64,000 nucleotides of DNA from Acidipropionibacterium jensenii DSM 20535. GTDB lineage: Bacteria; Actinomycetota; Actinomycetes; Propionibacteriales; Propionibacteriaceae. The stretch lies in contig NZ_AUDD01000001.1 of NCBI RefSeq assembly GCF_000425285.1, forward strand, positions 62,001 to 126,000, given 5' to 3'. The notes beneath the pieces were generated by a model, which was not told the origin of the DNA, made no database searches, and worked only from the letters and a program-made list of their open reading frames with translations. Shown one piece after another: positions 1 through 64,000 of this stretch (position 1 is the stretch's first letter; every line of letters starts with the position of its first letter). Position numbers and translations under genes: made by a program.

Positions 1-474
1 ATCCCGGTCTGGGTGACCAGCATCGACGGCGCCGAGCAGGCGGTGGCCAGTCTGAGCAGGCTGTTCACCGAGGCCCTCCGGATCGCCGATCCCGAGTGGC
101 TCGACCAGGCGCGCTCGGAGTGGGGCGCGCAACCTCCCCAGCCGGTCCTCGCCGCGGTGGTCCCGGTCTGGCGGGATCCGTGGATGTGCGCCGGTCGCAC
201 GACCTACATCGCCGACCTGATGGCCCACTGCGGGGTGCGACTCGTGGCGCTGCCCGACGACGGGACCCGCTACCCGCACGTCGACCTGGAGGTCCTGCAG
301 GGGCTGGACGTCGACCGGGTCGTGCTGCCCGACGAGCCCTACCACTTCACCGCCGCCGACGGCCCCGAGGCCTTCCCCGGACACGACGTTCGACTTGTCG
401 ACGGGCAGCGCCTGGCCTGGTACGGACCCTCGATGGTGGGGGCCCGCCAAGCCCTGATCGACGCCGTCCGCTGA
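1..474 (+). CDS. Helical-backbone metal/cobalamin receptor-like protein (5' partial)
   Basis: The reading frame is open from the first base (I-P-V-W precedes the GTG at 13), so the true start lies outside the window and this is the C-terminal part. The visible 157 residues include WRDPWMCAGRTTYIADLM, a pattern typical of periplasmic/lipoprotein receptors with the helical-backbone (TroA/BtuF-like) fold that bind metal chelates or cobalamin, followed by a V-L-P-D-E-P-Y strand. I infer a substrate-recognition or cytoplasmic relative of this fold; the ligand cannot be told. It ends 88 bases before tRNA-Thr and no partner transporter gene is visible here. Confidence 0.6.
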   Translation: MPVWVTSIDGAEQAVASLSRLFTEALRIADPEWLDQARSEWGAQPPQPVLAAVVPVWRDPWMCAGRTTYIADLMAHCGVRLVALPDDGTRYPHVDLEVLQGLDVDRVVLPDEPYHFTAADGPEAFPGHDVRLVDGQRLAWYGPSMVGARQALIDAVR

Positions 475-562
475 TCGCCGGCGGGCCGGATTTCCTCACC
501 CGGCGTCCTGCTGTCAGAATGTGAGGCGGTCGCCACGCTGGACAGGTTCCGGCGGGTCACAG

Positions 563-638
563 GCCTGTGTAGCTCAGTTGGTAGAGCGCCGCTCTTGTAA
601 AGCGATGGTCGCGGGTTCGATTCCTGTCACAGGCTCCA
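563..638 (+). tRNA. tRNA-Thr (anticodon TGT), CCA encoded
   Basis: The full cloverleaf can be drawn. Acceptor arm GCCTGTG (563-569) pairs with CACAGGC (628-634); the D stem is GCTC/GAGC. The anticodon loop CTTGTAA carries TGT at 596-598; the T arm GCGGG-TTCGATT-CCTGT is normal. The discriminator is 635 and CCA (636-638) is encoded. The first anticodon-stem pair is a C-A mismatch. The 3' 48 bases are the attachment site of the adjacent element, whose insertion keeps the tRNA intact. Confidence 0.95.
591..638. repeat. attL core of the tRNA-Thr integrated element
   Basis: The 48 bases covering the anticodon loop, T arm and acceptor 3' strand of tRNA-Thr are repeated without mismatch at 10778-10825. 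Bases on either side differ. The integrase gene starts its 3' end four bases further on, the usual arrangement for tRNA-targeting tyrosine integrases. Confidence 0.92.
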
Positions 639-641
639 TCG

Positions 642-1784
642 TTATCCCTTGTCAACGCCGATTTGACCGGTCACTTCCCCGTCCTGCGTCTTGACCGTCG
701 GCCTCGAATCGGCCTCAAGGGATTCAGCCCTGGCCGCTGTGACCTTCGCCATCACCTGGTCAAGGTCGTCATCGAACAAGTCAGCGTACGTGTCCAGGGT
801 CATGGCCGCACTGGCGTGACCGAGCATCCTCTGCACTGCCAACACCGACGCCCCCGACCGCACCGCCAGACTGGCAGCAGTGTGTCGTAACTCGTGCGGA
901 GTGAGGTAGTCGACCCCCGAGGTGGCCACCGCCCGGTCGAACCAGTCCCGCCGCGCGTTACCCTCCCGAATCGGATTGCCGCCCCTCCCCGGGAAGAGAA
1001 TCTCGTCACGCCGACGGCCCTGCACCTGGTCGGCCATCGCCGAATCGAGGAACCCCGGGTAGGGCACACTGCGCCGCTGATGAGTCTTCACATCGGACCA
1101 CACCATCACCCCATTGATCTCAGTGACCGACTGCTCGACGAGGAGACGCCGGCGGCCGAGGTCCACACTGCCGACCTTCAAGGCGGCGAACTCCCCGAAC
1201 CGTAGACCGGTGTAGGCCAGCAGCCGGACGATCACCGACCTGTCCCCTGCGGCCACAGCCAGCGCCTGCACCTCGACGTCTGACAGGTACCGGCGCTGCT
1301 CCTTCACCTGGCGGGGCAGCACCACCCCCTTGCACGGGTTCACGCCGAGACGCCGCATCGTCACCGCATGATCGCAGATCGACGAGAGCACCCCCTCGTT
1401 CTTCCGCACAGTGCCGGGTGCCCCCGCCATGGCGTTCACCCACGCCTGCACAGCCTCGGTGCTCACCTGCCCCAGCTGCACCTTCCCCCACCTCGGCATG
1501 ATGTGATTCCTGATGACGCCTTCGTTGCGGGTGCGGGTCGATACCCCCCAGTCGCCGTGGGCGTCCAACCATGCCTGCGCCTCGACCGCGACGGTCCGAC
1601 GGGACTTCCGGGGGTCGACCTCGGCACCATTCCACCGGGCTGCCGTGTGCTCGTCCAGCCACTGCTGGCCGTCAACCTTCCGACGGAACAACCGCTTGTG
1701 CTGCCGGTGCTCCTGGTCGTAGTACCGGGCCTCCCAGCGGACCGCCCCCGAACGCTCAGTGAAAACCTTACGAAGACTCGCCAT
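642..1784 (-). CDS. int: Tyrosine-type site-specific integrase
   Basis: A 380-residue phage-type integrase. It has an N-terminal arm-binding-like region rich in aromatic and basic residues (about 1-60), a SAM-like core-binding domain (about 65-150) and a catalytic domain (about 170-350). Catalytic residues are visible: Arg in AYTGLRFGE, the HELRH box, His in MLGHASAAMT and the nucleophilic Tyr in LDTYADL. It lies directly inside attL and its 3' end faces the tRNA. Its ATG overlaps the end of the repressor gene by 17 bases, so the two are probably cotranscribed and the repressor promoter may drive integration. It catalyses integration and, with the AlpA/Xis-like protein, excision at the tRNA-Thr site. 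Confidence 0.95.
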   Translation of the reverse strand: MASLRKVFTERSGAVRWEARYYDQEHRQHKRLFRRKVDGQQWLDEHTAARWNGAEVDPRKSRRTVAVEAQAWLDAHGDWGVSTRTRNEGVIRNHIMPRWGKVQLGQVSTEAVQAWVNAMAGAPGTVRKNEGVLSSICDHAVTMRRLGVNPCKGVVLPRQVKEQRRYLSDVEVQALAVAAGDRSVIVRLLAYTGLRFGEFAALKVGSVDLGRRRLLVEQSVTEINGVMVWSDVKTHQRRSVPYPGFLDSAMADQVQGRRRDEILFPGRGGNPIREGNARRDWFDRAVATSGVDYLTPHELRHTAASLAVRSGASVLAVQRMLGHASAAMTLDTYADLFDDDLDQVMAKVTAARAESLEADSRPTVKTQDGEVTGQIGVDKG

Positions 1785-2178
1785 CGCCCTGGCTGTCGTC
1801 GTGCCAGTAGGCCAACAGCTCGTCCAGCTCGGCCTCTGCAGCTGTCAACTCCGCCCGAGCTGTCCTGATCCGCGCATGGAGTCGGCCCATGGAGTCGATG
1901 GTCTTCCTGTCGCGGATGTTGACGAAGGCTCCGCCGATCTTCTTCGCGGAGTTCTCGATCGAGGTTCCGCGGACCAGCCCTTTGCCCAAGATCTTCTCCA
2001 GAGCCTCCAACTCAGTCCCGAGAAGCTCGCGCTGGCCGATCTCGACGCGGGAGACGATGTTCTGCCTCCACGTGAATCCACGCCCATTCATCGCGGCCGC
2101 GAGCTCGCTCTGGTTCATCCCGGCGGACTTCCTCGCACGCCGGATGTTCGCCCCGATGATCTCGTCGTCTGCTGCCAC
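1768..2178 (-). CDS. XRE/CI-family helix-turn-helix repressor
   Basis: A 136-residue protein with an N-terminal Cro/CI-type helix-turn-helix (about residues 8-65, including IRRARKSAGMNQSELAAAM and VSRVEIGQREL) and a C-terminal charged, helical segment (about 95-128) that could be a short coiled coil. The start is GTG at 2178; an upstream ATG at 2186 is out of frame. It faces away from the AlpA-like gene across a 95-bp control region, the classic repressor/lytic-operon divergence, so it probably represses the structural operon and itself. It shares its 3' end with the integrase start. The DNA site cannot be assigned. Confidence 0.85.
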   Translation of the reverse strand: MAADDEIIGANIRRARKSAGMNQSELAAAMNGRGFTWRQNIVSRVEIGQRELLGTELEALEKILGKGLVRGTSIENSAKKIGGAFVNIRDRKTIDSMGRLHARIRTARAELTAAEAELDELLAYWHDDSQGDGESS

Positions 2179-2201
2179 GGCACCATCCTACTCGAAGATA
2201 C

Positions 2202-2229
2202 TTGCCGATGCTGGGGAGAGAGGTATACG
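2202..2229 (+). promoter_or_regulatory. Candidate promoter of the element's structural operon
   Basis: TTGCCG (2202-2207) and TATACG (2224-2229) are separated by 16 bases and sit 45 bases before the AlpA-like start codon in the divergent region next to the repressor. This matches a moderately good sigma-70-type promoter; assignment is by eye only. Confidence 0.4.
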
Positions 2230-2273
2230 CTGTTACTCATCATCGAGACAGAGCGAGTGAAACGAGGTTCGAG

Positions 2274-2492
2274 ATGACAGCACAGCGGGAAGAGTTCCTC
2301 CGGACGGAGGAGGCCTCCGAGTATTTGGGTGGGATCCCATCGGGGAGCCTGAGGGCCTGGCGACACCAGCGGAAGGGCCCGAAGTCCTTCAAGCTCGGAG
2401 GCGTGGTCCGATACCGCAAGTCCGACCTTGACGCCTGGATCGCCCAGCAGTACGAGACCTCGGTCGTCGGCGATGAAGTCGTGACGTCGTGA
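2274..2492 (+). CDS. AlpA/excisionase-like helix-turn-helix protein
   Basis: A 72-residue protein that is nearly all one winged helix-turn-helix of the MerR/excisionase/AlpA type: FLRTEEASEYLG, then SLRAWRHQRKGP and a wing FKLGGVVRYRKSDLDAWI. The ATG at 2274 has GAGG six bases upstream. It is first in the plus-strand operon and divergent from the CI-like repressor. In satellites the equivalent AlpA/Rpp/Xis proteins switch on excision and replication; in phages such proteins act as excisionases. Either role fits. Confidence 0.75.
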   Translation: MTAQREEFLRTEEASEYLGGIPSGSLRAWRHQRKGPKSFKLGGVVRYRKSDLDAWIAQQYETSVVGDEVVTS

Positions 2493-2863
2493 CCTCCACA
2501 GCAGCATCACCCGGTTGCAACCGACCGGGCCAGCACCGGGGGACCACTGTGCCTGGATCACTGAACTGGTGGCGTACCACGGTCACCGCCTGGTGCGAGC
2601 ACAACAAGGTCTCCCGCTCGACGTCGCAGATCCGCAAGATCGCCCGACGGCTACACGCCATCGGCGTCATGGCCGACATTGACATGCAGATCGGCCGCGA
2701 GATCGACAGGCAGATCGCCCGCATCGACGACCTGGTCGGACTCAACAACATGGTCTCCAACCGTCGCGGCTCACGCATCGCCGACGGGGAGATCGACAAA
2801 GAACTCAAGGAATCAGCCGCCCAGTTCATCGCCGACACCCAGGAGGGCCCCAGTGCCTCATGA
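2489..2863 (+). CDS. Hypothetical element protein
   Basis: A 124-residue protein not recognised. GTG start overlaps the preceding stop (GTGA). The centre holds a tryptophan pair (LNWWRTTVTAWCEHN), then a basic stretch (STSQIRKIARRLHAIG) and a long, charged, predicted-helical tail with repeated Ile-Asp/Arg (IGREIDRQIARIDDLVGLNN). No cysteine cluster, signal or membrane segment. Its place between the Xis-like gene and the replication gene suggests a regulatory or replication accessory role, but this is only positional. Confidence 0.65.
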   Translation: MTSTAASPGCNRPGQHRGTTVPGSLNWWRTTVTAWCEHNKVSRSTSQIRKIARRLHAIGVMADIDMQIGREIDRQIARIDDLVGLNNMVSNRRGSRIADGEIDKELKESAAQFIADTQEGPSAS

Positions 2864-3305
2864 CATGAAAACGGCCCCCCAGCTGCAGGCAACAGCTCAG
2901 GGGGCCACCAAGAAGAACTCGGTACCTTTCGCGAATCATGATACCCCAACCCAGGCCCAGAAGGAACTGGGAGACATCCCCGTTGATCGTCTCCTCGACT
3001 TCCTCGACATGCTCAACTGGTCAGCCCTCCGTCTGCTGCAGGACGCCCTCACAGACGGCGACGTGCACTACTGGCAGCGCCGCGCCCAACAGTTCGAGGA
3101 CGCCCGCCGCAAGCCCGGAGAGTACGTCGGCAAGACCACCCAGGCCGAACGGGAGGCCCGCGACCGCGACCTCGCCGAGACCGCCCTCGCCTGCCGCGCC
3201 AAGGCCCAGTTCGTCCGGCTGTACGGCGACCCCGAACTGCTCGGGTCCGCGTCCATCGTGATCGCAGGGCTCATGGACGACTACCGGCAGGAGGCGGCAG
3301 CATGA
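2853..3305 (+). CDS. Hypothetical element protein
   Basis: A 150-residue protein, not recognised. I chose the GTG at 2853 because AGGAGG (2841-2846) lies six bases upstream; a longer frame exists but lacks a ribosome site. It overlaps the previous gene by 11 bases and ends in an ATGA overlap with the RepA-like gene. The sequence is soluble, helical and charged, with VDRLLDFLDMLNWSALRLL near residue 45 and a basic/acidic middle. Two genes of unknown function directly before the replication ATPase are usual in small phage-derived islands. Confidence 0.65.
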   Translation: MPHDMKTAPQLQATAQGATKKNSVPFANHDTPTQAQKELGDIPVDRLLDFLDMLNWSALRLLQDALTDGDVHYWQRRAQQFEDARRKPGEYVGKTTQAEREARDRDLAETALACRAKAQFVRLYGDPELLGSASIVIAGLMDDYRQEAAA

Positions 3306-4540
3306 CCGAGTCATACGACGGACCCGCCTTCCCCGAAGGCGACGACGAAGCCCGGCAGGCGGAAGCCCGATACAAGGCCCGCCTCCTCGACAAGATCCAC
3401 ACCGGCGACTGGCTCGACCAACACCACTTCGCCCCAATGCAATGGATGGTCCCCGGCCTCGTCCCCGAAGGCTCCGGCCTCCTCGTCGGACCCCCGAAGA
3501 TCGGCAAGTCCTGGTTCGCCCTCGGCCTCGGACTGTCAGTCGCGGCCGGCGGATCAGCACTCGGTGCCATCCACGTGGAGCAGCGCGACGTTCTCTACCT
3601 CGCGCTGGAGGACGGCGACCGGCGGATGCAGACCCGCTGCCGAAAGCTCCTCCCCGACGGTGACCCGATCCCCGAGAACTTCTCCTACATCACCGACCTG
3701 GTGGAGGAGCGGGACATCCTCGCCGTGATGGACTACTGGCTCGACGCTCACAAGGGCGGCCTCGTCATGCTCGACACCCTGGGCAAGGTGATGCCTGCCG
3801 CATCAACCGGGCAGACCCAGTACCAGCGCGACTACAACATCGGAGGCCGACTCAAGAAGGTGGCCGACGACCACCCCGGATCGACAGTGCTCACCGTCCA
3901 CCACAGCCGCAAGGCCGAGAGTGTCGACTTCATGGACTCCACCTCTGGCACCCAGGGCCTCAACGGCGCAGCGGACTTCACCATCGTCCTCCAGCGGCCC
4001 CGAGGCGAGAACGACGCGATCATCGCCATCTCGGGTCGCGATGTCGAGGAGGGATCCTATGCGGCCGTATCCGAGAACGGATCCTGGAGCATTGACGGCG
4101 ACAGCCTCGCTGAAGCGTCACATGCTGCCGCGCAAGCCCGCCTCACATCCGGGGTAGGCGACAAGATGACCCAGATCGTCAGCCTGGTGTCCAGATCGCC
4201 GGAAGGTATCAGTGGCACCGAAGTGGCGAGGGCAACCGGGCTGCGGGAGGACACCGTTAGGCAGGACCTCCGCCGAGCCCTGAAGGACGGGCGCATCCTC
4301 CAGCCGAAGGATCGCGGCAAGTACTTCCCCGTCAACACCGTGTCACAAGTGTCACATGTCACATCGGACGACGAGCCCGGGAATGTGACACGTGACAGAT
4401 GTGACACACATGCAGAGTCCCAGCTGACTGTGGTCCCCGATGATCCGTGCCCCGACTGCAACCTGTCGCTCACCGGCCGCACAGGATCCAACACCTGCTC
4501 GTGGCGACACACCCAAGCACAGCAGGAGGCCGCATCATGA
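3302..4540 (+). CDS. RepA-like AAA/RecA-fold replication ATPase with C-terminal winged helix
   Basis: A 412-residue protein. A RecA-type ATPase (AAA_25/RepA-like, about residues 45-270) has Walker A GPPKIGKS at 63-70 and a Walker B strand ending in VMLDTLGK near 155. A winged-helix domain follows (about 285-345, SRSPEGISGTEVARATG...). The last 40 residues hold a CPDC...C...H pattern that could bind zinc. Proteins of this kind load or act as the helicase in plasmids and mobile islands. The segment of the gene coding the linker after the winged helix contains the symmetric TGTCAC iterons (4341-4406), so this gene probably carries its own origin. ATGA overlaps on both sides show translational coupling. 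Confidence 0.8.
   Translation: MTESYDGPAFPEGDDEARQAEARYKARLLDKIHTGDWLDQHHFAPMQWMVPGLVPEGSGLLVGPPKIGKSWFALGLGLSVAAGGSALGAIHVEQRDVLYLALEDGDRRMQTRCRKLLPDGDPIPENFSYITDLVEERDILAVMDYWLDAHKGGLVMLDTLGKVMPAASTGQTQYQRDYNIGGRLKKVADDHPGSTVLTVHHSRKAESVDFMDSTSGTQGLNGAADFTIVLQRPRGENDAIIAISGRDVEEGSYAAVSENGSWSIDGDSLAEASHAAAQARLTSGVGDKMTQIVSLVSRSPEGISGTEVARATGLREDTVRQDLRRALKDGRILQPKDRGKYFPVNTVSQVSHVTSDDEPGNVTRDRCDTHAESQLTVVPDDPCPDCNLSLTGRTGSNTCSWRHTQAQQEAAS
4341..4406. repeat. Symmetric iteron cluster, candidate replication origin
   Basis: Three TGTCAC motifs (4341, 4350, 4357) are followed after 22 bases by three GTGACA motifs (4385, 4392, 4401). The spacings 9 and 7, then 7 and 9, make the whole block mirror-symmetric about 4373. 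It lies inside the RepA-like gene, in the low-conservation linker. Phages and satellites often place the origin inside the initiator gene. Confidence 0.6.
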
Positions 4541-5085
4541 CCACCCAAACACCCCGGAAGGAGCACCCCGTGAAGTCCACCTGCGCCGTCTGCGGATCCG
4601 TCTGCACCGGCACCTACTGCACCGACCATCGCCCCCACCGACCCGACCACAGACGCGGCAGACCCCACAGACGCGCCGACCTCGGCACCACCGCCTGGAT
4701 GTCACTCTCCCGCCGTGCAAGAGCAGCACAGCCGTTCTGCTCGGTCTGCGGGTCCACCCGAGACCTCCAAGCCGACCACTCACCCAGAGCCTGGGCACGC
4801 CTGAAAGCCGGACGCTCCATCCGCCTCGACGACATCACCGTCGTCTGCCAGCACTGCAACCTGGCAGCCGGCTCATCCCAACCCGGCACGCCCCGCTACA
4901 ACCACTGGGCCGCCGACGACGGCAACCTCAACGCCACCACACCCGACACCACACTCCCCAGGTGGGGGGACACCCCCGACGAACACTCCCCGGCTCCCAC
5001 GGCGCGACCCAGAATTACGCTCTCTGATCGTTGCGTTAATCGTTGCGTTAATGAGCCTGGCGGTTTGGAGGGGGTTTCATGTTGA
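4537..5085 (+). CDS. HNH endonuclease of the packaging module
   Basis: A 182-residue HNH nuclease. An N-terminal CAVCGS...C...H cluster (about 15-35) is followed by a basic region and the HNH core: CSVCGSTRDLQADHSPRAW, then DDITVVCQHCNLAAG (about 68-115), with the His of ADH as catalytic residue. The ATG at 4537 has AGGAGG seven bases upstream and overlaps the previous stop. HNH proteins next to the large terminase are needed for cos cleavage in HK97-type phages and cf-PICIs. No separate small terminase gene is seen between it and the large subunit, so this gene takes that position. Its C-terminus encodes a 12-bp tandem repeat. Confidence 0.85.
   Translation: MTTQTPRKEHPVKSTCAVCGSVCTGTYCTDHRPHRPDHRRGRPHRRADLGTTAWMSLSRRARAAQPFCSVCGSTRDLQADHSPRAWARLKAGRSIRLDDITVVCQHCNLAAGSSQPGTPRYNHWAADDGNLNATTPDTTLPRWGDTPDEHSPAPTARPRITLSDRCVNRCVNEPGGLEGVSC
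5029..5052. repeat. 12-bp tandem repeat at the HNH/terminase junction
   Basis: CGTTGCGTTAAT is present twice back to back, 26 bases before the terminase ATG, encoding the repeated R-C-V-N near the HNH C-terminus. Its position, AT-richer composition and proximity to the terminase make it a possible terminase-binding or cos-flanking site; nothing else supports that. Confidence 0.4.
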
Positions 5086-6542
5086 AGCCTGGTGCGAAGT
5101 CGAGGATTGAGCTGCCGCCGTTGGACACGACGGGGTGGCCGAGGGGCCGGGCGAAGCGGCGGGAGAAGTTCATCCGCGAGTTCGTGCTGACGCCGCGTGG
5201 TGCTGGTGCTCACCAGCGGTTCCGGCTGCGTCCCTGGCAGCGGGAGATCGTGGGGGGTGCGTTCGCGCCGGGGGTCAGAACTGCTTTGTGGTCGTTGCCT
5301 CGTGCGAATGGCAAGACGTCCTTGGCTGCTGCTCTGGCGGTGGCTGAACTGTTCGTGGGGGCCGCGTCTGCTGAGGTGCTGGTCGTCGCCAGTGACGAGC
5401 GGCAGGCGGGTATCACGGTGAATCTGGCGCGTCGGATGATCGAGCTGAACGAGGAGCTGGCCGGTCGGGTCCACATCTACAAAGACCGGATCGAGGTTCC
5501 GGAGACCGATTCGGTGTTGCGTGCTCTGCCTGCCGACCCGAACGCGCTGCACGGCTGGGACCCGTCGTTGTTGATCGTGGACGAACTTCACACTGTCACG
5601 CAGGAGGTCTGGGAGGCGATCACCTCGATGTCGGGCAAGCGTCCGGAGTCGCTGGTCTTGGCGATCTCGACGCCGGCGGCCTCGGAGGATTCGATCATGT
5701 GGCGTTTGGTGAAGCATGGCCGCGACGACGACGACCCGAGTTTCTACCTGAAGGAGTTCGCTGCCCCGACCGGCTGCGACCTGTGGGACCGGGACGCCTG
5801 GGCGGAAGCCAATCCTGCCTTGGGTGACTTTCTGGCCGCCGATGGCATGGCGACTGCCGCGCGCACGTTGCGGGAGCCGGCTTTCCGTCAGCTGCGTCTG
5901 GGGCAGTGGGTTCACTCGGATGTGTCGTGGCTGCCGTGGGGCGCCTGGGGCAAGTGCGTGGGCGGCCAGCGGATTGTCGATGGTGCCCGGGTGTGTCTGG
6001 GGTTCGACGGCTCCTCGCTGTCCGGGAAGGCGGCTGGCGACACCACGGCGCTGGTCGCGGCGACGGTCGAGAAGGTGCCTCACCTGGAGGTGCTGGGCTG
6101 CTGGGACGGTTCGGGTCCGACCCCGCGCGCGGAGGTCGCCGAGGCGGTGGCCGGCGCCTTCGACCGGTTCGATGTTGTCGAGATGTCGGCCGACCCGTGG
6201 GGCTGGCGTTCGGAGCTGGAGGGCTGGGCCGGGCAGTACGGCGACAAGAAGGTGGTGGAGTTCAACACCGGCTATCGGAAGCGGATGTGTCCGGCAACAG
6301 ACCGTTTCTACCAGGCGGTGATGAACGGCGGGCTCACCCATGATGGTGATGACCGGCTGGCAGCGCACATCGACCACGCGACGGTCATTGCCACCCCGCA
6401 GGGTGACATGCTCACGAAACCGAAGAAGATGTCGAAACTGAAGATCGACCTGGCGATTGCTGCGGTGATTGCTTTCGACCGGGCACAATTCCATATCAAC
6501 CACAAGGCGCGGCGTGGCCGCGTGTACTCATTCAAGCGTTAA
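5079..6542 (+). CDS. terL: Phage terminase large subunit
   Basis: A 487-residue packaging motor. The N-terminal ATPase shows RLRPWQREIV (adenine-binding type), a Walker A variant LPRANGKT near residue 75 and Walker B LLIVDELH near 167; the C-terminal RNase H-like nuclease region (about 300-470) has CLGFDGSS and later acidic residues. It pumps and cuts concatemeric DNA into the prohead through the portal. Start ATG at 5079 overlaps the HNH stop by 7 bases. The codon use is looser (more T-ending codons such as GGT and CGT) than the neighbouring replication genes, hinting that the packaging module has a separate ancestry. Confidence 0.92.
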   Translation: MLKPGAKSRIELPPLDTTGWPRGRAKRREKFIREFVLTPRGAGAHQRFRLRPWQREIVGGAFAPGVRTALWSLPRANGKTSLAAALAVAELFVGAASAEVLVVASDERQAGITVNLARRMIELNEELAGRVHIYKDRIEVPETDSVLRALPADPNALHGWDPSLLIVDELHTVTQEVWEAITSMSGKRPESLVLAISTPAASEDSIMWRLVKHGRDDDDPSFYLKEFAAPTGCDLWDRDAWAEANPALGDFLAADGMATAARTLREPAFRQLRLGQWVHSDVSWLPWGAWGKCVGGQRIVDGARVCLGFDGSSLSGKAAGDTTALVAATVEKVPHLEVLGCWDGSGPTPRAEVAEAVAGAFDRFDVVEMSADPWGWRSELEGWAGQYGDKKVVEFNTGYRKRMCPATDRFYQAVMNGGLTHDGDDRLAAHIDHATVIATPQGDMLTKPKKMSKLKIDLAIAAVIAFDRAQFHINHKARRGRVYSFKR

Positions 6543-6552
6543 GGAGATTCTC

Positions 6553-7830
6553 GTGAACTTGTTCGACAAGATGATGCAGCAGTTGGACGGCCCCCAGGGT
6601 CGGTTCTCGCTGCTGGACCGGTACTACTCAGGTGACCAGGCAGTCACATTCCTGAACGCCGACGAGGCCGAACTGTTGAACCGGAAACTGTTCCGAATGG
6701 CGGTGAACTTTCCGAGGCTGGCGGTGGACTCGCTGGCGGAGCGGCTGAGGGTGACGGGGCTGCGTGTCGATGGTGCCGCCGATGCCCGGCTGTGGTCGGA
6801 CTGGAAAGCCAACAACCTGGACGAGATGGCGGCGGTGGCGCACCGGGAGGCCCTGACCTTGGGCGAGTGCCCGGTGATCGTGTGGGCCGACGATCAGGGC
6901 AACCCGCGTGTGTCGGTGGAGTCCCCGCACCAGTGCGTGGTCCGCCGCGACCCTGCAACCCGTGAGGTGGTGGGCGCTCTGAAACGCTGGTCCAACGAGG
7001 ACGCCGGCCAGACCTACGCGGTGGAGTATCTGCCTGACCAGATCGTCTGGTTCGTTGCACAGTCCGCTGGTGCTGCTGGTGGCTTCCAGGCGGTCCGCAA
7101 GGTCGACAATCCGCTGGGTGTGGTGCCGGTGGTGGACCTGCGCAACTCGGATCGACTGCTGGGTCCTGGGGCCTCGGAGATCGATGATCTGATCCCGCTG
7201 GTCGACGCGCTCGACAAGCTGCTGCTGGACATGTTGACGACCTCCGAGTCGGCGGCGCGTCCGCGACGGTGGGCGACGGGGATCACGCTGGCGGAGGACC
7301 TCGACTCCGACGATCCTAACGAGTCCTCGGCTCTGTCCAACCCGTTCCCCGAGGGCGACAAGATGATGATCTCGGAGTCGGCCGAATCGAAGTTCGGGCA
7401 GCTGCCAGGGGCTGACCTGTCCGCCTACCAGGACGCGGTGAACGTGACCCTCCAGCAGATCATGGCGATGTCCGCGCTGCCGGCGCACATGGTCGGCATC
7501 ACGGCCGCGAATCCGACATCGGCGGATGCTCTGCGCGCTGCCGAGTCGGGACTGACAGCCCGTGCCGAGGCCCGTCAGGTGACGTTCGGTCGAGCTTGGG
7601 AGCAGGTGGCCGCCCTGATGGTTGCGGTCCGCACGGGGGCCGATCCCAGAGCCATTCACACGTCGGTGGACTGGGCACCGGCCGACACCCGGAGCGCGGC
7701 CCAGGAGGCTGACGCGACCGTCAAATTGTTCCAGGCCGGCATCCTGCCGCGCCGGTTCGCATTGCAGAAGCTCGGCTATTCGGCCGAGGACATCGCACAG
7801 ATCGAGGCCACCCCGGCCTCAACCAACTGA
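6553..7830 (+). CDS. Phage portal protein (SPP1 Gp6-like)
   Basis: A 425-residue portal of the Gp6/SPP1 type, which forms the dodecameric ring at the head vertex and docks the terminase. Start GTG at 6553 has AAGGAG at 6541-6546, just after the terminase stop; an upstream ATG lies inside the terminase gene and lacks a ribosome site. Family-like features include the N-terminal LLDRYYSGDQ and MAVNFPRLAVDSLAERLRV, a central LVDALDKLLLDMLTTSE and C-terminal SALPAHMVGITAANPTSADA. Its length is normal for the family. Confidence 0.9.
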   Translation: MNLFDKMMQQLDGPQGRFSLLDRYYSGDQAVTFLNADEAELLNRKLFRMAVNFPRLAVDSLAERLRVTGLRVDGAADARLWSDWKANNLDEMAAVAHREALTLGECPVIVWADDQGNPRVSVESPHQCVVRRDPATREVVGALKRWSNEDAGQTYAVEYLPDQIVWFVAQSAGAAGGFQAVRKVDNPLGVVPVVDLRNSDRLLGPGASEIDDLIPLVDALDKLLLDMLTTSESAARPRRWATGITLAEDLDSDDPNESSALSNPFPEGDKMMISESAESKFGQLPGADLSAYQDAVNVTLQQIMAMSALPAHMVGITAANPTSADALRAAESGLTARAEARQVTFGRAWEQVAALMVAVRTGADPRAIHTSVDWAPADTRSAAQEADATVKLFQAGILPRRFALQKLGYSAEDIAQIEATPASTN

Positions 7831-7838
7831 GGAGAAAC

Positions 7839-8333
7839 ATGATGGATAAGACGACCGACGAGCAGAACGAGACGGCAGAGACCGAGGCACCGGGAATTGC
7901 CCCTGAGCCGTCCGTGGAGGGCCCTGGGATCGATCAGGAGCCCGAACCCGGGGAAACCCCCGCTGACGACAGCGGAGCCGCTGAGAGCCACCAGGAGGCG
8001 GAGCCTGAGATGTTTCCCGCCGACGTGGTCCACAAGCTGCGCGACGAGGCCGCCAGGTACCGCACCCGGGCGAAGGACCGCGACGACCTGGCACTGGAAC
8101 TGTTCACCGCGAAGGTGGCCGCGACCGGCCGGCTGGCCGACCCCACCGACCTGCCCTACGACGAGGGGCTTCTCAATGACTCGGCAGCACTCGACCAGGC
8201 CATCGGAGAACTCCTCCACGCCAAGCCGCACCTGGCATCCCGTGTCCCGCACGGCTCGGTCGGGCAGGGGCCACGATCCGGAGACGCTGGAGCAGTGGAT
8301 CTCGCGTCGATGCTCAGGGCCAGGGCCAGCTGA
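7839..8333 (+). CDS. Scaffold-like head assembly protein
   Basis: A 164-residue acidic protein. The first 55 residues are rich in Glu, Pro, Thr and Ala with no hydrophobic core, followed by a helical segment VVHKLRDEAARYRTRAKDRD (about 65-85) and LALELFTAKVAATGRL. This composition and the position between portal and capsid are typical of phage scaffolding proteins. No prohead protease precedes it, unlike many HK97-type phages. Start ATG 7839 sits 9 bases after the portal stop, with GGAG upstream. Confidence 0.65.
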   Translation: MMDKTTDEQNETAETEAPGIAPEPSVEGPGIDQEPEPGETPADDSGAAESHQEAEPEMFPADVVHKLRDEAARYRTRAKDRDDLALELFTAKVAATGRLADPTDLPYDEGLLNDSAALDQAIGELLHAKPHLASRVPHGSVGQGPRSGDAGAVDLASMLRARAS

Positions 8334-8397
8334 GGAGGAGCGACGATTCTGGGATCGGATCACCCACGACGAATTAACCCGCCGATTCCATTTCTGA

Positions 8398-8425
8398 TTG
8401 ACACGTCAACTAGTTGATCTACAAT
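8398..8425 (+). promoter_or_regulatory. Strong sigma-70-type promoter overlapped by two palindromes
   Basis: TTGACA (8398-8403) and TACAAT (8420-8425) are 16 bases apart, close to perfect consensus and unusual in this GC-rich DNA. The -35 box is half of the inverted repeat TTGACACGTCAA (8398-8409) and the spacer holds the palindrome CAACTAGTTG (8407-8416), so a dimeric regulator could occlude it. It would drive the major capsid gene separately from the operon. Confidence 0.65.
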
Positions 8426-8427
8426 GA

Positions 8428-8452
8428 GGGGTGAGCCCTGGTGGCTCACCCC
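8428..8452 (+). terminator. Perfect hairpin between scaffold and capsid genes
   Basis: GGGGTGAGCC (8428-8437), a five-base loop and GGCTCACCCC (8443-8452) form a ten-pair stem followed by TTGTTGTG. It can stop upstream transcripts. The start point expected from the promoter at 8398-8425 falls inside the left arm (about 8432), so transcripts starting there would have a shortened stem. Confidence 0.6.
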
Positions 8453-8510
8453 TTGTTGTGTGTTCCTGGCGGGCACCGATCCCACATTGTTCCCCAGTCA
8501 GGAGATTCCC

Positions 8511-9386
8511 ATGGTCGCATCGACCACCACCATTCCCCAGCTCACCGCAGAGCAGGTTCAGAAGGTCCTCGTCCAGCCCCTTCAGGACGCCAGCGTCTTC
8601 CTCGCAGCCGGCCCCCGCATGTTCGACACCGCCGGCCCCATCCGCATTCCCAAGGCCCCCGTCGGTGATGACTCCAAGCTCACCTGGGTGGGTGAGAATG
8701 AGCAGATCCCCGAGGCCGACTACCAGGTTTCCGAACTGGAGCTGATGCCCTCCACGATGAAGTCGGTGAAGGTCCTCACCCGCTACTCCAACGAGCTGTC
8801 CCGGCAGTCGTTCGTCTCCCTCGACCAGGTGCTGAAGGACCGCCTGGTCGCCGACGTTGCGAACAAGATCGACCTGCAGCTGCTCTCCGCTACCGGTGAC
8901 GGTATCACCACCCCGAAGGGACTGTTTGCCTACGCCGGCACCCAGACCGTTGACGCGGCCGGCCCGATGTCCCTCGACGTGCTTCTGGACGCCTGGGGCA
9001 AGGCCCTGGCCGCCAACGTCAACATGGCCGCCCTGAAGTGGCTGGTCACCCCCGGCGACTTCGTCAAGCTGCGGAAGCTCAAGGACGGGCAGCAGCGCTA
9101 CCTGCTCCAGCCCGACCCGACCGCCGACGCCGTGTTCCGCCTGTTCGGGTCCCCGGTGATCGTGACCGGCCGAATCCCCGACACCACCGACTCGAAGCCG
9201 GCCGGCCGTGCCGCCCTCGCCGACTTCAGTCAGATCGCCGTCGCCCGTGACCTCGCACCGAGTGTGACGATCCTGTCGGAGCGGTTCGCCGACTACGACC
9301 AGCAGGCCATTCGTGTCGTGACCCGTTACGACGCGGCCCCGATCAACCCGCAGGCCATCGTCACCATCGGCGGGATCACCCGCTGA
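8511..9386 (+). CDS. Major capsid protein, HK97 fold
   Basis: A 291-residue capsid protein of the HK97-fold phage capsid family. After a short N-arm come segments typical of this family: IRIPKAPVGDDSKLTWVGEN (N-terminal beta strands leading to the E-loop), VKVLTRYSNELSRQS (spine helix region), DGITTPKGLF, and the P-domain/A-domain portion WLVTPGDFVKLRKLKDG with the late VRVVTRYDAAPINPQA-like strand. No long N-terminal delta domain is fused, in line with a separate scaffold gene. ATG at 8511 is preceded by AGGAG (8500-8504); the longer open frame begins inside the promoter hairpin and is rejected. Confidence 0.88.
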   Translation: MVASTTTIPQLTAEQVQKVLVQPLQDASVFLAAGPRMFDTAGPIRIPKAPVGDDSKLTWVGENEQIPEADYQVSELELMPSTMKSVKVLTRYSNELSRQSFVSLDQVLKDRLVADVANKIDLQLLSATGDGITTPKGLFAYAGTQTVDAAGPMSLDVLLDAWGKALAANVNMAALKWLVTPGDFVKLRKLKDGQQRYLLQPDPTADAVFRLFGSPVIVTGRIPDTTDSKPAGRAALADFSQIAVARDLAPSVTILSERFADYDQQAIRVVTRYDAAPINPQAIVTIGGITR

Positions 9387-9670
9387 TGTCCGATCCCACC
9401 GGCGTGGTGGACGGCAGGGCGGTGGAATTGTCCACCGCCCTGGTGAGGTCGTACACCCGAGGTGCCGGTTTCACCACCGTCCTGAACGGCAGGAAGGTCG
9501 AGCAGATCGCCGACGACATTGTCGCTGTGATCGACATGGTGGCCGCCCGTATCGAGGCGAACCCTGACCTGCTGGAGCAGCGGTCCGGGCCGTTCAGCAC
9601 GGCAGCATTCGCAGGGTTCCTGCTCCCCGAGCTGGCCGTCCTGAACCGCTACCGGGTTGGGGCCCTGTGA
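9386..9670 (+). CDS. Putative head-tail connector protein
   Basis: A 94-residue, mostly helical protein starting in a TGATG overlap with the capsid stop. Its position directly after the capsid, its size and the helical pattern (IADDIVAVIDMVAARIEANP) are usual for gp6/gp15-type connector adaptors that extend the portal ring. There is no distinctive motif, so function rests mostly on gene order. Confidence 0.6.
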   Translation: MSDPTGVVDGRAVELSTALVRSYTRGAGFTTVLNGRKVEQIADDIVAVIDMVAARIEANPDLLEQRSGPFSTAAFAGFLLPELAVLNRYRVGAL

Positions 9671-9990
9671 TGCAGACCGTCAAACTTCAGCGCTTCGTCT
9701 CTTCCTCCGGCCATACTGGCACCGTGTGGGCCGACCCCGTCGATATGCTCATCAACGGCTGGTCACCCGTCATGTCCACCGAGGACCCGACCACCGGCCA
9801 GTTCCGCAAGATCAGCCGCAGGAACCTGTTCATCAGACATCTGCCTGACGGCCCGGCCCCCACATCCAAGGACCAGATCCTGATGGACGGCCGCACCTGG
9901 CAGATCGCCGGTGACCCGTCCGACTGGAATCACGGCCCCTACAATCACCGGCCCGGCTGGGTGGTCACCATCCAGTACATAGCCGGCTAG
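9670..9990 (+). CDS. Putative head closure / head-tail stopper protein
   Basis: A 106-residue protein with beta-rich content (FIRHLPDGPAP, ILMDGRTWQIAGDPSDW, WVVTIQYIAG) resembling head-completion (gp16/stopper-like) proteins. It starts at ATG 9670 in a one-base overlap, with GTG 9667 as alternative. It is the last structural gene; tail genes should follow in a phage but do not. Its final 18 codons and stop are duplicated directly downstream. Confidence 0.6.
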   Translation: MQTVKLQRFVSSSGHTGTVWADPVDMLINGWSPVMSTEDPTTGQFRKISRRNLFIRHLPDGPAPTSKDQILMDGRTWQIAGDPSDWNHGPYNHRPGWVVTIQYIAG

Positions 9991-10073
9991 ACCTGGGCAT
10001 GCCAAGACGCCCCTACAATCACCGGCCCGGCTGGGTGGTCACCATCCAGTACATAGCCGGCTAGACCTGGGCA
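9935..10073. repeat. 65-bp direct duplication of the 3' end of the last head gene
   Basis: Bases 9935-9999 (last codons and stop of the head-closure gene plus nine bases) recur exactly at 10009-10073, separated by nine bases. Identity without a single change suggests a recent tandem duplication or a repair scar, located exactly where a phage would continue into its tail module. Confidence 0.9.
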
Positions 10074-10234
10074 AAAGACCCCCAATGCTCAGTTCGACGA
10101 CACAGCCGCCGAACCCCCACCCAGCAGCCACCCATGAAAAATCGAGGTTAACACCGGTTATTCCATCAGGGCCGGTGAAGGCAGCGAGCATTTTTGAATT
10201 GTTGGTGTGAAGACCTGCCTGCGTCCAGCGCGTC
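10074..10234. other. Non-coding spacer after the head genes
   Basis: No reading frame with a ribosome site is seen. Composition is AT-richer than the surroundings (TTTTTGAATTGTTGG near 10190-10205). It could hold a promoter for the downstream palindrome array, but no clear -35/-10 pair is visible. Confidence 0.4.
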
Positions 10235-10660
10235 GAGCCCCCCGGGAATCCTCCTCAGGCCCCGGGGGGCTCTTCACGCGCGCGAGGGGACCAACGCTTT
10301 CCGATCGATTGATCGGAAAGCGGTCGATGAGGGCTCTTCACGCGCGCGAGGGAACCAACTCGGAAATTCCGAGTTAGCTTCAAGGTCCCTGGGGTTCCCT
10401 CGCGCGCGCGAGGGAACCCCCCGCTCGGGAAAGTGTCCAATCTGGACACTTTCGGTTCCCTCGCGCGCGCGAGGGAACCCCACCATCCCCGTTCCGATCG
10501 ATTGATCGGAACGGCCGACGCCCGCGCGCCCGAGGGGACCACTCGCAGGAGCGAAAGCATCAAATGATACTTTCGGGGCTCCTCACGCGCACGGGAACCC
10601 CAGATGCTTTCCGATCAATTGATCGGAAAGCATCCCGTCGCCCGCACCGGACGCGTACCC
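10235..10660. repeat. Alternating palindrome array with about 61-bp period (CRISPR-like spacing)
   Basis: Seven GC-rich repeat units end near 10292, 10356, 10418, 10479, 10540, 10599 and 10659. The best two are perfect palindromes: 10391-10420 (30 bp, GGGGTTCCCTCGCG and its complement) and 10454-10479 (26 bp). Each of the six intervals is itself an inverted repeat: arms at 10295-10306/10311-10322, 10357-10365/10367-10375, 10429-10439/10443-10453, 10489-10499/10504-10514, 10552-10562/10565-10575 (one mismatch) and 10603-10618/10619-10634 (perfect 32 bp). Intervals 1, 4 and 6 share TTCCGATC(G/A)ATTGATCGGAA. A leading hairpin GAGCCCCCCGGG/CCCGGGGGGCTC (10235-10272) opens the array. No cas gene is near. 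It may be a multi-hairpin RNA, a protein-binding array or an origin. Confidence 0.9.
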
Positions 10661-10777
10661 CCCTTCGGCCTTAAATCGGCCTCGCGCGGTGCAAAACGTG
10701 GCATCATCCAGCAGCAAGCAAACACACAGACAGCGTTGTCAGGTGGGAAATGAGCCCGGTACTAGGACAGCTTGAAT

Positions 10778-10825
10778 GCTCTTGTAAAGCGATGGTCGCG
10801 GGTTCGATTCCTGTCACAGGCTCCA
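10778..10825. repeat. attR: 48-bp copy of the tRNA-Thr 3' half
   Basis: Identical to 591-638. It is a tRNA fragment lacking the acceptor 5' strand and D arm, so it is not a functional tRNA. It marks the right end of the element. Confidence 0.92.
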
Positions 10826-10829
10826 CTGA

Positions 10830-10862
10830 AAAACCCGGTCAGATGCTGTTCGGCCGGGTTTT
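10830..10862 (+). terminator. Original tRNA-Thr terminator, now displaced
   Basis: AAAACCCGG (10830-10838) pairs with CCGGGTTTT (10854-10862), ending in a T run, five bases after the tRNA fragment. It most likely terminated tRNA-Thr before the element inserted; the intact tRNA at 563 now lacks it. Confidence 0.75.
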
Positions 10863-11023
10863 CACCACCTGCATGACCAGACCGTGCCCTCGGCATCTCC
10901 GTGAGGGCCCGGTGCCGGAACGGTGGGTCCCGTCCGAGGCCATATTCGTCCGCTCCTGGCATGAAGGAAATGACGACCGGGGTCACTCGGAACAGCCGCG
11001 CACTCCGAATCTATGCTCAGGCT

Positions 11024-11584
11024 ATGAAGCTATATCATCGAGTTTCGATCACCGGCGCCCTCGGGCTGCTCGGTACTGCCGTGCTGTTGGCAGGGTGTAG
11101 CGGCGCCAACAGTGACTCGACCGCCAGCACCCCGGCCACCAGTGGGACCGCCATCAGTGCCTCCTCCGCAAGCACGTCTGCGACTGGCACACCAGCCCCG
11201 AGTACGTCGACGACCAGGGTGCTGGCGACCGGGGCGTCGTCGGCAAGCACCTCTGCGGCCAGCGCGCCGGCCCCGACCCGGTCCACATCCGGGCCCTCGA
11301 CACAGCAGACCCGTTCGGCATCCGACAAGCCCGGGGCCGGCGGAGCATGCGGCGCTCTGCACGGCGCGGGCACGCAGTATGTGCAGGGCAAGCTGTACGT
11401 GACCTCGGGCACCATCGGCTGCAATGAGGCCAACGCAATCATGAACGGCTACCTGACGGGTCCCGTGGAGGGCAGCGGGCACATCGGCTCATTCAAGGGG
11501 TTCGAGTGCGGCAGGGACAACAGCCCGAGCGCTGCGGCGAAGGCCCAGTGCGAGAAGGGCGGAACCACGCTGGAGCTCAGGTAG
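11024..11584 (+). CDS. Secreted lipoprotein with Ser/Thr-rich linker
   Basis: A 186-residue lipoprotein. The ATG at 11024 begins a classic signal: basic start, hydrophobic helix and lipobox L-L-A-G-C with the lipidated Cys at residue 25. A low-complexity Ser/Thr/Ala/Pro linker (about 28-105) leads to a small C-terminal domain with four cysteines (GGACGALHGAGTQY, TIGCNEANAIMNGYLTG, FECGRDN, AQCEKGGTTLELR) that probably form two disulphides. The TIGCNEA pattern resembles small secreted actinobacterial domains of unknown role. It is the first chromosomal gene to the right of attR. A start at 10901 was rejected because it would bury the signal. Confidence 0.75.
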   Translation: MKLYHRVSITGALGLLGTAVLLAGCSGANSDSTASTPATSGTAISASSASTSATGTPAPSTSTTRVLATGASSASTSAASAPAPTRSTSGPSTQQTRSASDKPGAGGACGALHGAGTQYVQGKLYVTSGTIGCNEANAIMNGYLTGPVEGSGHIGSFKGFECGRDNSPSAAAKAQCEKGGTTLELR

Positions 11585-11620
11585 CAGAGCAAGGCGTCTT
11601 GGGCCCGGAACGCCGGACCC

Positions 11621-12085
11621 TCAGGCCATCACCTGTTCCCACTCGCTGCGGTGGGCCAGCATCCGGCTCGCGGCCTCCTTCGCGCCTTCCAGGCTGTGGT
11701 GGGCTCCCCATCCGCACTGGGTGGTGTTGGCGGCCGGGACCGCGTCCAGGGTGAGGATGTCCTTGAGGGTGGTCTCCACCAGATCGCAGGTGGCCGGCAC
11801 ATCGGGCTCGCCGACCATGATGAGGTAGAAACCGGTCTGGCAGCCCATCGGGCCGAAGTCGATGACCGAGTCGCTGTGGTTGCGCACGCACTCGGCGAAG
11901 GAGTGCTCCACCGAGTGGACGGCGTCCATCTCCAGGTGGTCGGCGTTCGGCTGGCAGAACCGCACGTCGTACTTGGTGAGGGTGTCGCCGGCCGGCAGAT
12001 GCTTGACATCGGCCACCCGGATGAAGGGTGCCGCGACCTTGGTGTGGTCGAGATTGAAGCTCTCGACATTCATCTTCTGCGTCAT
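11621..12085 (-). CDS. luxS: S-ribosylhomocysteine lyase
   Basis: A 154-residue LuxS, full length. It cleaves S-ribosylhomocysteine to homocysteine and DPD, the precursor of autoinducer-2, in the activated methyl cycle. Metal ligands are visible in HSVEHSFAE (His, His) and in the Cys of [21 protein letters not shown] is the conserved substrate-binding strand. No pfs or metK neighbour is present. The next gene upstream on this strand (12093) ends only 7 bases before it, so it may be the tail of the sigma/ABC operon or have its own promoter. Confidence 0.95.
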
Positions 12086-12092
12086 GGGCCCA

Positions 12093-12731
12093 TCATTGCG
12101 CGGACCGCGGGTCGGCGTCCCACCTCAGAGCCTGTGCCACGTTCGGAGAGCCTCCCGGACCGGAACGCCTGTCAGCGCCGGAGCTCCCGCCGGCCCCGGA
12201 GCTCCTGCCAGGTCGTGGCAGCCGTCCGTCGGTGACGAGCAGGCCGGCCAGCAGGACCAGTGCTGTCGCCCCGAGGATCGACCATCCGACCGTGCTGGAG
12301 GTCCACGATCCGCCGACCCCGTGGGTCGCGTAGGGGAAGACGGGGACCCTCATCTGTGCCGGACGGACGATCGCCCATGCGGTGACGGCCGGCACCACCA
12401 GCGCCGCCCAGTGGTGTCCCGGGGTGGCGCTGCCCGCGCATCGTCGGGCCGTTCCCCACACCATCACCAGCCACACGCCGAGAAGGGGAAGGACGCCGAC
12501 CAGTCGTGCCGTGGTGCGCCACAGGATCCCGCGGGGGGCGGCGTCCACAACCCCCGCAAGGGGCTCGTCCAGGCACCAGCAGACGGCCGCGGTGAGCAGC
12601 CCGACGGCAATGCCCTGCAGGGGCCACAGCAGCCAGGAGTTGTACTCGACCAGCATCACAAGAGCGATCAGCAGGCCGGAACTGGCCAGTACGAGTCGCC
12701 AGGGGATCGCCCGAATGCCGTGGGCCCACAT
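12093..12731 (-). CDS. Integral membrane protein of the ABC exporter operon
   Basis: A 212-residue protein with about five predicted membrane segments ([81 protein letters not shown]) and a disordered Gly/Ser/Arg-rich cytoplasmic tail. Not assigned to a named family. It follows the ABC-2-like permease by 10 bases and is probably a second membrane subunit or accessory of that transporter. Confidence 0.7.
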
Positions 12732-12741
12732 CTCGTCCTCC

Positions 12742-13628
12742 TCAGGCCGGCGCCGCGATGAGCGGATTGTGGAAGGCGTGCGGCAGGCCGGTGACCATCG
12801 TCAGGACCAGTGCGACGACGGCTGCCGCCAGCAGGATCGCGATCACCGTCCTCAGCCGTGGCCGCGGCCCCTCCGGGTCGTGGTAGAGGGCCACCGTCAC
12901 CCCGGTCGCGCACAGCAGGGCGAGGCACACGATCCACATCTGCGGCGATCCTGGCAGGGCCACCCAGTGCACCGGTTCCCCCTCGGCGGTGAAGGCGAGG
13001 GGGCCGTACCAGTGCGTCCACGGCCAGACCATGTGCCAGCGCCAGGTCGACTCGAACCAGCCCTGCAGGGGCATCGTGACGACGACCATGAGCACGGTGC
13101 ACAGCGCCGCCGCCCCGCGGAACCTCAGCCACCGTGCGATGACCAGACCCAGCAGCGGGCCGCCGACGGCCGCCATGACACTCTGCGCGAAGATCACCGA
13201 CAGCACATAGCTGGTGGTCACCGGCCCCGACGGCACCGCCCAGTCGGCGGGCGGACGGGAGAGGATGAGCCAGGCGGTGGACAGGTACCAGATCACCGTG
13301 ACGCTCACCGGCACCACGACGGCCCAGGCGAGTGCGATCGTGCGTTCCGACTCGCTCACGGCGGTCGCTCCGGCGGCCTCGGCCGCCCGGTCCGAGCGAC
13401 GGGTGAGGCCGGCCATCACCATGATTCCGAGCAGCCCGATCAGCGCGGCCGGCGCGATGGCGTCGGTGAGGGCCTCGGTGGAGTCCCGCGACCACCCGAT
13501 CCGGTGGACCTGGAGGGCGACCAGCAGCACCAGACCGATGAGGAACAGCGGCGAGGTGGCGTAGTTGCGGATCTCCTGGATCACCAGCACGGTGCGCGAC
13601 GACGGGCGGACGGGGGCAAGTGTCTGGG

Positions 13629-13632
<4 letters not shown>
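12742..13632 (-). CDS. ABC-2-type transporter permease
   Basis: A 296-residue membrane protein with about six membrane helices (for example TSPLFLIGLVLLVALQV and AIAPAALIGLLGIMVMAGL). The N-terminal amphipathic QEIRNYATSPLF and overall plan fit ABC-2/CcmB-like permeases. Its ATG overlaps the ATPase stop by four bases, showing tight coupling. Together with the ATPase it should form an exporter; the substrate is unknown. Confidence 0.75.
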
Positions 13633-14506
<874 letters not shown>

Positions 14507-14510
<4 letters not shown>

Positions 14511-15322
14511 GGTGAGACTCCAATCGCTGGGGACCTGTCCGACAGCACCCTGAGGGCGACGCCGAGCAGGACGGTGAGCAGGGCGGACAGGCCCTGAACC
14601 GGCAGCTGGCCGAGCAGATCGGAGGCCTGCAGGCCGGCCATCGAGGCAACGACGAGCAACCAGCCGATAGAGCTGATGGCCGCGGCCGTCCGGGCGGGAA
14701 GCCAGTTGAGCAGCACCAGGGTGGCGCTGGTGAGGAGCAGTCCGGGGAGCAGCCACAGCCAGATGGCGGAGTTCAGGCCGGGGACCATCGAACCCAGCAC
14801 GAGGACCGCGGGAAGCGCCACCACGAGGGTGGACAGGGTGCGCAGCAGGGTGATCCGCAGCCGCGGGCAGGCGGTGGTGCCGACCAGCTCGCGCAGCGGG
14901 TCGGTGGCGTCGAAGGCGGCACTGACGGCGATCACCGGGACCAGTGGTGCCAGGGCCAGGAAGACCGGCAGATAGCTCACCCCGGACAGGGCGGCCGCGA
15001 TGGCGCAGGCGATCGCCCCGCTGACCGCGATCGCCCAGGGCAGCTGCAGGTCGTCGGAGGCGGCGATGACGGCGACGTCGCTGTCCCTGACGCCGAGCCG
15101 GGTCAGCAGCCGCATCGGCAGGGAGCGTCGTGGGTGGTCGATCCTGGCGTGGACCGCCTGCCAGAGGGGTTGCGGATCTCCGGCGACGGCCAGGGCGTCA
15201 CGGCGGCAGGAGGGGCAGGACAGCAGATGGGCCTCGACGGCCGACTCCGTCGTGGGGTCCAGACCGCCGGCGGCGTAGCGCTGCCAGAGATCGGCGGTGA
15301 GGTGCGTGTCTCGGCTGGTCAT
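14507..15322 (-). CDS. Zinc-finger anti-sigma-like membrane protein
   Basis: A 271-residue protein. An N-terminal zf-HC2-type motif (about residues 8-42, EAHLLSCPSCRRDA with an upstream His) is the anti-sigma zinc-binding signature, followed by six or so membrane helices. It sits between the ECF sigma gene (stop 1 base upstream) and the ABC ATPase (4-base overlap). It probably holds the ECF sigma factor inactive at the membrane and releases it on an envelope signal that may involve the ABC exporter. Confidence 0.85.
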
Positions 15323-15323
15323 G

Positions 15324-15875
15324 TCAGAGCCCCCCCATCAGGTGTCGGCGAAGGTGGATCTTGGCGAGCCTGACGCGGCTCTTGACGGTGCCGTGCGGGA
15401 CGCCGAGGAGGAGTGCGGCCTCCCGGGTGGTGAGTCCGTCGAGGACGGTGGCCCGCAGTGCGGCCCGCAGGTCGGGGGACAGGCGCGCCATCGCATCACC
15501 GAGATCCCCGTGCTCCACGGCGAGCAGGAGCTGTTCCTCGGCGCTGAGGGTCTGGCCGGCGTAGCGCGCCACGACCTCGTCGCGCAGCGCCACCGGGGCG
15601 GGCCGGGTGCGCAGGCAGGGGATCAGTCGGCGGATGGCCATCCCCCACAGCCAGGCGCCGACGTCGCCGTCCCCGCGGTACCGGCCGGCCTGCTGCCAGA
15701 CGACGACGAAGGCGTCCTGCAGGGCGGTTGCCGCCAGGTCCGCGTTGCCGGCGCGCCGACGCAGCCGCAGCATGAGCCAGCCGCTGTGCCGTTCGATGAG
15801 CTCGCGCAGGGCCGACTCGTCCCCGGTGCTGATCCGGGCGAGCAGTTCGGCATCGCCGACGGCGTCGGTCTCCAT
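15324..15875 (-). CDS. ECF-type RNA polymerase sigma factor
   Basis: A 183-residue sigma-70 family protein with region 2 (DAELLARISTGDESALREL through LQDAFVVVWQQAGRYRG) and region 4 (LSPDLRAALRATVLDGLTTREAALLLGVPHGTVKSRV), no region 1 or 3. I start at ATG 15875; a GTG at 15911 would add 12 residues and cannot be excluded. It leads the sigma/anti-sigma/ABC operon, and such sigma factors usually activate their own operon. Confidence 0.88.
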   Translation of the reverse strand: METDAVGDAELLARISTGDESALRELIERHSGWLMLRLRRRAGNADLAATALQDAFVVVWQQAGRYRGDGDVGAWLWGMAIRRLIPCLRTRPAPVALRDEVVARYAGQTLSAEEQLLLAVEHGDLGDAMARLSPDLRAALRATVLDGLTTREAALLLGVPHGTVKSRVRLAKIHLRRHLMGGL

Positions 15876-15968
15876 ACCCCACTGTCGCCGGGAGAGGTCC
15901 AGATGGATCACTCCGACGGCGAGAACTCTCCGGGTACTCCTTGGGGTCGGGAGTACCCGGAAGGGAAC

Positions 15969-17171
15969 TCAGTGCCGCCTGACCTGCTTCTCCGGGTCCA
16001 GCCCGCAACTGGCCTGGACGGCCTCGCAGTTGCCCTGGATCTGCACCTGCTCGCCAGCCGGGATCCACAGCGACTGGCCGCGCACGATCTCCTCGGTGCT
16101 GGCGGCGCTGGAGCACACCAGATGGCCGTCCAGCACCAGCAGGATGCGCGGCCGGTCGGTGGCCGGCAGCATCTCGGCGGCCCCGGGACGCAGGTGCACG
16201 GCCCACAGCTGGAACTCGGGTCGCCCGGTCGGGTACTCGACCAGCGGCCCGTGGACGTCGGGCTCGATGATCGGGGCGGGTCCGGAGGCGAAGTTGACGA
16301 TCCTCACCAGGGAGTCGACGTCGATGTGCTTGGCCGTCAGGCCGCCGCGCACGGTGTTGTTCGAGTTGGCCGCCACCTCGATGCCAGTGCCTCGCAGATA
16401 GGTGTGCATGGTGCCCGGCGGAACCTGCAGAGCCTGACCGCGGGTCAGGTGCACCCGGTTGAGCAGCAGCGCCGCCAGCAGCGACGGATCCCCGGGGTGG
16501 TGCTCGTCCAGTTCCACCGCGGTGCGCGACAGGAGCCCCAGGTCCCCGGCGTCGTCGACGTGGTTGACCGCCGCCGAGACCACCTCTCCGACAAGTTCGA
16601 GACGGTGCCCGTCACCGCTCAGGCAGTCCAGGAAGACCTCGGCCAGACCGGCCGACCCCGACCTCTCGGTGAGCGGACCGAAGACCTCGTCCAGGGAGGT
16701 CCTCACCCCCAGACCCTCCAGCAGTGCGCGGGTCCGTCTCGGCTCGCGGAAGCCGCACAGCGCGTCGACCTCCGACAGGGCCACGAACAGCTCGGGCCGG
16801 GGCCAGTCGTCGACGAAGGTGCGGTCGGCGGCGGCCGTCTCGGCGTCCTGCTCGTGGCTGAACCCCTCGCAGGCGTCGCGGCAGTCGGGGTGGGCCTGGA
16901 TGCTGAGCGGCTGGTCGGCCGACAGGATCTTCAGCAGGAAGGGCAGCCTGTCGCCGAAGGTCTGCCGGCACGCCGCTCCCAGCTCCTGGGGGTGCTGGTC
17001 GAGGTGCTCGTTGAGCGGGGTCCCGTCGGCCAGGGCGGCCGAGGCGGTCTCGTAGGCGCCCAGCCAGTACTCGGCCTGGGGACGTCCGTCCGGTTCGACG
17101 CCGAGGATCCCCGGAATGGTGTCGAGTGACCCCCACGCGTAGTTCTGGACCGTGCCCTGAAGGCGCTCCAT
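15969..17171 (-). CDS. manA: Mannose-6-phosphate isomerase, class I
   Basis: A 400-residue type I phosphomannose isomerase. It interconverts fructose 6-phosphate and mannose 6-phosphate for GDP-mannose and glycan synthesis or mannose use. The start MERLQGTVQNYAWGSLDTIP is typical, zinc ligands lie in PLSIQAHPD and VPPGTMHTYLRGTGIEV, and the C-terminal cupin part is complete. It is monocistronic: a 57-bp gap separates it from the ECF sigma gene and a divergent DUF3263 gene is upstream. Confidence 0.93.
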   Translation of the reverse strand: MERLQGTVQNYAWGSLDTIPGILGVEPDGRPQAEYWLGAYETASAALADGTPLNEHLDQHPQELGAACRQTFGDRLPFLLKILSADQPLSIQAHPDCRDACEGFSHEQDAETAAADRTFVDDWPRPELFVALSEVDALCGFREPRRTRALLEGLGVRTSLDEVFGPLTERSGSAGLAEVFLDCLSGDGHRLELVGEVVSAAVNHVDDAGDLGLLSRTAVELDEHHPGDPSLLAALLLNRVHLTRGQALQVPPGTMHTYLRGTGIEVAANSNNTVRGGLTAKHIDVDSLVRIVNFASGPAPIIEPDVHGPLVEYPTGRPEFQLWAVHLRPGAAEMLPATDRPRILLVLDGHLVCSSAASTEEIVRGQSLWIPAGEQVQIQGNCEAVQASCGLDPEKQVRRH

Positions 17172-17256
17172 GGATGTTCTCCCCTGTGTCTACTGCGCCC
17201 GGACACGTCCTTGTGAGCGAGCCATTCCATCATGGCACTCCCATAGACTGGATCAC

Positions 17257-17568
17257 GTGAGCGACGACCCCGGCAGCGATGACATCGACGACCTCACCGA
17301 GGATCGACAGGATGCGCACAGTGGCCTCCCGGCCGAGGACATCGCCCTGCTCGATCTGGAGGACGACTGGCAGCACGGTCGGCTGCGCGGCGACAAGGGA
17401 ACCGTCATCCATGACCGGCTGGAGATCTCCTCACCGCGCTACCACCAGCGGCTCAACGTCCTGCTCGACGACCCGAGAGCCGCCCTCCACGCGCCGGCCC
17501 TGGTGAACCGGCTGCGCCGGGTGCGCCAGGAGCGCAGGACGGCGCGATCGGCCGACCAGCTGCACTGA
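17257..17568 (+). CDS. DUF3263 family protein
   Basis: A 103-residue protein of the actinobacterial DUF3263 family: LLDLEDDWQ, then RLEISSPRYHQRLNVLLDDP and ALVNRLRRVRQERRTARS. The helix-turn-helix-like central motif and basic tail suggest a small DNA-binding protein, but no function is established. GTG 17257 is chosen because the acidic N-terminus begins there; an in-frame ATG upstream lies in the divergent promoter region of manA. Confidence 0.8.
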   Translation: MSDDPGSDDIDDLTEDRQDAHSGLPAEDIALLDLEDDWQHGRLRGDKGTVIHDRLEISSPRYHQRLNVLLDDPRAALHAPALVNRLRRVRQERRTARSADQLH

Positions 17569-17576
17569 GGGACCGA

Positions 17577-17607
17577 GGGGGTTTCGGGGGCTGAGGGGCT
17601 TTGGGGG
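17577..17607 (+). other. G-quadruplex-capable sequence
   Basis: Four runs of 4-5 G separated by exactly four bases (TTTC, CTGA, CTTT) lie between the convergent ends of the DUF3263 and AAA+ genes. The pattern meets the usual criterion for an intramolecular G4 and could act as a transcription block for the plus strand. Confidence 0.55.
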
Positions 17608-17628
17608 CTGGCCGGCGTCTGTCGTGGG

Positions 17629-19044
17629 TCACAGCAGGTGGTGGCCCTTCATGTAACTGCGCAGCTCGGCATGGGTGCCGTCGTCGGTCCCGTACTCGAG
17701 CATGTTGCGCGCCGAGGCGAACCAGGAGTTCATCGACGGTTGGGCCTGGCCGAGCGCGGCGTTGAGGTCGGCCATCGTGATCATCCGGGTGCGCCCGGTG
17801 GAGACGCTGTCCATCAGTGCCCGCTCGGCCGCCATGTCGCAGGCGTAGGCGATGTCGGCGCTGGAGAATCCCTCGGTGCGCCGGGCCAGGGTGCGCACGT
17901 CGATCCCCTCCACCGGGCGCTGCTGCAGGTGGAGGGTGAAGATCGCGGCGCGGGCCTGCTCGTCGGGAGGCAGCACGAGGATGGTGCGGTCCAGACGTCC
18001 GGGACGACGCAGCGCCGGGTCGATGTCCCAGGGCTGGTTGGTGGCGCCCAGCACGAAGACCGCGTCGTTGAGGGAGTCGATGCCGTCCAGTTCCACCAGC
18101 AGCTGGTTGATCGTCGAGCGCATCGCCGCCGAGCCGTGGGTCTGGGAGCGGCGTCCGCCCAGGGTGTCGACCTCATCCAGGAAGACCACCATCGGGGCGT
18201 TCTGGCGGGCGAACTGGAAGAGCTGGTGGACCGCCCCCTCGCTCTGGCCGATGTAGGGCCCCAGCACGTCGGATATCGAGATGGACAGGAAACCGGTGCC
18301 CAGCTCGCCGGCCAGGGCGCGGGCGATGTAGGTCTTGCCGCAGCCGGGCGGCCCGTACATCAACAGGCCTCCCTTGAGGCTCTTGCAGTAGAGGCGTCGC
18401 ATCTCGGGACTGCGCAGCGGGGCCAGGAAGGAGGCGTTGATCCGGTTCTTGACGCTCGTCATGCCGGCCACCTGGCTCAGCCCGAAGGATGGTCTCTCGA
18501 CGTCGACGGGGTCGGTTCCAGGGGTTGCCGACTGATCGTCGACGAACATCGGTTCGACGAGGTCGGAGACCTCCTGCTCGGCGGCTCCCCAGTCGAAGTG
18601 TCCGCGTTGGGGTTCGGGGGTGGGCTGGTGCGGGTCGGGCTGCCGGGGACCGGGTGCGGAGTCCGGGTCAGGTTGCTGTGGGCCGGGTGCGGGGTCCGGC
18701 CGAGGAGGCTGTCCGAGATTCTGCGGAGGCCGTGTGTGGGAGTCGGATGCGGGCCCCGGGTGCTGCGGCCGCTGGGTCGGTGAGCCGGGGGATGCCGATG
18801 GGGACTGGTCAGGGGAGGCCGGGGACTGTCCGGGGGAGGCCGGCGTCTGCTGGCCGAGGGCGCGCGTCATCAGGGCTCGGGCGTCAGCGCTGGTGGGGTC
18901 CCTGACCAGGGCCTGGCCGCACTCGACGATGGCCGCGGCGGCGTCTCCCTCGTCGATGAGCAGGGATGCCAGGTGCAGGCGCAGCGGGACGTCGTCGGGG
19001 GCGGCCTCGACGGCCCGGCGGATGCTGTTAATGAGTGGGTTCAC
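17629..19044 (-). CDS. TPR-linked AAA+ ATPase (CDC48-like core)
   Basis: A 471-residue protein: an N-terminal TPR-like repeat (about 10-60, VPLRLHLASLLIDEGDAAAAI), a long Pro/Gln/Ser linker (about 65-160), then one AAA+ module (about 190-440) with Walker A GPPGCGKT, Walker B VVFLDEVD, sensor I GATN and GRLDRTILVLPPD. The GTG at 19044 has AGGAGA upstream. A TPR membrane protein gene lies 255 bases upstream on the same strand, so the pair may act together. Such ATPases remodel or extract protein substrates; the target is unknown. Confidence 0.85.
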   Translation of the reverse strand: MNPLINSIRRAVEAAPDDVPLRLHLASLLIDEGDAAAAIVECGQALVRDPTSADARALMTRALGQQTPASPGQSPASPDQSPSASPGSPTQRPQHPGPASDSHTRPPQNLGQPPRPDPAPGPQQPDPDSAPGPRQPDPHQPTPEPQRGHFDWGAAEQEVSDLVEPMFVDDQSATPGTDPVDVERPSFGLSQVAGMTSVKNRINASFLAPLRSPEMRRLYCKSLKGGLLMYGPPGCGKTYIARALAGELGTGFLSISISDVLGPYIGQSEGAVHQLFQFARQNAPMVVFLDEVDTLGGRRSQTHGSAAMRSTINQLLVELDGIDSLNDAVFVLGATNQPWDIDPALRRPGRLDRTILVLPPDEQARAAIFTLHLQQRPVEGIDVRTLARRTEGFSSADIAYACDMAAERALMDSVSTGRTRMITMADLNAALGQAQPSMNSWFASARNMLEYGTDDGTHAELRSYMKGHHLL

Positions 19045-19110
19045 GGTCTCTCCTGAAGAGCCCTCCAGTTCTGCTGGGCAGCGTACGCCGACCCTCCCAC
19101 CCCCTCCTTC

Positions 19111-19182
19111 CCGCGTTGATCCAGTTACTCGGCGTTGATCCAGTTGCAAGAGGATCAACGCCGAGTAACTGGATCAACGCGG
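19111..19182. terminator. 31-bp perfect inverted repeat between the two TPR genes
   Basis: Arms 19111-19141 and 19152-19182 match at all 31 positions around a 10-base loop. The left arm contains GTTGATCCAGTT twice. It lies downstream of the TPR membrane gene stop and upstream of the AAA+ start, so it can act as a terminator, although no T run follows; it may equally be a mobile palindromic unit. Confidence 0.6.
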
Positions 19183-19207
19183 AGGTGTAGGCGGGAAAGA
19201 GGTGCAG

Positions 19208-19269
19208 GAGGGGGTGACGGATGCAGGGAAATGGCGGGGAGGGGGTGACGGATGCAGGGAAATGGCGGA
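19208..19269. repeat. 31-bp tandem duplication
   Basis: GAGGGGGTGACGGATGCAGG and the eleven bases after it occur twice, starting at 19208 and 19239. The core ACGGATGCAGGGAAA recurs in the intergenic region near 44921-44943, so it belongs to a dispersed repeat family. Confidence 0.8.
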
Positions 19270-19299
19270 AATGACGGGGAGGACGTCGTCACCGGGGGT

Positions 19300-20370
19300 T
19301 CAGCGGTGGTCGGGGGGTGCATTCGGGCCTCTGGTCCGAACCGATCGCAGCCAGCCGCCGGCGCTTCCGGCCGCCCCGATGGCCAGGGCGATGATGACCA
19401 GCACCGGGGTGGAGTTGTGGTACCGCTGGTCGAACTGCCACCGGATCGCGGAGTAGAGGGGTTGGGCGTAGAGGAACAGGGCCAGCCCCATCAGCACGGC
19501 CGTCGTCCGGTCCCGCCAGATGGTCCGGATCACGGTCCGTCTGGTCTGGCCGCGCGACAGCCCCGGCCAGACCAGCACCTGGGCGCACATCACGGCCCCG
19601 GTCGACAGTGCCGCCACCACCAGGTTGTGACCGGGAGCCAGGTGCCAGATCTGTCCCCACAACACAGACAGCCCCAGCCCGGATCCCAACCAGGTCAGCA
19701 CCACCCTGTTGAGCGATCCGACCAGGATCCGCCTGGCCATCTCGGCGGTCCCCTTCTGCCCCATCGCCTCGGTGGCCGCCTCATTGGCCAGCCGCAGCGC
19801 CCTCTCGTGGTGACCGACGTCGGCCTCCAGAGCAGCCAGCATCTTCACCGCCTCCGGTTCGGAGGGGTGCTCGCCCACCACCCGGGACACGATCTCGATC
19901 CCCTCGGCCCGGCGCCCGAGCATGAACAGGCAGTGGCCTCGACGCAGCTGGGCGCGCCACGACTGCACTCCCATCGCCAGGGCGCGGTCGACCGCGTTGA
20001 GGCTCTCCTGGTAGTTGTCGATCCGCACCAGCGCGTCGGACATCGACAGGTGCACCTGGGGATTCTGCGGATCCAGCTGCAGGGCCCTTCCCGCCGCGGC
20101 CGCAGCTCTGGCAGGGGTGTCGTGGTGGGCGAGGATGAAGGTGAGCTGGGTCCACGCCTCCGCCCAGTCGGGATGGTCGGAGGCCAGCGACTCCGCCCGG
20201 TCCCGGGCTCGTTCCGGATCCACCCCCTCCAGGGCCATCACCTCGTAGAGACGGGCCAGCGGATGGCCCGGATCGTGCGCCAGCACCGGCCCGACGTAGC
20301 GCAGCGCCGCGGCGTCCTGCCCCGCGTCGATGAGTCGGGCCGCGGTGCTGAGGGCCGTTGCGTCGTCCAT
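19300..20370 (-). CDS. TPR-repeat membrane protein
   Basis: A 356-residue protein. The N-terminal 200 residues are tetratricopeptide repeats (for example HPDWAEAWTQLTFILAHHD and NPQVHLSMSDALVRIDNYQ), followed by four predicted membrane helices in the C-terminal third. ATG 20370 has AGGAGA just upstream. It is on the same strand as the TPR-AAA+ gene; both begin with acidic TPR modules, suggesting partners. Role unknown. Confidence 0.75.
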   Translation of the reverse strand: MDDATALSTAARLIDAGQDAAALRYVGPVLAHDPGHPLARLYEVMALEGVDPERARDRAESLASDHPDWAEAWTQLTFILAHHDTPARAAAAAGRALQLDPQNPQVHLSMSDALVRIDNYQESLNAVDRALAMGVQSWRAQLRRGHCLFMLGRRAEGIEIVSRVVGEHPSEPEAVKMLAALEADVGHHERALRLANEAATEAMGQKGTAEMARRILVGSLNRVVLTWLGSGLGLSVLWGQIWHLAPGHNLVVAALSTGAVMCAQVLVWPGLSRGQTRRTVIRTIWRDRTTAVLMGLALFLYAQPLYSAIRWQFDQRYHNSTPVLVIIALAIGAAGSAGGWLRSVRTRGPNAPPDHR

Positions 20371-20619
20371 ATCTCTCCTGTGGCAGGTCGGGGGCGGGAC
20401 GCCGACGCTGCGGGATGGCTGCGGTGCGGGATGGGCTGCGGGGAGGTGGCCACCCATTGTGCCCGACGTCGGAACTGGTACCGGCGACAGTCTGTGCCCC
20501 GGCTGCAAGTATGCGGCCAGCGGCGGAGCTCCCGCCCACGGAGCACCCCCGACGCCACCATGGTTGCGACGACAACACGCCGTCCGGCGACGTCACGGTG
20601 CCCGAACACCACCCAATCC

Positions 20620-22509
<1,890 letters not shown>

Positions 22510-22553
22510 TCCAGTTCGACTGATTGAGGGGTTGTCCCCTCGGCCAGATGCAT

Positions 22554-22586
22554 GGAGGGGCGGTCCCGTCGAGGGGCCGCCCCTCC
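22554..22586 (+). terminator. groEL terminator
   Basis: GGAGGGGCGG (22554-22563) pairs with CCGCCCCTCC (22577-22586), 45 bases after the groEL stop. Ten GC-rich pairs; only a short TT follows. Confidence 0.7.
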
Positions 22587-22739
22587 TTGCGCGTCTGGAC
22601 CGGTACGCGGTCCGGTGGCCCGTGCGGGCACACTCCGGTCCCAGGTTCTGAGGGGAGACGGAGTCCACCCCGACCGGGGGATAGGCTGCCCGCGAACGAC
22701 CTGCCAGCGCAGGCTCCCCGTCGAAGGAGCAGTTTCGCC

Positions 22740-23786
22740 ATGACCCGCACCCCCGATGACTTCCCTCCCTTCGGCCCTGGACGCCACCTGCTCAGCGTCC
22801 AGCAGCTGGACCGCGGGATGCTCGACCAGATCCTCGAACTCGCCGAGGTGGTCGACCCGGTCGCCTCCGGCACCGTGCGATGCACCGTCCTGGACGGCGC
22901 CGTCCTCGGCAGTCTGTTCTTCGAGCCCTCCACCCGTACCCGGCTGAGCTTCGAGTCGGCTTTCCTGAGGCTGGGCGGGGAGGTCACCACCACCACCGGT
23001 TTCACCTTCTCCTCGATGGCCAAGGGGGAGTCGATCAGCGACACCTCGCGGGTGGTCTCGGGCTACTCCGACATCATGGTGGTCCGCCACCCCGACAAGG
23101 GCTCGGTGGCCGAGTTCGCGCGCGCCTCGGTGGTCCCGGTGATAAACGCCGGTGACGGCGCCGGGGAGCATCCCAGTCAGGCCCTCCTCGACCTCTACAC
23201 GCTGCGTCGCGAGCTCGACCGGCGGGGCAAGTCGGTCGACGGTGCCACGATCGCCATCGTCGGCGACCTCAAGTACGGCCGCACCGTGCACTCCCTGATG
23301 AAACTGCTCACCCTCTTCCAGGGGATCACCTTCCGGCTATTCAGCCCGCCCAGCCTGGAGCTGCCCGTCGAGATCGAGCGCTACGTCGTGGAGCGCGGCC
23401 ACCGGATCGTGGAGATGGGCTCGGCGACCGAGGCGGTCACCGGCGCCGACGTCGTCTACGCCACCCGGGTCCAGCGCGAGAGGATGACCGAGGAGGTGCT
23501 CTCGAGCGCCAACATGACGGGCAATCTGCTCAACCGGGCCATGCTCCACGAGGCCGGTGCCGAGGAGATCATCATCATGCACCCCCTGCCGCGCGACTCC
23601 CGGATGGACTCCTTCGACCTGTCCACCGACGTCGACGAGCTGCCCGGTCTGTCGATCTTCCACCAGACCGACAACGGCCTGCGGGTGAGGATGGCGATCT
23701 TCCTGGTGGCGATGGGATGCTCCGCCGAGGCGGTGCGGGCGGCGACCAAGAACCAGAGCTGGGACGCCACCCTGGACTGGTTCTGA
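22740..23786 (+). CDS. pyrB: Aspartate carbamoyltransferase
   Basis: A 348-residue transcarbamylase. The carbamoyl-phosphate site FFEPSTRTRLSFESA, GDGAGEHPSQALLDLYT, the aspartate-side VGDLKYGRTVHSL and MHPLPR (here IIMHPLPRDSRM) are those of aspartate rather than ornithine transcarbamylase. It makes N-carbamoyl-aspartate in pyrimidine synthesis. ATG 22740 has AAGGAG upstream. It stands apart from other pyr genes in this window, and no pyrI regulatory subunit follows; about 35 residues longer than the minimal catalytic chain. Confidence 0.92.
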   Translation: MTRTPDDFPPFGPGRHLLSVQQLDRGMLDQILELAEVVDPVASGTVRCTVLDGAVLGSLFFEPSTRTRLSFESAFLRLGGEVTTTTGFTFSSMAKGESISDTSRVVSGYSDIMVVRHPDKGSVAEFARASVVPVINAGDGAGEHPSQALLDLYTLRRELDRRGKSVDGATIAIVGDLKYGRTVHSLMKLLTLFQGITFRLFSPPSLELPVEIERYVVERGHRIVEMGSATEAVTGADVVYATRVQRERMTEEVLSSANMTGNLLNRAMLHEAGAEEIIIMHPLPRDSRMDSFDLSTDVDELPGLSIFHQTDNGLRVRMAIFLVAMGCSAEAVRAATKNQSWDATLDWF

Positions 23787-23815
23787 GCCCTCCCGCAGGC
23801 CATCAGTCAGGGAAT

Positions 23816-23962
23816 GTGCTGGTGGACGATCTCGCCTCGAGCCACCTGTTGTGCGCGATGTCGGACGCGCTGATGGTGACGATCGCCCTGGTGATCGTGG
23901 TGGGCGGCAGCATCATCACCCATCACAGGGCGTTGACCCGTCGTCCGGGTGCGGTCGGGTGA
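23816..23962 (+). CDS. Possible small membrane protein
   Basis: A 48-residue frame from GTG 23816 with one strong hydrophobic helix (ALMVTIALVIVVGGSIITH) followed by a basic tail (HHRALTRRPGAVG), topology like small membrane proteins. No ribosome site is evident and no family is recognised. It ends inside the left arm of an inverted repeat. It may be real or chance. Confidence 0.35.
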   Translation: MLVDDLASSHLLCAMSDALMVTIALVIVVGGSIITHHRALTRRPGAVG

Positions 23963-24036
23963 ACATTTCACTCGCGGAACCCGTGAAAACCGGCTCAGAT
24001 GCCGGAAACCGGGTGTTCCGTGAGTGAAATGTTCAC
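23959..24036. terminator. Bidirectional terminator between pyrB and pepC
   Basis: Arms of 22 bases (23959-23980 and 24015-24036) pair with one mismatch; an inner CCGGC/GCCGG stem (23990-24005) adds a second hairpin. It sits between convergent genes. Confidence 0.65.
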
Positions 24037-24050
24037 CGCGCGGGCCATTC

Positions 24051-25406
24051 TCAGGCGAGGGTGCCCATCGGGTCCCAGGCCGGCAGGGCCATCGGCTCCT
24101 CGGCGACGGCGGCCTTCAGGTCCTCGGGCAGGGAGTCCACCTTCACCACGACCTCGAAGACGTAGTTGCTGAACCAGTCATCGTCCATCGTGAAGAACCC
24201 CTTGTCGCCGGGCTCCTCGCCCCAGGAGTTCTCCACCCGCCAGCGGCGCGGCTGACCCTCGGCGATGTCGACGCCGGTGAACAGCATGGCGTGGTTCATC
24301 GCCGACTCGCCGGAGACCACCCGCTCCTCCTTGGTGGTCGACAGGTCCACCCCGAACAGGCCGGAGTAGTCGTGCAGGTCACCGACCAGCAGGCCGGAGT
24401 CGCGGTCGGACTGATGGGAGACGTCGGCGCCGAACCAGACCGGCTCGCCGGCCACGATGGAGTCGGCGGCCAGCTTCTTCATCACCTGCATGGGGGCGTT
24501 GATGTAGCGGATCTCGCGTCCGCCGACCACATTGCCCAGGTGCTCGACCGTCAGCGCCCGACCCTTCGGGTGCTCGGTGCGGGGGTCGTCGACCAGGCAG
24601 ACGTAGCCGGACAGGTCGATCCCGACGTGCCGGTCGTAGAACTCATTGGGGGTGATGGTGCCGTCGGTGTGGAAGACCCCCTCGTCGTCCTGCCACTCGA
24701 ACTCGAAGGAGGACGGCGGGTTGCCCAGGCTGATCACCAGGATCCGCCAGACGTCGGAGAGCACGCCCTCACGGGCGGCGATGAGGTCCTCGGCGCTGGC
24801 TCCGGAGGTCGCCAGATCGCGCAGATCCAGGGCCCGACGGCGCAGCAGGGTCTGCAGCTGGGTGTCCATCCGGTGGGTGTTGGAGGAGGGCTGGGTCTCG
24901 GGCATCGCCTGCTTGGGGATGACGCCGTGCTTCTGGTACACCGACACCGCCATGTCCCACTGGCCGCCGTCACCCTCGATCTCCCTCAGGAGGAACTGGA
25001 TGAGCCGGGAGTCCAGCGGCTCCGAGGCGGTGGCGATGATGTCGTTGAGGAAGAAGTTCGCCCTCTCGAACTTGTCCCAGAACATCGCGTAGTTCTGGGA
25101 GAACTCGAAGTCCTTGACCCCGAGGTTCTTGCGGGTGGTGGCGCGCAGCAGGTTGAGCGAGGAGAACAACCAGCAGCGTCCCGAACGCTTCTGCGCGGTG
25201 ACGGTCCAGTTGTCCAGCCGGTTGGAGACAACCGCCGGGGTGCCGACGACCTTGGTGCGGTCCAGTGCGGACTCGTCGATGCCAGAACGGGTCACGGCAT
25301 TGAGGGCCAGCCTCAGGCTCGGGTCGAGATCGGACTCGGCGACCTTGGCCAGCAGGTCCTGGTCGATGGCGCCGGCAGATGTAGGAGTAGTCGTGAGAGT
25401 GGTCAT
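24051..25406 (-). CDS. pepC: Aminopeptidase C (bleomycin hydrolase family)
   Basis: A 451-residue cysteine peptidase of family C1. Catalytic Cys is in QKRSGRCWLFSSLN, His in SAMNHAMLFTGV and Asn in WRVENSWGEE. Members form hexameric barrels that trim peptides from the N-terminus, serving amino-acid supply. Full length, with its own transcription unit. ATG 25406 begins M-T-T-L-T-T-T-P-T-S. Confidence 0.95.
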   Translation of the reverse strand: MTTLTTTPTSAGAIDQDLLAKVAESDLDPSLRLALNAVTRSGIDESALDRTKVVGTPAVVSNRLDNWTVTAQKRSGRCWLFSSLNLLRATTRKNLGVKDFEFSQNYAMFWDKFERANFFLNDIIATASEPLDSRLIQFLLREIEGDGGQWDMAVSVYQKHGVIPKQAMPETQPSSNTHRMDTQLQTLLRRRALDLRDLATSGASAEDLIAAREGVLSDVWRILVISLGNPPSSFEFEWQDDEGVFHTDGTITPNEFYDRHVGIDLSGYVCLVDDPRTEHPKGRALTVEHLGNVVGGREIRYINAPMQVMKKLAADSIVAGEPVWFGADVSHQSDRDSGLLVGDLHDYSGLFGVDLSTTKEERVVSGESAMNHAMLFTGVDIAEGQPRRWRVENSWGEEPGDKGFFTMDDDWFSNYVFEVVVKVDSLPEDLKAAVAEEPMALPAWDPMGTLA

Positions 25407-25490
25407 GGACTCTGTTCTATCTCACCGCCCCCAGAACCCGCGAAAACGCCCGTGGTCAGCACATTTCCGCGCTCTCGGGACTCTCAAACC

Positions 25491-25545
25491 GGAGGGACGC
25501 CGGAGGGAGGCCGGAGGGACGTCGCAGGGACGCCGCAGGGTTCGG
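25491..25545. repeat. Five 11-bp tandem repeats upstream of the SUFU-domain gene
   Basis: GGAGGGACGCC and four variants (25502, 25513, 25524, 25535) follow each other exactly, one helical turn apart, in the divergent region between pepC and the SUFU gene. It may be a binding array or simple slippage. Confidence 0.7.
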
Positions 25546-25640
25546 GCGGGTGCCGTCCCGGCCACTGCGCCGGACAGCCGTGCCGCACCTGAGGACCGGG
25601 TCGGCGAGACCCGGGCTCCCACCCCGAATAGACTCGCACA

Positions 25641-26324
25641 ATGAGCAAAGACGACCACATCTCGGATGCAGCACGACTTCCCGGCGGCCCCGCCCCGATC
25701 AGCCCCCAGGAGCTTCCCGAGGACGTCGCCTCTCCCGAGGAGCTTCCCCCCACCGGCCCGGCGGTCGTGACGGCCGCCGTCAAGGCGATCGGTGGTGATC
25801 CCGAGGTCGAGGGGATGGTCGACGCGGTGGGCAAGACCAGGGTCGACGTCCTCACCTGCCACAACGCCCCGGTGCCCGGATGGACCACCTGGTCGACGGT
25901 CACCCTCCACACCCAGCCCAATGAGCTGCCGATGGCCTCGGGGGAGAGCCTGGAGATCCGCGCCGAGTTGATGGCGGTCGGTCTGCCCGACTCCGATGTG
26001 ATGGGCAAGGTCCTGGGGTCCTGTGCCTTCGCGGTGCTCCAGGACCACTGGATGATGGCCCCGGGTGTCGTCTTCGGCGACGTCGTCTCCCTCTACGACC
26101 CGCAGACCACCACCCCGCACATCGTGTGGTGCCATCCCTTCACCGCGACCGAACTGGGTGCGGTGGACATCGAGGACGACCTCACCGTCCACTGGCTGGT
26201 GGCGATGCCGATCACCGAGGCCGAGCGCCAGTGGTTGGAGGCTCACGACTACGACGCCTTCGCGAACCTTCTCGACGAGCACGAGGTCACCTACTCCGAC
26301 CTGCGGCGCAAGTCGGTGGTCTGA
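25641..26324 (+). CDS. Suppressor-of-fused (SUFU) domain protein
   Basis: A 227-residue protein. After a 45-residue Pro/Glu-rich N-terminus, residues 60-220 match the bacterial suppressor-of-fused domain family by overall pattern: a mixed alpha/beta fold with WSTVTLHTQPNELP, FAVLQDHWMMAPGVVF and WLVAMPITEAERQW. In bacteria these domains are linked to immunity against polymorphic toxins or to unknown roles. It is monocistronic here, with no toxin gene nearby. Assignment is by pattern only. Confidence 0.6.
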   Translation: MSKDDHISDAARLPGGPAPISPQELPEDVASPEELPPTGPAVVTAAVKAIGGDPEVEGMVDAVGKTRVDVLTCHNAPVPGWTTWSTVTLHTQPNELPMASGESLEIRAELMAVGLPDSDVMGKVLGSCAFAVLQDHWMMAPGVVFGDVVSLYDPQTTTPHIVWCHPFTATELGAVDIEDDLTVHWLVAMPITEAERQWLEAHDYDAFANLLDEHEVTYSDLRRKSVV

Positions 26325-26430
26325 GCCCTCGTCGCAGACCAAGGAGAGTCGCTCCTGGCAGCGGGGCCCTCGGTGGAGCCTGGAGGGCCGCGGCACCACC
26401 GGGGGTCGCCTCAGGACATCCTGATCGGGA

Positions 26431-28352
<1,922 letters not shown>

Positions 28353-28440
28353 GATGGCCATGACTGTAGTGCACCGCCTCATCGGCCGATGGGGCGCCCC
28401 CTGCCGACCGCGGCGACCTGTGCCGCACGGTGACAGCACT

Positions 28441-28487
28441 CTGGCCCGGTCGGTGGACGCAGGATGTGCGTCCGCCGACCGGGCCAG
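28441..28487. terminator. Strong hairpin between thiC leader and fumC
   Basis: Twenty-one-base arms (28441-28461 and 28467-28487) pair with one G-T exception around loop GGATG, downstream of the fumC stop. It would terminate fumC. Confidence 0.75.
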
Positions 28488-28519
28488 AAGTGTGCTCGAG
28501 GCCGGGGTTCAGCCGCGCC

Positions 28520-29926
<1,407 letters not shown>

Positions 29927-29976
29927 GGGCCTCAGCCTACTGGCGGGCACCGGCCCTCAGACGGTCGGGGAGGCTC

Positions 29977-30807
29977 TCAGCGGGAGGTCCGGTCGCTGCC
30001 GGTCCGGGTGGTCGACGGCGCGAGGGAGCGTGCCATCAGGGAACTCCCCGAGCCGATCAGGGAGGACGACGTGAGGCTGGACCCCAGCAGGCTCGGGGAG
30101 GCCAGCGAGTCGGTGATGGCGCTGGAACCGGCGGGGCGGTCCGCGCCACGGGTTCCGGACGCGGGGACCCGGCCGGCTGCCGGACGACGCTCGCCGGGCC
30201 TCCTCGACGCCGGCAGGCCCAGGTCGTCGAAGCGGATGTCGGAGCCGGGCTGCATCCGCGATCGGGCGTCCGACAGGTCGATCTCGGAGCCGGGGGCCGG
30301 TGCCGGGGCGGCCGCCGGCTGGGAGGGTGCCGGCTGGGAGGCTCCGGCCGGGGCGTGGACCTGGGAGGTGCGGGCCCGGGCGCCGGGGAGCGTCCCACGC
30401 CTCTGCACCGTCGTGGGCTGCGACAACGCGGGGTCGACGCCCACCGATGCCACCTGCTGGACGAGCTGTTCGAGGATGCTCTGCTTGGTCTGACTGCCTC
30501 GATCGCCGGAGGCCCGGTCGGACCGGGGCTGCTGGACGGACTGATCACTGGTGAAGGGCTGGTACCCCGCCTGTTGGTACTGGGAGAGCTGCGGGGCGGA
30601 GGACTGGCCCGGGGGAGTCGACCGCTGTGTCGATCTGCGACCTGCGGTCAGAGCGCTCACCACGCCGACCACGACGATCGCGCCGATGATGATCGGGATG
30701 ATGACCGCCGCCGATGGTCTGGCCATGACCATGAAGACGGCCACGCAGAAGACGAGGGAGGTCGTCAACTGTCGGGATCTCGAGGTGTTCGGTCTTTTTC
30801 CCGCCAT
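29977..30807 (-). CDS. Hypothetical membrane-anchored Pro/Ser-rich protein
   Basis: A 276-residue protein: two predicted membrane helices near the N-terminus (LTTSLVFCVAVFMVMA and AVIIPIIIGAIVVVGVVSAL), then a long disordered Gln/Ser/Ala/Pro-rich region ending in LLGSSLTSSSLIGSGSSLM. Not recognised; probably an envelope protein. It is 51 bases upstream of fumC on the same strand and could be cotranscribed with it. Confidence 0.6.
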   Translation of the reverse strand: MAGKRPNTSRSRQLTTSLVFCVAVFMVMARPSAAVIIPIIIGAIVVVGVVSALTAGRRSTQRSTPPGQSSAPQLSQYQQAGYQPFTSDQSVQQPRSDRASGDRGSQTKQSILEQLVQQVASVGVDPALSQPTTVQRRGTLPGARARTSQVHAPAGASQPAPSQPAAAPAPAPGSEIDLSDARSRMQPGSDIRFDDLGLPASRRPGERRPAAGRVPASGTRGADRPAGSSAITDSLASPSLLGSSLTSSSLIGSGSSLMARSLAPSTTRTGSDRTSR

Positions 30808-30818
30808 GGCCCGAGTCT

Positions 30819-30845
30819 ACGGGTCCTCGTCCCCCTCGGACCCGT
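30819..30845 (-). terminator. Possible terminator of the ClC gene region
   Basis: ACGGGTCC (30819-30826) pairs with GGACCCGT (30838-30845) just beyond the hypothetical membrane gene start. Weak, no T run. Confidence 0.35.
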
Positions 30846-30886
30846 CCTGTCAGCCCAGCGTCCCTCCTGTCAGCTCAGCGCCCGGG

Positions 30887-32170
30887 TCAGCTGCTCGGCG
30901 GGGTCCCCAGCCGTCCGGTCCGCCGGTGCGCCCACCCCCGAATGACCGCCAGACGGAGGAACCAGGTGAGGCCGACCCCGATCAGCGCGGAGGCGGTCAC
31001 CGCCGGAGGGGCCTTGACCAGCTCCAGGGCGAAGGCGGCGGCGAACAGCGGCGCCCGTTGGGTGACGGCCAGCAGACAGGCCGCTCCGACCACCGCGAGC
31101 ACCGTGATCTCCGAGGCGCTGCGGTGACCCGAGGCCATCGCGACCGCCGCACCCAGGCAGGCTCCGACCGCCAGGGCCGGGGTGAGCAGACCGCCGCTGG
31201 CCCCCAGCCGCAGCGCCAGGTGGGTGGCGAGCCACTTGGCCGCCGCCATCAACAGCACCCCGCCGATCAGGGCGCCGCCCACCAGGGCCGGCGGGGTGAG
31301 CACCGCCTGGACGACGATCTGGCCGTTGCCCGGCACCTGGGGGACCACCAGGGCGATCGCGGTGACCAGGGCCGATCCCAGCGGAACCGCCCACCAGACC
31401 CGGCTCGCGGCGGGGGCGTGGTCCTTGGCGAGGTCATTGGTCCAGCCGAAGGCTGCCCCCACCACGAGGCAGAGCACCGCGACCACCGCCAGCCACCACA
31501 CCGGCGGCATCCTCAGCGACACCCCGGGAAGCCGGTAGATCGGATGGTTGTGGTTGAACAGCCAGGCGGTGACGGTCGCCAGACCCGAGACGACAGCGGC
31601 CGCCAACACCTCCAGCCAGCCCCGCCGGGTGCGCAGATCGGACTTGAGAATGAGCTCCAGGGCGTAGCAGGCACCGGCCACCGGGACGTTGTAGACCGCC
31701 GACAGACCGGCCGCCGAGGCGACGGCGATGACGGTCCGTCGTCCCTCCGGGCCAAGCCTGAACCGGTTCGAGACGGTCTGTCCGAGGAAACCGGCGATCT
31801 GGCGGGGTGCCGTCTCGCGTCCCAGCGAGGTGCCCGAGCCCACCGCGATGAGCTGGGCGACGGCGTCTGTCACGGTGTCGGGGGCGAGTCTGCCGGGGGA
31901 GTCCACCCGCACCGCCTGGTTCACCGAGGTGATCGGGCCGCGCCGTCTCAGCCGCCACCAGATCAGGCCTGCCAGCGCGCCCCCGATGACAGGCACGGTG
32001 ATCCGACGCCAGAGCGGGACGGTGCTCACCCCGGTGGGGTCGACGAAGTAGTGGTGACCCATCGCGAGGGTCTCGATCCCGACGTTGAGCAGGCTCAGCA
32101 GGCCCCCCGCCGCGCCGGCCGTCAGGCCTGCGAGGAGGACGGCAAGAACGATGCGCAGGCCACGGGACAC
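30887..32170 (-). CDS. ClC-family chloride channel/transporter
   Basis: A 427-residue protein with about ten membrane segments. The selectivity loop resembles the GxGxxxGREGP motif as GSGTSLGRETAP, with Thr-Ala in place of Gly, and the second conserved loop GGLLTPALAVGACLG fits GxFxP-type with Leu for Phe. Family members carry Cl-/H+ exchange or channel currents; the altered filter makes the ion uncertain. I place the start at GTG 32170 because the hydrophobic LRIVLAVLLAGLTAGAAGG begins there, divergent from the lipoprotein gene. Confidence 0.85.
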   Translation of the reverse strand: MSRGLRIVLAVLLAGLTAGAAGGLLSLLNVGIETLAMGHHYFVDPTGVSTVPLWRRITVPVIGGALAGLIWWRLRRRGPITSVNQAVRVDSPGRLAPDTVTDAVAQLIAVGSGTSLGRETAPRQIAGFLGQTVSNRFRLGPEGRRTVIAVASAAGLSAVYNVPVAGACYALELILKSDLRTRRGWLEVLAAAVVSGLATVTAWLFNHNHPIYRLPGVSLRMPPVWWLAVVAVLCLVVGAAFGWTNDLAKDHAPAASRVWWAVPLGSALVTAIALVVPQVPGNGQIVVQAVLTPPALVGGALIGGVLLMAAAKWLATHLALRLGASGGLLTPALAVGACLGAAVAMASGHRSASEITVLAVVGAACLLAVTQRAPLFAAAFALELVKAPPAVTASALIGVGLTWFLRLAVIRGWAHRRTGRLGTPPSS

Positions 32171-32265
32171 GTCTGGAACCGTACCGTTCGCGCCCGGGTC
32201 CCCGACATCCCCTCCCCTGTGATCGATCGTGCGCGGGATGCGGTGAGGGGGCACACTGGAGGACG

Positions 32266-33009
32266 ATGGCCGGCAACGAGCCAGAACGGCACCAGGGGGT
32301 GTTCGACGGTCGGATCGGGGAGCATGGAGTGAGCCTGCGCAGGCGTGGATCGCGGTGGCGACCACTGGCGGTGGCGATGGCGGCGCTGCTGGCGCTGGCC
32401 ACCGTCGGCTGCGGCACCTCCGCCGTCCAGACGCCGGTGGCGGCCACCCCCTCGCCCACCGTCTCCCACGACGGACCCTGGGTCGACGCCGACTGGGCGC
32501 TCCCGGTGACCAGCGCCGGCACCCGGCTCGGTGAGGTCTCCGACAAGCGGATCCGGATCACCGTCTACCAGGTCGCCACGGCCCCCTCGCCGCACAACTC
32601 GGTGATGGTCGACCCGGCCGACGGCAGGCCGGTGATCGCCAAGGGCGACCGGATCGTGCTGCTGCGCTATGTCGTCACCAATATCTCCAGCGACCCGATC
32701 AGCCTGGGTATCGGGACGGTGAGCATCACCACCCGGTACCCCGACTGGCCGTGGGCCCAGGGTCTGATCGGGGTGCGCGCCCCGGCGCTGATGGCCCGCT
32801 ACAAGCTGTCCACCACACCGTTCAGCGAGGGGACCGCCCGGCCGCCCTATGTGCTGGCACCGGGGGCCTCCTTCATGGTGGGCCAGAACGCCCCCTACGA
32901 GCGGGCCGAGCTGCTGCAGATCAGTGCCGCGGTGGTGGTCAGCGACGACTCGGGCAGTGAGGACGCCAGCCTCAGCTGGACCCTCCAGGGCACCGTCCAC
33001 CTGCTCTGA
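32266..33009 (+). CDS. Lipoprotein with immunoglobulin-like domain
   Basis: A 247-residue exported protein. A hydrophobic segment AVAMAALLALATVGC with lipobox T-V-G-C ends near residue 49; the mature part contains beta-strand patterns (RIRITVYQVATAP, RIVLLRYVVTNISSDPISL) like telomeric-repeat-binding-factor-2/DUF4352-type Ig-like extracellular domains. A GTG at 32329 preceded by GGGGAG would give a more usual signal peptide and may be the true start. It precedes the Tad cluster by 146 bases. Confidence 0.7.
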   Translation: MAGNEPERHQGVFDGRIGEHGVSLRRRGSRWRPLAVAMAALLALATVGCGTSAVQTPVAATPSPTVSHDGPWVDADWALPVTSAGTRLGEVSDKRIRITVYQVATAPSPHNSVMVDPADGRPVIAKGDRIVLLRYVVTNISSDPISLGIGTVSITTRYPDWPWAQGLIGVRAPALMARYKLSTTPFSEGTARPPYVLAPGASFMVGQNAPYERAELLQISAAVVVSDDSGSEDASLSWTLQGTVHLL

Positions 33010-33046
33010 GCGGGAGTGATCCGACCCGGCAGGCCGCCCGCCGGCC

Positions 33047-33101
33047 TGTGGACAACCCCGCGAAAATGTGACGGGTTGGGCATTGCGCCGAGTTGTCCAC
33101 A
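33047..33101. promoter_or_regulatory. Inverted pair of DnaA-box-like motifs before the Tad cluster
   Basis: TGTGGACAA (33047-33055) and its inverted copy TTGTCCACA (33093-33101) lie 37 bases apart in the leader of the pilus operon. TTGTCCACA equals the actinobacterial DnaA box consensus. No dnaA or dnaN is in the window, so this is not oriC. Confidence 0.55.
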
Positions 33102-33155
33102 GATTCGGTGACGTCTCCTTGAGCTCCATGTGCGCGTCTGTCTACTTTTCTGGGC

Positions 33156-33920
33156 ATGTCGACCCGGACCGGACACCGCACCTCCGCACCGCGCGGAGGA
33201 GCTGGCGGACGCCCGGGAGGTGACGCCGGGCAGGCTCCCGCACCCGACCATCGTGGCGCGCCCCCTCGCGGCACGGCGCTGCCGAACCGTCGCTCCCCGA
33301 TGCTCATCGTCGCCGGGGTGCTGTGCGCCGTGCTCGGCGCCCTGGGCGGGGCCTTCGCCTGGACCCAGGCGAGCCAGTCCCAGTCGGTGCTGGTGATGAC
33401 CCGCGACGTCGCCCGCGGCGAGGAACTGCGCCACGGCGACATCGCGGTCGCCTCGATCTCGGTACCCGACCAGGTGGACACCCTGCCGGCCTCCCGTCTC
33501 GACAGCCTGATCGGACGGCGGGCGGTGGTGGATCTGCCCCGCGGCAGCCTGCCGGGCAGCCGCTCGGTCGGGGACCTGCCGGTCGCCGCCGGTCGCGCCC
33601 ACGTCGGTCTCAAACTGGCCGCCGGCCGGGTCCCTACCGAGCCGATGCCCGCCGGTACCCGGATCACCATCGTCGAGGTGACCGGCGATGCCACCTCCGC
33701 AGAGACCGGCAGCCCGTCGGGGCAGAGCAGTCCGGCCGCCGGCGGGCCGTCCACCGGGACGGTTCCCAGGACCATCGACGCGGTGGTCTCGAGGGCCCCG
33801 GTGCGCGCCGAGGACCGGTCCAGCTGGCTGCTGGACGTCGAGGTCCCTCAGGCCGATGCGGCGGTCATCGCCGATCTGGCGGCCCGCGACCGGGTCGCGG
33901 TGATCGTGAGGGGGAGCTGA
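33156..33920 (+). CDS. SAF-domain protein, RcpC/CpaB-like
   Basis: A 254-residue protein: 45 disordered residues, one membrane helix (MLIVAGVLCAVLGALGGAFA), then a SAF domain (VLVMTRDVARGEELRHGDI) and a second beta-rich part. This is the pattern of Flp pilus assembly CpaB/RcpC-like proteins. It opens the pilus operon; the stop overlaps tadZ (TGATG). Confidence 0.75.
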   Translation: MSTRTGHRTSAPRGGAGGRPGGDAGQAPAPDHRGAPPRGTALPNRRSPMLIVAGVLCAVLGALGGAFAWTQASQSQSVLVMTRDVARGEELRHGDIAVASISVPDQVDTLPASRLDSLIGRRAVVDLPRGSLPGSRSVGDLPVAAGRAHVGLKLAAGRVPTEPMPAGTRITIVEVTGDATSAETGSPSGQSSPAAGGPSTGTVPRTIDAVVSRAPVRAEDRSSWLLDVEVPQADAAVIADLAARDRVAVIVRGS

Positions 33921-34927
33921 TGGCCGTCCTGCTGCTCACCAGCGCCGCCGGGGCTCCCGGCGTCACCTCGACCGCTCTCGGGCTGGCCCTGTGGTGGCCC
34001 CGCGAGGTGGTCCTGGTCGACGCCGACCCGCATCCCTGCCATGCCGTGGAGGCCGGCTACCTCGGGGGGCGCGGTCGGGCGGGCGGCGGACTTCCGGAGC
34101 TGGCTCGGGTGCACCGGCAGGGCGGTGACCTCACCGCCGCCCTCTGGTCCCAGCTGATCGATCTTCCCCGACCCGAGGATCTCGCGCGCTCCTCCCGTCC
34201 TGCCTTCTCCCGCCCTGTGTCCTCCCGCACTGTCTCCTCCCGCACTGCCGGGACGGCGGCGGTGGAGCCGATCGGTGAAGGCGTCGACCGCGACGGTGAC
34301 GGGAACAGTGAGGCGGCCCGTGACGGGGGCGGGGAGCCGGCCCACCTCCTGCCGGGGTTCGGCCATCCCGCCCAGCCCTCCCTCTTCCAGGCGGTCTGGC
34401 CGGCTCTGTCGACCTCCCTGGTCGAACTGGACCAGGCCGGGGTCGACGTCATCGTCGATCTGGGACGGGCGCCATCGGGTGCCGGCGGGGCCGCAGGTAT
34501 CGGCCTGCCGGGCGACCTGGTGGCCCGCTCCGGCCTGCTGGCGCTCGTCGTGCGGGCCGGATTGCGCTCCCTGGCCGGGTTGAGTCTGCACCGCGACCGG
34601 ATCGATGCCCTGGTCGCTGGCACCACCGCCACCGTCGGGCTGGTACTGATCGGCGCCGGACACCCCTACTCCGCCCACGAGATCCGCCGCCAGTTCGGGC
34701 TGCCCGTGCTCGCCGAGGTCGCGGAGGACCCGCGGGCCGCGGCGGTGCTCTCAGACGGCGTCGGCATCACCTCCGGATCGCTGCCGCGCGGCTGGGGCCG
34801 GGGCCGCTACGTCTCCTCGCTGCGCCACGGGGCATCGGTCCTGCACCGGCAGATGGCCAGGCACGCAGGTCTCGTCGATCCCGAGCTCCTCGAGGAGCCC
34901 GGGGCCGGCGCCGAGGAGGCGACATGA
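33920..34927 (+). CDS. tadZ: TadZ/CpaE-like protein with degenerate P-loop
   Basis: A 335-residue MinD/ParA-fold protein that localises the Tad machinery. The N-terminal strand SAAGAPGVTSTALGLAL is the deviant Walker A, but the position of the catalytic Lys (GxxGKS) is Val, suggesting that it cannot hydrolyse ATP normally. VVLVDADP supplies the second-loop Asp. An arginine/serine-rich insert (about 95-110) is unusual. ATGA overlap with tadA. Confidence 0.75.
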   Translation: MAVLLLTSAAGAPGVTSTALGLALWWPREVVLVDADPHPCHAVEAGYLGGRGRAGGGLPELARVHRQGGDLTAALWSQLIDLPRPEDLARSSRPAFSRPVSSRTVSSRTAGTAAVEPIGEGVDRDGDGNSEAARDGGGEPAHLLPGFGHPAQPSLFQAVWPALSTSLVELDQAGVDVIVDLGRAPSGAGGAAGIGLPGDLVARSGLLALVVRAGLRSLAGLSLHRDRIDALVAGTTATVGLVLIGAGHPYSAHEIRRQFGLPVLAEVAEDPRAAAVLSDGVGITSGSLPRGWGRGRYVSSLRHGASVLHRQMARHAGLVDPELLEEPGAGAEEAT

Positions 34928-36624
34928 CCCTGCCACGGCGTCTGGCCGACCTTCCCGCGCGCGACCCTCGGCCCGAGCCCGACGACCGGGGCGAGCAGGG
35001 CCTGGCGGCGGCCCTCGGGCGGATGGCGATCGGGACCCCGGAGGCCGCCCGGACCACCCTCCCGCACGACCCTCTCTCCCCTCTCCCCGACCCTCTCCCC
35101 GGCGACTCTCTCTCGACACGGCGTTCATCGACCGATGGGGAGGATCGCGGGGCCCGGCGCCTCAGCCTCTCCGACGTCTCCACTCTTCCGGTGACCTCCG
35201 GGACGCCGGGCTGGACCCGTCGGCGTCCCGCCCTCACCGGCACTGCCGCGGGCGGAGACGACGGGGTGGACTGGGGGCTGGTGGTGCGGCTGCGCCGCGA
35301 GGCCAGCGAACGGATCAGCCGGGAGCGCGCCGATCACCGCGAACGGTTCGGGACCGATCTGGAGGCCGAGGACCTGAGGCTGCTCGGGGACGCTGTCATC
35401 CGGCAGGTGGTCCATGATCACGCCGAGCGCCTCACCACCACCGGCGAGGCCCTGTGGTCCCTGGAGATCGAGATGCGCCACGTCCGGGTCGTGGCCGACG
35501 CGATCTTCGGCTACGGCAGGCTGCAGCCCCTGTTCGAGATCCCCGACGCCGAGAACATCGAGATCAACGGTTGCGACCGGGTGCTCGTGCAGTTCCCGGA
35601 CGGTCACCGGGAGACTCAGCCCCCGGTCGCCGACTCTGACCAGGAGCTGGTCGAGGCGATCCGCTTCCTGGGGGAGTCCGCCAGCCCCCCGCGGCCCTTC
35701 GACGACGCCCACCCGACCATCACCGTGGCCCTGGGCGACCGCTACCGGCTCCACGCGATCGGCTTCGGGCTGGCCCACCGGCCCTCGATCGTGATCCGCC
35801 ACCACACCCTCACCGAGATCACCCTCGACGACCTGGCCGCCGGCGGGATGATGCCCCACCAGGTCGCCGTGCTGCTGAGGGCGGCGGTGCGGGCCCGCCG
35901 CTCGATCGTGATTTCTGGTGATCAAGGTGCCGGGAAGACCACCCTGCTGAGGGCCCTGGTCGATGCGATTCCGCCCACCGAGCGGTTCGGCACCCTGGAG
36001 ACCGACTATGAGCTGCTCACCCATCTGCACGCCGAGCAGCGCAACATGATCGCCCTGCAGGCCACCGTGGGTCTGGGTGAGCAGGTCGACGGCCGGGCGC
36101 TGGGGGAGTACACGGTGGCCGACCTGGTGCCCGAGGCACTGCGCCAGAACCTCTCCCGGCTGGTGATCGGGGAGGTGCGGGGCAGCGAGGCCGGCGCCAT
36201 GTTCGAGGCGATGCAGACCGGAGCCGGGACGTTGTCCACAACCCACTCCCACTCGGCCTCCTCGACGATGGACCGGCTGGCGGCCCGGGTCGCCCAGGGC
36301 GGAGTGCTCACCATGGAGGAGGCCTACCGCCAGATCGCCCACAACATCACCCTGCTGGTCCATGTCGTGCTGGTCGACGACACCTGGCGGCAGGGCACCC
36401 GCAGACGCTTCATCTCGGAGATCCGACAGCTCACCGGGGCCGTCGAGGAGGGCCGCCCGATCACCCATCTCACCTACTCAGCGCCCGGTCTGCGGGGTTC
36501 CCGGGGGAGTCCGGGAGGGATCGGCGGGACGGCCGGGGTCGGCTCTGCGGCGGTCTTCCACCCCGATCCGGAGCTGCTGGCCGAGCTGGCCGTCGTGGAG
36601 CCGGAGATCGGGGGATGGGCATGA
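34924..36624 (+). CDS. tadA: Tad/CpaF-type secretion ATPase
   Basis: A 566-residue traffic ATPase of the type II/IV family. A 110-residue disordered N-terminus precedes the conserved N-domain (IFGYGRLQPLF) and the ATPase core with Walker A GDQGAGKTT, Walker B LVIGEVRGSE and the His-box TLSTTHSHSAS. It powers polymerisation of the Flp pilin. TadB follows with an ATGA overlap. A DnaA-box-like TTGTCCACA lies inside at 36232-36240. Confidence 0.93.
   Translation: MTLPRRLADLPARDPRPEPDDRGEQGLAAALGRMAIGTPEAARTTLPHDPLSPLPDPLPGDSLSTRRSSTDGEDRGARRLSLSDVSTLPVTSGTPGWTRRRPALTGTAAGGDDGVDWGLVVRLRREASERISRERADHRERFGTDLEAEDLRLLGDAVIRQVVHDHAERLTTTGEALWSLEIEMRHVRVVADAIFGYGRLQPLFEIPDAENIEINGCDRVLVQFPDGHRETQPPVADSDQELVEAIRFLGESASPPRPFDDAHPTITVALGDRYRLHAIGFGLAHRPSIVIRHHTLTEITLDDLAAGGMMPHQVAVLLRAAVRARRSIVISGDQGAGKTTLLRALVDAIPPTERFGTLETDYELLTHLHAEQRNMIALQATVGLGEQVDGRALGEYTVADLVPEALRQNLSRLVIGEVRGSEAGAMFEAMQTGAGTLSTTHSHSASSTMDRLAARVAQGGVLTMEEAYRQIAHNITLLVHVVLVDDTWRQGTRRRFISEIRQLTGAVEEGRPITHLTYSAPGLRGSRGSPGGIGGTAGVGSAAVFHPDPELLAELAVVEPEIGGWA
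36232..36240. promoter_or_regulatory. DnaA-box-like motif inside tadA
   Basis: TTGTCCACA, exact actinobacterial DnaA box, within the codons for L-S-T-T of the His-box. One of several in this operon. Confidence 0.35.
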
Positions 36625-37565
36625 ACGCATTCGGCGCCGCCCTGCTGGCGGCCATGATCACCGGTGGAATGGCGATGGTGCTGATCGGCGCGATCCCCCG
36701 ACCGAGAAAGTTATCCACAGGGGTGTCCACAGGCTTGTGGACACGGGTGGACAAGAGCTGGCGAACGGCCCCACGGGCCGCTCGGATCCGGTGGATCACC
36801 GGTGTCGCCGGTGGGGTCGTCTGCTATCTGATCACGGGGTGGCCGATCGGTCTGATCCTGGTTCCGGCGATGCTGATCGGGCTTCCCCCGCTGCTCGCCG
36901 ATCCCCCCGAGACCGAACTGGAGAAGCTGCGCGGCCTGGAGCGCTGGGTACGTCTGGTGGCCGGCTCGGCGACCACCGGGAAGTCGGTGGTCGACGCCAT
37001 CCGTGCCACCCGCGGCCAGGCCCCCGAGGTGCTCGCCGAACCGCTGGCGGCCCTGGTGAGCCGGCTGGACTCCCGGTGGGGTCCCAGATCCGCCCTCCAG
37101 CGGTTCGCCGACGACCTGGACTCCGCCGACGCCGATCAGGTGGTCGCCGCGGTGGTGATCGCCGCCGAACGGGGTGGCACCGGCGCATCGGCCACCCTCG
37201 GCGCCCTGGCCGGCTCCCTGCAGGAGCGCGCCCGGGCGATGCGCGAGATCGCCACCGAGCGGGCCAAGCCGCGGATCGTGGTGCGCCAGGTCACCGCGGT
37301 GATCGGCGTGGTGCTCGGTGCCGCGATCATCGTCGGCCGCGACTTCTTCGCCCCCTACTCCTCCCTGCTCGGACAGCTGCTGCTGTGCATCTACACCGCC
37401 GCCTACGCCGGGGCCCTGGTGGTGCTGGCCAGGCGCTCCCGGCCGCGGCACCGGGAGCGGATCCTGGTCCGGGCCGCCGTCGGGCCCGCTCCGCGGTCGC
37501 TGGGCGGACGCGGTTCCGGTCCGCGCGGCGGCCCGGGGCACACCGAGGAGGTCGGCGATGCCTGA
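36621..37565 (+). CDS. tadB: Tad inner-membrane platform protein TadB
   Basis: A 314-residue type II secretion F-family protein with an N-terminal membrane helix, a cytoplasmic domain (about 85-240) containing WVRLVAGSATTGKSVVDAIR and VVAAVVIAAERGGTG, and C-terminal helices. With TadC it forms the platform. ATG 36621 overlaps tadA by four bases; an ATG at 36615 is the alternative. Codon 31 is TTA, rare in this GC-rich genome, and lies in a DnaA-box-like TTATCCACA. Confidence 0.88.
   Translation: MNAFGAALLAAMITGGMAMVLIGAIPRPRKLSTGVSTGLWTRVDKSWRTAPRAARIRWITGVAGGVVCYLITGWPIGLILVPAMLIGLPPLLADPPETELEKLRGLERWVRLVAGSATTGKSVVDAIRATRGQAPEVLAEPLAALVSRLDSRWGPRSALQRFADDLDSADADQVVAAVVIAAERGGTGASATLGALAGSLQERARAMREIATERAKPRIVVRQVTAVIGVVLGAAIIVGRDFFAPYSSLLGQLLLCIYTAAYAGALVVLARRSRPRHRERILVRAAVGPAPRSLGGRGSGPRGGPGHTEEVGDA
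36711..36743. promoter_or_regulatory. Cluster of DnaA-box-like motifs inside tadB
   Basis: TTATCCACA (36711-36719) is followed by TGTCCACA (36724-36731) and its inverted copy TGTGGACA (36736-36743). The region encodes L-S-T-G-V-S-T-G-L-W-T. Confidence 0.4.
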
Positions 37566-38520
37566 TCCCACCGCCCCGGCGCCGCCCCTGTCGACCGCTG
37601 CCATGCTCGCCGCACTGCTGGCGATGCCCTCCCTGATGCTCGCCCTGGTCGCCGGTTCCGCCCTGGCCTGCGCACCGTTGCTCATCTGGGCGGGACGCCG
37701 GCCCGCCCCGGTGCGGCTGTCGGAGGGCCTGGCGCACCTGTCCGGCGACGACCGCACCGAACCGGTGGTCGAGCTGCCTGCCGACGCCGGACGCCTGGAC
37801 CGGTTCGGTGCCTGGCTGGCCACCCGCCGGATCGGCGCGGTCCCGGAGCGCACCAGACGGGTGCTGTCCCTGCAGGGCCGGTCGGTCGGTGACCTGCTGG
37901 TGGAGAAGTCGGTCTGGGTGCTGGGCGGGCTGATGGTGCCGCTGATCGCCCAGATGTCGGCCCAGCTGATGGGCATGGCCCTCCCGGTGACGCCGGTCCT
38001 GCTGAGTCTGGTGCTGGGGGTGGGCGGGTGGTTCCTTCCCGATCTGAGACTGCGGTCGGAGCAGAAGGCGGTCCATCAGGACGCCGCCGAGGCGGTGCTC
38101 ACCTTCGTCGACCTCGTCACCCTCTCCCGGCTGGCCAACCAGTCGGCCTCCCGGGCGGTGCTGGAGGCCTCGCAGATCAGTGACCACCCGGTGATGGTGC
38201 GGATCCGCACCAGCCTGGAGCGCTCACGGCTGGAGCAGCAGGCGCCCTGGGCCGGTCTGCAACGGCTCTCCAGGGAGCTTGACCTGCCGGGACTCGGCGA
38301 TCTCGTCGAGGTGCTCACCCTCGACGACCAGGGCGCCTCCCTGGTGGCCACCCTCAGAGCACGGGCCGCCGAGATGCGAGACGCCCATCTCACCCAGGAG
38401 AAGCTTGCCGCCCATCAGGTCTCCGAGTCGATGACCGTGTGGATGGTCGTCCCGGTGCTGGTCCTCGGCCTGGTGCTGCTCACCCCGCCCCTGCTGAGTC
38501 TGTCGGGAGTGGCGCCATGA
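37558..38520 (+). CDS. tadC: Tad inner-membrane platform protein TadC
   Basis: A 320-residue F-family protein. N-terminal helices (MLAALLAMPSLMLALVAG) and a cytoplasmic domain with VLTFVDLVTLSRLANQSASR and LDDQGASLVATLRARAAEM are typical of TadC. Overlaps tadB by 8 bases. It partners TadB. Confidence 0.85.
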   Translation: MPDPTAPAPPLSTAAMLAALLAMPSLMLALVAGSALACAPLLIWAGRRPAPVRLSEGLAHLSGDDRTEPVVELPADAGRLDRFGAWLATRRIGAVPERTRRVLSLQGRSVGDLLVEKSVWVLGGLMVPLIAQMSAQLMGMALPVTPVLLSLVLGVGGWFLPDLRLRSEQKAVHQDAAEAVLTFVDLVTLSRLANQSASRAVLEASQISDHPVMVRIRTSLERSRLEQQAPWAGLQRLSRELDLPGLGDLVEVLTLDDQGASLVATLRARAAEMRDAHLTQEKLAAHQVSESMTVWMVVPVLVLGLVLLTPPLLSLSGVAP

Positions 38521-38631
38521 TCACATCTCTTCTCCATCCCGACCCCACAAGGACGCTCACCCGTTCCCGCCCCCTGTCCGCCGCCCGATCCGTTTCCTCG
38601 ACCGCCCGTCACCACACCTCAGGAGCACATC

Positions 38632-38859
38632 ATGAGCAGTCCCCAGTCATCCCTTCCCCGACTCCGGTCCCAGCGGGCCCGCCTGATGGCGGTCCTGATG
38701 CCGATCCTCGCGGGCCTGTGGCCGGCCCCGAGACGCACCGGGGAGCGCGGCCTCAGCCAGTCCACCGAGAACGCCATCCTGCTGGTCGGAGCGGTCGCGG
38801 TGGCGACCATCGTCATCACCGCCGTCACCAGGTACGTCCAGTCCAATCTGCCCGGCTGA
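38632..38859 (+). CDS. Flp-type major pilin
   Basis: A 75-residue prepilin. A 40-residue basic leader ends at R-G, then LSQSTENAILLVGAVAVA... with the Glu typical of type IV pilins at mature position 5 or 6, and a hydrophobic helix. It should be cut by a TadV-type peptidase (not in the window) and polymerised. The leader is longer than the usual 10-25 residues. The stop overlaps the next frame by CTGA. Confidence 0.75.
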   Translation: MSSPQSSLPRLRSQRARLMAVLMPILAGLWPAPRRTGERGLSQSTENAILLVGAVAVATIVITAVTRYVQSNLPG

Positions 38860-39224
38860 GGGCCTCGGCCCGCCGGGAGCGCGGACTCTCGGAGTCGGTG
38901 CAGTGGTCCCTGGTGTGGCCGGTGGTGATCCTCGCGGTGATCGGCATCGTCCAGGCGGCGGTGATCATGCAGGCCCGCTCGGCCGTCACCGAGGCCGCCC
39001 GGGCCGCGGTGCGCGCCGAGGCTCTGGTCGGGTCGCGCCGCGGCGACGCCCTGAGCGCCGCCCGCCAGGTCGCCTCCCCCTCCGGGGTCCGCGAGATCAG
39101 CGTGAGGATCAGCGAGGGCGACGGTCTGCTGCGCGCCGAGGTCACCGGCCGGGCGCCGTTCTTCCTCGACGCCGGGTCGGTCCATCTGTCCGCCGGTGCC
39201 GTGGCCGTCAGGGAGGGAACGTGA
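38856..39224 (+). CDS. TadE-like pseudopilin (start codon unclear)
   Basis: A TadE-family pseudopilin of about 122 residues. ERGLSESVQWSLVWPVVILAVIGI is the TadE-type prepilin motif (G then LSESVQ) and one membrane helix; the rest is a periplasmic domain. No ATG, GTG or TTG lies in frame ahead of this motif; the only candidate is CTG 38856 in the overlap CTGA with the pilin stop, while GTG 38898 would remove the processing motif. Possible non-canonical initiation. Confidence 0.7.
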   Translation: MRASARRERGLSESVQWSLVWPVVILAVIGIVQAAVIMQARSAVTEAARAAVRAEALVGSRRGDALSAARQVASPSGVREISVRISEGDGLLRAEVTGRAPFFLDAGSVHLSAGAVAVREGT

Positions 39225-39709
39225 TCATGCTGACCTTCCCGGTGACCACCCCGGTCTCCCCGGCGTCCCGCAGCCTCGCGCGCAGGCGTCCGGCCGACCG
39301 TCAGCGCGGTGCGGTGAGCCTCGAGGTCGCCCTGCTGGTCCCGGCCCTGCTCATCCTGGCGGCGCTGACCGCCGCATCGTGGCGGGTCCACCAGGCGCGC
39401 GGGGACGCCCAGTCCGCTGCCGAGACGGCGGCCCGCGCCGTCTCGGTGGCAGCCGGTCCGGCCAACGGACTGGCTTCTGGGAGCGCGGTCGCCAGGGCGG
39501 AGCTGGCCGGTACCCGGTGCCGGGAGGCCAGCGTCTCGATCAATCCCTCGGGTTTGGGGGTCCCGGTCGGAGAGTCCGGAACGGTGAGCGCCCGGATCGG
39601 CTGCACCGTGGCGATGTCCGACCTCCTGGTGCCCGGGCTGCCGGGCAGCATCCACATCTCGGCACAGGCCTCGGCCCCGGTCGACAGTCACAGGGAGCGC
39701 GGATCATGA
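39221..39709 (+). CDS. TadF/TadG-like pseudopilin
   Basis: A 162-residue protein with basic leader and the prepilin-like RQRGAVSLEVALLVPALLILAALTAAS helix start, then a periplasmic domain with two Cys. It starts at GTG 39221 (GTGA overlap), or ATG 39227. Belongs to the TadE/F/G minor pseudopilin group. Confidence 0.75.
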   Translation: MIMLTFPVTTPVSPASRSLARRRPADRQRGAVSLEVALLVPALLILAALTAASWRVHQARGDAQSAAETAARAVSVAAGPANGLASGSAVARAELAGTRCREASVSINPSGLGVPVGESGTVSARIGCTVAMSDLLVPGLPGSIHISAQASAPVDSHRERGS

Positions 39710-42700
39710 GCACATCGGGTCATCTGCGGAAGGACGTCGGCAGGGTGCTGCGCGGACTCGCCTCCACCGCCCTGCTGGTCGCCCTGGTCCTCGGGTCACC
39801 GGCCGCCCTGACGGTCTGGGGTCGGATCGGGGAGCTGCGGGGGCTGAGTCTGGCGCGACTGACCGCACCCGACGACGGCTCGGTCCTGCTCGGCCTGGCC
39901 ACCCTCGTCGGGTGGGCGGCATGGCTGGTCTTCACGGTCTGCGTGCTGGTGGAGGCGGTGGATCTGGCCAGCGGGTCGCGGGTCCGGCTGCGGGTGCCCG
40001 GCCTCGGTCAGGTCCAGGGGTTGGCTGCCGGACTGCTGGTCGCCAGCATCGCCCTGATCGCCCCGGTGGGACCCGCGACGTCGACCGGCCAGCCAGCCGC
40101 GATCAGCAGGACCCTGCCCGTTGACGACTCCCCCGCCCAGGACCGGACCGCGGGGTCCGAGAACACGTCGGGGAGGACCTGGGACAGATCATCTGAGGCT
40201 CTCTCCGTGGGGACGTCGGGGACGGCGTCCGAGGAGGTCGTCCAGCGGGCGTCGATGGGACGATCGGACTCGCGTCTCGCCCAACCCGCCGGCCACTCCT
40301 CCGAGAGCCGCGCGGGGGTCTGGCACCGCGTGACGGTTCAGGACTCGATGTGGTCGCTGGCCGAGCACTGGTACGGGGACGGCACCGCCTGGCGGCGGAT
40401 CGTGGCTGGCAACCCGGGGCTTGACCCGGCGAACCTGCCGGTCGGACAGATCATCCTCATTCCCGGCGTCCAGGCCGGGACCACCCCTGCCCAGACCAGA
40501 TCTGCGCCGACCCCTGACCCGTCCGGGGCCGCGCCCGCCTCCCCGCCGACCGCTCGACCGGCGAGAGCCCTTCCGGCCACCGGGGATCGGCAGGGACCGA
40601 CGATCGTCGTGGTCGCCGGTGACACCCTCAGCGGACTGGCCCAGACCCATCTGGGCGACGCCGACCGGTGGCCGGAGATCTGGAGTCTCAACCGCGACCA
40701 GATCTCCGACCCCGACCTCATCGACATCGGCTGGAGACTGCGGATACCGGCGGTTACCGCGCCGGCGAAGCAGAGTCCGCCCTCAAAGGATGCCGGGGAT
40801 GCTGGCGGGACGCCCTCACCCGCGCCGAGCAGCGCTGCACCCGACGACGCTGCCCCGAACAGCACCGATTCCGGGGACGCCGGGCCCGAGACCTCCCGCG
40901 ACGCGGACACCGATGCCGCGGGAACCGATGCCGCGGATGCCCCCTCCCGTGCCGCGGCCCCGGACGCCGGATCTGCGGACCCGGAAGCCGGGACCGGCGG
41001 TGGGGAGGCGTCAACCGGGCCCACCGGGAGCGCTCAGTCGATCCCCGGAGTCCCTTCGTCGGCGGAGTCCGGGGACCACGACGGGGTGTCGGTGTCCCCC
41101 ATCCGGGGGACACTGGCCGGACTCAGCCTCTTTCTGGCCGGCGGGATCGCCGGCGCCCTGGTCACCGGACGCCGACGTCAACTCTTCAGTCGGCCGGTGG
41201 GTCGACGGGTTCCGGTCCTCGGCGAGGACGCCGCCCACCTCCGGGCGGCCCTCGACACCGCGGCCGACGCGGAGCCGGAGGCCCTGCCGGACCCTGATCC
41301 CGGCGACGACCCGGCGTCCTCCGGAAGTCACGAGATGACCCCCGGGACGGTGGTGCTCGGCACGAGGTCTCCCGACGCCCAGCGGGCTGACGGCGGGATC
41401 GACGCGGACGAGCCCGTGCTGGTGGATCTGGCCGCGACCTCCGGGTGGTTCGGGGTGGCGGGATCCCCTGAGGATGCCCGGGCGATGGTCGCCGGGATCG
41501 CCCTGAGCCTCACCTGCGCCTGGTGGAGCGAGGGTCTGGAGGTGGTCGCCTGCGGTGACTCGCTGTCCTGGCTGGCCCGGACCGGCAGCGAGGCCGCCAC
41601 CATCGTCGACCACGACGAGGCCCTGGAGGATCTGTCCGACCTGGTGTCGTCCCCCCATCCAGTGGGTCCGCAGCAGCCCGTCCTGGAACGGGTCCTGGTG
41701 ATGGATGTCGCCCCCGTCGGACTCCCCGATCCGCGGCTGATCCGCAGCTTCGGGACTGTCATCGTGAGCCCTGTCCCGGGCGACTCCGCCGAGCTGGAGG
41801 GGGAGGACCTGGTCCGGGTGCACGCCGACGGCAGCGCCACACTCGGCGATCTGAGGTTCACCGCCCAACTCGTCGGCGAGCCGGTGCGCCGTGGGGTCCT
41901 CGATCTGGTCGCCACCACATCGCGCACCGACACCGAGCCGGCCCGGTGGTGGAACGGCGACGATCCCGATGCCGCCACGGGGCGACCGGAGAGCCAGGAT
42001 CCTGCCGACCAGACGCCACATCCCGATCAGTTGCCGCAGGCGCCTCCCGGACCGCACCAGGTCGGTCCGCCCCCGTGGAGTCCCTCCGAACAGGGCCCAC
42101 CCGGTCCCGACCCGGACGAGCCCGACCCACCCGAGTCCGGCCCTCCCAGTTCCGGCCAAACCCTGTTCAGCCCATCCCATTCCCACACAGATGCACCCCA
42201 CCAGTCCACCATCAGCACCATCGGGGAGGTCACCGTGTCACACCGCAGCGACGTCCCGGACCCCGATCAGGGCGAGACCGGGACACCGGCCACCCCGATG
42301 CTGAGGCTGCTCGGCCCGGTCGATCTCATCGGGGCGAGGGGCCCCGAACCGGCCAGGTCCGTGCGCCAGTGCGTCGAGTACTGCGCCTGGATCCTGGACC
42401 ATCCGGGGTCGGGCTCGGCGCGGATGCGCGAGGGGCTGATGGTCGCCGAACCGACCCGCCGCTCGAACACCTCCAGGCTGCGGAGGTGGCTGGGTCGCGA
42501 CGACGAGGGCAGGCTCTACCTGCCGGACGCCTATGACGGGAGGATCCGGCTGAACGAGGCGGTCGGAACCGACTGGGAGAGACTCCAGCTGCTCATCTCC
42601 GGGGGAATCGCCGCGGCGGCGGACCGCAACCTTCGGGCCGCCCTGGATCTGGTGCGCGGAGCACCCCTGGCCGACGCCGCCCCCGGACAGTGGCACTGGG

Positions 42701-43017
42701 CCGAGGAGTGGCGGGTCGAGATGATGCAGACGGTCCGCGACATCGGCATCGAGCTGGCCCGCCGCGCGATCGACAGCGGGGACCTCGACACCGCCCGGCT
42801 GGCCCTGGCCAGGGCCCTGGTGTGCTGCCCCGAGGACGAGGAGCTCCTGGTCTGCCGGATCCGACTGGCCGATCTGGCGGGGGAGCGCTCCGAGGTGGAA
42901 CGACTGGTCTACCTGCTGTCGCGCCGGGCCAGGAGACTCGGCGTCGACCTGTCGGAGGAGACCGTGGTGCTGCTCCAGGAGGTGATGGAGGGCCGGCCGA
43001 GGGCCCGAGTGGTGTGA
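39706..43017 (+). CDS. Large LysM-LysM-BTAD envelope/regulatory protein
   Basis: A 1103-residue protein. Two N-terminal membrane helices (about 10-60 and 75-95) and a third near 110-120 precede a disordered region; LysM domain 1 at about 205-250 (HRVTVQDSMWSLAEHWYGDG) and LysM 2 at about 300-350 (VVAGDTLSGLAQTHLGD) bind peptidoglycan. After acidic low-complexity sequence a membrane segment (about 470-490) is followed by a cytoplasmic part that ends in a bacterial transcriptional-activator (BTAD, SARP-like TPR) domain (about 860-1100). The joined cell-wall and regulatory modules suggest a link between wall and pilus expression. ATGA overlap with the previous gene. Confidence 0.75.
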   Translation: MSTSGHLRKDVGRVLRGLASTALLVALVLGSPAALTVWGRIGELRGLSLARLTAPDDGSVLLGLATLVGWAAWLVFTVCVLVEAVDLASGSRVRLRVPGLGQVQGLAAGLLVASIALIAPVGPATSTGQPAAISRTLPVDDSPAQDRTAGSENTSGRTWDRSSEALSVGTSGTASEEVVQRASMGRSDSRLAQPAGHSSESRAGVWHRVTVQDSMWSLAEHWYGDGTAWRRIVAGNPGLDPANLPVGQIILIPGVQAGTTPAQTRSAPTPDPSGAAPASPPTARPARALPATGDRQGPTIVVVAGDTLSGLAQTHLGDADRWPEIWSLNRDQISDPDLIDIGWRLRIPAVTAPAKQSPPSKDAGDAGGTPSPAPSSAAPDDAAPNSTDSGDAGPETSRDADTDAAGTDAADAPSRAAAPDAGSADPEAGTGGGEASTGPTGSAQSIPGVPSSAESGDHDGVSVSPIRGTLAGLSLFLAGGIAGALVTGRRRQLFSRPVGRRVPVLGEDAAHLRAALDTAADAEPEALPDPDPGDDPASSGSHEMTPGTVVLGTRSPDAQRADGGIDADEPVLVDLAATSGWFGVAGSPEDARAMVAGIALSLTCAWWSEGLEVVACGDSLSWLARTGSEAATIVDHDEALEDLSDLVSSPHPVGPQQPVLERVLVMDVAPVGLPDPRLIRSFGTVIVSPVPGDSAELEGEDLVRVHADGSATLGDLRFTAQLVGEPVRRGVLDLVATTSRTDTEPARWWNGDDPDAATGRPESQDPADQTPHPDQLPQAPPGPHQVGPPPWSPSEQGPPGPDPDEPDPPESGPPSSGQTLFSPSHSHTDAPHQSTISTIGEVTVSHRSDVPDPDQGETGTPATPMLRLLGPVDLIGARGPEPARSVRQCVEYCAWILDHPGSGSARMREGLMVAEPTRRSNTSRLRRWLGRDDEGRLYLPDAYDGRIRLNEAVGTDWERLQLLISGGIAAAADRNLRAALDLVRGAPLADAAPGQWHWAEEWRVEMMQTVRDIGIELARRAIDSGDLDTARLALARALVCCPEDEELLVCRIRLADLAGERSEVERLVYLLSRRARRLGVDLSEETVVLLQEVMEGRPRARVV

Positions 43018-43163
43018 CCATCAGCGACGCCACGACCAGCGCCATCGTCGGGGCCGGCCCCGTGCCCGGACGGTGTGAGGTCCGTTGGCACCGCCGATGT
43101 GGGGCATCTTCGGGTCCCGGGGCGGTCAGATTCTGCCATGTCAGGACAACTACTGGGTTCGAG

Positions 43164-43192
43164 CTGACAATAGGGTGACGACAAGCTACACT
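43164..43192 (+). promoter_or_regulatory. Candidate mmsA promoter
   Basis: CTGACA (43164-43169) and TACACT (43187-43192), spacing 17 bases, 50 bases before the ATG of mmsA. The 224-bp gap otherwise shows nothing. Confidence 0.5.
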
Positions 43193-43241
43193 CGATTCTG
43201 CGCAAGAGTATTTGTCCCATCAATTGAAGCTGGTAACAGAC

Positions 43242-44723
43242 ATGAGTAGCGCTGAGTCGTCATCCGTCAAGACCATCAAGAACTTCATCGGCGGGGAGTG
43301 GGTCGAGTCCACCTCCACCGAGTCGATCGATGTTCCCAACCCCTCCACCGGAGAGATCATCGCCCGGGTGCCGCTGGCTACCCGCGAGGAGACCGCCGCC
43401 GCCATTGAGAAGGCCGCCGAGGCGTTCAAGACCTGGGGCAAGACCTCGGTCATCAAGCGGGCCAAGATCCTGTTCGCCCTTCAGCAGCTGCTGGAGCGCG
43501 ACAAGGACGAGCTGGGCACGATCATCACCATGGAGAACGGCAAGCCCCACGCCGAGGCCGTCGCCGAGGTGGGCCGTGGCATCGAGAATGTCATGCACGC
43601 CGCCTCCATCCCCAACCTGCTGATGGGCGACTCGCTGTCGACCGTCGCGACCGACGTCGAGGTCACCAACTACCGGTACCCGATCGGCGTCACCTCCGCC
43701 ATCTGCCCGTTCAACTTCCCGATGATGGTGCCGTTCTGGATGTTCCCGATGGCGATCGCCTGTGGCAACACCATGGTGCTCAAGCCCTCCGAGAAGACCC
43801 CGAACCTGATGAACAAGATCATCGACCTGACGGTGGAGGCCGGGCTTCCCGCCGGTGTCCTCAACGTCGTCCAGGGGGCCAAGGACGTCGTCAACGAGCT
43901 GCTGGAGAACCCGACCGTCAAGTCGGTCTCCTTCGTCGGTTCCGAGGGTGTCGGTCGTTACGTCTACGAGCACGGGACCGCTCACTTCAAGCGGGTCCAG
44001 GCGCTCACCGGTGCCAAGAACCACTCCATCGTGCTGTCTGACGCCGACATCGACGACGCCGTCACCAAGTCGCTGTCCGGCGGCTTCGGGTCGGCCGGCG
44101 AGCGCTGCATGGCGGGCTCGGTCATCCTCGTCGAGGACGCCGTCGCCGACGAGTTCGTCGCCAAGTTCACCCAGGCCGCCAAGGACATCGACATGGGCGA
44201 CACGAACGAGGAGGACTACTACCTCGGGCCGGTCATCCGCAAGGAGAACCAGGAGCGCACCTTCAAGTACATCGAGGACGGCGTCAAGGACGGCGCCAAG
44301 CTGGTCCTCGACGGCCGCGAGGGTGTGCCCGAGGGCGGCTACTTCTGCCGTCCGACCATCTTCGAGCGGGTCAGCCAGGAGATGAGCATCTGGAAGGACG
44401 AGATCTTCGCCCCGGTGGTCGACATCATCCGCGTCAAGGATCTGCCCGAGGCCGTGGACTTCGCCAACTCCCACCACCTGGCCAACGGTGCCTGCCTGTT
44501 CACCGACTCGGCGACGGCGGTCCGCTACTTCCGTGAGAACATCGACGCCGGCATGCTCGGCATCAACCTCGGTGTGCCCGCCCCGGTGGCCTACTTCTCG
44601 TTCTCCGGGTGGAAGGACTCCTTCTTCGGAGACCTGCACGCCAACGGCAAGGACTCCGTGGAGTTCTACACCCACCGCAAGGTGGTCACCGCCCAGTACA
44701 AGCAGGGTCGCTACAACAAGTGA
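43242..44723 (+). CDS. mmsA: CoA-acylating methylmalonate-semialdehyde dehydrogenase
   Basis: A 493-residue aldehyde dehydrogenase of the MmsA/IolA type. It oxidises (methyl)malonate semialdehyde to propanoyl-CoA or acetyl-CoA with NAD and CoA. Markers are [20 protein letters not shown], the Cys in GERCMAGS and the lack of the general-base Glu characteristic of the CoA-acylating class (SFVGSEGVG and [12 protein letters not shown]). ATG 43242 has no clear Shine-Dalgarno. It is monocistronic, followed by a perfect palindrome terminator. In valine or inositol breakdown it would yield propanoyl-CoA. Confidence 0.93.
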
Positions 44724-44790
44724 CCTACTGAACTCAGTCGGGGCCGGTTCCGCACCGGTCCCGGCTGATGGCTTCGGCCAGGTGTCGTCC

Positions 44791-44891
44791 CGGCACGGAT
44801 GCAGCCAAACCGCACAGAGGCAGCCAAACCGCCGAGCGAAGCCGGTCCAGTGGCGGCACGGATGCAGCCAAACCGCACAGAGGCAGCCAAA
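44791..44891. repeat. 38-bp direct repeat, two copies plus a partial third
   Basis: A 38-base sequence starting CGGCACGGATGCAGCC at 44791 recurs at 44854 (63-bp period), and its first 13 bases begin again at 44893. The core ACGGATGCAGGGAAA-type motif also appears on the other strand at 44921-44943 and 45005-45030 and near 19217. The 424-bp gap after mmsA is built mainly from this family. Confidence 0.85.
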
Positions 44892-44932
44892 AGGCACGGA
44901 TGCAGTGGAGCTCCACTGCATCCGTGCCTTTT
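44889..44932. terminator. 44-bp perfect palindrome, mmsA terminator
   Basis: AAAAGGCACGGATGCAGTGGAG and its exact complement meet at 44910/44911 with no loop and end in TTTT (44929-44932) on the plus strand and in the same run on the minus strand. It is a bidirectional terminator built from the dispersed repeat. Confidence 0.85.
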
Positions 44933-45147
44933 CCCTGCATCCGTGGGATGGGTGGCTCCGCCGGGGCCGGATTCCGACAGGGACGGACCCGGCAGAGCAC
45001 GTATCCGTGCCTTTTCCCTGCATCCGCGGACGAGATGGCTCCGTCAGTGTTGAACCTTGGCGGTGTGACGCCGACAGGGACCAGTCACACCGGTGTCGAC
45101 CCTACGAAGGGCCGACCCCACTGGGTCGGCCCACACGCCCCAGCCAA

Positions 45148-46119
45148 TCAGGCCTTGGCCGCGTCGCGCGCCTTGGCGTCGCGAATGGCCTCGGCCAGGT
45201 GCATCTGCTGGGTGACGAACTCATGGACGTGGCAGACGTAGCCGTGCTCGCGGCCGAGCTTGGCAATGTAGCCGTTGATGAAGTCCACCTCGGTGGGGCG
45301 TCCCTTGGAGAAGTCCTGGTACATCGAGGGGTAGTGCAGCGGGTTGCCGACGGTGCTCACGTAGCGCACCGAGTCGACCTCCTCCTGGCGGGTGTTGATG
45401 AGCTGAATCCCGGCCCGCTCACAGGCGTCGTAGGCCTCGTCGACCAGGATTCGGGTGACCTCGTCGGACTGCTCGTAGGAGGCGAACTGGCCCATCTGTG
45501 CGCTGAACATCGTGCACAGCGTGTTGACCACGGAGTTGAAGATCACCTTGGCCATCAGGGTGCCGTACAGGTTGCGGGTGAGCTCGGGATTGAGGTGGGC
45601 CGTCTTGAAGTCCTGCTCCATCGCCAGGGTCGTGTCGTCCGGCTCCTCGGTGCAGTTGACCATGTGCATGGTGCCGGCTCCGGGGGCGCCGATGAAGTCG
45701 ACGTCGCCGGGCCCGTTGAGGACGGTGGCGACCAGAGCGGTGCCGGCCACCAGCCGGTCATCGCTGAAGTACTTGCGCATCTTGTCGATGTGGCCCATCC
45801 CGTTCATCGCGGTGAACATGTACTGCTCGGGGCGGAACAGGTGGGCGCAGCGCGACAGCACCTCGTCGAGCTGCATCTGCTTGACGAAGACGATCCAGAC
45901 GTCCGGGGAGCCGGTGTACTCCTCGGGGGTGAACATCTTGATCGGCACCAGGTGCCGGTTCTCGTGGTCGCGGGAGACGTAGACCCCGCCCTGGCGGTGG
46001 ACGGCGTCGAGGTTGGGCTGCCAGGTGTCGATGAAGTCGACGTCCAGGCCCGCGACCTCCTGGAGCAGCACGCCGTAGCGGTATCCCATGGCTCCGGCTC
46101 CGATGACTGTGTACTTCAT
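45148..46119 (-). CDS. Ketopantoate reductase-family protein
   Basis: A 323-residue NAD(P)-dependent reductase of the ApbA/PanE family. The N-terminal Rossmann motif is MKYTVIGAGAMGYRYG (GxGxxG), with C-terminal features VIFNSVVNTLCTM and SMYQDFSKGRPTEVDFING typical of the ApbA C-domain. It would reduce 2-dehydropantoate to pantoate for CoA synthesis, but the family also contains other 2-keto acid reductases. Start ATG 46119 (AAGGAAG upstream) instead of an open frame beginning at 46158 inside the terminator of the leader. Confidence 0.85.
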   Translation of the reverse strand: MKYTVIGAGAMGYRYGVLLQEVAGLDVDFIDTWQPNLDAVHRQGGVYVSRDHENRHLVPIKMFTPEEYTGSPDVWIVFVKQMQLDEVLSRCAHLFRPEQYMFTAMNGMGHIDKMRKYFSDDRLVAGTALVATVLNGPGDVDFIGAPGAGTMHMVNCTEEPDDTTLAMEQDFKTAHLNPELTRNLYGTLMAKVIFNSVVNTLCTMFSAQMGQFASYEQSDEVTRILVDEAYDACERAGIQLINTRQEEVDSVRYVSTVGNPLHYPSMYQDFSKGRPTEVDFINGYIAKLGREHGYVCHVHEFVTQQMHLAEAIRDAKARDAAKA

Positions 46120-46157
46120 CTCTGGCTTCCTTCTGGTGTCGGGTTGAGTGGCAGGCA

Positions 46158-46270
46158 AGAAAAAACCCGCCGCCCCGAAAGGGGCAACGGGATGCGCGTC
46201 GCGCTCGCCTCTTGGCGGGTGGACGCGCTAGCTAATAACCTCGCCGGTCTGTCTCACGAGTCAGACAATA
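46158..46270 (-). promoter_or_regulatory. Attenuator-type leader of the ketopantoate reductase-like gene
   Basis: On the minus strand a 9-codon frame (GTG 46257 to TAG 46228, V-R-Q-T-G-E-V-I-S) lies seven bases after TATTGT (46270-46265), so it may be leaderless. Next GCGCGTC (46227-46221) pairs with GACGCGC (46201-46195) around CGCC-AAGA-GGCG. Then comes a terminator: CCCGTTGCCCC, TTTC, GGGGCGGCGGG (46191-46166) and six T. ACCCGCC (minus, 46220-46214) can instead pair with GGCGGGT of the terminator 3' arm (46171-46165), giving mutually exclusive structures. Confidence 0.65.
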
Positions 46271-46481
46271 GGGATCACCAAGAATGTGGGACGGCGGTCT
46301 CACCATCTGATCATTCCGGCTGGTCAGCGGACCGGAGCGGCCAGAGGGGCAAGAGGGGCACGAAGTGCCGGAACAGCCGGAGGGTCCGACGGCGCAGAGG
46401 CCGGCCCGAGGATGCGTGCCGGTCAGCGGGTCGAAACGGCCGAACGGCCCAGGATCCGGCCCCTCAGGGCCCTGCGGTCCC
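46271..46481. other. Intergenic region between MFS gene and leader
   Basis: About 210 bases, GC-rich, with Gly-Pro-type low-complexity in the reading frames but no supportable gene. It contains the promoter region of the reductase leader (near 46270-46293). Confidence 0.4.
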
Positions 46482-47801
46482 TCAGGCCCGCCCGGTCCCC
46501 CGGTCATAAAGGGACGAGCCGTGTCTCGAGGTGATCATCGCGAACAGCCCCGCGACCAGCAGATATGCCACGGCCAGACCGATCAGACGAGGATGGGACA
46601 GGCCGTGCACCGGGAGCACCAGGGCGGCCAGGGCGGCTCCGCCGACGAACATGGCGTTGTAGATCATGTCGTAGACGATGAAGACCCGGCCCTTGTAGGC
46701 GTCGTCGATATGGGCCTGGCAGACGGTGTCCACCCCCGCCTTGAGGGACTGGGCGAACAGCCCGATGAAGAAGGAGGCCACGATGAGCGACCACCGGTTG
46801 AGCATCGCTCCCGGCAGGACCTGGACCACCGCGGTGGCGACCAGCAGGCCGATCAGACTCGCCCTCATCCCCAGGATCCGCACCACTCGCGGCATGAAGG
46901 CCGCCGACAGGACGAACCCGGCGCCCATCACCACTCCCCAGACCGCCATGTCGCCCATCGCCGCATTGACCTCGGCCTTGGCGTGGAAGTAGTTGCGGAA
47001 GCCCAGCATCATGGCGACCGAGTAGACCCCGAAGAGCAGCCGCTGGGCCCCGATCAGCCCGAGTCCGGCGCTGACATGGGGCAGCTGCCGGAGGTGGCCG
47101 AAGCCGTCGACGATGCCGTGCAGGATCTGGGACGCCGTCCGGCTGGTGTCGGGCGCGGTGGGGCCGAGCTCGTCGCGGCCGAACCGGGTGCCCAGCAGGG
47201 CGGACAGGGCGAAGAGCACGGCGGAGATGCAGAAGATCACGGTGTCGGCGTGGTGCACCGGCATCCAGTGGCCGCCGATCACCCGGACGGCGGCGGCGAT
47301 CACGACCCCGATCATCATCCCGAGGGGCCCGATAACCGGCATGATCGAGGAGGCGGTGAGGTACTCCCGGCGGTCGATGGTGTGTTCCAGTCCGGCGGTG
47401 AGGGCGGCCAGCAGGAACCGGTTGAGGCTCATCGCCACCAGCAGCAGGAGCAGCAGTGAGATGTGGGCGGGGTTCTGTCTCGCCCCTCCCCAGACCAGGA
47501 CGCCGACCATCAGGGCGATGAGGCAGCGCAACCCGTCGGTGCCGACCAGGATGCGCTGACGGGGCCATCGGTCCAGGGCCAGCGAGACGAAGGGGCCGAT
47601 GACGCTGAACGGCAGCATCGTGATGGCCAGCACCATGGCGATCGACCAGGCGTCCGGCTGCTGCTCGGGGGAGAGCAGGACGTAGGAGGCCAGACCGACC
47701 TGGAGGGTGCCGTCAGCGGCCTGGGTGGAGACCCGGACTCCGAGGATCCGGCGGAACCGGGGTAGCCGCCACAGTCGGCGCAGTCCCTCGTTGAAGGCCA
47801 C
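46482..47801 (-). CDS. Major facilitator superfamily transporter
   Basis: A 439-residue protein with about 11-12 membrane helices (for example AWSIAMVLAITMLPFSVIGPFVSLALD and ISLLLLLLVAMSLNRFLLA). The second-loop DRWPRQRILVGTDGLRCL matches the MFS motif A position. Function unknown, probably an efflux-type carrier. Start at GTG 47801, with GAGAGG upstream; a frame to 47903 is longer but has no homology. Divergent from the aldolase fragment. Confidence 0.85.
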   Translation of the reverse strand: MAFNEGLRRLWRLPRFRRILGVRVSTQAADGTLQVGLASYVLLSPEQQPDAWSIAMVLAITMLPFSVIGPFVSLALDRWPRQRILVGTDGLRCLIALMVGVLVWGGARQNPAHISLLLLLLVAMSLNRFLLAALTAGLEHTIDRREYLTASSIMPVIGPLGMMIGVVIAAAVRVIGGHWMPVHHADTVIFCISAVLFALSALLGTRFGRDELGPTAPDTSRTASQILHGIVDGFGHLRQLPHVSAGLGLIGAQRLLFGVYSVAMMLGFRNYFHAKAEVNAAMGDMAVWGVVMGAGFVLSAAFMPRVVRILGMRASLIGLLVATAVVQVLPGAMLNRWSLIVASFFIGLFAQSLKAGVDTVCQAHIDDAYKGRVFIVYDMIYNAMFVGGAALAALVLPVHGLSHPRLIGLAVAYLLVAGLFAMITSRHGSSLYDRGTGRA

Positions 47802-47898
47802 CAGGCGTCCTCTCCGTCGACACTGCGAGATTCCTCCCGGCGAAGGGCTCGAGCACACCGATCCTAGGCGAGGCGATGGACGGGGTCGTGCGGGGTGC

Positions 47899-48714
47899 AG
47901 CACTCCGAAGGCCCTGCACCTCTACGGCATCGAGAAGGACCGCTACGTCGATGACGAGGAGATGTTCGACCTGGTCCACGCGATGCGGACCAGGATCGTC
48001 ACCAGCCCCGCCTTCTCCGGGGAGCAGATCCTGGCGGCGATCCTCTTCGAGCAGACGATGGGCCGCCAGTTCGCCGGCCGGCCGGCGGCCGACTACCTGT
48101 GGGAGACCAAGAACGTCGTCCCCTTCCTGAAGGTGGACAAGGGACTGGCCGAACCCGCCGACGGCGTCAGGGTGATGAAGCCGATCCCCGGCCTGGCCGG
48201 ACTGCTGGAGAGGGCCGTGGGGGCCCACATCTTCGGGACCAAGATGCGCTCGGTGATCGACGAGGCGAACCCGAGGGGGATCGACGCCATCGTCGCCCAG
48301 CAGTTCGAGCTCGGGCATCAGATCTGCGAGGCCGGCCTGGTGCCGATCCTGGAGCCGGAGGTCACCGTCACGGCCCAGGACAAGTCCCGCAGCGAGGCTC
48401 TGCTGCTCGAGCAGATCACCAGGCGGCTGGACTCCGACCCGTTCCCCGGACCGGTGATGTTCAAGCTGAGCATCCCGACCGTCGACAACCTCTACGCGCC
48501 GCTGATCGCCAACCCCGCGGTGCTGCGGGTGGTCGCCCTGTCGGGCGGCTACAGCCGCGACGAGGCCGACGCGCTGCTGGCGCGCAACCACGGGCTGATC
48601 GCCAGTTTCTCCCGGGCGCTGTCGGAGGGGCTGTCCGACTCCCAGACCGACGAGCAGTTCAACGCCACTCTGGCGGCGTCGATCGACGCGATCTACCACG
48701 CCTCGCTCACCTGA
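47899..48714 (+). pseudogene. fda: 5'-truncated class I fructose-bisphosphate aldolase
   Basis: From S-T-P-K-A-L onward the frame matches the short class I aldolase family (FILFEQTMGRQ-type ILFEQTMGRQFAG, FLKVDKGLAEPADGVRVMKPI, FGTKMRSVI, LVPILEPEV, VMFKLSIPT with the Schiff-base Lys, and VVALSGGYSRDEA). The family N-terminus, about 20 residues including the conserved (A)LDQSGGS phosphate-site, is missing and no upstream ATG or GTG in frame has homology; the first in-frame ATG is 47962. Sequence before 47899 does not encode the missing part in any frame. It is probably a deletion or rearrangement scar. Otherwise full length (271 codons). Confidence 0.7.
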
Positions 48715-48734
48715 GCGCTGGCTCGCGATGACAG

Positions 48735-48777
48735 CCTCGCCCCGGCTCCGCAGACAGCCCGCGGGACCGGGGCGAGG
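48735..48777. terminator. Bidirectional hairpin between aldolase fragment and response regulator
   Basis: CCTCGCCCCGG (48735-48745) pairs with CCGGGGCGAGG (48767-48777), between convergent genes. Confidence 0.65.
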
Positions 48778-48792
48778 TGCGTTCGCGACATG

Positions 48793-49407
48793 TCAGGGCC
48801 CGACGATCCAGGCCCGCTCGGTGGCGATCAGGATCGCCTCGGCCCGGGTCCCGGCGGCGGTCTTGGCCATCGCCGCACTGAGGTGATTGCGGACGGTGCC
48901 CTCCGACAGGTGCATCCTCCCGGCGATCACCTGCACGGTCGCTCCGTCGGCCCCCGCCTCCAGCACCTCGGCCTCTCTCCTAGTGAGGGGGGACTCGCCG
49001 AACATCAGCGAGTCGGCAGCCAGTTGGGGATCGACCACCCGCAACCCGGCGTGCACCCGGCGGACCGCCTCCGCGAGCTGAGCGGCGGGGGCGTCCTTGA
49101 CGATGAACCCGTGCGCCCCGCTGTCCACCGCCCGCCGCAGGAAACCGGGCCTTCCGAAGGTGGTGACCACCAGGACCTTCACGGTCGGTACCGCCTGCAG
49201 AACCTGCGCGGTGGCGGCCAGTCCGTCCAGGCCGGGCATCTCGACATCCATCAGGATGACGTCGGGTCGGGTCCGCAGGGTCTGGGCGACCACCTCGTCG
49301 CCACGGCCGATCTGGGCGACCACCCGGATGTCGCCCTCCAGCTCCAGCAGGGCGGCCATCGCCCCGCGCACCATCGCCTGGTCGTCGGCCAGCAGGACTG
49401 TGATCAT
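48793..49407 (-). CDS. NarL/LuxR-family response regulator
   Basis: A 204-residue regulator. Receiver domain: acidic DD at positions 8-9, phospho-acceptor Asp in VILMDVEMPG, conserved Lys in IVKDAP. C-terminal LuxR helix-turn-helix: LTRREAEVLEAGADG... SEGTVRNHLSAAM. It ends the operon ABC ATPase, permease, histidine kinase, regulator. Its ATG follows the kinase stop by 15 bases. Confidence 0.92.
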   Translation of the reverse strand: MITVLLADDQAMVRGAMAALLELEGDIRVVAQIGRGDEVVAQTLRTRPDVILMDVEMPGLDGLAATAQVLQAVPTVKVLVVTTFGRPGFLRRAVDSGAHGFIVKDAPAAQLAEAVRRVHAGLRVVDPQLAADSLMFGESPLTRREAEVLEAGADGATVQVIAGRMHLSEGTVRNHLSAAMAKTAAGTRAEAILIATERAWIVGP

Positions 49408-49422
49408 GATGCGGTCAGCCTC

Positions 49423-50673
49423 TCACGCCGTCTCCCGCGCACGATCCTTCGAGTGAGGCCGGCCAGGAGCGGATTCCATCGCCTCGGGCCTGCCCACCAC
49501 CAGCCGGAACCCGGGGCGCGCCGGGGTCCCCTCGGGTGCCGGACCGGTGCGCACCACCGCTGCCGCCTCGGCGGCGCGCTGCCGCAGTCCGGCGATGCCA
49601 TTGCCCCCCGAGGAGTCTCCGGAGGACGACGCGACGCCGTCTCCGTCATCGGTCACCGTGATCGAGGTTGCGGAGAGCTCCACCCGGCAGTGCCGTGCCC
49701 CGGAGTGCCGCACGACATTGGTGACCCCCTCCCGCAGCGCCCAGGCGAACAGGGTCCGGAGGTCCTCGGGGACCTGGTCGATCGCACCGGGCAGTTCGTG
49801 ACGGATCTGCGCCGCGTCCAGCATCTGGTGGGCCCGGCCGATCTCGGCGGCCAGGGACACATCCCGGTAGTCGTTGACGGTGGCCCTCACCTCGGCCAGT
49901 GCCGAGCGGGTGAGGGAGCGGACGTCGGACAACTCGGCGCGCGCCCGGAGGGGGTCGACGTCGATGAGTCTTTCGGCCAGTTCCGCCTTGACTGAGATCG
50001 CCGTGAGTGAGTGTCCCAGCAGATCGTGCAGGTCGCGGGCGATCTGGTTGCGGGTGTCGGCGATCTCCAACTCGTGCTCCCGGCGCTGGAGAAGCTCTCT
50101 CTGGTGGAGTCGTTGGGCGCCGATCCGGCCGAAGGCGGCCCCGGCCCCACCGCTCAGCACGGCAAATGCCCAACCCTGCAGGTCGGGGAAGTGGGTCCAG
50201 ATCCGCAGGCTGAGGTAGAGCACCAGCGCCAGGAGCAGCCCGATCGCTGCGGTGACCCGCCATGAGAAGTCGAGGCCGATCAGGATCACCGGGTAGACGA
50301 GGAGCGCCAACCCGCCGGACCCCAGGGTGGAGATCACCACCGCCCCGCCGGCCAGCAGGATCGACAGCCAGGGCCATATCTGCCCCGCTGGCACCTCGCC
50401 GGTCTCGCGAAGCCACCCCACCGAGTACCAGCAGCCGACGGTGAAGGCGCACAGGGCGATGACGGTCGCGGTGAGGGCGATCCAGCACCTGGCGCCGCCC
50501 ACCGCCAGGGCCGACTCCACGACCGAGGGCAGGCAGAGGAACCAGAAGAGGAACCACACCAGGCCCCTCGGGCTGCGTCGACCGGGAGGAAGCCGCAGCC
50601 CGCCGATGGTTCTGCTCCGGCCGGTTCCCGTCATCGTCGCCCCTGTCTGCTCCACCATCCCGCGCCCAGTCAT
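49423..50673 (-). CDS. Sensor histidine kinase (DesK/NarX-type)
   Basis: A 416-residue membrane kinase: about five membrane helices (to about 190), a coiled region, HisKA_3 dimerisation with RDLHDLLGHSLTAISVKAELAERL (His) and HATPase with VTNVVRHSGARH, DDGDGV. ATG 50673 has GGAGG six bases upstream. The longer upstream frame runs antisense over the permease and is rejected. It likely senses the transporter state or envelope stress. Confidence 0.9.
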   Translation of the reverse strand: MTGRGMVEQTGATMTGTGRSRTIGGLRLPPGRRSPRGLVWFLFWFLCLPSVVESALAVGGARCWIALTATVIALCAFTVGCWYSVGWLRETGEVPAGQIWPWLSILLAGGAVVISTLGSGGLALLVYPVILIGLDFSWRVTAAIGLLLALVLYLSLRIWTHFPDLQGWAFAVLSGGAGAAFGRIGAQRLHQRELLQRREHELEIADTRNQIARDLHDLLGHSLTAISVKAELAERLIDVDPLRARAELSDVRSLTRSALAEVRATVNDYRDVSLAAEIGRAHQMLDAAQIRHELPGAIDQVPEDLRTLFAWALREGVTNVVRHSGARHCRVELSATSITVTDDGDGVASSSGDSSGGNGIAGLRQRAAEAAAVVRTGPAPEGTPARPGFRLVVGRPEAMESAPGRPHSKDRARETA

Positions 50674-50717
50674 TGTGCCCTCCCCGGGGAGACGCACCAC
50701 GGGCCACGGTCCCGGGA

Positions 50718-51494
50718 TCAGACCCGAGCGGTGTCGCGGCTCATCAGCCATGCCGCACCTGAGACGAAGGCGGCCAGCCATCCGATGATGTTGACGGCCT
50801 CCCCGATGCCGAACCCTCCCGCCCCGAAGGGCACCAGGGCGAGCTGATGGATCCCCCACATCGGTGCGATCCGGGCGATGTGACCCAGCACGCTGGACGG
50901 GTCGACGGGGACGAACATCCCGCTGAGGAAGGCCAGCATCACGACGGAGAGATTGGTGACCTGCATCGCACTGTCGGTGGGCAGCAGATACCCCATGAAC
51001 AGCCCGAAGGCGGAGAACAGGCCGGATCCGAGCCACGCCAGCAGCCCACTGAGGATCGTGATGTGGAGCGGCTGGTCGAGCCCCTTGATCACCGCGGTGA
51101 CGCACACCGCCGCGATCGACAGGGCGCCGACGAGCATCCCCACGACCCCCTTGACCAGGACATATGCCACCGGCGAGAGCGGGGTGAGGCGCAGCTGTCG
51201 GCTCCAGCCGGCCGCCCGTTCCATCGAGACGGCGGTGCCGGCTCCGGTGGTGGAGATGATCGCGCCGTAGAGACCGATGCCGATCATCACCATCCCGGCC
51301 ACCGTGCCGTGCCCGTAGGGGATGTGGTTGTACCTGTCGGAGCCGACCATCCAGAACAGCACGACCGGCAGCAGCAGGGCCAGGATCATGGTGCGCCGGT
51401 TGCGCACCACGCGCAGCAGTTCGACACGCAGCAGGGTGGGGTTGAGACCGCCGAACGGGGGAACCGAACGGGCGGTGGAGCCGATGGCAGTCAT
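50718..51494 (-). CDS. ABC-2-type transporter permease
   Basis: A 258-residue permease with six membrane helices and the central ABC-2 loop SMERAAGWSRQLRLTPLSP. It overlaps the ATPase gene by four bases and pairs with it as an exporter, perhaps for a peptide or drug in the style of actinobacterial DrrAB/LtrAB systems. Confidence 0.88.
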   Translation of the reverse strand: MTAIGSTARSVPPFGGLNPTLLRVELLRVVRNRRTMILALLLPVVLFWMVGSDRYNHIPYGHGTVAGMVMIGIGLYGAIISTTGAGTAVSMERAAGWSRQLRLTPLSPVAYVLVKGVVGMLVGALSIAAVCVTAVIKGLDQPLHITILSGLLAWLGSGLFSAFGLFMGYLLPTDSAMQVTNLSVVMLAFLSGMFVPVDPSSVLGHIARIAPMWGIHQLALVPFGAGGFGIGEAVNIIGWLAAFVSGAAWLMSRDTARV

Positions 51495-52483
51495 GCGAGG
51501 ACCTTCTGGTGGGAGTGGGCGAGGGGAGGGGCGCCGGCGGTCGTGCTGGAACCGATGGCGCCGGTGGTGCCGGTGGAGCTGGTGAGGGCGATGAAGGCGT
51601 CCTCGAGACCTCGGGAGGAGATGTCCAGGTCGGCGGCGGCTCCCTCCCGCAGCAGGGCCAGGGCGACCGGATCGGTGTCGTCTGCGACGACGGTGAGGGC
51701 ACTGCCGAGGACCTCGACCGCCTGGAGGTCGAGTCCGCCCAGGATTCCCAGCACCTTCCCCCGGTCGATCCCCGGCTTCAGGGTGGCTCGCAGGGTACGT
51801 CCCGAGACCATCGCCCGGATCTGGGCGCCGGTGCCGTCGGCGACGATCCGTCCCGACCTCATCAGGATGATCCGGTCGGCGAACTCATCGGCCTCCTCCA
51901 GGTAGTGGGTGGCGAACAGGACGGTCCGGCCCAGCGCGGCATCGGCGTGGATGGCCTGCCAGAAGCTCCGCCGGGCCTCGACGTCCATCCCGGTGGTCGG
52001 CTCGTCGAGGATCATCAGTGCGGGATCGCAGACCAGGGCCATCGCGAACCGGATGCGCTGCTTCTCCCCGCCGGAGCACTTGCGCACCTGGCGGGAGGCC
52101 AGCGACTCCAGCCCGGCCCGCTCGACCGCCTCGGCCACCCGGACCGAGTGGCTGAACAGGCTTGCGGTGATCTCGACGGTCTCCCGGACGGTGAGATCGG
52201 GGAGCAGGCCGCCGGTCTGCATCACCGCCGCGACCAGGCCGTGGGCGACCGCGTCCCGTGGTGGGCGGCCGAACACCTCGACGGCCCCTCCGGAGGGGTT
52301 CGCCAGGCCCAGGATCATGTCGATGGTGGTGGTCTTTCCGGCTCCGTTGGGGCCCAGCAGGGCCACCACCTCGCCGGGTCGGATGTCGAGGCTCAACCCG
52401 TCGACGGCGGTGACGCAGTGGCCCTGGCGGCCGCGGAATGACTTGTGCAGGTCGGCCAGATGGACGGCCGGTGATGAACTCAT
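51491..52483 (-). CDS. ABC transporter ATP-binding protein
   Basis: A 330-residue ATPase. Walker A GPNGAGKTTT, signature CSGGEKQRI, Walker B LMILDEPTTGMDVEA and H-loop FATHYLEEADE are present; a C-terminal domain of about 80 residues resembles DrrA-like extensions. First gene of the transporter/two-component operon. No operator is obvious upstream; fhs is divergent. Confidence 0.92.
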   Translation of the reverse strand: MSSSPAVHLADLHKSFRGRQGHCVTAVDGLSLDIRPGEVVALLGPNGAGKTTTIDMILGLANPSGGAVEVFGRPPRDAVAHGLVAAVMQTGGLLPDLTVRETVEITASLFSHSVRVAEAVERAGLESLASRQVRKCSGGEKQRIRFAMALVCDPALMILDEPTTGMDVEARRSFWQAIHADAALGRTVLFATHYLEEADEFADRIILMRSGRIVADGTGAQIRAMVSGRTLRATLKPGIDRGKVLGILGGLDLQAVEVLGSALTVVADDTDPVALALLREGAAADLDISSRGLEDAFIALTSSTGTTGAIGSSTTAGAPPLAHSHQKVLA

Positions 52484-52633
52484 GGCTCCACGGTGCCCGC
52501 CGGGAGGCGACCGTACCTGGCGCGCATGTCATCATTTCGACGGTGACATTCGTCACGGGTGCGGCTCGCGGGGCGCCGGTCCCGGTCCCACCCCGAGTTC
52601 CCATCGGGGCGCAGGAGGCGAAAGGATGACCCC

Positions 52634-54331
52634 ATGGCCATGCCGACGGACCTCGAGATCGCCCGCGCCGCCCACCTGGACCCGATCGGGGAGGTGGCGG
52701 CCCGCGCCGGGATCGACGATGAGTTCCTGGAGCTCTACGGTCGCGACGTCGCCAAGGTCTCCCTGGACGCGATCGCGGCCAACCGGGACCGCCCCCGGGC
52801 CAAGTACATCGTGGTCACCGCGATCACCCCGACCCCCCTGGGGGAGGGCAAGACGACCACCGCGGTCGGCATCGCTCAGGGCCTGGCGGCGATCGGCAAA
52901 CGCTCCATGCTGGCTCTGCGGCAGCCCTCGATGGGCCCGACCTTCGGCATCAAGGGCGGGGCGGCCGGCGCCGGGTACTCCCAGGTGCTGCCGATGGAGA
53001 AGCTCAACCTGCACCTGACCGGTGACTTCCATGCCATCACCGCGGCCCACAACCTGCTCGCGGCGATGATCGACAACCATCTCCACCACGGCAACGCCCT
53101 GGACATCGAACCGCACTCGATCTCCTGGCGCCGGGTCGTCGACATCAACGACCGGGCGCTGCGCAATGTCATCGTCGGCCTGGGCAGCCGGATCGACGGC
53201 GTCCCCCGGCAGAGCGGCTTCGACATCACCGCGGCCAGCGAGGTCGGCGTCATCCTCTCGCTGGCCACCTCCCTGCACGACCTGCGCGAGCGACTGGGCC
53301 GGATCGTCATCGGCTACAACCGCGACAAGGAACCGGTCACCGCCGAGAACCTGCACGCCGCCGGGTCGATGGCCGTCATCCTCAAGGACGCCCTCAAACC
53401 CAATCTCCTGCAGACCACCGAGAACACCCCGGTCCTGGTGCACACCGGTCCCTTCGGCAATATCGCCACCGGCAACTCCTCGGTGGTCGCCGACATGGTC
53501 GGTATCGGCTGCGCCGACTACCTGCTCACCGAGGCCGGTTTCGGCTCCGACATGGGCGCCGAGCGGTTCTTCAACATCAAGTGCCGGGTCTCCGGGCTGC
53601 ACCCCGACGCCGCGGTGATGGTGGCCACCGTCCGCGCCCTCAAGGTCCACTCGGGCCGGTACACCGTCAAGCCGGGCCGGCCGCTGCCCTCGGGGATGCT
53701 CCTGGACAACCCCGACGACGTGTGGGCCGGCGCTCCCAACCTGCGACGCCACATCGAGATCGTCCGCAGCTTCGGGGTGACGCCGGTCGTCGCCCTCAAC
53801 GTCTTCCCGACCGACCACGCCGACGAGATCGACGCCGTCCGCCAGATCGCCGAGGAGTGCGGGGCGCACTTCGCCGCCTCCACCCATGTCGTCGACGGCG
53901 GTGCGGGGGCCGCCGATCTGGCCCGGGCGGTGGTGGCCGCCTGCGAGGAGCCGGCCCGGTTCCGCTACACCTACCGGCTCGAGGCGCCGCTGGCCGACAA
54001 GATCGAGGCGATCGCCACCCGGGTCTACGGCGCCGACGGGATCGACCTGTCGCCGGCGGCCGCCCGGGAGCTCGCCCACTTCGAGGACCTGGGCTACGGC
54101 CACTTCCCGGTGGTGATGGCCAAGACCCACCTGTCGCTGTCCCACGATCCGGCCCTCAAGGGGGCCCCGACCGGCTGGCGACTGCCCGTCCGGGAGGTGC
54201 GTGCCGCCGCCGGGGCCGGCTACGTCTACACCATCTGCGGGGACATGCGCACGATGCCGGGGCTGGCGAGCCATCCGGCGGCCGAACGGATCGACATCGA
54301 CGCGGACGGCAACACGGTGGGGCTGTTCTGA
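52634..54331 (+). CDS. fhs: Formate-tetrahydrofolate ligase
   Basis: A 565-residue enzyme that makes 10-formyl-tetrahydrofolate from formate, ATP and THF. The ATP loop TPTPLGEGKTTT (about 57-68), MEKLNLHLTGDFHAI and ELVGIGCADYLLTEAGFGSDMG-type segment GIGCADYLLTEAGFGSDMGA are intact. ATG 52634 (AAAGGA upstream) is used; the frame is open to 52559. Gives one-carbon units for purines. Confidence 0.96.
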   Translation: MAMPTDLEIARAAHLDPIGEVAARAGIDDEFLELYGRDVAKVSLDAIAANRDRPRAKYIVVTAITPTPLGEGKTTTAVGIAQGLAAIGKRSMLALRQPSMGPTFGIKGGAAGAGYSQVLPMEKLNLHLTGDFHAITAAHNLLAAMIDNHLHHGNALDIEPHSISWRRVVDINDRALRNVIVGLGSRIDGVPRQSGFDITAASEVGVILSLATSLHDLRERLGRIVIGYNRDKEPVTAENLHAAGSMAVILKDALKPNLLQTTENTPVLVHTGPFGNIATGNSSVVADMVGIGCADYLLTEAGFGSDMGAERFFNIKCRVSGLHPDAAVMVATVRALKVHSGRYTVKPGRPLPSGMLLDNPDDVWAGAPNLRRHIEIVRSFGVTPVVALNVFPTDHADEIDAVRQIAEECGAHFAASTHVVDGGAGAADLARAVVAACEEPARFRYTYRLEAPLADKIEAIATRVYGADGIDLSPAAARELAHFEDLGYGHFPVVMAKTHLSLSHDPALKGAPTGWRLPVREVRAAAGAGYVYTICGDMRTMPGLASHPAAERIDIDADGNTVGLF

Positions 54332-54360
54332 GGTCGGTCCTCGGAGCCTAGACTTCGCCC

Positions 54361-54756
54361 ATGGCCAGTCAACGCGCCGATGACGCCCGCCGACGGATCG
54401 AGCTCGAGGAGCAGGACCGTCGCCGTGAGGGTGCTGCCGCCCAGGTCCTCATCGACGGGTTCGTGGTCGCCGCCCGGGACCGGGGGATCGCCACCGAACC
54501 GCTGATCGCCCAGCTTCTGGACGGGCACACCGCCCGGACCGACCGGCACGGCTGGTACCTCAACGCCAGCCACAGCCTGGCGATCGGGGAGAACGGCGAG
54601 TACTTCCAGCTGGTGGTGGCCGGCGGCTTCAGGGAACGGCTGCGCGGGGTGAGGCTGGAGACCTCGCTGCCGCCGCTCCATGTCGGACGTGGCGGTCGCG
54701 ACGGGGAGACCGGCTATCTCAAGGAGTTCCTCGCCTGGCGGTTGGCCGCCGGCTGA
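54361..54756 (+). CDS. Hypothetical protein
   Basis: A 131-residue soluble protein, 29 bases after fhs. It begins with a very charged helix (ADDARRRIELEEQDRRREG) and continues with a mixed fold with GWYLNASHSLAIGENGEYFQLVVAG and the basic RERLRGVRLETSLPPLHVGRGG. Not recognised. Probably cotranscribed with fhs. Confidence 0.6.
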   Translation: MASQRADDARRRIELEEQDRRREGAAAQVLIDGFVVAARDRGIATEPLIAQLLDGHTARTDRHGWYLNASHSLAIGENGEYFQLVVAGGFRERLRGVRLETSLPPLHVGRGGRDGETGYLKEFLAWRLAAG

Positions 54757-54780
54757 CACGCCGGGGCGCAGCGAAGAATC

Positions 54781-55296
54781 TCAGGGGGTGCCGGGTGCGG
54801 TGCCCCCGGGCAGGGCGGCACGGGCCCTCCGCCGTCTCAGGATCCCGGGATGGCTGATGCCCAGGTACCAGGCCAGTCCCAGAGCGACCGCCAGGAAGAC
54901 GTAGGGCATCATCTTGAGCCGGGTCTGGTTGTGGTCCTTGACCGCGACGACCTCGCTGTTGATGTCGCCGTCCTGACTGCGGTCCAGGACCAGGGTGACC
55001 TTCTGCCCCAGCGTGTAGGAGCTCGCCCTGGTGTACGGATTGCTCGTGACGGTGCGGGTCCTGCCGTCGCGCTGGTACTCGATGACCGCAAGTCGGTCGC
55101 CGGAGGGCTGGGAGACCAGGTGGAGGGGGCCCGATCCGACACTCGGCGCGTGACGGAAGCCGACCACCGTGCCCTGCACGGTGTCGCCGTGGCGCTGGAA
55201 CATGTCGTAGCGGTGGCCGAGGATGAAGAACAGGCAGCTCACCGTCAGCAGATACACCACACCCAGCACGGCCAGGACACTGCGCCATTTCGTCAT
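54781..55296 (-). CDS. DUF3592-like membrane protein
   Basis: A 171-residue protein: N-terminal membrane helix (VLAVLGVVYLLTVSCLFFILG), an extracytoplasmic beta domain (TVQGTVVGFRHAP... VTLVLDRSQDGDINSE) and a second helix near 130, with basic tail. The layout matches DUF3592. Start ATG 55296 or GTG 55302. Convergent with the hypothetical gene. Confidence 0.6.
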   Translation of the reverse strand: MTKWRSVLAVLGVVYLLTVSCLFFILGHRYDMFQRHGDTVQGTVVGFRHAPSVGSGPLHLVSQPSGDRLAVIEYQRDGRTRTVTSNPYTRASSYTLGQKVTLVLDRSQDGDINSEVVAVKDHNQTRLKMMPYVFLAVALGLAWYLGISHPGILRRRRARAALPGGTAPGTP

Positions 55297-55318
55297 GCCC
55301 ACCAGAGTACGACCGCGA

Positions 55319-55999
55319 TCACTCCAGATACCCTCTGATCTCCCCGGCGTGGCGCCTCATCCTCCGGATCGCCCGGCTGCACCGCGCCCGTACCGCCTCG
55401 GCGCTCATCCGGTGCGCCCGGCCGGCCCGGTAGCTGGACATCTCCAGGACGTAGACGCTGGAGAGCAGGGGCAGCTGGGAGCGGGCCACGATCCCCAGGG
55501 CGACGGCGGCACCGAGGACGGCCAGGGCGAGCTGAGCCTGGTCGGGGTCATTCTCGACGACCGGCATGTCGTGGATCTCCCAGGGGATCTCCCGGGCGGC
55601 CAGCCGGCGCCGCGGCTGGCACACGGCGTACAGCGCGTCCAGACCGATCGTGGTGGGGACGGTGGTGGCCGGGCTCACCTTTCCGGTCCTGATCCGCAGC
55701 CAGGCCTCCGCGAGGTAGTCGTCGAGGCTGCTGCTGGGGTCCCGGCGGGCCATCCGGGTCAGCATCGGGAAGACCACCTGGAGCAGGGCCTGGCAGGCCA
55801 GACCGGCCAGCAGCCCGTCCTGCTGGGCGGCGAGCACGGTGGCACGGGCCAGCTGCGGGTCGGTGCGGATCGCGGCGGGAAGCTGGTGGGGGAGGGTTCC
55901 GGGACGCACCGGAAGGTCCGCGATGACCTCGGCGGCCCAGGGCTGGTCGACGGTGTGCAGCCACTCGTGGTGCAGGCGGTCACCGGTCGTGACGGTCAT
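55319..55999 (-). CDS. Sigma-like / regulatory protein of unknown class
   Basis: A 226-residue protein. Residues 90-125 (SSSLDDYLAEAWLRIRTG) resemble sigma region 2 and the C-terminus (MSAEAVRARCSRAIRRMRRHA) a region-4 helix-turn-helix, but the RNA polymerase contacts are not clear, so it may be a sigma-related regulator. ATG 55999 follows an excellent ribosome site (GGAGG) that is embedded in a long hairpin; an in-frame ATG at 56065 gives a 22-residue extension. Confidence 0.55.
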   Translation of the reverse strand: MTVTTGDRLHHEWLHTVDQPWAAEVIADLPVRPGTLPHQLPAAIRTDPQLARATVLAAQQDGLLAGLACQALLQVVFPMLTRMARRDPSSSLDDYLAEAWLRIRTGKVSPATTVPTTIGLDALYAVCQPRRRLAAREIPWEIHDMPVVENDPDQAQLALAVLGAAVALGIVARSQLPLLSSVYVLEMSSYRAGRAHRMSAEAVRARCSRAIRRMRRHAGEIRGYLE

Positions 56000-56175
56000 G
56001 ACAACACCTCCTTGGTGTGTGTGGCATCTCAGGAGCCACACCACCAAGGAGGTGTTGTCAGACATGTTGTCGGCGGTTCGCCGGATGTATCCCGTTCGGT
56101 CCGGGTGTTGCCCGAGTCGGTCCGGGTGTTGTCAGCACCCGGAGAGGTGTTGTCCGGGACCCGCGAGGTGTTGTC
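55999..56175. promoter_or_regulatory. SD-sequestering inverted repeat and 21-bp-phased GGTGTTGTC array
   Basis: Arms 55999-56017 and 56042-56060 (19 perfect pairs, then a bulged T and GTGTGGC) place the Shine-Dalgarno of the 55319 gene inside a stem. Beyond it GGTGTTGTC variants occur at 56063, 56083, 56104, 56125, 56146 and 56167, the last four exactly 21 apart. GAGGTGTTGTC recurs at 56144 and 56165, so the upstream transcript repeatedly contains the complement of the ribosome site. Confidence 0.75.
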
Positions 56176-56200
56176 ATCGAGGTCCTGGTCGAGCGCACAC

Positions 56201-58705
56201 CTACTCCTCGGCCAGAGCCTCCGTCGGGGTGGCCTTCGCCGCCCGGCGTCCCGGCAGGATCGAGGCCAGCGAGGCGGCGACGAAACAGATCGCGATCAGG
56301 CCGATAGTGGTCGGCCAGTCGACTGCGAACTTCACCGACAACGGCGCCCCGGACATCTTGAACACCGACTTGATCCCCAACCAGGCGAAGAAGCCGCCGG
56401 AGATGATGCCGACCAGCACCCCGGCCATCACCATCTGGACCGCCTCGAAGAACAGCATCAGGCGCAGCGATCCGCGCTGCATGCCCATCGCGCGCAGCAG
56501 GGCCGACTCCCGGCGTCTCTCCACCACCGACAGCCCCAGGGTGTTGGCGACCCCGATGAGGGCGATCACCACCGCCACCCCGAACAGGGTGGTCATCACG
56601 ATCAGCAGGATGTTGAGGACCTGTTCGATGGCCGCTGCATAGAGGGCACCGCCGCCGAGAATCACATCGGGGTTGCGCTGTTGGATGCTGACGATCGGAG
56701 CCAGGGTCTGGGCCATATCGGTCCGCTCGGCCATTGCCGCCCAGACCGCCACGACCGGTGGCGCCTGGGTGAGCTTCGCCAGATCGGCGCTGTTCACCAT
56801 CGCCACGCTGGAGTTCTCCATGGCCTTGGAGACGGTGACGGTGAGATTGAGGGTCCCCCTGGCTCCCTTGACGTCGACATGGTCACCGGTCTTGAATCCC
56901 GCATCGGCACTCATCAGCACCCGGCCGGGCGCCAGCTGATCGGCGGTCGTCGAGCTGACCGGCCGCAGCTGAGAGGCGTCGGCCCCCATCACCAGGGTGG
57001 GGGAGTCGCTGTCGCTGATGACCATCGGCGCTCCGCGCAGGGAGATCTGCGACTTGAGATTGGGCAGCTTCGAGAAGTCGGAGACGGTGGCGCTCGGCAG
57101 CGCCACCGAGGTCGCCGGTTTCGGTTCACCGGTGTTGACGTCGTAGGTGACGGCCTGTGCAGTGACGCTCAGATCGACGGGGAACTGCTCGTCGATGAGA
57201 TCCAGGACGCTCTGGCGGGTGGTGGCGGTGCCGATCTGAAGGGTGACGATGATCCCCACTGCCAGCATCAGGACGCCGGTGGTCAGAGCGGTGCGCACCG
57301 GGTTGCGGACCGCATTGGCCGTCGAGAGTCTCGCGGTGGCCCCGAAGGGCCGGATCATCAGGCCCAGCCCGCGGATCACCCAGGGCACGTAGACCGGCGT
57401 CGAGAGGAGGATCCCGATCCCCAGCAGGGCCACCGATCCCATCGCCCAGGCGATGTTCCACCTGTCGACCCTCAGTGCCTGCCAGGCCAGCAGGGCGCCG
57501 GCCACCACCAGCACCGAGCTGATGATCACCAGGGCCACCGAGGTGCGCCTGGTCTCGATCGTCGGTGCTGGGCGCAGAGCCTCCAGAGGAGCGACCCGGG
57601 TGGCTCTCAGGGTGGGGACGAAGGCGGCCAGCACGGTGGCCACCACCCCGATCCCGAACTCGATGGCCAGATCGGACCAGGGCATCACCAGGCCGAACCC
57701 CAGGGCCCCGGTGTAGGCCGCCCCGGCGAGCGCGATGAGAACTCCCAGCACGATGCCGAGCAGTGATCCGATGATCCCGATGATCACCGACTCGACGAAG
57801 AACTGCCCTCTCACCTGACCGCCGGAGGCGCCGACGGTGCGCATCAGGCCGATCTGGCGGCGGCGCTGGGCGAGCAGGATGAGGAAGGTGGTGAAGATGA
57901 TGATCATTCCCACCATCAGCGCTACGCCGGCGAAAACCATCAGCATGTACTTGAAGACGTCGAAATTGCCGGTCAGTGCCGTAATGCTGCGGGCCCGGTA
58001 CTCATCGGCCGGGGCCACCTGGAGATCCCCGGCCCTGGTGCCTGGCTTGGCCATCCCCGGCAGCTTCGAGACGGCCGACTGGATCGCCGTCGAGACCTGT
58101 CCGGGGTCGGATCCCGGGCTGGTGGCGATCAGCCAGACCGACGGCTGGAAGCCGGCGGCAATCGGCACCGCGGGATCGACGTAGACAGTCTGGGCGAACA
58201 GCGAGCGCGGGTCGTCGCTGATCCCGCTGACGGTCAGCTCTGTGGTGCCGGAGGCGACCTTGTCGCCGACCTGGACGCCGAGCTTGCCGGCGGCCTCCTC
58301 GGACAGGGCGATCTGGGTCGGCTGGGAGGGCCAGGACCCCGAGGACAGTCCCGCCCAACGGAAGCGTTCGGAGGGCAGTCCGTAGAAGGTTGCCTGGACT
58401 GCCTTGTCATCCTTCTGGACGATCTCGTTGGTCTGCAGGGCGGGTTCGACGGCCGACACTCCCTGGACGGCCTTGATGGTGCTGGTCACGTTGGCCGGGA
58501 CGATGTTCTCGCTGGTGGAGCCGAGGTCGACGACCACGTCGGCCCTGGAGGTCACCAGGGACTCCTGCTGACCCAGGGCGTTGGACTGGGTGCGGATGAA
58601 CACCGAGACGCCGACCATGAAGCCGATCGAGATGGCGATCGCCACCAGGGTGGCGACGTAGCGGCCCGGGTGGAAGCGGACCTCCTGAACAGCGTTGCGC
58701 AGCAT
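56201..58705 (-). CDS. FtsX/MacB-type ABC transporter permease
   Basis: An 834-residue permease with two FtsX domains. The first membrane helix is at about 10-30, and the others are mostly at about 240-345, 390-470 and 740-820; an extracytoplasmic domain lies between 45-235. ATG 58705 in a TGATG overlap with the ATPase. Such long MacB-like permeases export peptides or lipids or signal through mechanotransmission. It forms a unit with the ATPase 58705 and probably the two-component pair upstream. Confidence 0.88.
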   Translation of the reverse strand: MLRNAVQEVRFHPGRYVATLVAIAISIGFMVGVSVFIRTQSNALGQQESLVTSRADVVVDLGSTSENIVPANVTSTIKAVQGVSAVEPALQTNEIVQKDDKAVQATFYGLPSERFRWAGLSSGSWPSQPTQIALSEEAAGKLGVQVGDKVASGTTELTVSGISDDPRSLFAQTVYVDPAVPIAAGFQPSVWLIATSPGSDPGQVSTAIQSAVSKLPGMAKPGTRAGDLQVAPADEYRARSITALTGNFDVFKYMLMVFAGVALMVGMIIIFTTFLILLAQRRRQIGLMRTVGASGGQVRGQFFVESVIIGIIGSLLGIVLGVLIALAGAAYTGALGFGLVMPWSDLAIEFGIGVVATVLAAFVPTLRATRVAPLEALRPAPTIETRRTSVALVIISSVLVVAGALLAWQALRVDRWNIAWAMGSVALLGIGILLSTPVYVPWVIRGLGLMIRPFGATARLSTANAVRNPVRTALTTGVLMLAVGIIVTLQIGTATTRQSVLDLIDEQFPVDLSVTAQAVTYDVNTGEPKPATSVALPSATVSDFSKLPNLKSQISLRGAPMVISDSDSPTLVMGADASQLRPVSSTTADQLAPGRVLMSADAGFKTGDHVDVKGARGTLNLTVTVSKAMENSSVAMVNSADLAKLTQAPPVVAVWAAMAERTDMAQTLAPIVSIQQRNPDVILGGGALYAAAIEQVLNILLIVMTTLFGVAVVIALIGVANTLGLSVVERRRESALLRAMGMQRGSLRLMLFFEAVQMVMAGVLVGIISGGFFAWLGIKSVFKMSGAPLSVKFAVDWPTTIGLIAICFVAASLASILPGRRAAKATPTEALAEE

Positions 58706-59640
58706 CACGCCTCCAGATTCGCCATGGCGGTGCCGACCGTCTCGGCGGTCGGCGAGTCGATGTCGTCGACGATGCGCCCGTCCAGCAGCATGAGGGCCCG
58801 GTCGGAGTAGGAGGCGGCCCGCGCGTCGTGGGTGACCATGATGATGGTCTGGTGCAGATCGGTGGCGCAGTGCCGCAGGTACTCCAGCAGGGCGGTGCCG
58901 GACTTGAAGTCGAGGGCCCCGGTGGGTTCATCGGCGAAGACCACCGAGGGCTTGGCGATCATCGCACGGGCGCAGGCGACCCGCTGCTGCTGGCCTCCCG
59001 ACAGTTCGGAGGGCCGGTGGTTCAACCGGTCGGCGATCCCCAGACCCTGGGTGAGCTGGTCGAACAGGGCCGGATCGGGGCTGGCCCCGGCCAGATCCAG
59101 CGGGAGCAGGATGTTCTGCCGGGCGGTGAGGGTGGGCAGCAGGTTGAAGGACTGGAAGATGAATCCCACCTCGTCGCGGCGGACCCGGGTGAGGGCCTTG
59201 TCGGGAAGCGTGCTGAGCTCCTTGCCCGCCAGCAGCACCCGGCCCGAGGTGATCCGGTCCAGTCCGGCCAGACAGTGCATGAGGGTCGACTTGCCCGATC
59301 CGGAGGGGCCCATGATGGCGGTGAAGGAGCCGCGCCGGAACTGGACGTCGACGCCGTTGAGGGCGACCACCTGGGTGGGTCCGGAACCGTAGACTTTCGT
59401 GACGCCGAGGGCCGCGGCGGCATCCTGGGCGAGGTCCTCGGGGCGGGGTCCGGCGGCCGGGGCTCCCGACTGCCAGGGCTGGGCCCCCGGGTAGGGCTGG
59501 GCCGGGTTCTGCAGGTACGGGGAACCCTGGGGCCCGGCCTCACCGCGCCGCGGCGTTCCGATCGGGGCCTCGGCATCCGGGGTCTCGGCGGATCCGACGG
59601 AGGGGTCGGGGGCGGAGGAACGGCGCGGCGGAGTCGACAT
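58705..59640 (-). CDS. ABC transporter ATP-binding protein (LolD/MacB type)
   Basis: A 311-residue ATPase with a disordered 75-residue Pro/Gly/Ala-rich N-terminus. Walker A GPSGSGKST, LSGGQQQRV, Walker B VVFADEPTGALD and H-loop MVTHDARAAS are present. ATG 59640. Works with the FtsX-like permease. The promoter carries seven TCAG motifs in 11-bp phase. Confidence 0.92.
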   Translation of the reverse strand: MSTPPRRSSAPDPSVGSAETPDAEAPIGTPRRGEAGPQGSPYLQNPAQPYPGAQPWQSGAPAAGPRPEDLAQDAAAALGVTKVYGSGPTQVVALNGVDVQFRRGSFTAIMGPSGSGKSTLMHCLAGLDRITSGRVLLAGKELSTLPDKALTRVRRDEVGFIFQSFNLLPTLTARQNILLPLDLAGASPDPALFDQLTQGLGIADRLNHRPSELSGGQQQRVACARAMIAKPSVVFADEPTGALDFKSGTALLEYLRHCATDLHQTIIMVTHDARAASYSDRALMLLDGRIVDDIDSPTAETVGTAMANLEA

Positions 59641-59723
59641 GCGGCCACCCTACGGCCGCCGGTGCCGGTGGTTCTGTCGCACGGTGGCGTGGCGGCGAGA
59701 TTGGCGGGGATCTTAGAACAGCC

Positions 59724-59793
59724 TCAGGGCACGCTCAGATGAGCCTCAGGGGACGCTCAGTCGAGGTTCAGGGCACCCTCAGAATGGGTTCAG
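59724..59793. promoter_or_regulatory. Seven 11-bp-phased TCAG direct repeats, likely response-regulator operator
   Basis: TCAG begins at 59724, 59735, 59746, 59757, 59768, 59779 and 59790, exactly 11 bases apart. Larger units TCAGGG(C/G)AC(G/C)CTCAG repeat three times every 22 bases. It lies between the regulator gene (stop at 59790) and the start of the ABC operon. Direct 11-bp units are typical of response-regulator arrays. Confidence 0.7.
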
Positions 59794-60446
59794 ATGAGGC
59801 CGACCTCGCGGGCGAAGAGCACCAGGCCGACCCGGTCGCGGCACTCCAGCTTGGCCAGCAGCCGGCCGATGTGGGTCTTGACGGTTCCCTCGGCCATGTA
59901 GAGGGTCTGGGCGATCTCGGCATTGGTGGCGCCCTTGGCGATCTCCACCAGCACTTCCTGCTCCCGGTCGGTGAGCACCGAGAGCCGCTCCTCGTTCTGC
60001 TTCGGGTTGCTCGGCAGCCTCGGGACGACGTGGTCCAGCAGGCGCCGGGTGGCCGAGGGGGCCACCACCGCCTCACCGGCGGCGACACTGCGGATCGCCG
60101 AGAGCAGTTCGGCGGGCCGGGCGTCCTTGAGCAGGAAGCCGGAGGCGCCCGCCTTCAGCCCGGCGTAGACGTACTCGTCCAGGTCGAAGGTGGTGAGGAT
60201 CATCACCTTGGTGTCCAGCGGGGAGGCGGCGATCCGGCGGGCCGCCTCGACCCCGTCCATCACCGGCATCCGGATGTCCATCAGCGCGACATCGGCCGGG
60301 GTGGTGCGCAGCACGTCGAGGGCCTCGGCGCCGTTGGAGGCCTCCCCGACCACCTCCATGTCGTCCTCGGCCTCGATGAGCATCCGGAACCCGGAACGGA
60401 CCAGGGACTGGTCGTCGACCAGCAGCACGCGAATCGGCTCGGGCAT
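59790..60446 (-). CDS. NarL/LuxR-family response regulator
   Basis: A 218-residue regulator: DD in VLLVDDQSL, phospho-Asp in VALMDIRMPV, Lys in LLKDARP; LuxR domain with LTDREQEVLVEIAKG... AEGTVKTHIGRLLAK. ATG 60446 has GGAGG six bases upstream. It partners with the kinase gene that follows upstream and probably controls the ABC operon downstream through the 11-bp repeats. Confidence 0.92.
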   Translation of the reverse strand: MPEPIRVLLVDDQSLVRSGFRMLIEAEDDMEVVGEASNGAEALDVLRTTPADVALMDIRMPVMDGVEAARRIAASPLDTKVMILTTFDLDEYVYAGLKAGASGFLLKDARPAELLSAIRSVAAGEAVVAPSATRRLLDHVVPRLPSNPKQNEERLSVLTDREQEVLVEIAKGATNAEIAQTLYMAEGTVKTHIGRLLAKLECRDRVGLVLFAREVGLI

Positions 60447-60487
60447 GGGACCTCCGGGGTGAGGGAACACCCCATCCTAGAGGGAGG

Positions 60488-61867
60488 TCAGCGTCCCGAT
60501 CGAAGCGGCAGCAGGGCGCGCACCCGGAACCCGCGGTCGGCCAGTGGGCCGGTGTCCAGCTGGCCGCCCATCGAGGTGACCCGCTCCCGCATCCCCTGCA
60601 GGCCGTGCCCGCGGCCGTCCCCCTGGATCGCCTCGCCGTGGCCGTCGTCGGTGATGGTCAGGCACATCGTGGTGGGCCGGTAGTGCACCGCCACCTCGGC
60701 GTGGGCGGTCGGACCGGCGTGCTTGAGGACATTGGTCACCGCCTCCTGGACCACCCGGTAGGCGGTCAGTCCGAGGGCCTCGGGGACCTCCGGGCGCTCC
60801 CCGGTGACGGTGAGGGAGATCCGGTCCCCGGAGTGCTCCACCAGCTCGGGGATGTCGGTGAGTCCGGGGGAGGGGGAGAAGGCGGCCTTCTCGGACGGGT
60901 CCTGGCGCAGCACCCCGACGATCCTGCGCATCTCGACCAGGGCGTCGCGTCCGGTGTCGGCGATGATGTCGAGCACCTCGGGAGCCTTCTCGGGCTTCTT
61001 GAGGGCCAGCGCCTTGCCCCCCTCTGCCTGGACGATCATCACCGACAGGGAGTGGGCGACGATGTCGTGCAGCTCCCGGGCGATCTCATTGCGGGTGCGC
61101 TCCTCGATGACCCGGGCGTCCTGCTCCCGCTCGGCGAGGATGGACCGGTAGCGCTGAGCCTTGGCCATCCGCTGCTGGGAGCCGATCAGGGCCGCCTCGC
61201 GCAGCCGCCGACCGATCGCGTAGGGGGTGATCACCAGGCCGGCGCACACCGCCATCGACAGGAACCACAGCATCCAGGGGGTGCCGCCGTTGGCGGGGTA
61301 GTCGGCGGTCATCGCGGCGTGCCACCGGGTGGGCCCCAGGATGGCCCCCAGCGCCCCCGCCCACAGCACCCAGCGGGACTGCGGGCCGCCGGTCCAGCGC
61401 GCCACCGAGTAGGAGGCGATCGGAATGGTGAGCAGGGACAGCACCGGCCAGGGGACGATGATGAGCTGGATGGTGGCGCCCAGCCCGACCAGACCCATCA
61501 TGAGCATCGGCTGGTCGCGGCGGATCGTCACCGACCCGACCATCACCATCGAGCTCACCAGGGCGGCGATGTACTCCGGACTCGGATGCATGATGACCGA
61601 GGTGACATAGGGCACCACCGTGAGAACGGTGAGCACCACGACCAGCGTGATGTCGACCCACAGCGCCCGTTCGGAGTCCTGGGGGCGGCCGTCGCCCAGC
61701 TCGGGGTTGAGCACCTCCTCCATGCCGGGGATCGAGAGCTGCTCCTCGGTGCGCGCCGCACCCCGGGTGGACCGGGTCGAGGAGAACCGCGTCAGGCGCG
61801 CACGAACACCGCTCCCGGACCTCTGCTGCGGTGCGGGGGCCGTCGCGTCACGCCCGCTGCTGCTCAT
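60488..61867 (-). CDS. Sensor histidine kinase
   Basis: A 459-residue kinase. N-terminal about 75 residues cytosolic and low complexity, then five membrane helices, HisKA_3 with RNEIARELHDIVAHSLSVMIVQAE (His), and HATPase with VTNVLKHAGPTAHAEV and DDGHGE. ATG 61867 chosen over the longer frame to 61954, which begins in the galE promoter. Together with the regulator downstream it makes a two-component pair for the MacB-type transporter. Confidence 0.9.
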   Translation of the reverse strand: MSSSGRDATAPAPQQRSGSGVRARLTRFSSTRSTRGAARTEEQLSIPGMEEVLNPELGDGRPQDSERALWVDITLVVVLTVLTVVPYVTSVIMHPSPEYIAALVSSMVMVGSVTIRRDQPMLMMGLVGLGATIQLIIVPWPVLSLLTIPIASYSVARWTGGPQSRWVLWAGALGAILGPTRWHAAMTADYPANGGTPWMLWFLSMAVCAGLVITPYAIGRRLREAALIGSQQRMAKAQRYRSILAEREQDARVIEERTRNEIARELHDIVAHSLSVMIVQAEGGKALALKKPEKAPEVLDIIADTGRDALVEMRRIVGVLRQDPSEKAAFSPSPGLTDIPELVEHSGDRISLTVTGERPEVPEALGLTAYRVVQEAVTNVLKHAGPTAHAEVAVHYRPTTMCLTITDDGHGEAIQGDGRGHGLQGMRERVTSMGGQLDTGPLADRGFRVRALLPLRSGR

Positions 61868-61975
61868 CGTCACCAGTGTATGGACGGCCCTCAACCAGCC
61901 GTCGCGCGGGATTTGCCGTAGGATTGCCCCGGGCATCAACGCGACAACACTCAATGACGAAGGGCACGGTCAACG

Positions 61976-62965
61976 ATGCGGATTCTCATCACAGGCGGAG
62001 CGGGATACATCGGGTCGACGGTCGGGTCGGCCTGCGAGGAGGCGGGCCACGAGGTGGTGGTCCTGGACGACCTGTCGGCGGGACGCCGCGAGTTCGTCCG
62101 CGACCGGAAGTTCTACCAGGGCGACGTCGCCGACCAGGACCTGCTGGACCGGGTGTTCACCGAGAACCAGATCGACGCCGTGGTGCACTGCGCCGCCAAG
62201 ATCATCGTCCCCGAGTCGGTCGACCAGCCGCTGGCCTACTACGAGAACAACGTTGCCAAGACCATCAAGCTGCTGCAGGCGATGGCCCGCAACGGCGTCA
62301 ACCGCATCCTGTTCTCCTCCTCGGCCTCCATCTACGCCACCGACGCCGAGTTCAAGGTCACCGAGAAGTCCGCCCTGGACCCGGGTTCGCCCTACGCCAC
62401 CACCAAGTTCATGGTCGAGTTCGTGCTGCGCGACGCCGCCCACGCCTCCGACCTCAAGGCCCTGTCGCTGCGCTACTTCAACCCGATCGGGTCGGACCCG
62501 AAGCTGCGCACCGGCCAGCAGATCGAGCACCCCACCCACGTCCTGGGCAAGATGATCGACGCCTGGCTGGACAAGACCACCTTCACCGTCACCGGAGCCG
62601 ACTGGCCGACCCGCGACGGGTCGGGGATCCGCGACTTCATCCACGTCTGGGATCTCGCCCGCGCCCACGTCGCCGCCCTCGAGCACCTCGACGAGGTGAC
62701 CGCCGAGGATCCCTACCAGGTCTTCAACATCGGCACCGGCAACGGGGTCACCGTCAAGGAGCTGGTGGACGCCTTCGAGGAGGGCACCGGCAAGCCGCTG
62801 GACGTCGTCTACGGCCCGCCCCGTCCCGGTGACGTCGCCGGCGCCTACACCGTCTCGCACCGCGCCAAGGATCTGCTCGGCTGGAGCGCCCAGCTCACCC
62901 CGGCCGACGGCATCCGCGATGCCATCGCCTGGCTGCCCGAGCGCAAGAAGATCCTGGGCTACTGA
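61976..62965 (+). CDS. galE: UDP-glucose 4-epimerase
   Basis: A 329-residue SDR-fold epimerase. NAD motif GGAGYIGS at 7-14, catalytic Ser/Thr in FSSSASIYA and Tyr-x3-Lys (YATTKFMVE), plus RYFNPIGSDP. It interconverts UDP-glucose and UDP-galactose for cell-wall polysaccharide. ATG 61976 begins M-R-I-L-I-T-G-G-A-G. Divergent from the kinase. Confidence 0.93.
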   Translation: MRILITGGAGYIGSTVGSACEEAGHEVVVLDDLSAGRREFVRDRKFYQGDVADQDLLDRVFTENQIDAVVHCAAKIIVPESVDQPLAYYENNVAKTIKLLQAMARNGVNRILFSSSASIYATDAEFKVTEKSALDPGSPYATTKFMVEFVLRDAAHASDLKALSLRYFNPIGSDPKLRTGQQIEHPTHVLGKMIDAWLDKTTFTVTGADWPTRDGSGIRDFIHVWDLARAHVAALEHLDEVTAEDPYQVFNIGTGNGVTVKELVDAFEEGTGKPLDVVYGPPRPGDVAGAYTVSHRAKDLLGWSAQLTPADGIRDAIAWLPERKKILGY

Positions 62966-62987
62966 GCCCCGGAGGACCGGCACGAGG

Positions 62988-63143
62988 ATGAAGCACAGGT
63001 TCTGGTGGGGTCTGGTCGCACTGGCGGCCGGATGTCTGGTCGGCGGGCGGATCGACGCCCACCGACGCCGTCAGCGGGCCGCCCTGTGGGCGGTGGCGAC
63101 CGAGGGAGTCTCCTCGGCCGACCCGCATCCCCGCTGGTTCTGA
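62988..63143 (+). CDS. Small single-helix membrane protein
   Basis: A 51-residue protein: basic start, one membrane helix (WWGLVALAAGCLVGGRI), then basic cytoplasmic part (HRRRQRAAL) and acidic tail. ATG 62988 has GAGG upstream and follows galE by 22 bases. Not recognised. Confidence 0.55.
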   Translation: MKHRFWWGLVALAAGCLVGGRIDAHRRRQRAALWAVATEGVSSADPHPRWF

Positions 63144-63209
63144 GCCGGGCTGGTTCAAGGCTGGGCTGGTTCAAGGCGGGGCGCCCCGTGGCGCGAGAAG
63201 GAGAAGACG

Positions 63210-63902
63210 ATGGTCTCACTGGTGACCTTCGACATGGCCGGCACCACCGTCGATGACGGTGGTGCGGTGTCGCGGGCGCTGCGCGCGGCGGTCGAGGAGA
63301 CCGGCGCCAGCGTCGCTCAGGAGGACCTGGAGGTCTGGTCCGGGGTGGAGCGGACCAGCGCCATCTCGGCGCTGATGGCGCTGGGCGGGGTGCACCCCGC
63401 CCGCGGTGCGGCACGCGCCCAGTTCCTGAGGTTCTCCACCATCCTGGCGGACAGCTGGCGCACCGACCCGCCGCAGGAGATCGCGGGGGCCACCGAGACC
63501 TTCGAGACCCTCCACGAGGAGGGCATCCGGGTGGCCCTCACCACCGATCTGAACGAGGCATCGGTGACCCCTCTGATGGAGGAACTGGGCTGGTGGCCGG
63601 CCCGCCGGCCGCTCATCGACACCGTCGTGACCGCCGACGACGTGGCCTCCGGGTGCCCCGCCCCCTACCTCATCCACCGGGCGATGGAGCGCACCCGGGT
63701 GGTCGACGTCCGCCAGGTGCTGGCGGCCGGGGACACCGTCGTCGATCTGCAGGCCGCCCGCAATGCCGGCGTGGCCCCGGTCAGCGTGCTCACCGGTGCC
63801 GGGGACCGGCAGACCCTGGAGGCGGCCGGCCCCGACTACCTGCTCGGGTCGATCGCCGAGCTGCCGGCGGTGATCTCGGCCGCCGGCTCGGCGATGGGCT
63901 GA
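63210..63902 (+). CDS. HAD-family phosphonatase-like hydrolase
   Basis: A 230-residue haloacid-dehalogenase hydrolase. Motif I FDMAGTTVDD (nucleophile and acid Asp, with the Ala-Gly-Thr-Thr of phosphonatase-like members), motif II VALTTDL and motif IV-like VLAAGDTVVDLQAARNAG. The Lys-bearing motif III is not obvious, and the region near CPAPYLIHRAMER resembles the phosphonoacetaldehyde hydrolase cap. Substrate unknown. GAGAAGG upstream of ATG 63210. Confidence 0.8.
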   Translation: MVSLVTFDMAGTTVDDGGAVSRALRAAVEETGASVAQEDLEVWSGVERTSAISALMALGGVHPARGAARAQFLRFSTILADSWRTDPPQEIAGATETFETLHEEGIRVALTTDLNEASVTPLMEELGWWPARRPLIDTVVTADDVASGCPAPYLIHRAMERTRVVDVRQVLAAGDTVVDLQAARNAGVAPVSVLTGAGDRQTLEAAGPDYLLGSIAELPAVISAAGSAMG

Positions 63903-63907
63903 GCGCC

Positions 63908-64000
63908 TCAGACGCGCATCAGTACCTTGAGCAGGGCCGTCATCTGCCGGGCGACCGCCAGGTGATCGGCCGGGTTGCCGGAGATGATCGCCTCGATCAT
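63908..64000 (-). CDS. C-terminal end of an unidentified protein (3' end only)
   Basis: The minus-strand frame is open from the window edge to TGA at 63910-63908: 30 visible residues (ending AVARQMTALLKVLMRV). An ATG falls exactly at the edge, but the gene probably begins outside. Convergent with the HAD gene. Too little to identify. Confidence 0.4.
   Translation of the reverse strand: MIEAIISGNPADHLAVARQMTALLKVLMRV

Follow-up and report, generated by a model that had tools for sequence, protein, structure and literature searches.

What is the nature of an array in which GC-rich repeats alternate with intervals that are themselves inverted repeats, on a unit like that of a type I-E CRISPR array? 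Such an array, non-coding and composed of seven repeats and six intervals with a unit near 61 bp, occupies positions 10235-10663 of the window, by which we mean the whole 64-kb stretch of Acidipropionibacterium jensenii DNA analyzed here. It is a real and recurrent feature and is not an ordinary CRISPR, and four related arrays in the same slot of other satellites suggest a decoy against host CRISPR immunity.

The array is carried by a capsid-forming satellite

The array resides in an integrated element (591-10825) bounded by att cores that are identical over 48 bp: attL (591-638, plus strand), which is the 3' part of a tRNA-Thr gene (563-638), and attR (10778-10825, plus strand). A tyrosine integrase is encoded on the minus strand (642-1784; PF00589, 1.5e-23; phrog_1), followed on the plus strand by an AAA_25 replication-type ATPase (3302-4540; PF13481, 3.8e-25), an HNH endonuclease (4447-5085; phrog_144, 4.3e-9), the terminase large subunit (5079-6542), the portal (6553-7830), an HK97-type major capsid protein (8484-9386; PF05065, 8.2e-41) and a head-tail adaptor (9667-9990; phrog_763), the final gene before the array. 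The element also encodes a regulator and a probable scaffold, the latter assigned by position only, and neither tail nor lysis genes were recognized within 591-10825. The carrier is a capsid-forming, PICI-like satellite, sharing with the capsid-forming PICIs the integrase, HNH endonuclease, terminase, portal, capsid and adaptor as well as the lack of recognizable tail or lysis genes; it differs from them in the array, as the published description of that group, read through PMC10690885, mentions nothing comparable. Both the att cores and the gene content bear out the earlier note in placing the array in the attR-side slot, after the last head gene and before attR. Directly upstream of the array, a 74-bp perfect tandem duplication (9935-10073) includes the 3' end of the adaptor gene.

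Palindromic repeats alternate with palindromic intervals

The array opens with a hairpin of 12-13-bp GC-rich arms (10235-10272), the 3' arm of which enters repeat 1. The repeats begin at about 10267, 10331, 10391, 10454, 10514, 10575 and 10636, with successive spacings near 64, 62, 61, 61, 61 and 60 bp. R3 (10391-10420) and R4 (10454-10482), to which no strand is assigned, are perfect palindromes with 15- and 13-bp arms, respectively. R1 (10267-10295), R2 (10331-10359), the divergent R5 (10514-10542) and R6 (10575-10601), which has a 2-bp deletion, are imperfect palindromes; these four and the degenerate R7 (10636-10663), delimited from the sequence, are placed on the minus strand, the I-E-like orientation for R1. 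All six intervals contain an inverted repeat, none of them assigned to a strand: palindrome 1 (10295-10322) has 12-bp arms and a 4-nt loop, palindrome 2 (10357-10375) has 9-bp arms and overlaps the end of R2, palindromes 3 (10429-10453) and 4 (10489-10514) have 11-bp arms, palindrome 5 (10552-10575) has 11-bp arms with one mismatch, and palindrome 6 (10603-10634) has 16-bp arms that form a perfect 32-bp palindrome. The seven GC-rich repeats at a period of about 61 bp and their palindromic intervals are thus as the earlier note described them, except that only palindrome 6, rather than two intervals, is perfect and loopless. No second cluster of comparable palindromes and repeats exists within the 64-kb window.

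RNA folding, which the earlier note had called for, showed both strands to be more stably folded than dinucleotide shuffles by about 17 standard deviations (z of -16.7 for the plus strand and -17.3 for the minus strand). Searches of Rfam at gathering and permissive thresholds returned no credible family, a result that is uninformative because the host I-E array, used as a positive control, was equally unrecognised. Several conventional identities were considered and rejected: a coding repeat, as the 60-64-bp unit does not keep to multiples of three and the reading through on either strand is fortuitous; REP/BIME elements, as the unit is not dispersed over the host genome, where it matches only at the array itself; and a type III toxin-antitoxin locus, as the array slot holds no separate toxin-candidate reading frame.

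Related arrays occupy the same slot in other satellites

Relatives of the satellite were sought by capsid protein or profile, with the capsid protein of the window as query, among viral contigs and across genomes of the family, order and class, and their loci were screened for periodic repeats and palindrome clusters. Four further arrays were found in the same slot, 0.4-1.1 kb downstream of the capsid gene, in three genomes and one metagenome. The array of genome G071, from the family of the window host (L106:8623-9118), has the 28-nt repeat TTTGCCACCCCGCACCCGTGGGCGGYCT, 33-nt intervals and 61-bp units throughout, apart from a 6-bp deletion within one repeat. That of G002, from the genus of the window host (L118:8205-8415, minus strand), has the repeat GGTGATCCCCACCTCGCGCGGGCCGGAC and units of 61 and 61 bp, and that of G536, from a different family of the same class (L220/L383), has GGTGCTCTCCGCTGCGCACGGGCCGGAC and units of 61, 60 and 60 bp. 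The metagenomic array, L408, has GTGAGCCCTGCGCACGCGTGGGAGTCAC and units of 61, 61, 61, 61 and 62 bp. Repeat sequences differ among the five arrays, the unit is again 60-62 bp in the four relatives, and palindromic spacers recur. The repeats of G002 and G536 agree at 22 of their 28 positions, their carriers belonging to different bacterial families, and GCACCCGTGGGCG is common to the G071 and L408 repeats, in register. We consider it probable that all five arrays belong to a single kind. The earlier note would have been refuted by relatives in which cas genes accompany ordinary spacers; the relatives instead keep the ~61-bp period and the palindromes, and no cas genes were found alongside them.

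The module is optional, since a second satellite of G071, read directly, has no array in this slot. Most satellite loci scanned are also without one, an absence that is not always informative given the many short flanks. Searches of phage and plasmid sequences with the window array, and of phage sequences with the G071 and G002 arrays, returned nothing except the tRNA part, and the window repeat and palindrome cores found the array among viral contigs only in the same strain. A loose two-repeat pattern run over viral contigs and the family of G536 gave chance matches and no new array; its only periodic matches, spaced 57, 63 or 66 bp, look like coding repeats. Two loci that seemed periodic or palindrome-rich (L191 and L202) were rejected as having no repeat-spacer array.

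Other features of these satellites emerged from the same loci. The G002 satellite (L118) and that of G028 (L191) share a GGTTCAACTCCTCTCTCGCGCAC stretch near the downstream end, probably a shared tRNA attachment site. Four 16-bp palindromes of type GTGTCACCCATGACAC lie apparently inside a reading frame of another satellite (L385, 5671-5763) and resemble iterons within a replication initiator gene, and about ten hairpins surround the junction of the portal gene with the gene after it in a Tsukamurella plasmid satellite (L384, 4154-4538).

The palindromic spacers are not due to chance

A single scoring function was applied to the 23 intervals of the arrays and to 392 I-E spacers of the same bacterial family. 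An arm score of at least 8 was reached by 12/23 array intervals against 1/392 ordinary spacers (Fisher p 3.7e-16), which bears out, for this family, the earlier statement that genuine CRISPR spacers are not palindromes, and the palindromic spacers of the arrays are not a product of chance. Non-palindromic intervals do occur, one in G071 and two in G536. Comparison of related spacers identified two compensatory pairs between spacers 1 and 4 of the window and one between spacers 1 and 6, the core of palindrome 4 being common to palindromes 1 and 6 by way of these pairs, and two further pairs between spacers 1 and 4 of G071. The compensatory changes replace one Watson-Crick pair with another, and the unpaired differences fall at the stem end or in the loop. 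In G071 and G536 a palindrome also runs into the adjoining repeat and alters it, as in the L106 repeat that starts TCTG rather than TTTG and in repeat 4 of G536. The paired changes and the spread of palindromes into repeats indicate that palindromicity is maintained, either by selection or by arm-to-arm correction.

Kinship with type I-E CRISPR is moderate

The window host encodes a complete type I-E operon (Cas3, Cse1, Cse2, Cas7, Cas5, Cas6e and Cas1) on contig C28, and both C28 and C2 carry I-E arrays of GTGTTCCCCGCGAATGCGGGGATGAGCC whose unit measures 61 bp. These arrays, with 23 exact repeats at G000:C2:205925-207293 and three at G000:C28:5-154, lie at contig ends and are probably one array split by assembly. 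The earlier remark that no cas genes are near is accordingly true locally, as none was detected alongside the array among the satellite genes tested, and does not extend to the host, whose operon and two arrays lie on other contigs. The satellite array resembles the host array in its 28-nt hairpin repeat, 33-nt interval and 61-bp unit, and differs in its palindromic intervals, degenerate repeats, other sequence and lack of adjacent cas genes. The 28-nt repeat/33-nt spacer geometry is exact in G071 and L408 (apart from one 34-nt spacer) and holds for 372/392 of the family I-E spacers; the unit agrees with that of I-E arrays in the window (61 +/- 3) and in G002 and G536 (60-61).

At the level of sequence, similarity of the array repeats to I-E repeats exceeded that of palindrome-preserving shuffles in four of the five arrays (p values of 0.006, 0.24, 0.002, 0.023 and 0.004; Fisher over all five 2.6e-6), values that are optimistic because the repeat limits were chosen by the analyst. 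The reverse-complement orientation scored better in three of the four significant arrays. Array repeats did not rise above background when scanned with a PWM or a covariance model built from 16-17 I-E repeats of the family, the G071 repeat taken alone has no I-E similarity, and neither Cas1 nor CasE was found in the G071 host. Judged from sequence comparison, kinship to I-E repeats thus appears moderate. Given the negative scans, the G071 repeat and the G071 host, we class the array neither with CRISPR arrays nor with the known RNA anti-CRISPRs (Racrs). Protospacers that would mark the spacers as foreign DNA were absent from phage and plasmid records, with no convincing ones in the loci examined, and ordinary host spacers had no convincing match in the satellites.

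A proposed CRISPR decoy and competing explanations

We tentatively propose that the satellite array is a mimic or a descendant of a type I-E CRISPR array and acts as a decoy, a reading to which we assign somewhat less than an even chance. The wider claim is more speculative: a recurrent class in actinobacterial phage satellites, in which self-folding spacers give rise to blank crRNAs that jam type I-E complexes without self-targeting. What underlies both is the observed alternation of conserved ~28-nt imperfect-hairpin repeats with ~33-nt intervals, kept self-complementary, on a ~61-bp I-E unit. The array would be transcribed, probably from the minus strand and antisense to the head genes, and Cas6e and Cascade subunits of the host would bind or cleave its units; the spacer would fold on itself to leave a crRNA-like product unable to pair with a target, and its hairpin might also block full Cas7 loading. 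Such a blank crRNA decoy may lower I-E interference as RNA anti-CRISPRs do, without targeting self. RNA anti-CRISPRs imitate repeats and thereby bind Cas proteins (PMC10651486), and RacrIF1 interacts with Cas6f and Cas7f, forming an aberrant subcomplex (PMC10651486, PMC11656645).

The decoy is the best reading because it joins the ~61-nt units, the hairpin repeats, the self-folding spacers, the satellite setting and the I-E host. A minus-strand RNA is weakly favored, as most of the divergent repeats fold better on that strand through G-U pairs. Against the decoy, R1 folds better on the plus strand and a G-rich strand favors G-U pairing in any case, a simple scan found no promoter, and known RNA anti-CRISPRs are solitary, lie close in sequence to the host repeat and have no need of palindromic spacers; the negative model scans, the G071 repeat and its host without Cas1 or CasE weigh on the same side.

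Structured RNA and a CRISPR-derived array, both among the readings listed in the earlier note, survive the analysis, while no evidence was found for the replication or packaging role also listed there. It is possible, if rather doubtful, that the array is a structured non-coding RNA unrelated to CRISPR, its more than a dozen hairpins ending or stabilizing head-operon transcripts or titrating another RNA-binding protein of the host or helper. The extreme folding of both strands, the placement of all five arrays behind the last head gene and the terminator-like GC hairpins before the arrays of the window, G071, G536 and L408 fit such a role, which nevertheless leaves unexplained why five elements keep a ~61-bp unit in which repeats are constant and intervals vary, why the repeats resemble those of I-E and why most scanned satellite loci lack an array. 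That last point also counts against an element acting as DNA, with palindromes that extrude cruciforms or bind protein for replication, packaging or recombination near attR, as an essential cis site should be universal and the second G071 element is among those without one. The palindromes moreover vary within and between arrays with no common binding site apparent, bar the cores shared within one array. A DNA-level role is unlikely, even though compensatory changes from Watson-Crick to Watson-Crick pairs, loopless palindromes and A/T-rich centers are in keeping with it.

The analysis neither establishes nor excludes a degraded CRISPR whose spacers were replaced, as the kinship to I-E repeats is only moderate. 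We regard as quite improbable the specific form in which a functionless remnant of an ordinary CRISPR array was captured by the satellite and replication template switching made the spacers and some repeats palindromic. The I-E geometry, the degenerate repeats and the palindromes that invade repeats in L106 and G536, as expected of template-switch correction, agree with this history, but it sits poorly with five elements sharing one slot and a conserved unit length, and no such trend exists in the 392 ordinary spacers. Highly improbable is a working mini-array that would turn the Cas proteins of the host against competing phages, a strategy known from some archaeal viruses: a few intervals in G071 and G536 are indeed non-palindromic, yet self-complementary guides should work poorly, the array repeats differ from host repeats, and the searches described above yielded neither matches beyond the tRNA part nor convincing protospacers.

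Comparison with RNA anti-CRISPRs and mini-arrays

As proposed here, the satellite arrays share with RNA anti-CRISPRs and solitary repeat units (PMC10651486) the principle of a mobile-element RNA that imitates CRISPR repeats, and the window host has a complete system of the mimicked subtype, I-E, whereas Cas1 and CasE were not found in the G071 host. RNA anti-CRISPRs are recognized as a solitary repeat near a known CRISPR repeat, whereas the satellite has an array of seven with weak similarity, its repeats strongly diverged from those of the host. Viral mini-arrays, too, alternate repeats with spacers on a mobile element and lack cas genes; they hold only one or two spacers, their repeats are the same as those of the host and their spacers mostly match related viruses (PMC11656645), none of which applies to the satellite arrays. 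No such array is described in the literature searched on palindromic or self-complementary spacers, Racrs, mini-arrays and satellites, with most subscription papers outside its scope.

If the decoy proposal is correct, RNA-based anti-CRISPRs would extend from solitary repeats to whole arrays, self-complementary spacers would offer a way to guide-less crRNAs, and phage satellites would gain a counter-defense of a kind that the literature searched does not report for them. Should the CRISPR link fail, the array would still represent a non-coding module of extreme structure that recurs in a little-studied group of satellites. Separately, single exact I-E-type repeats with no larger array of that pattern are present in L150 (G038) and in genomes G196, G129 and G188, and are candidate solitary repeat units.
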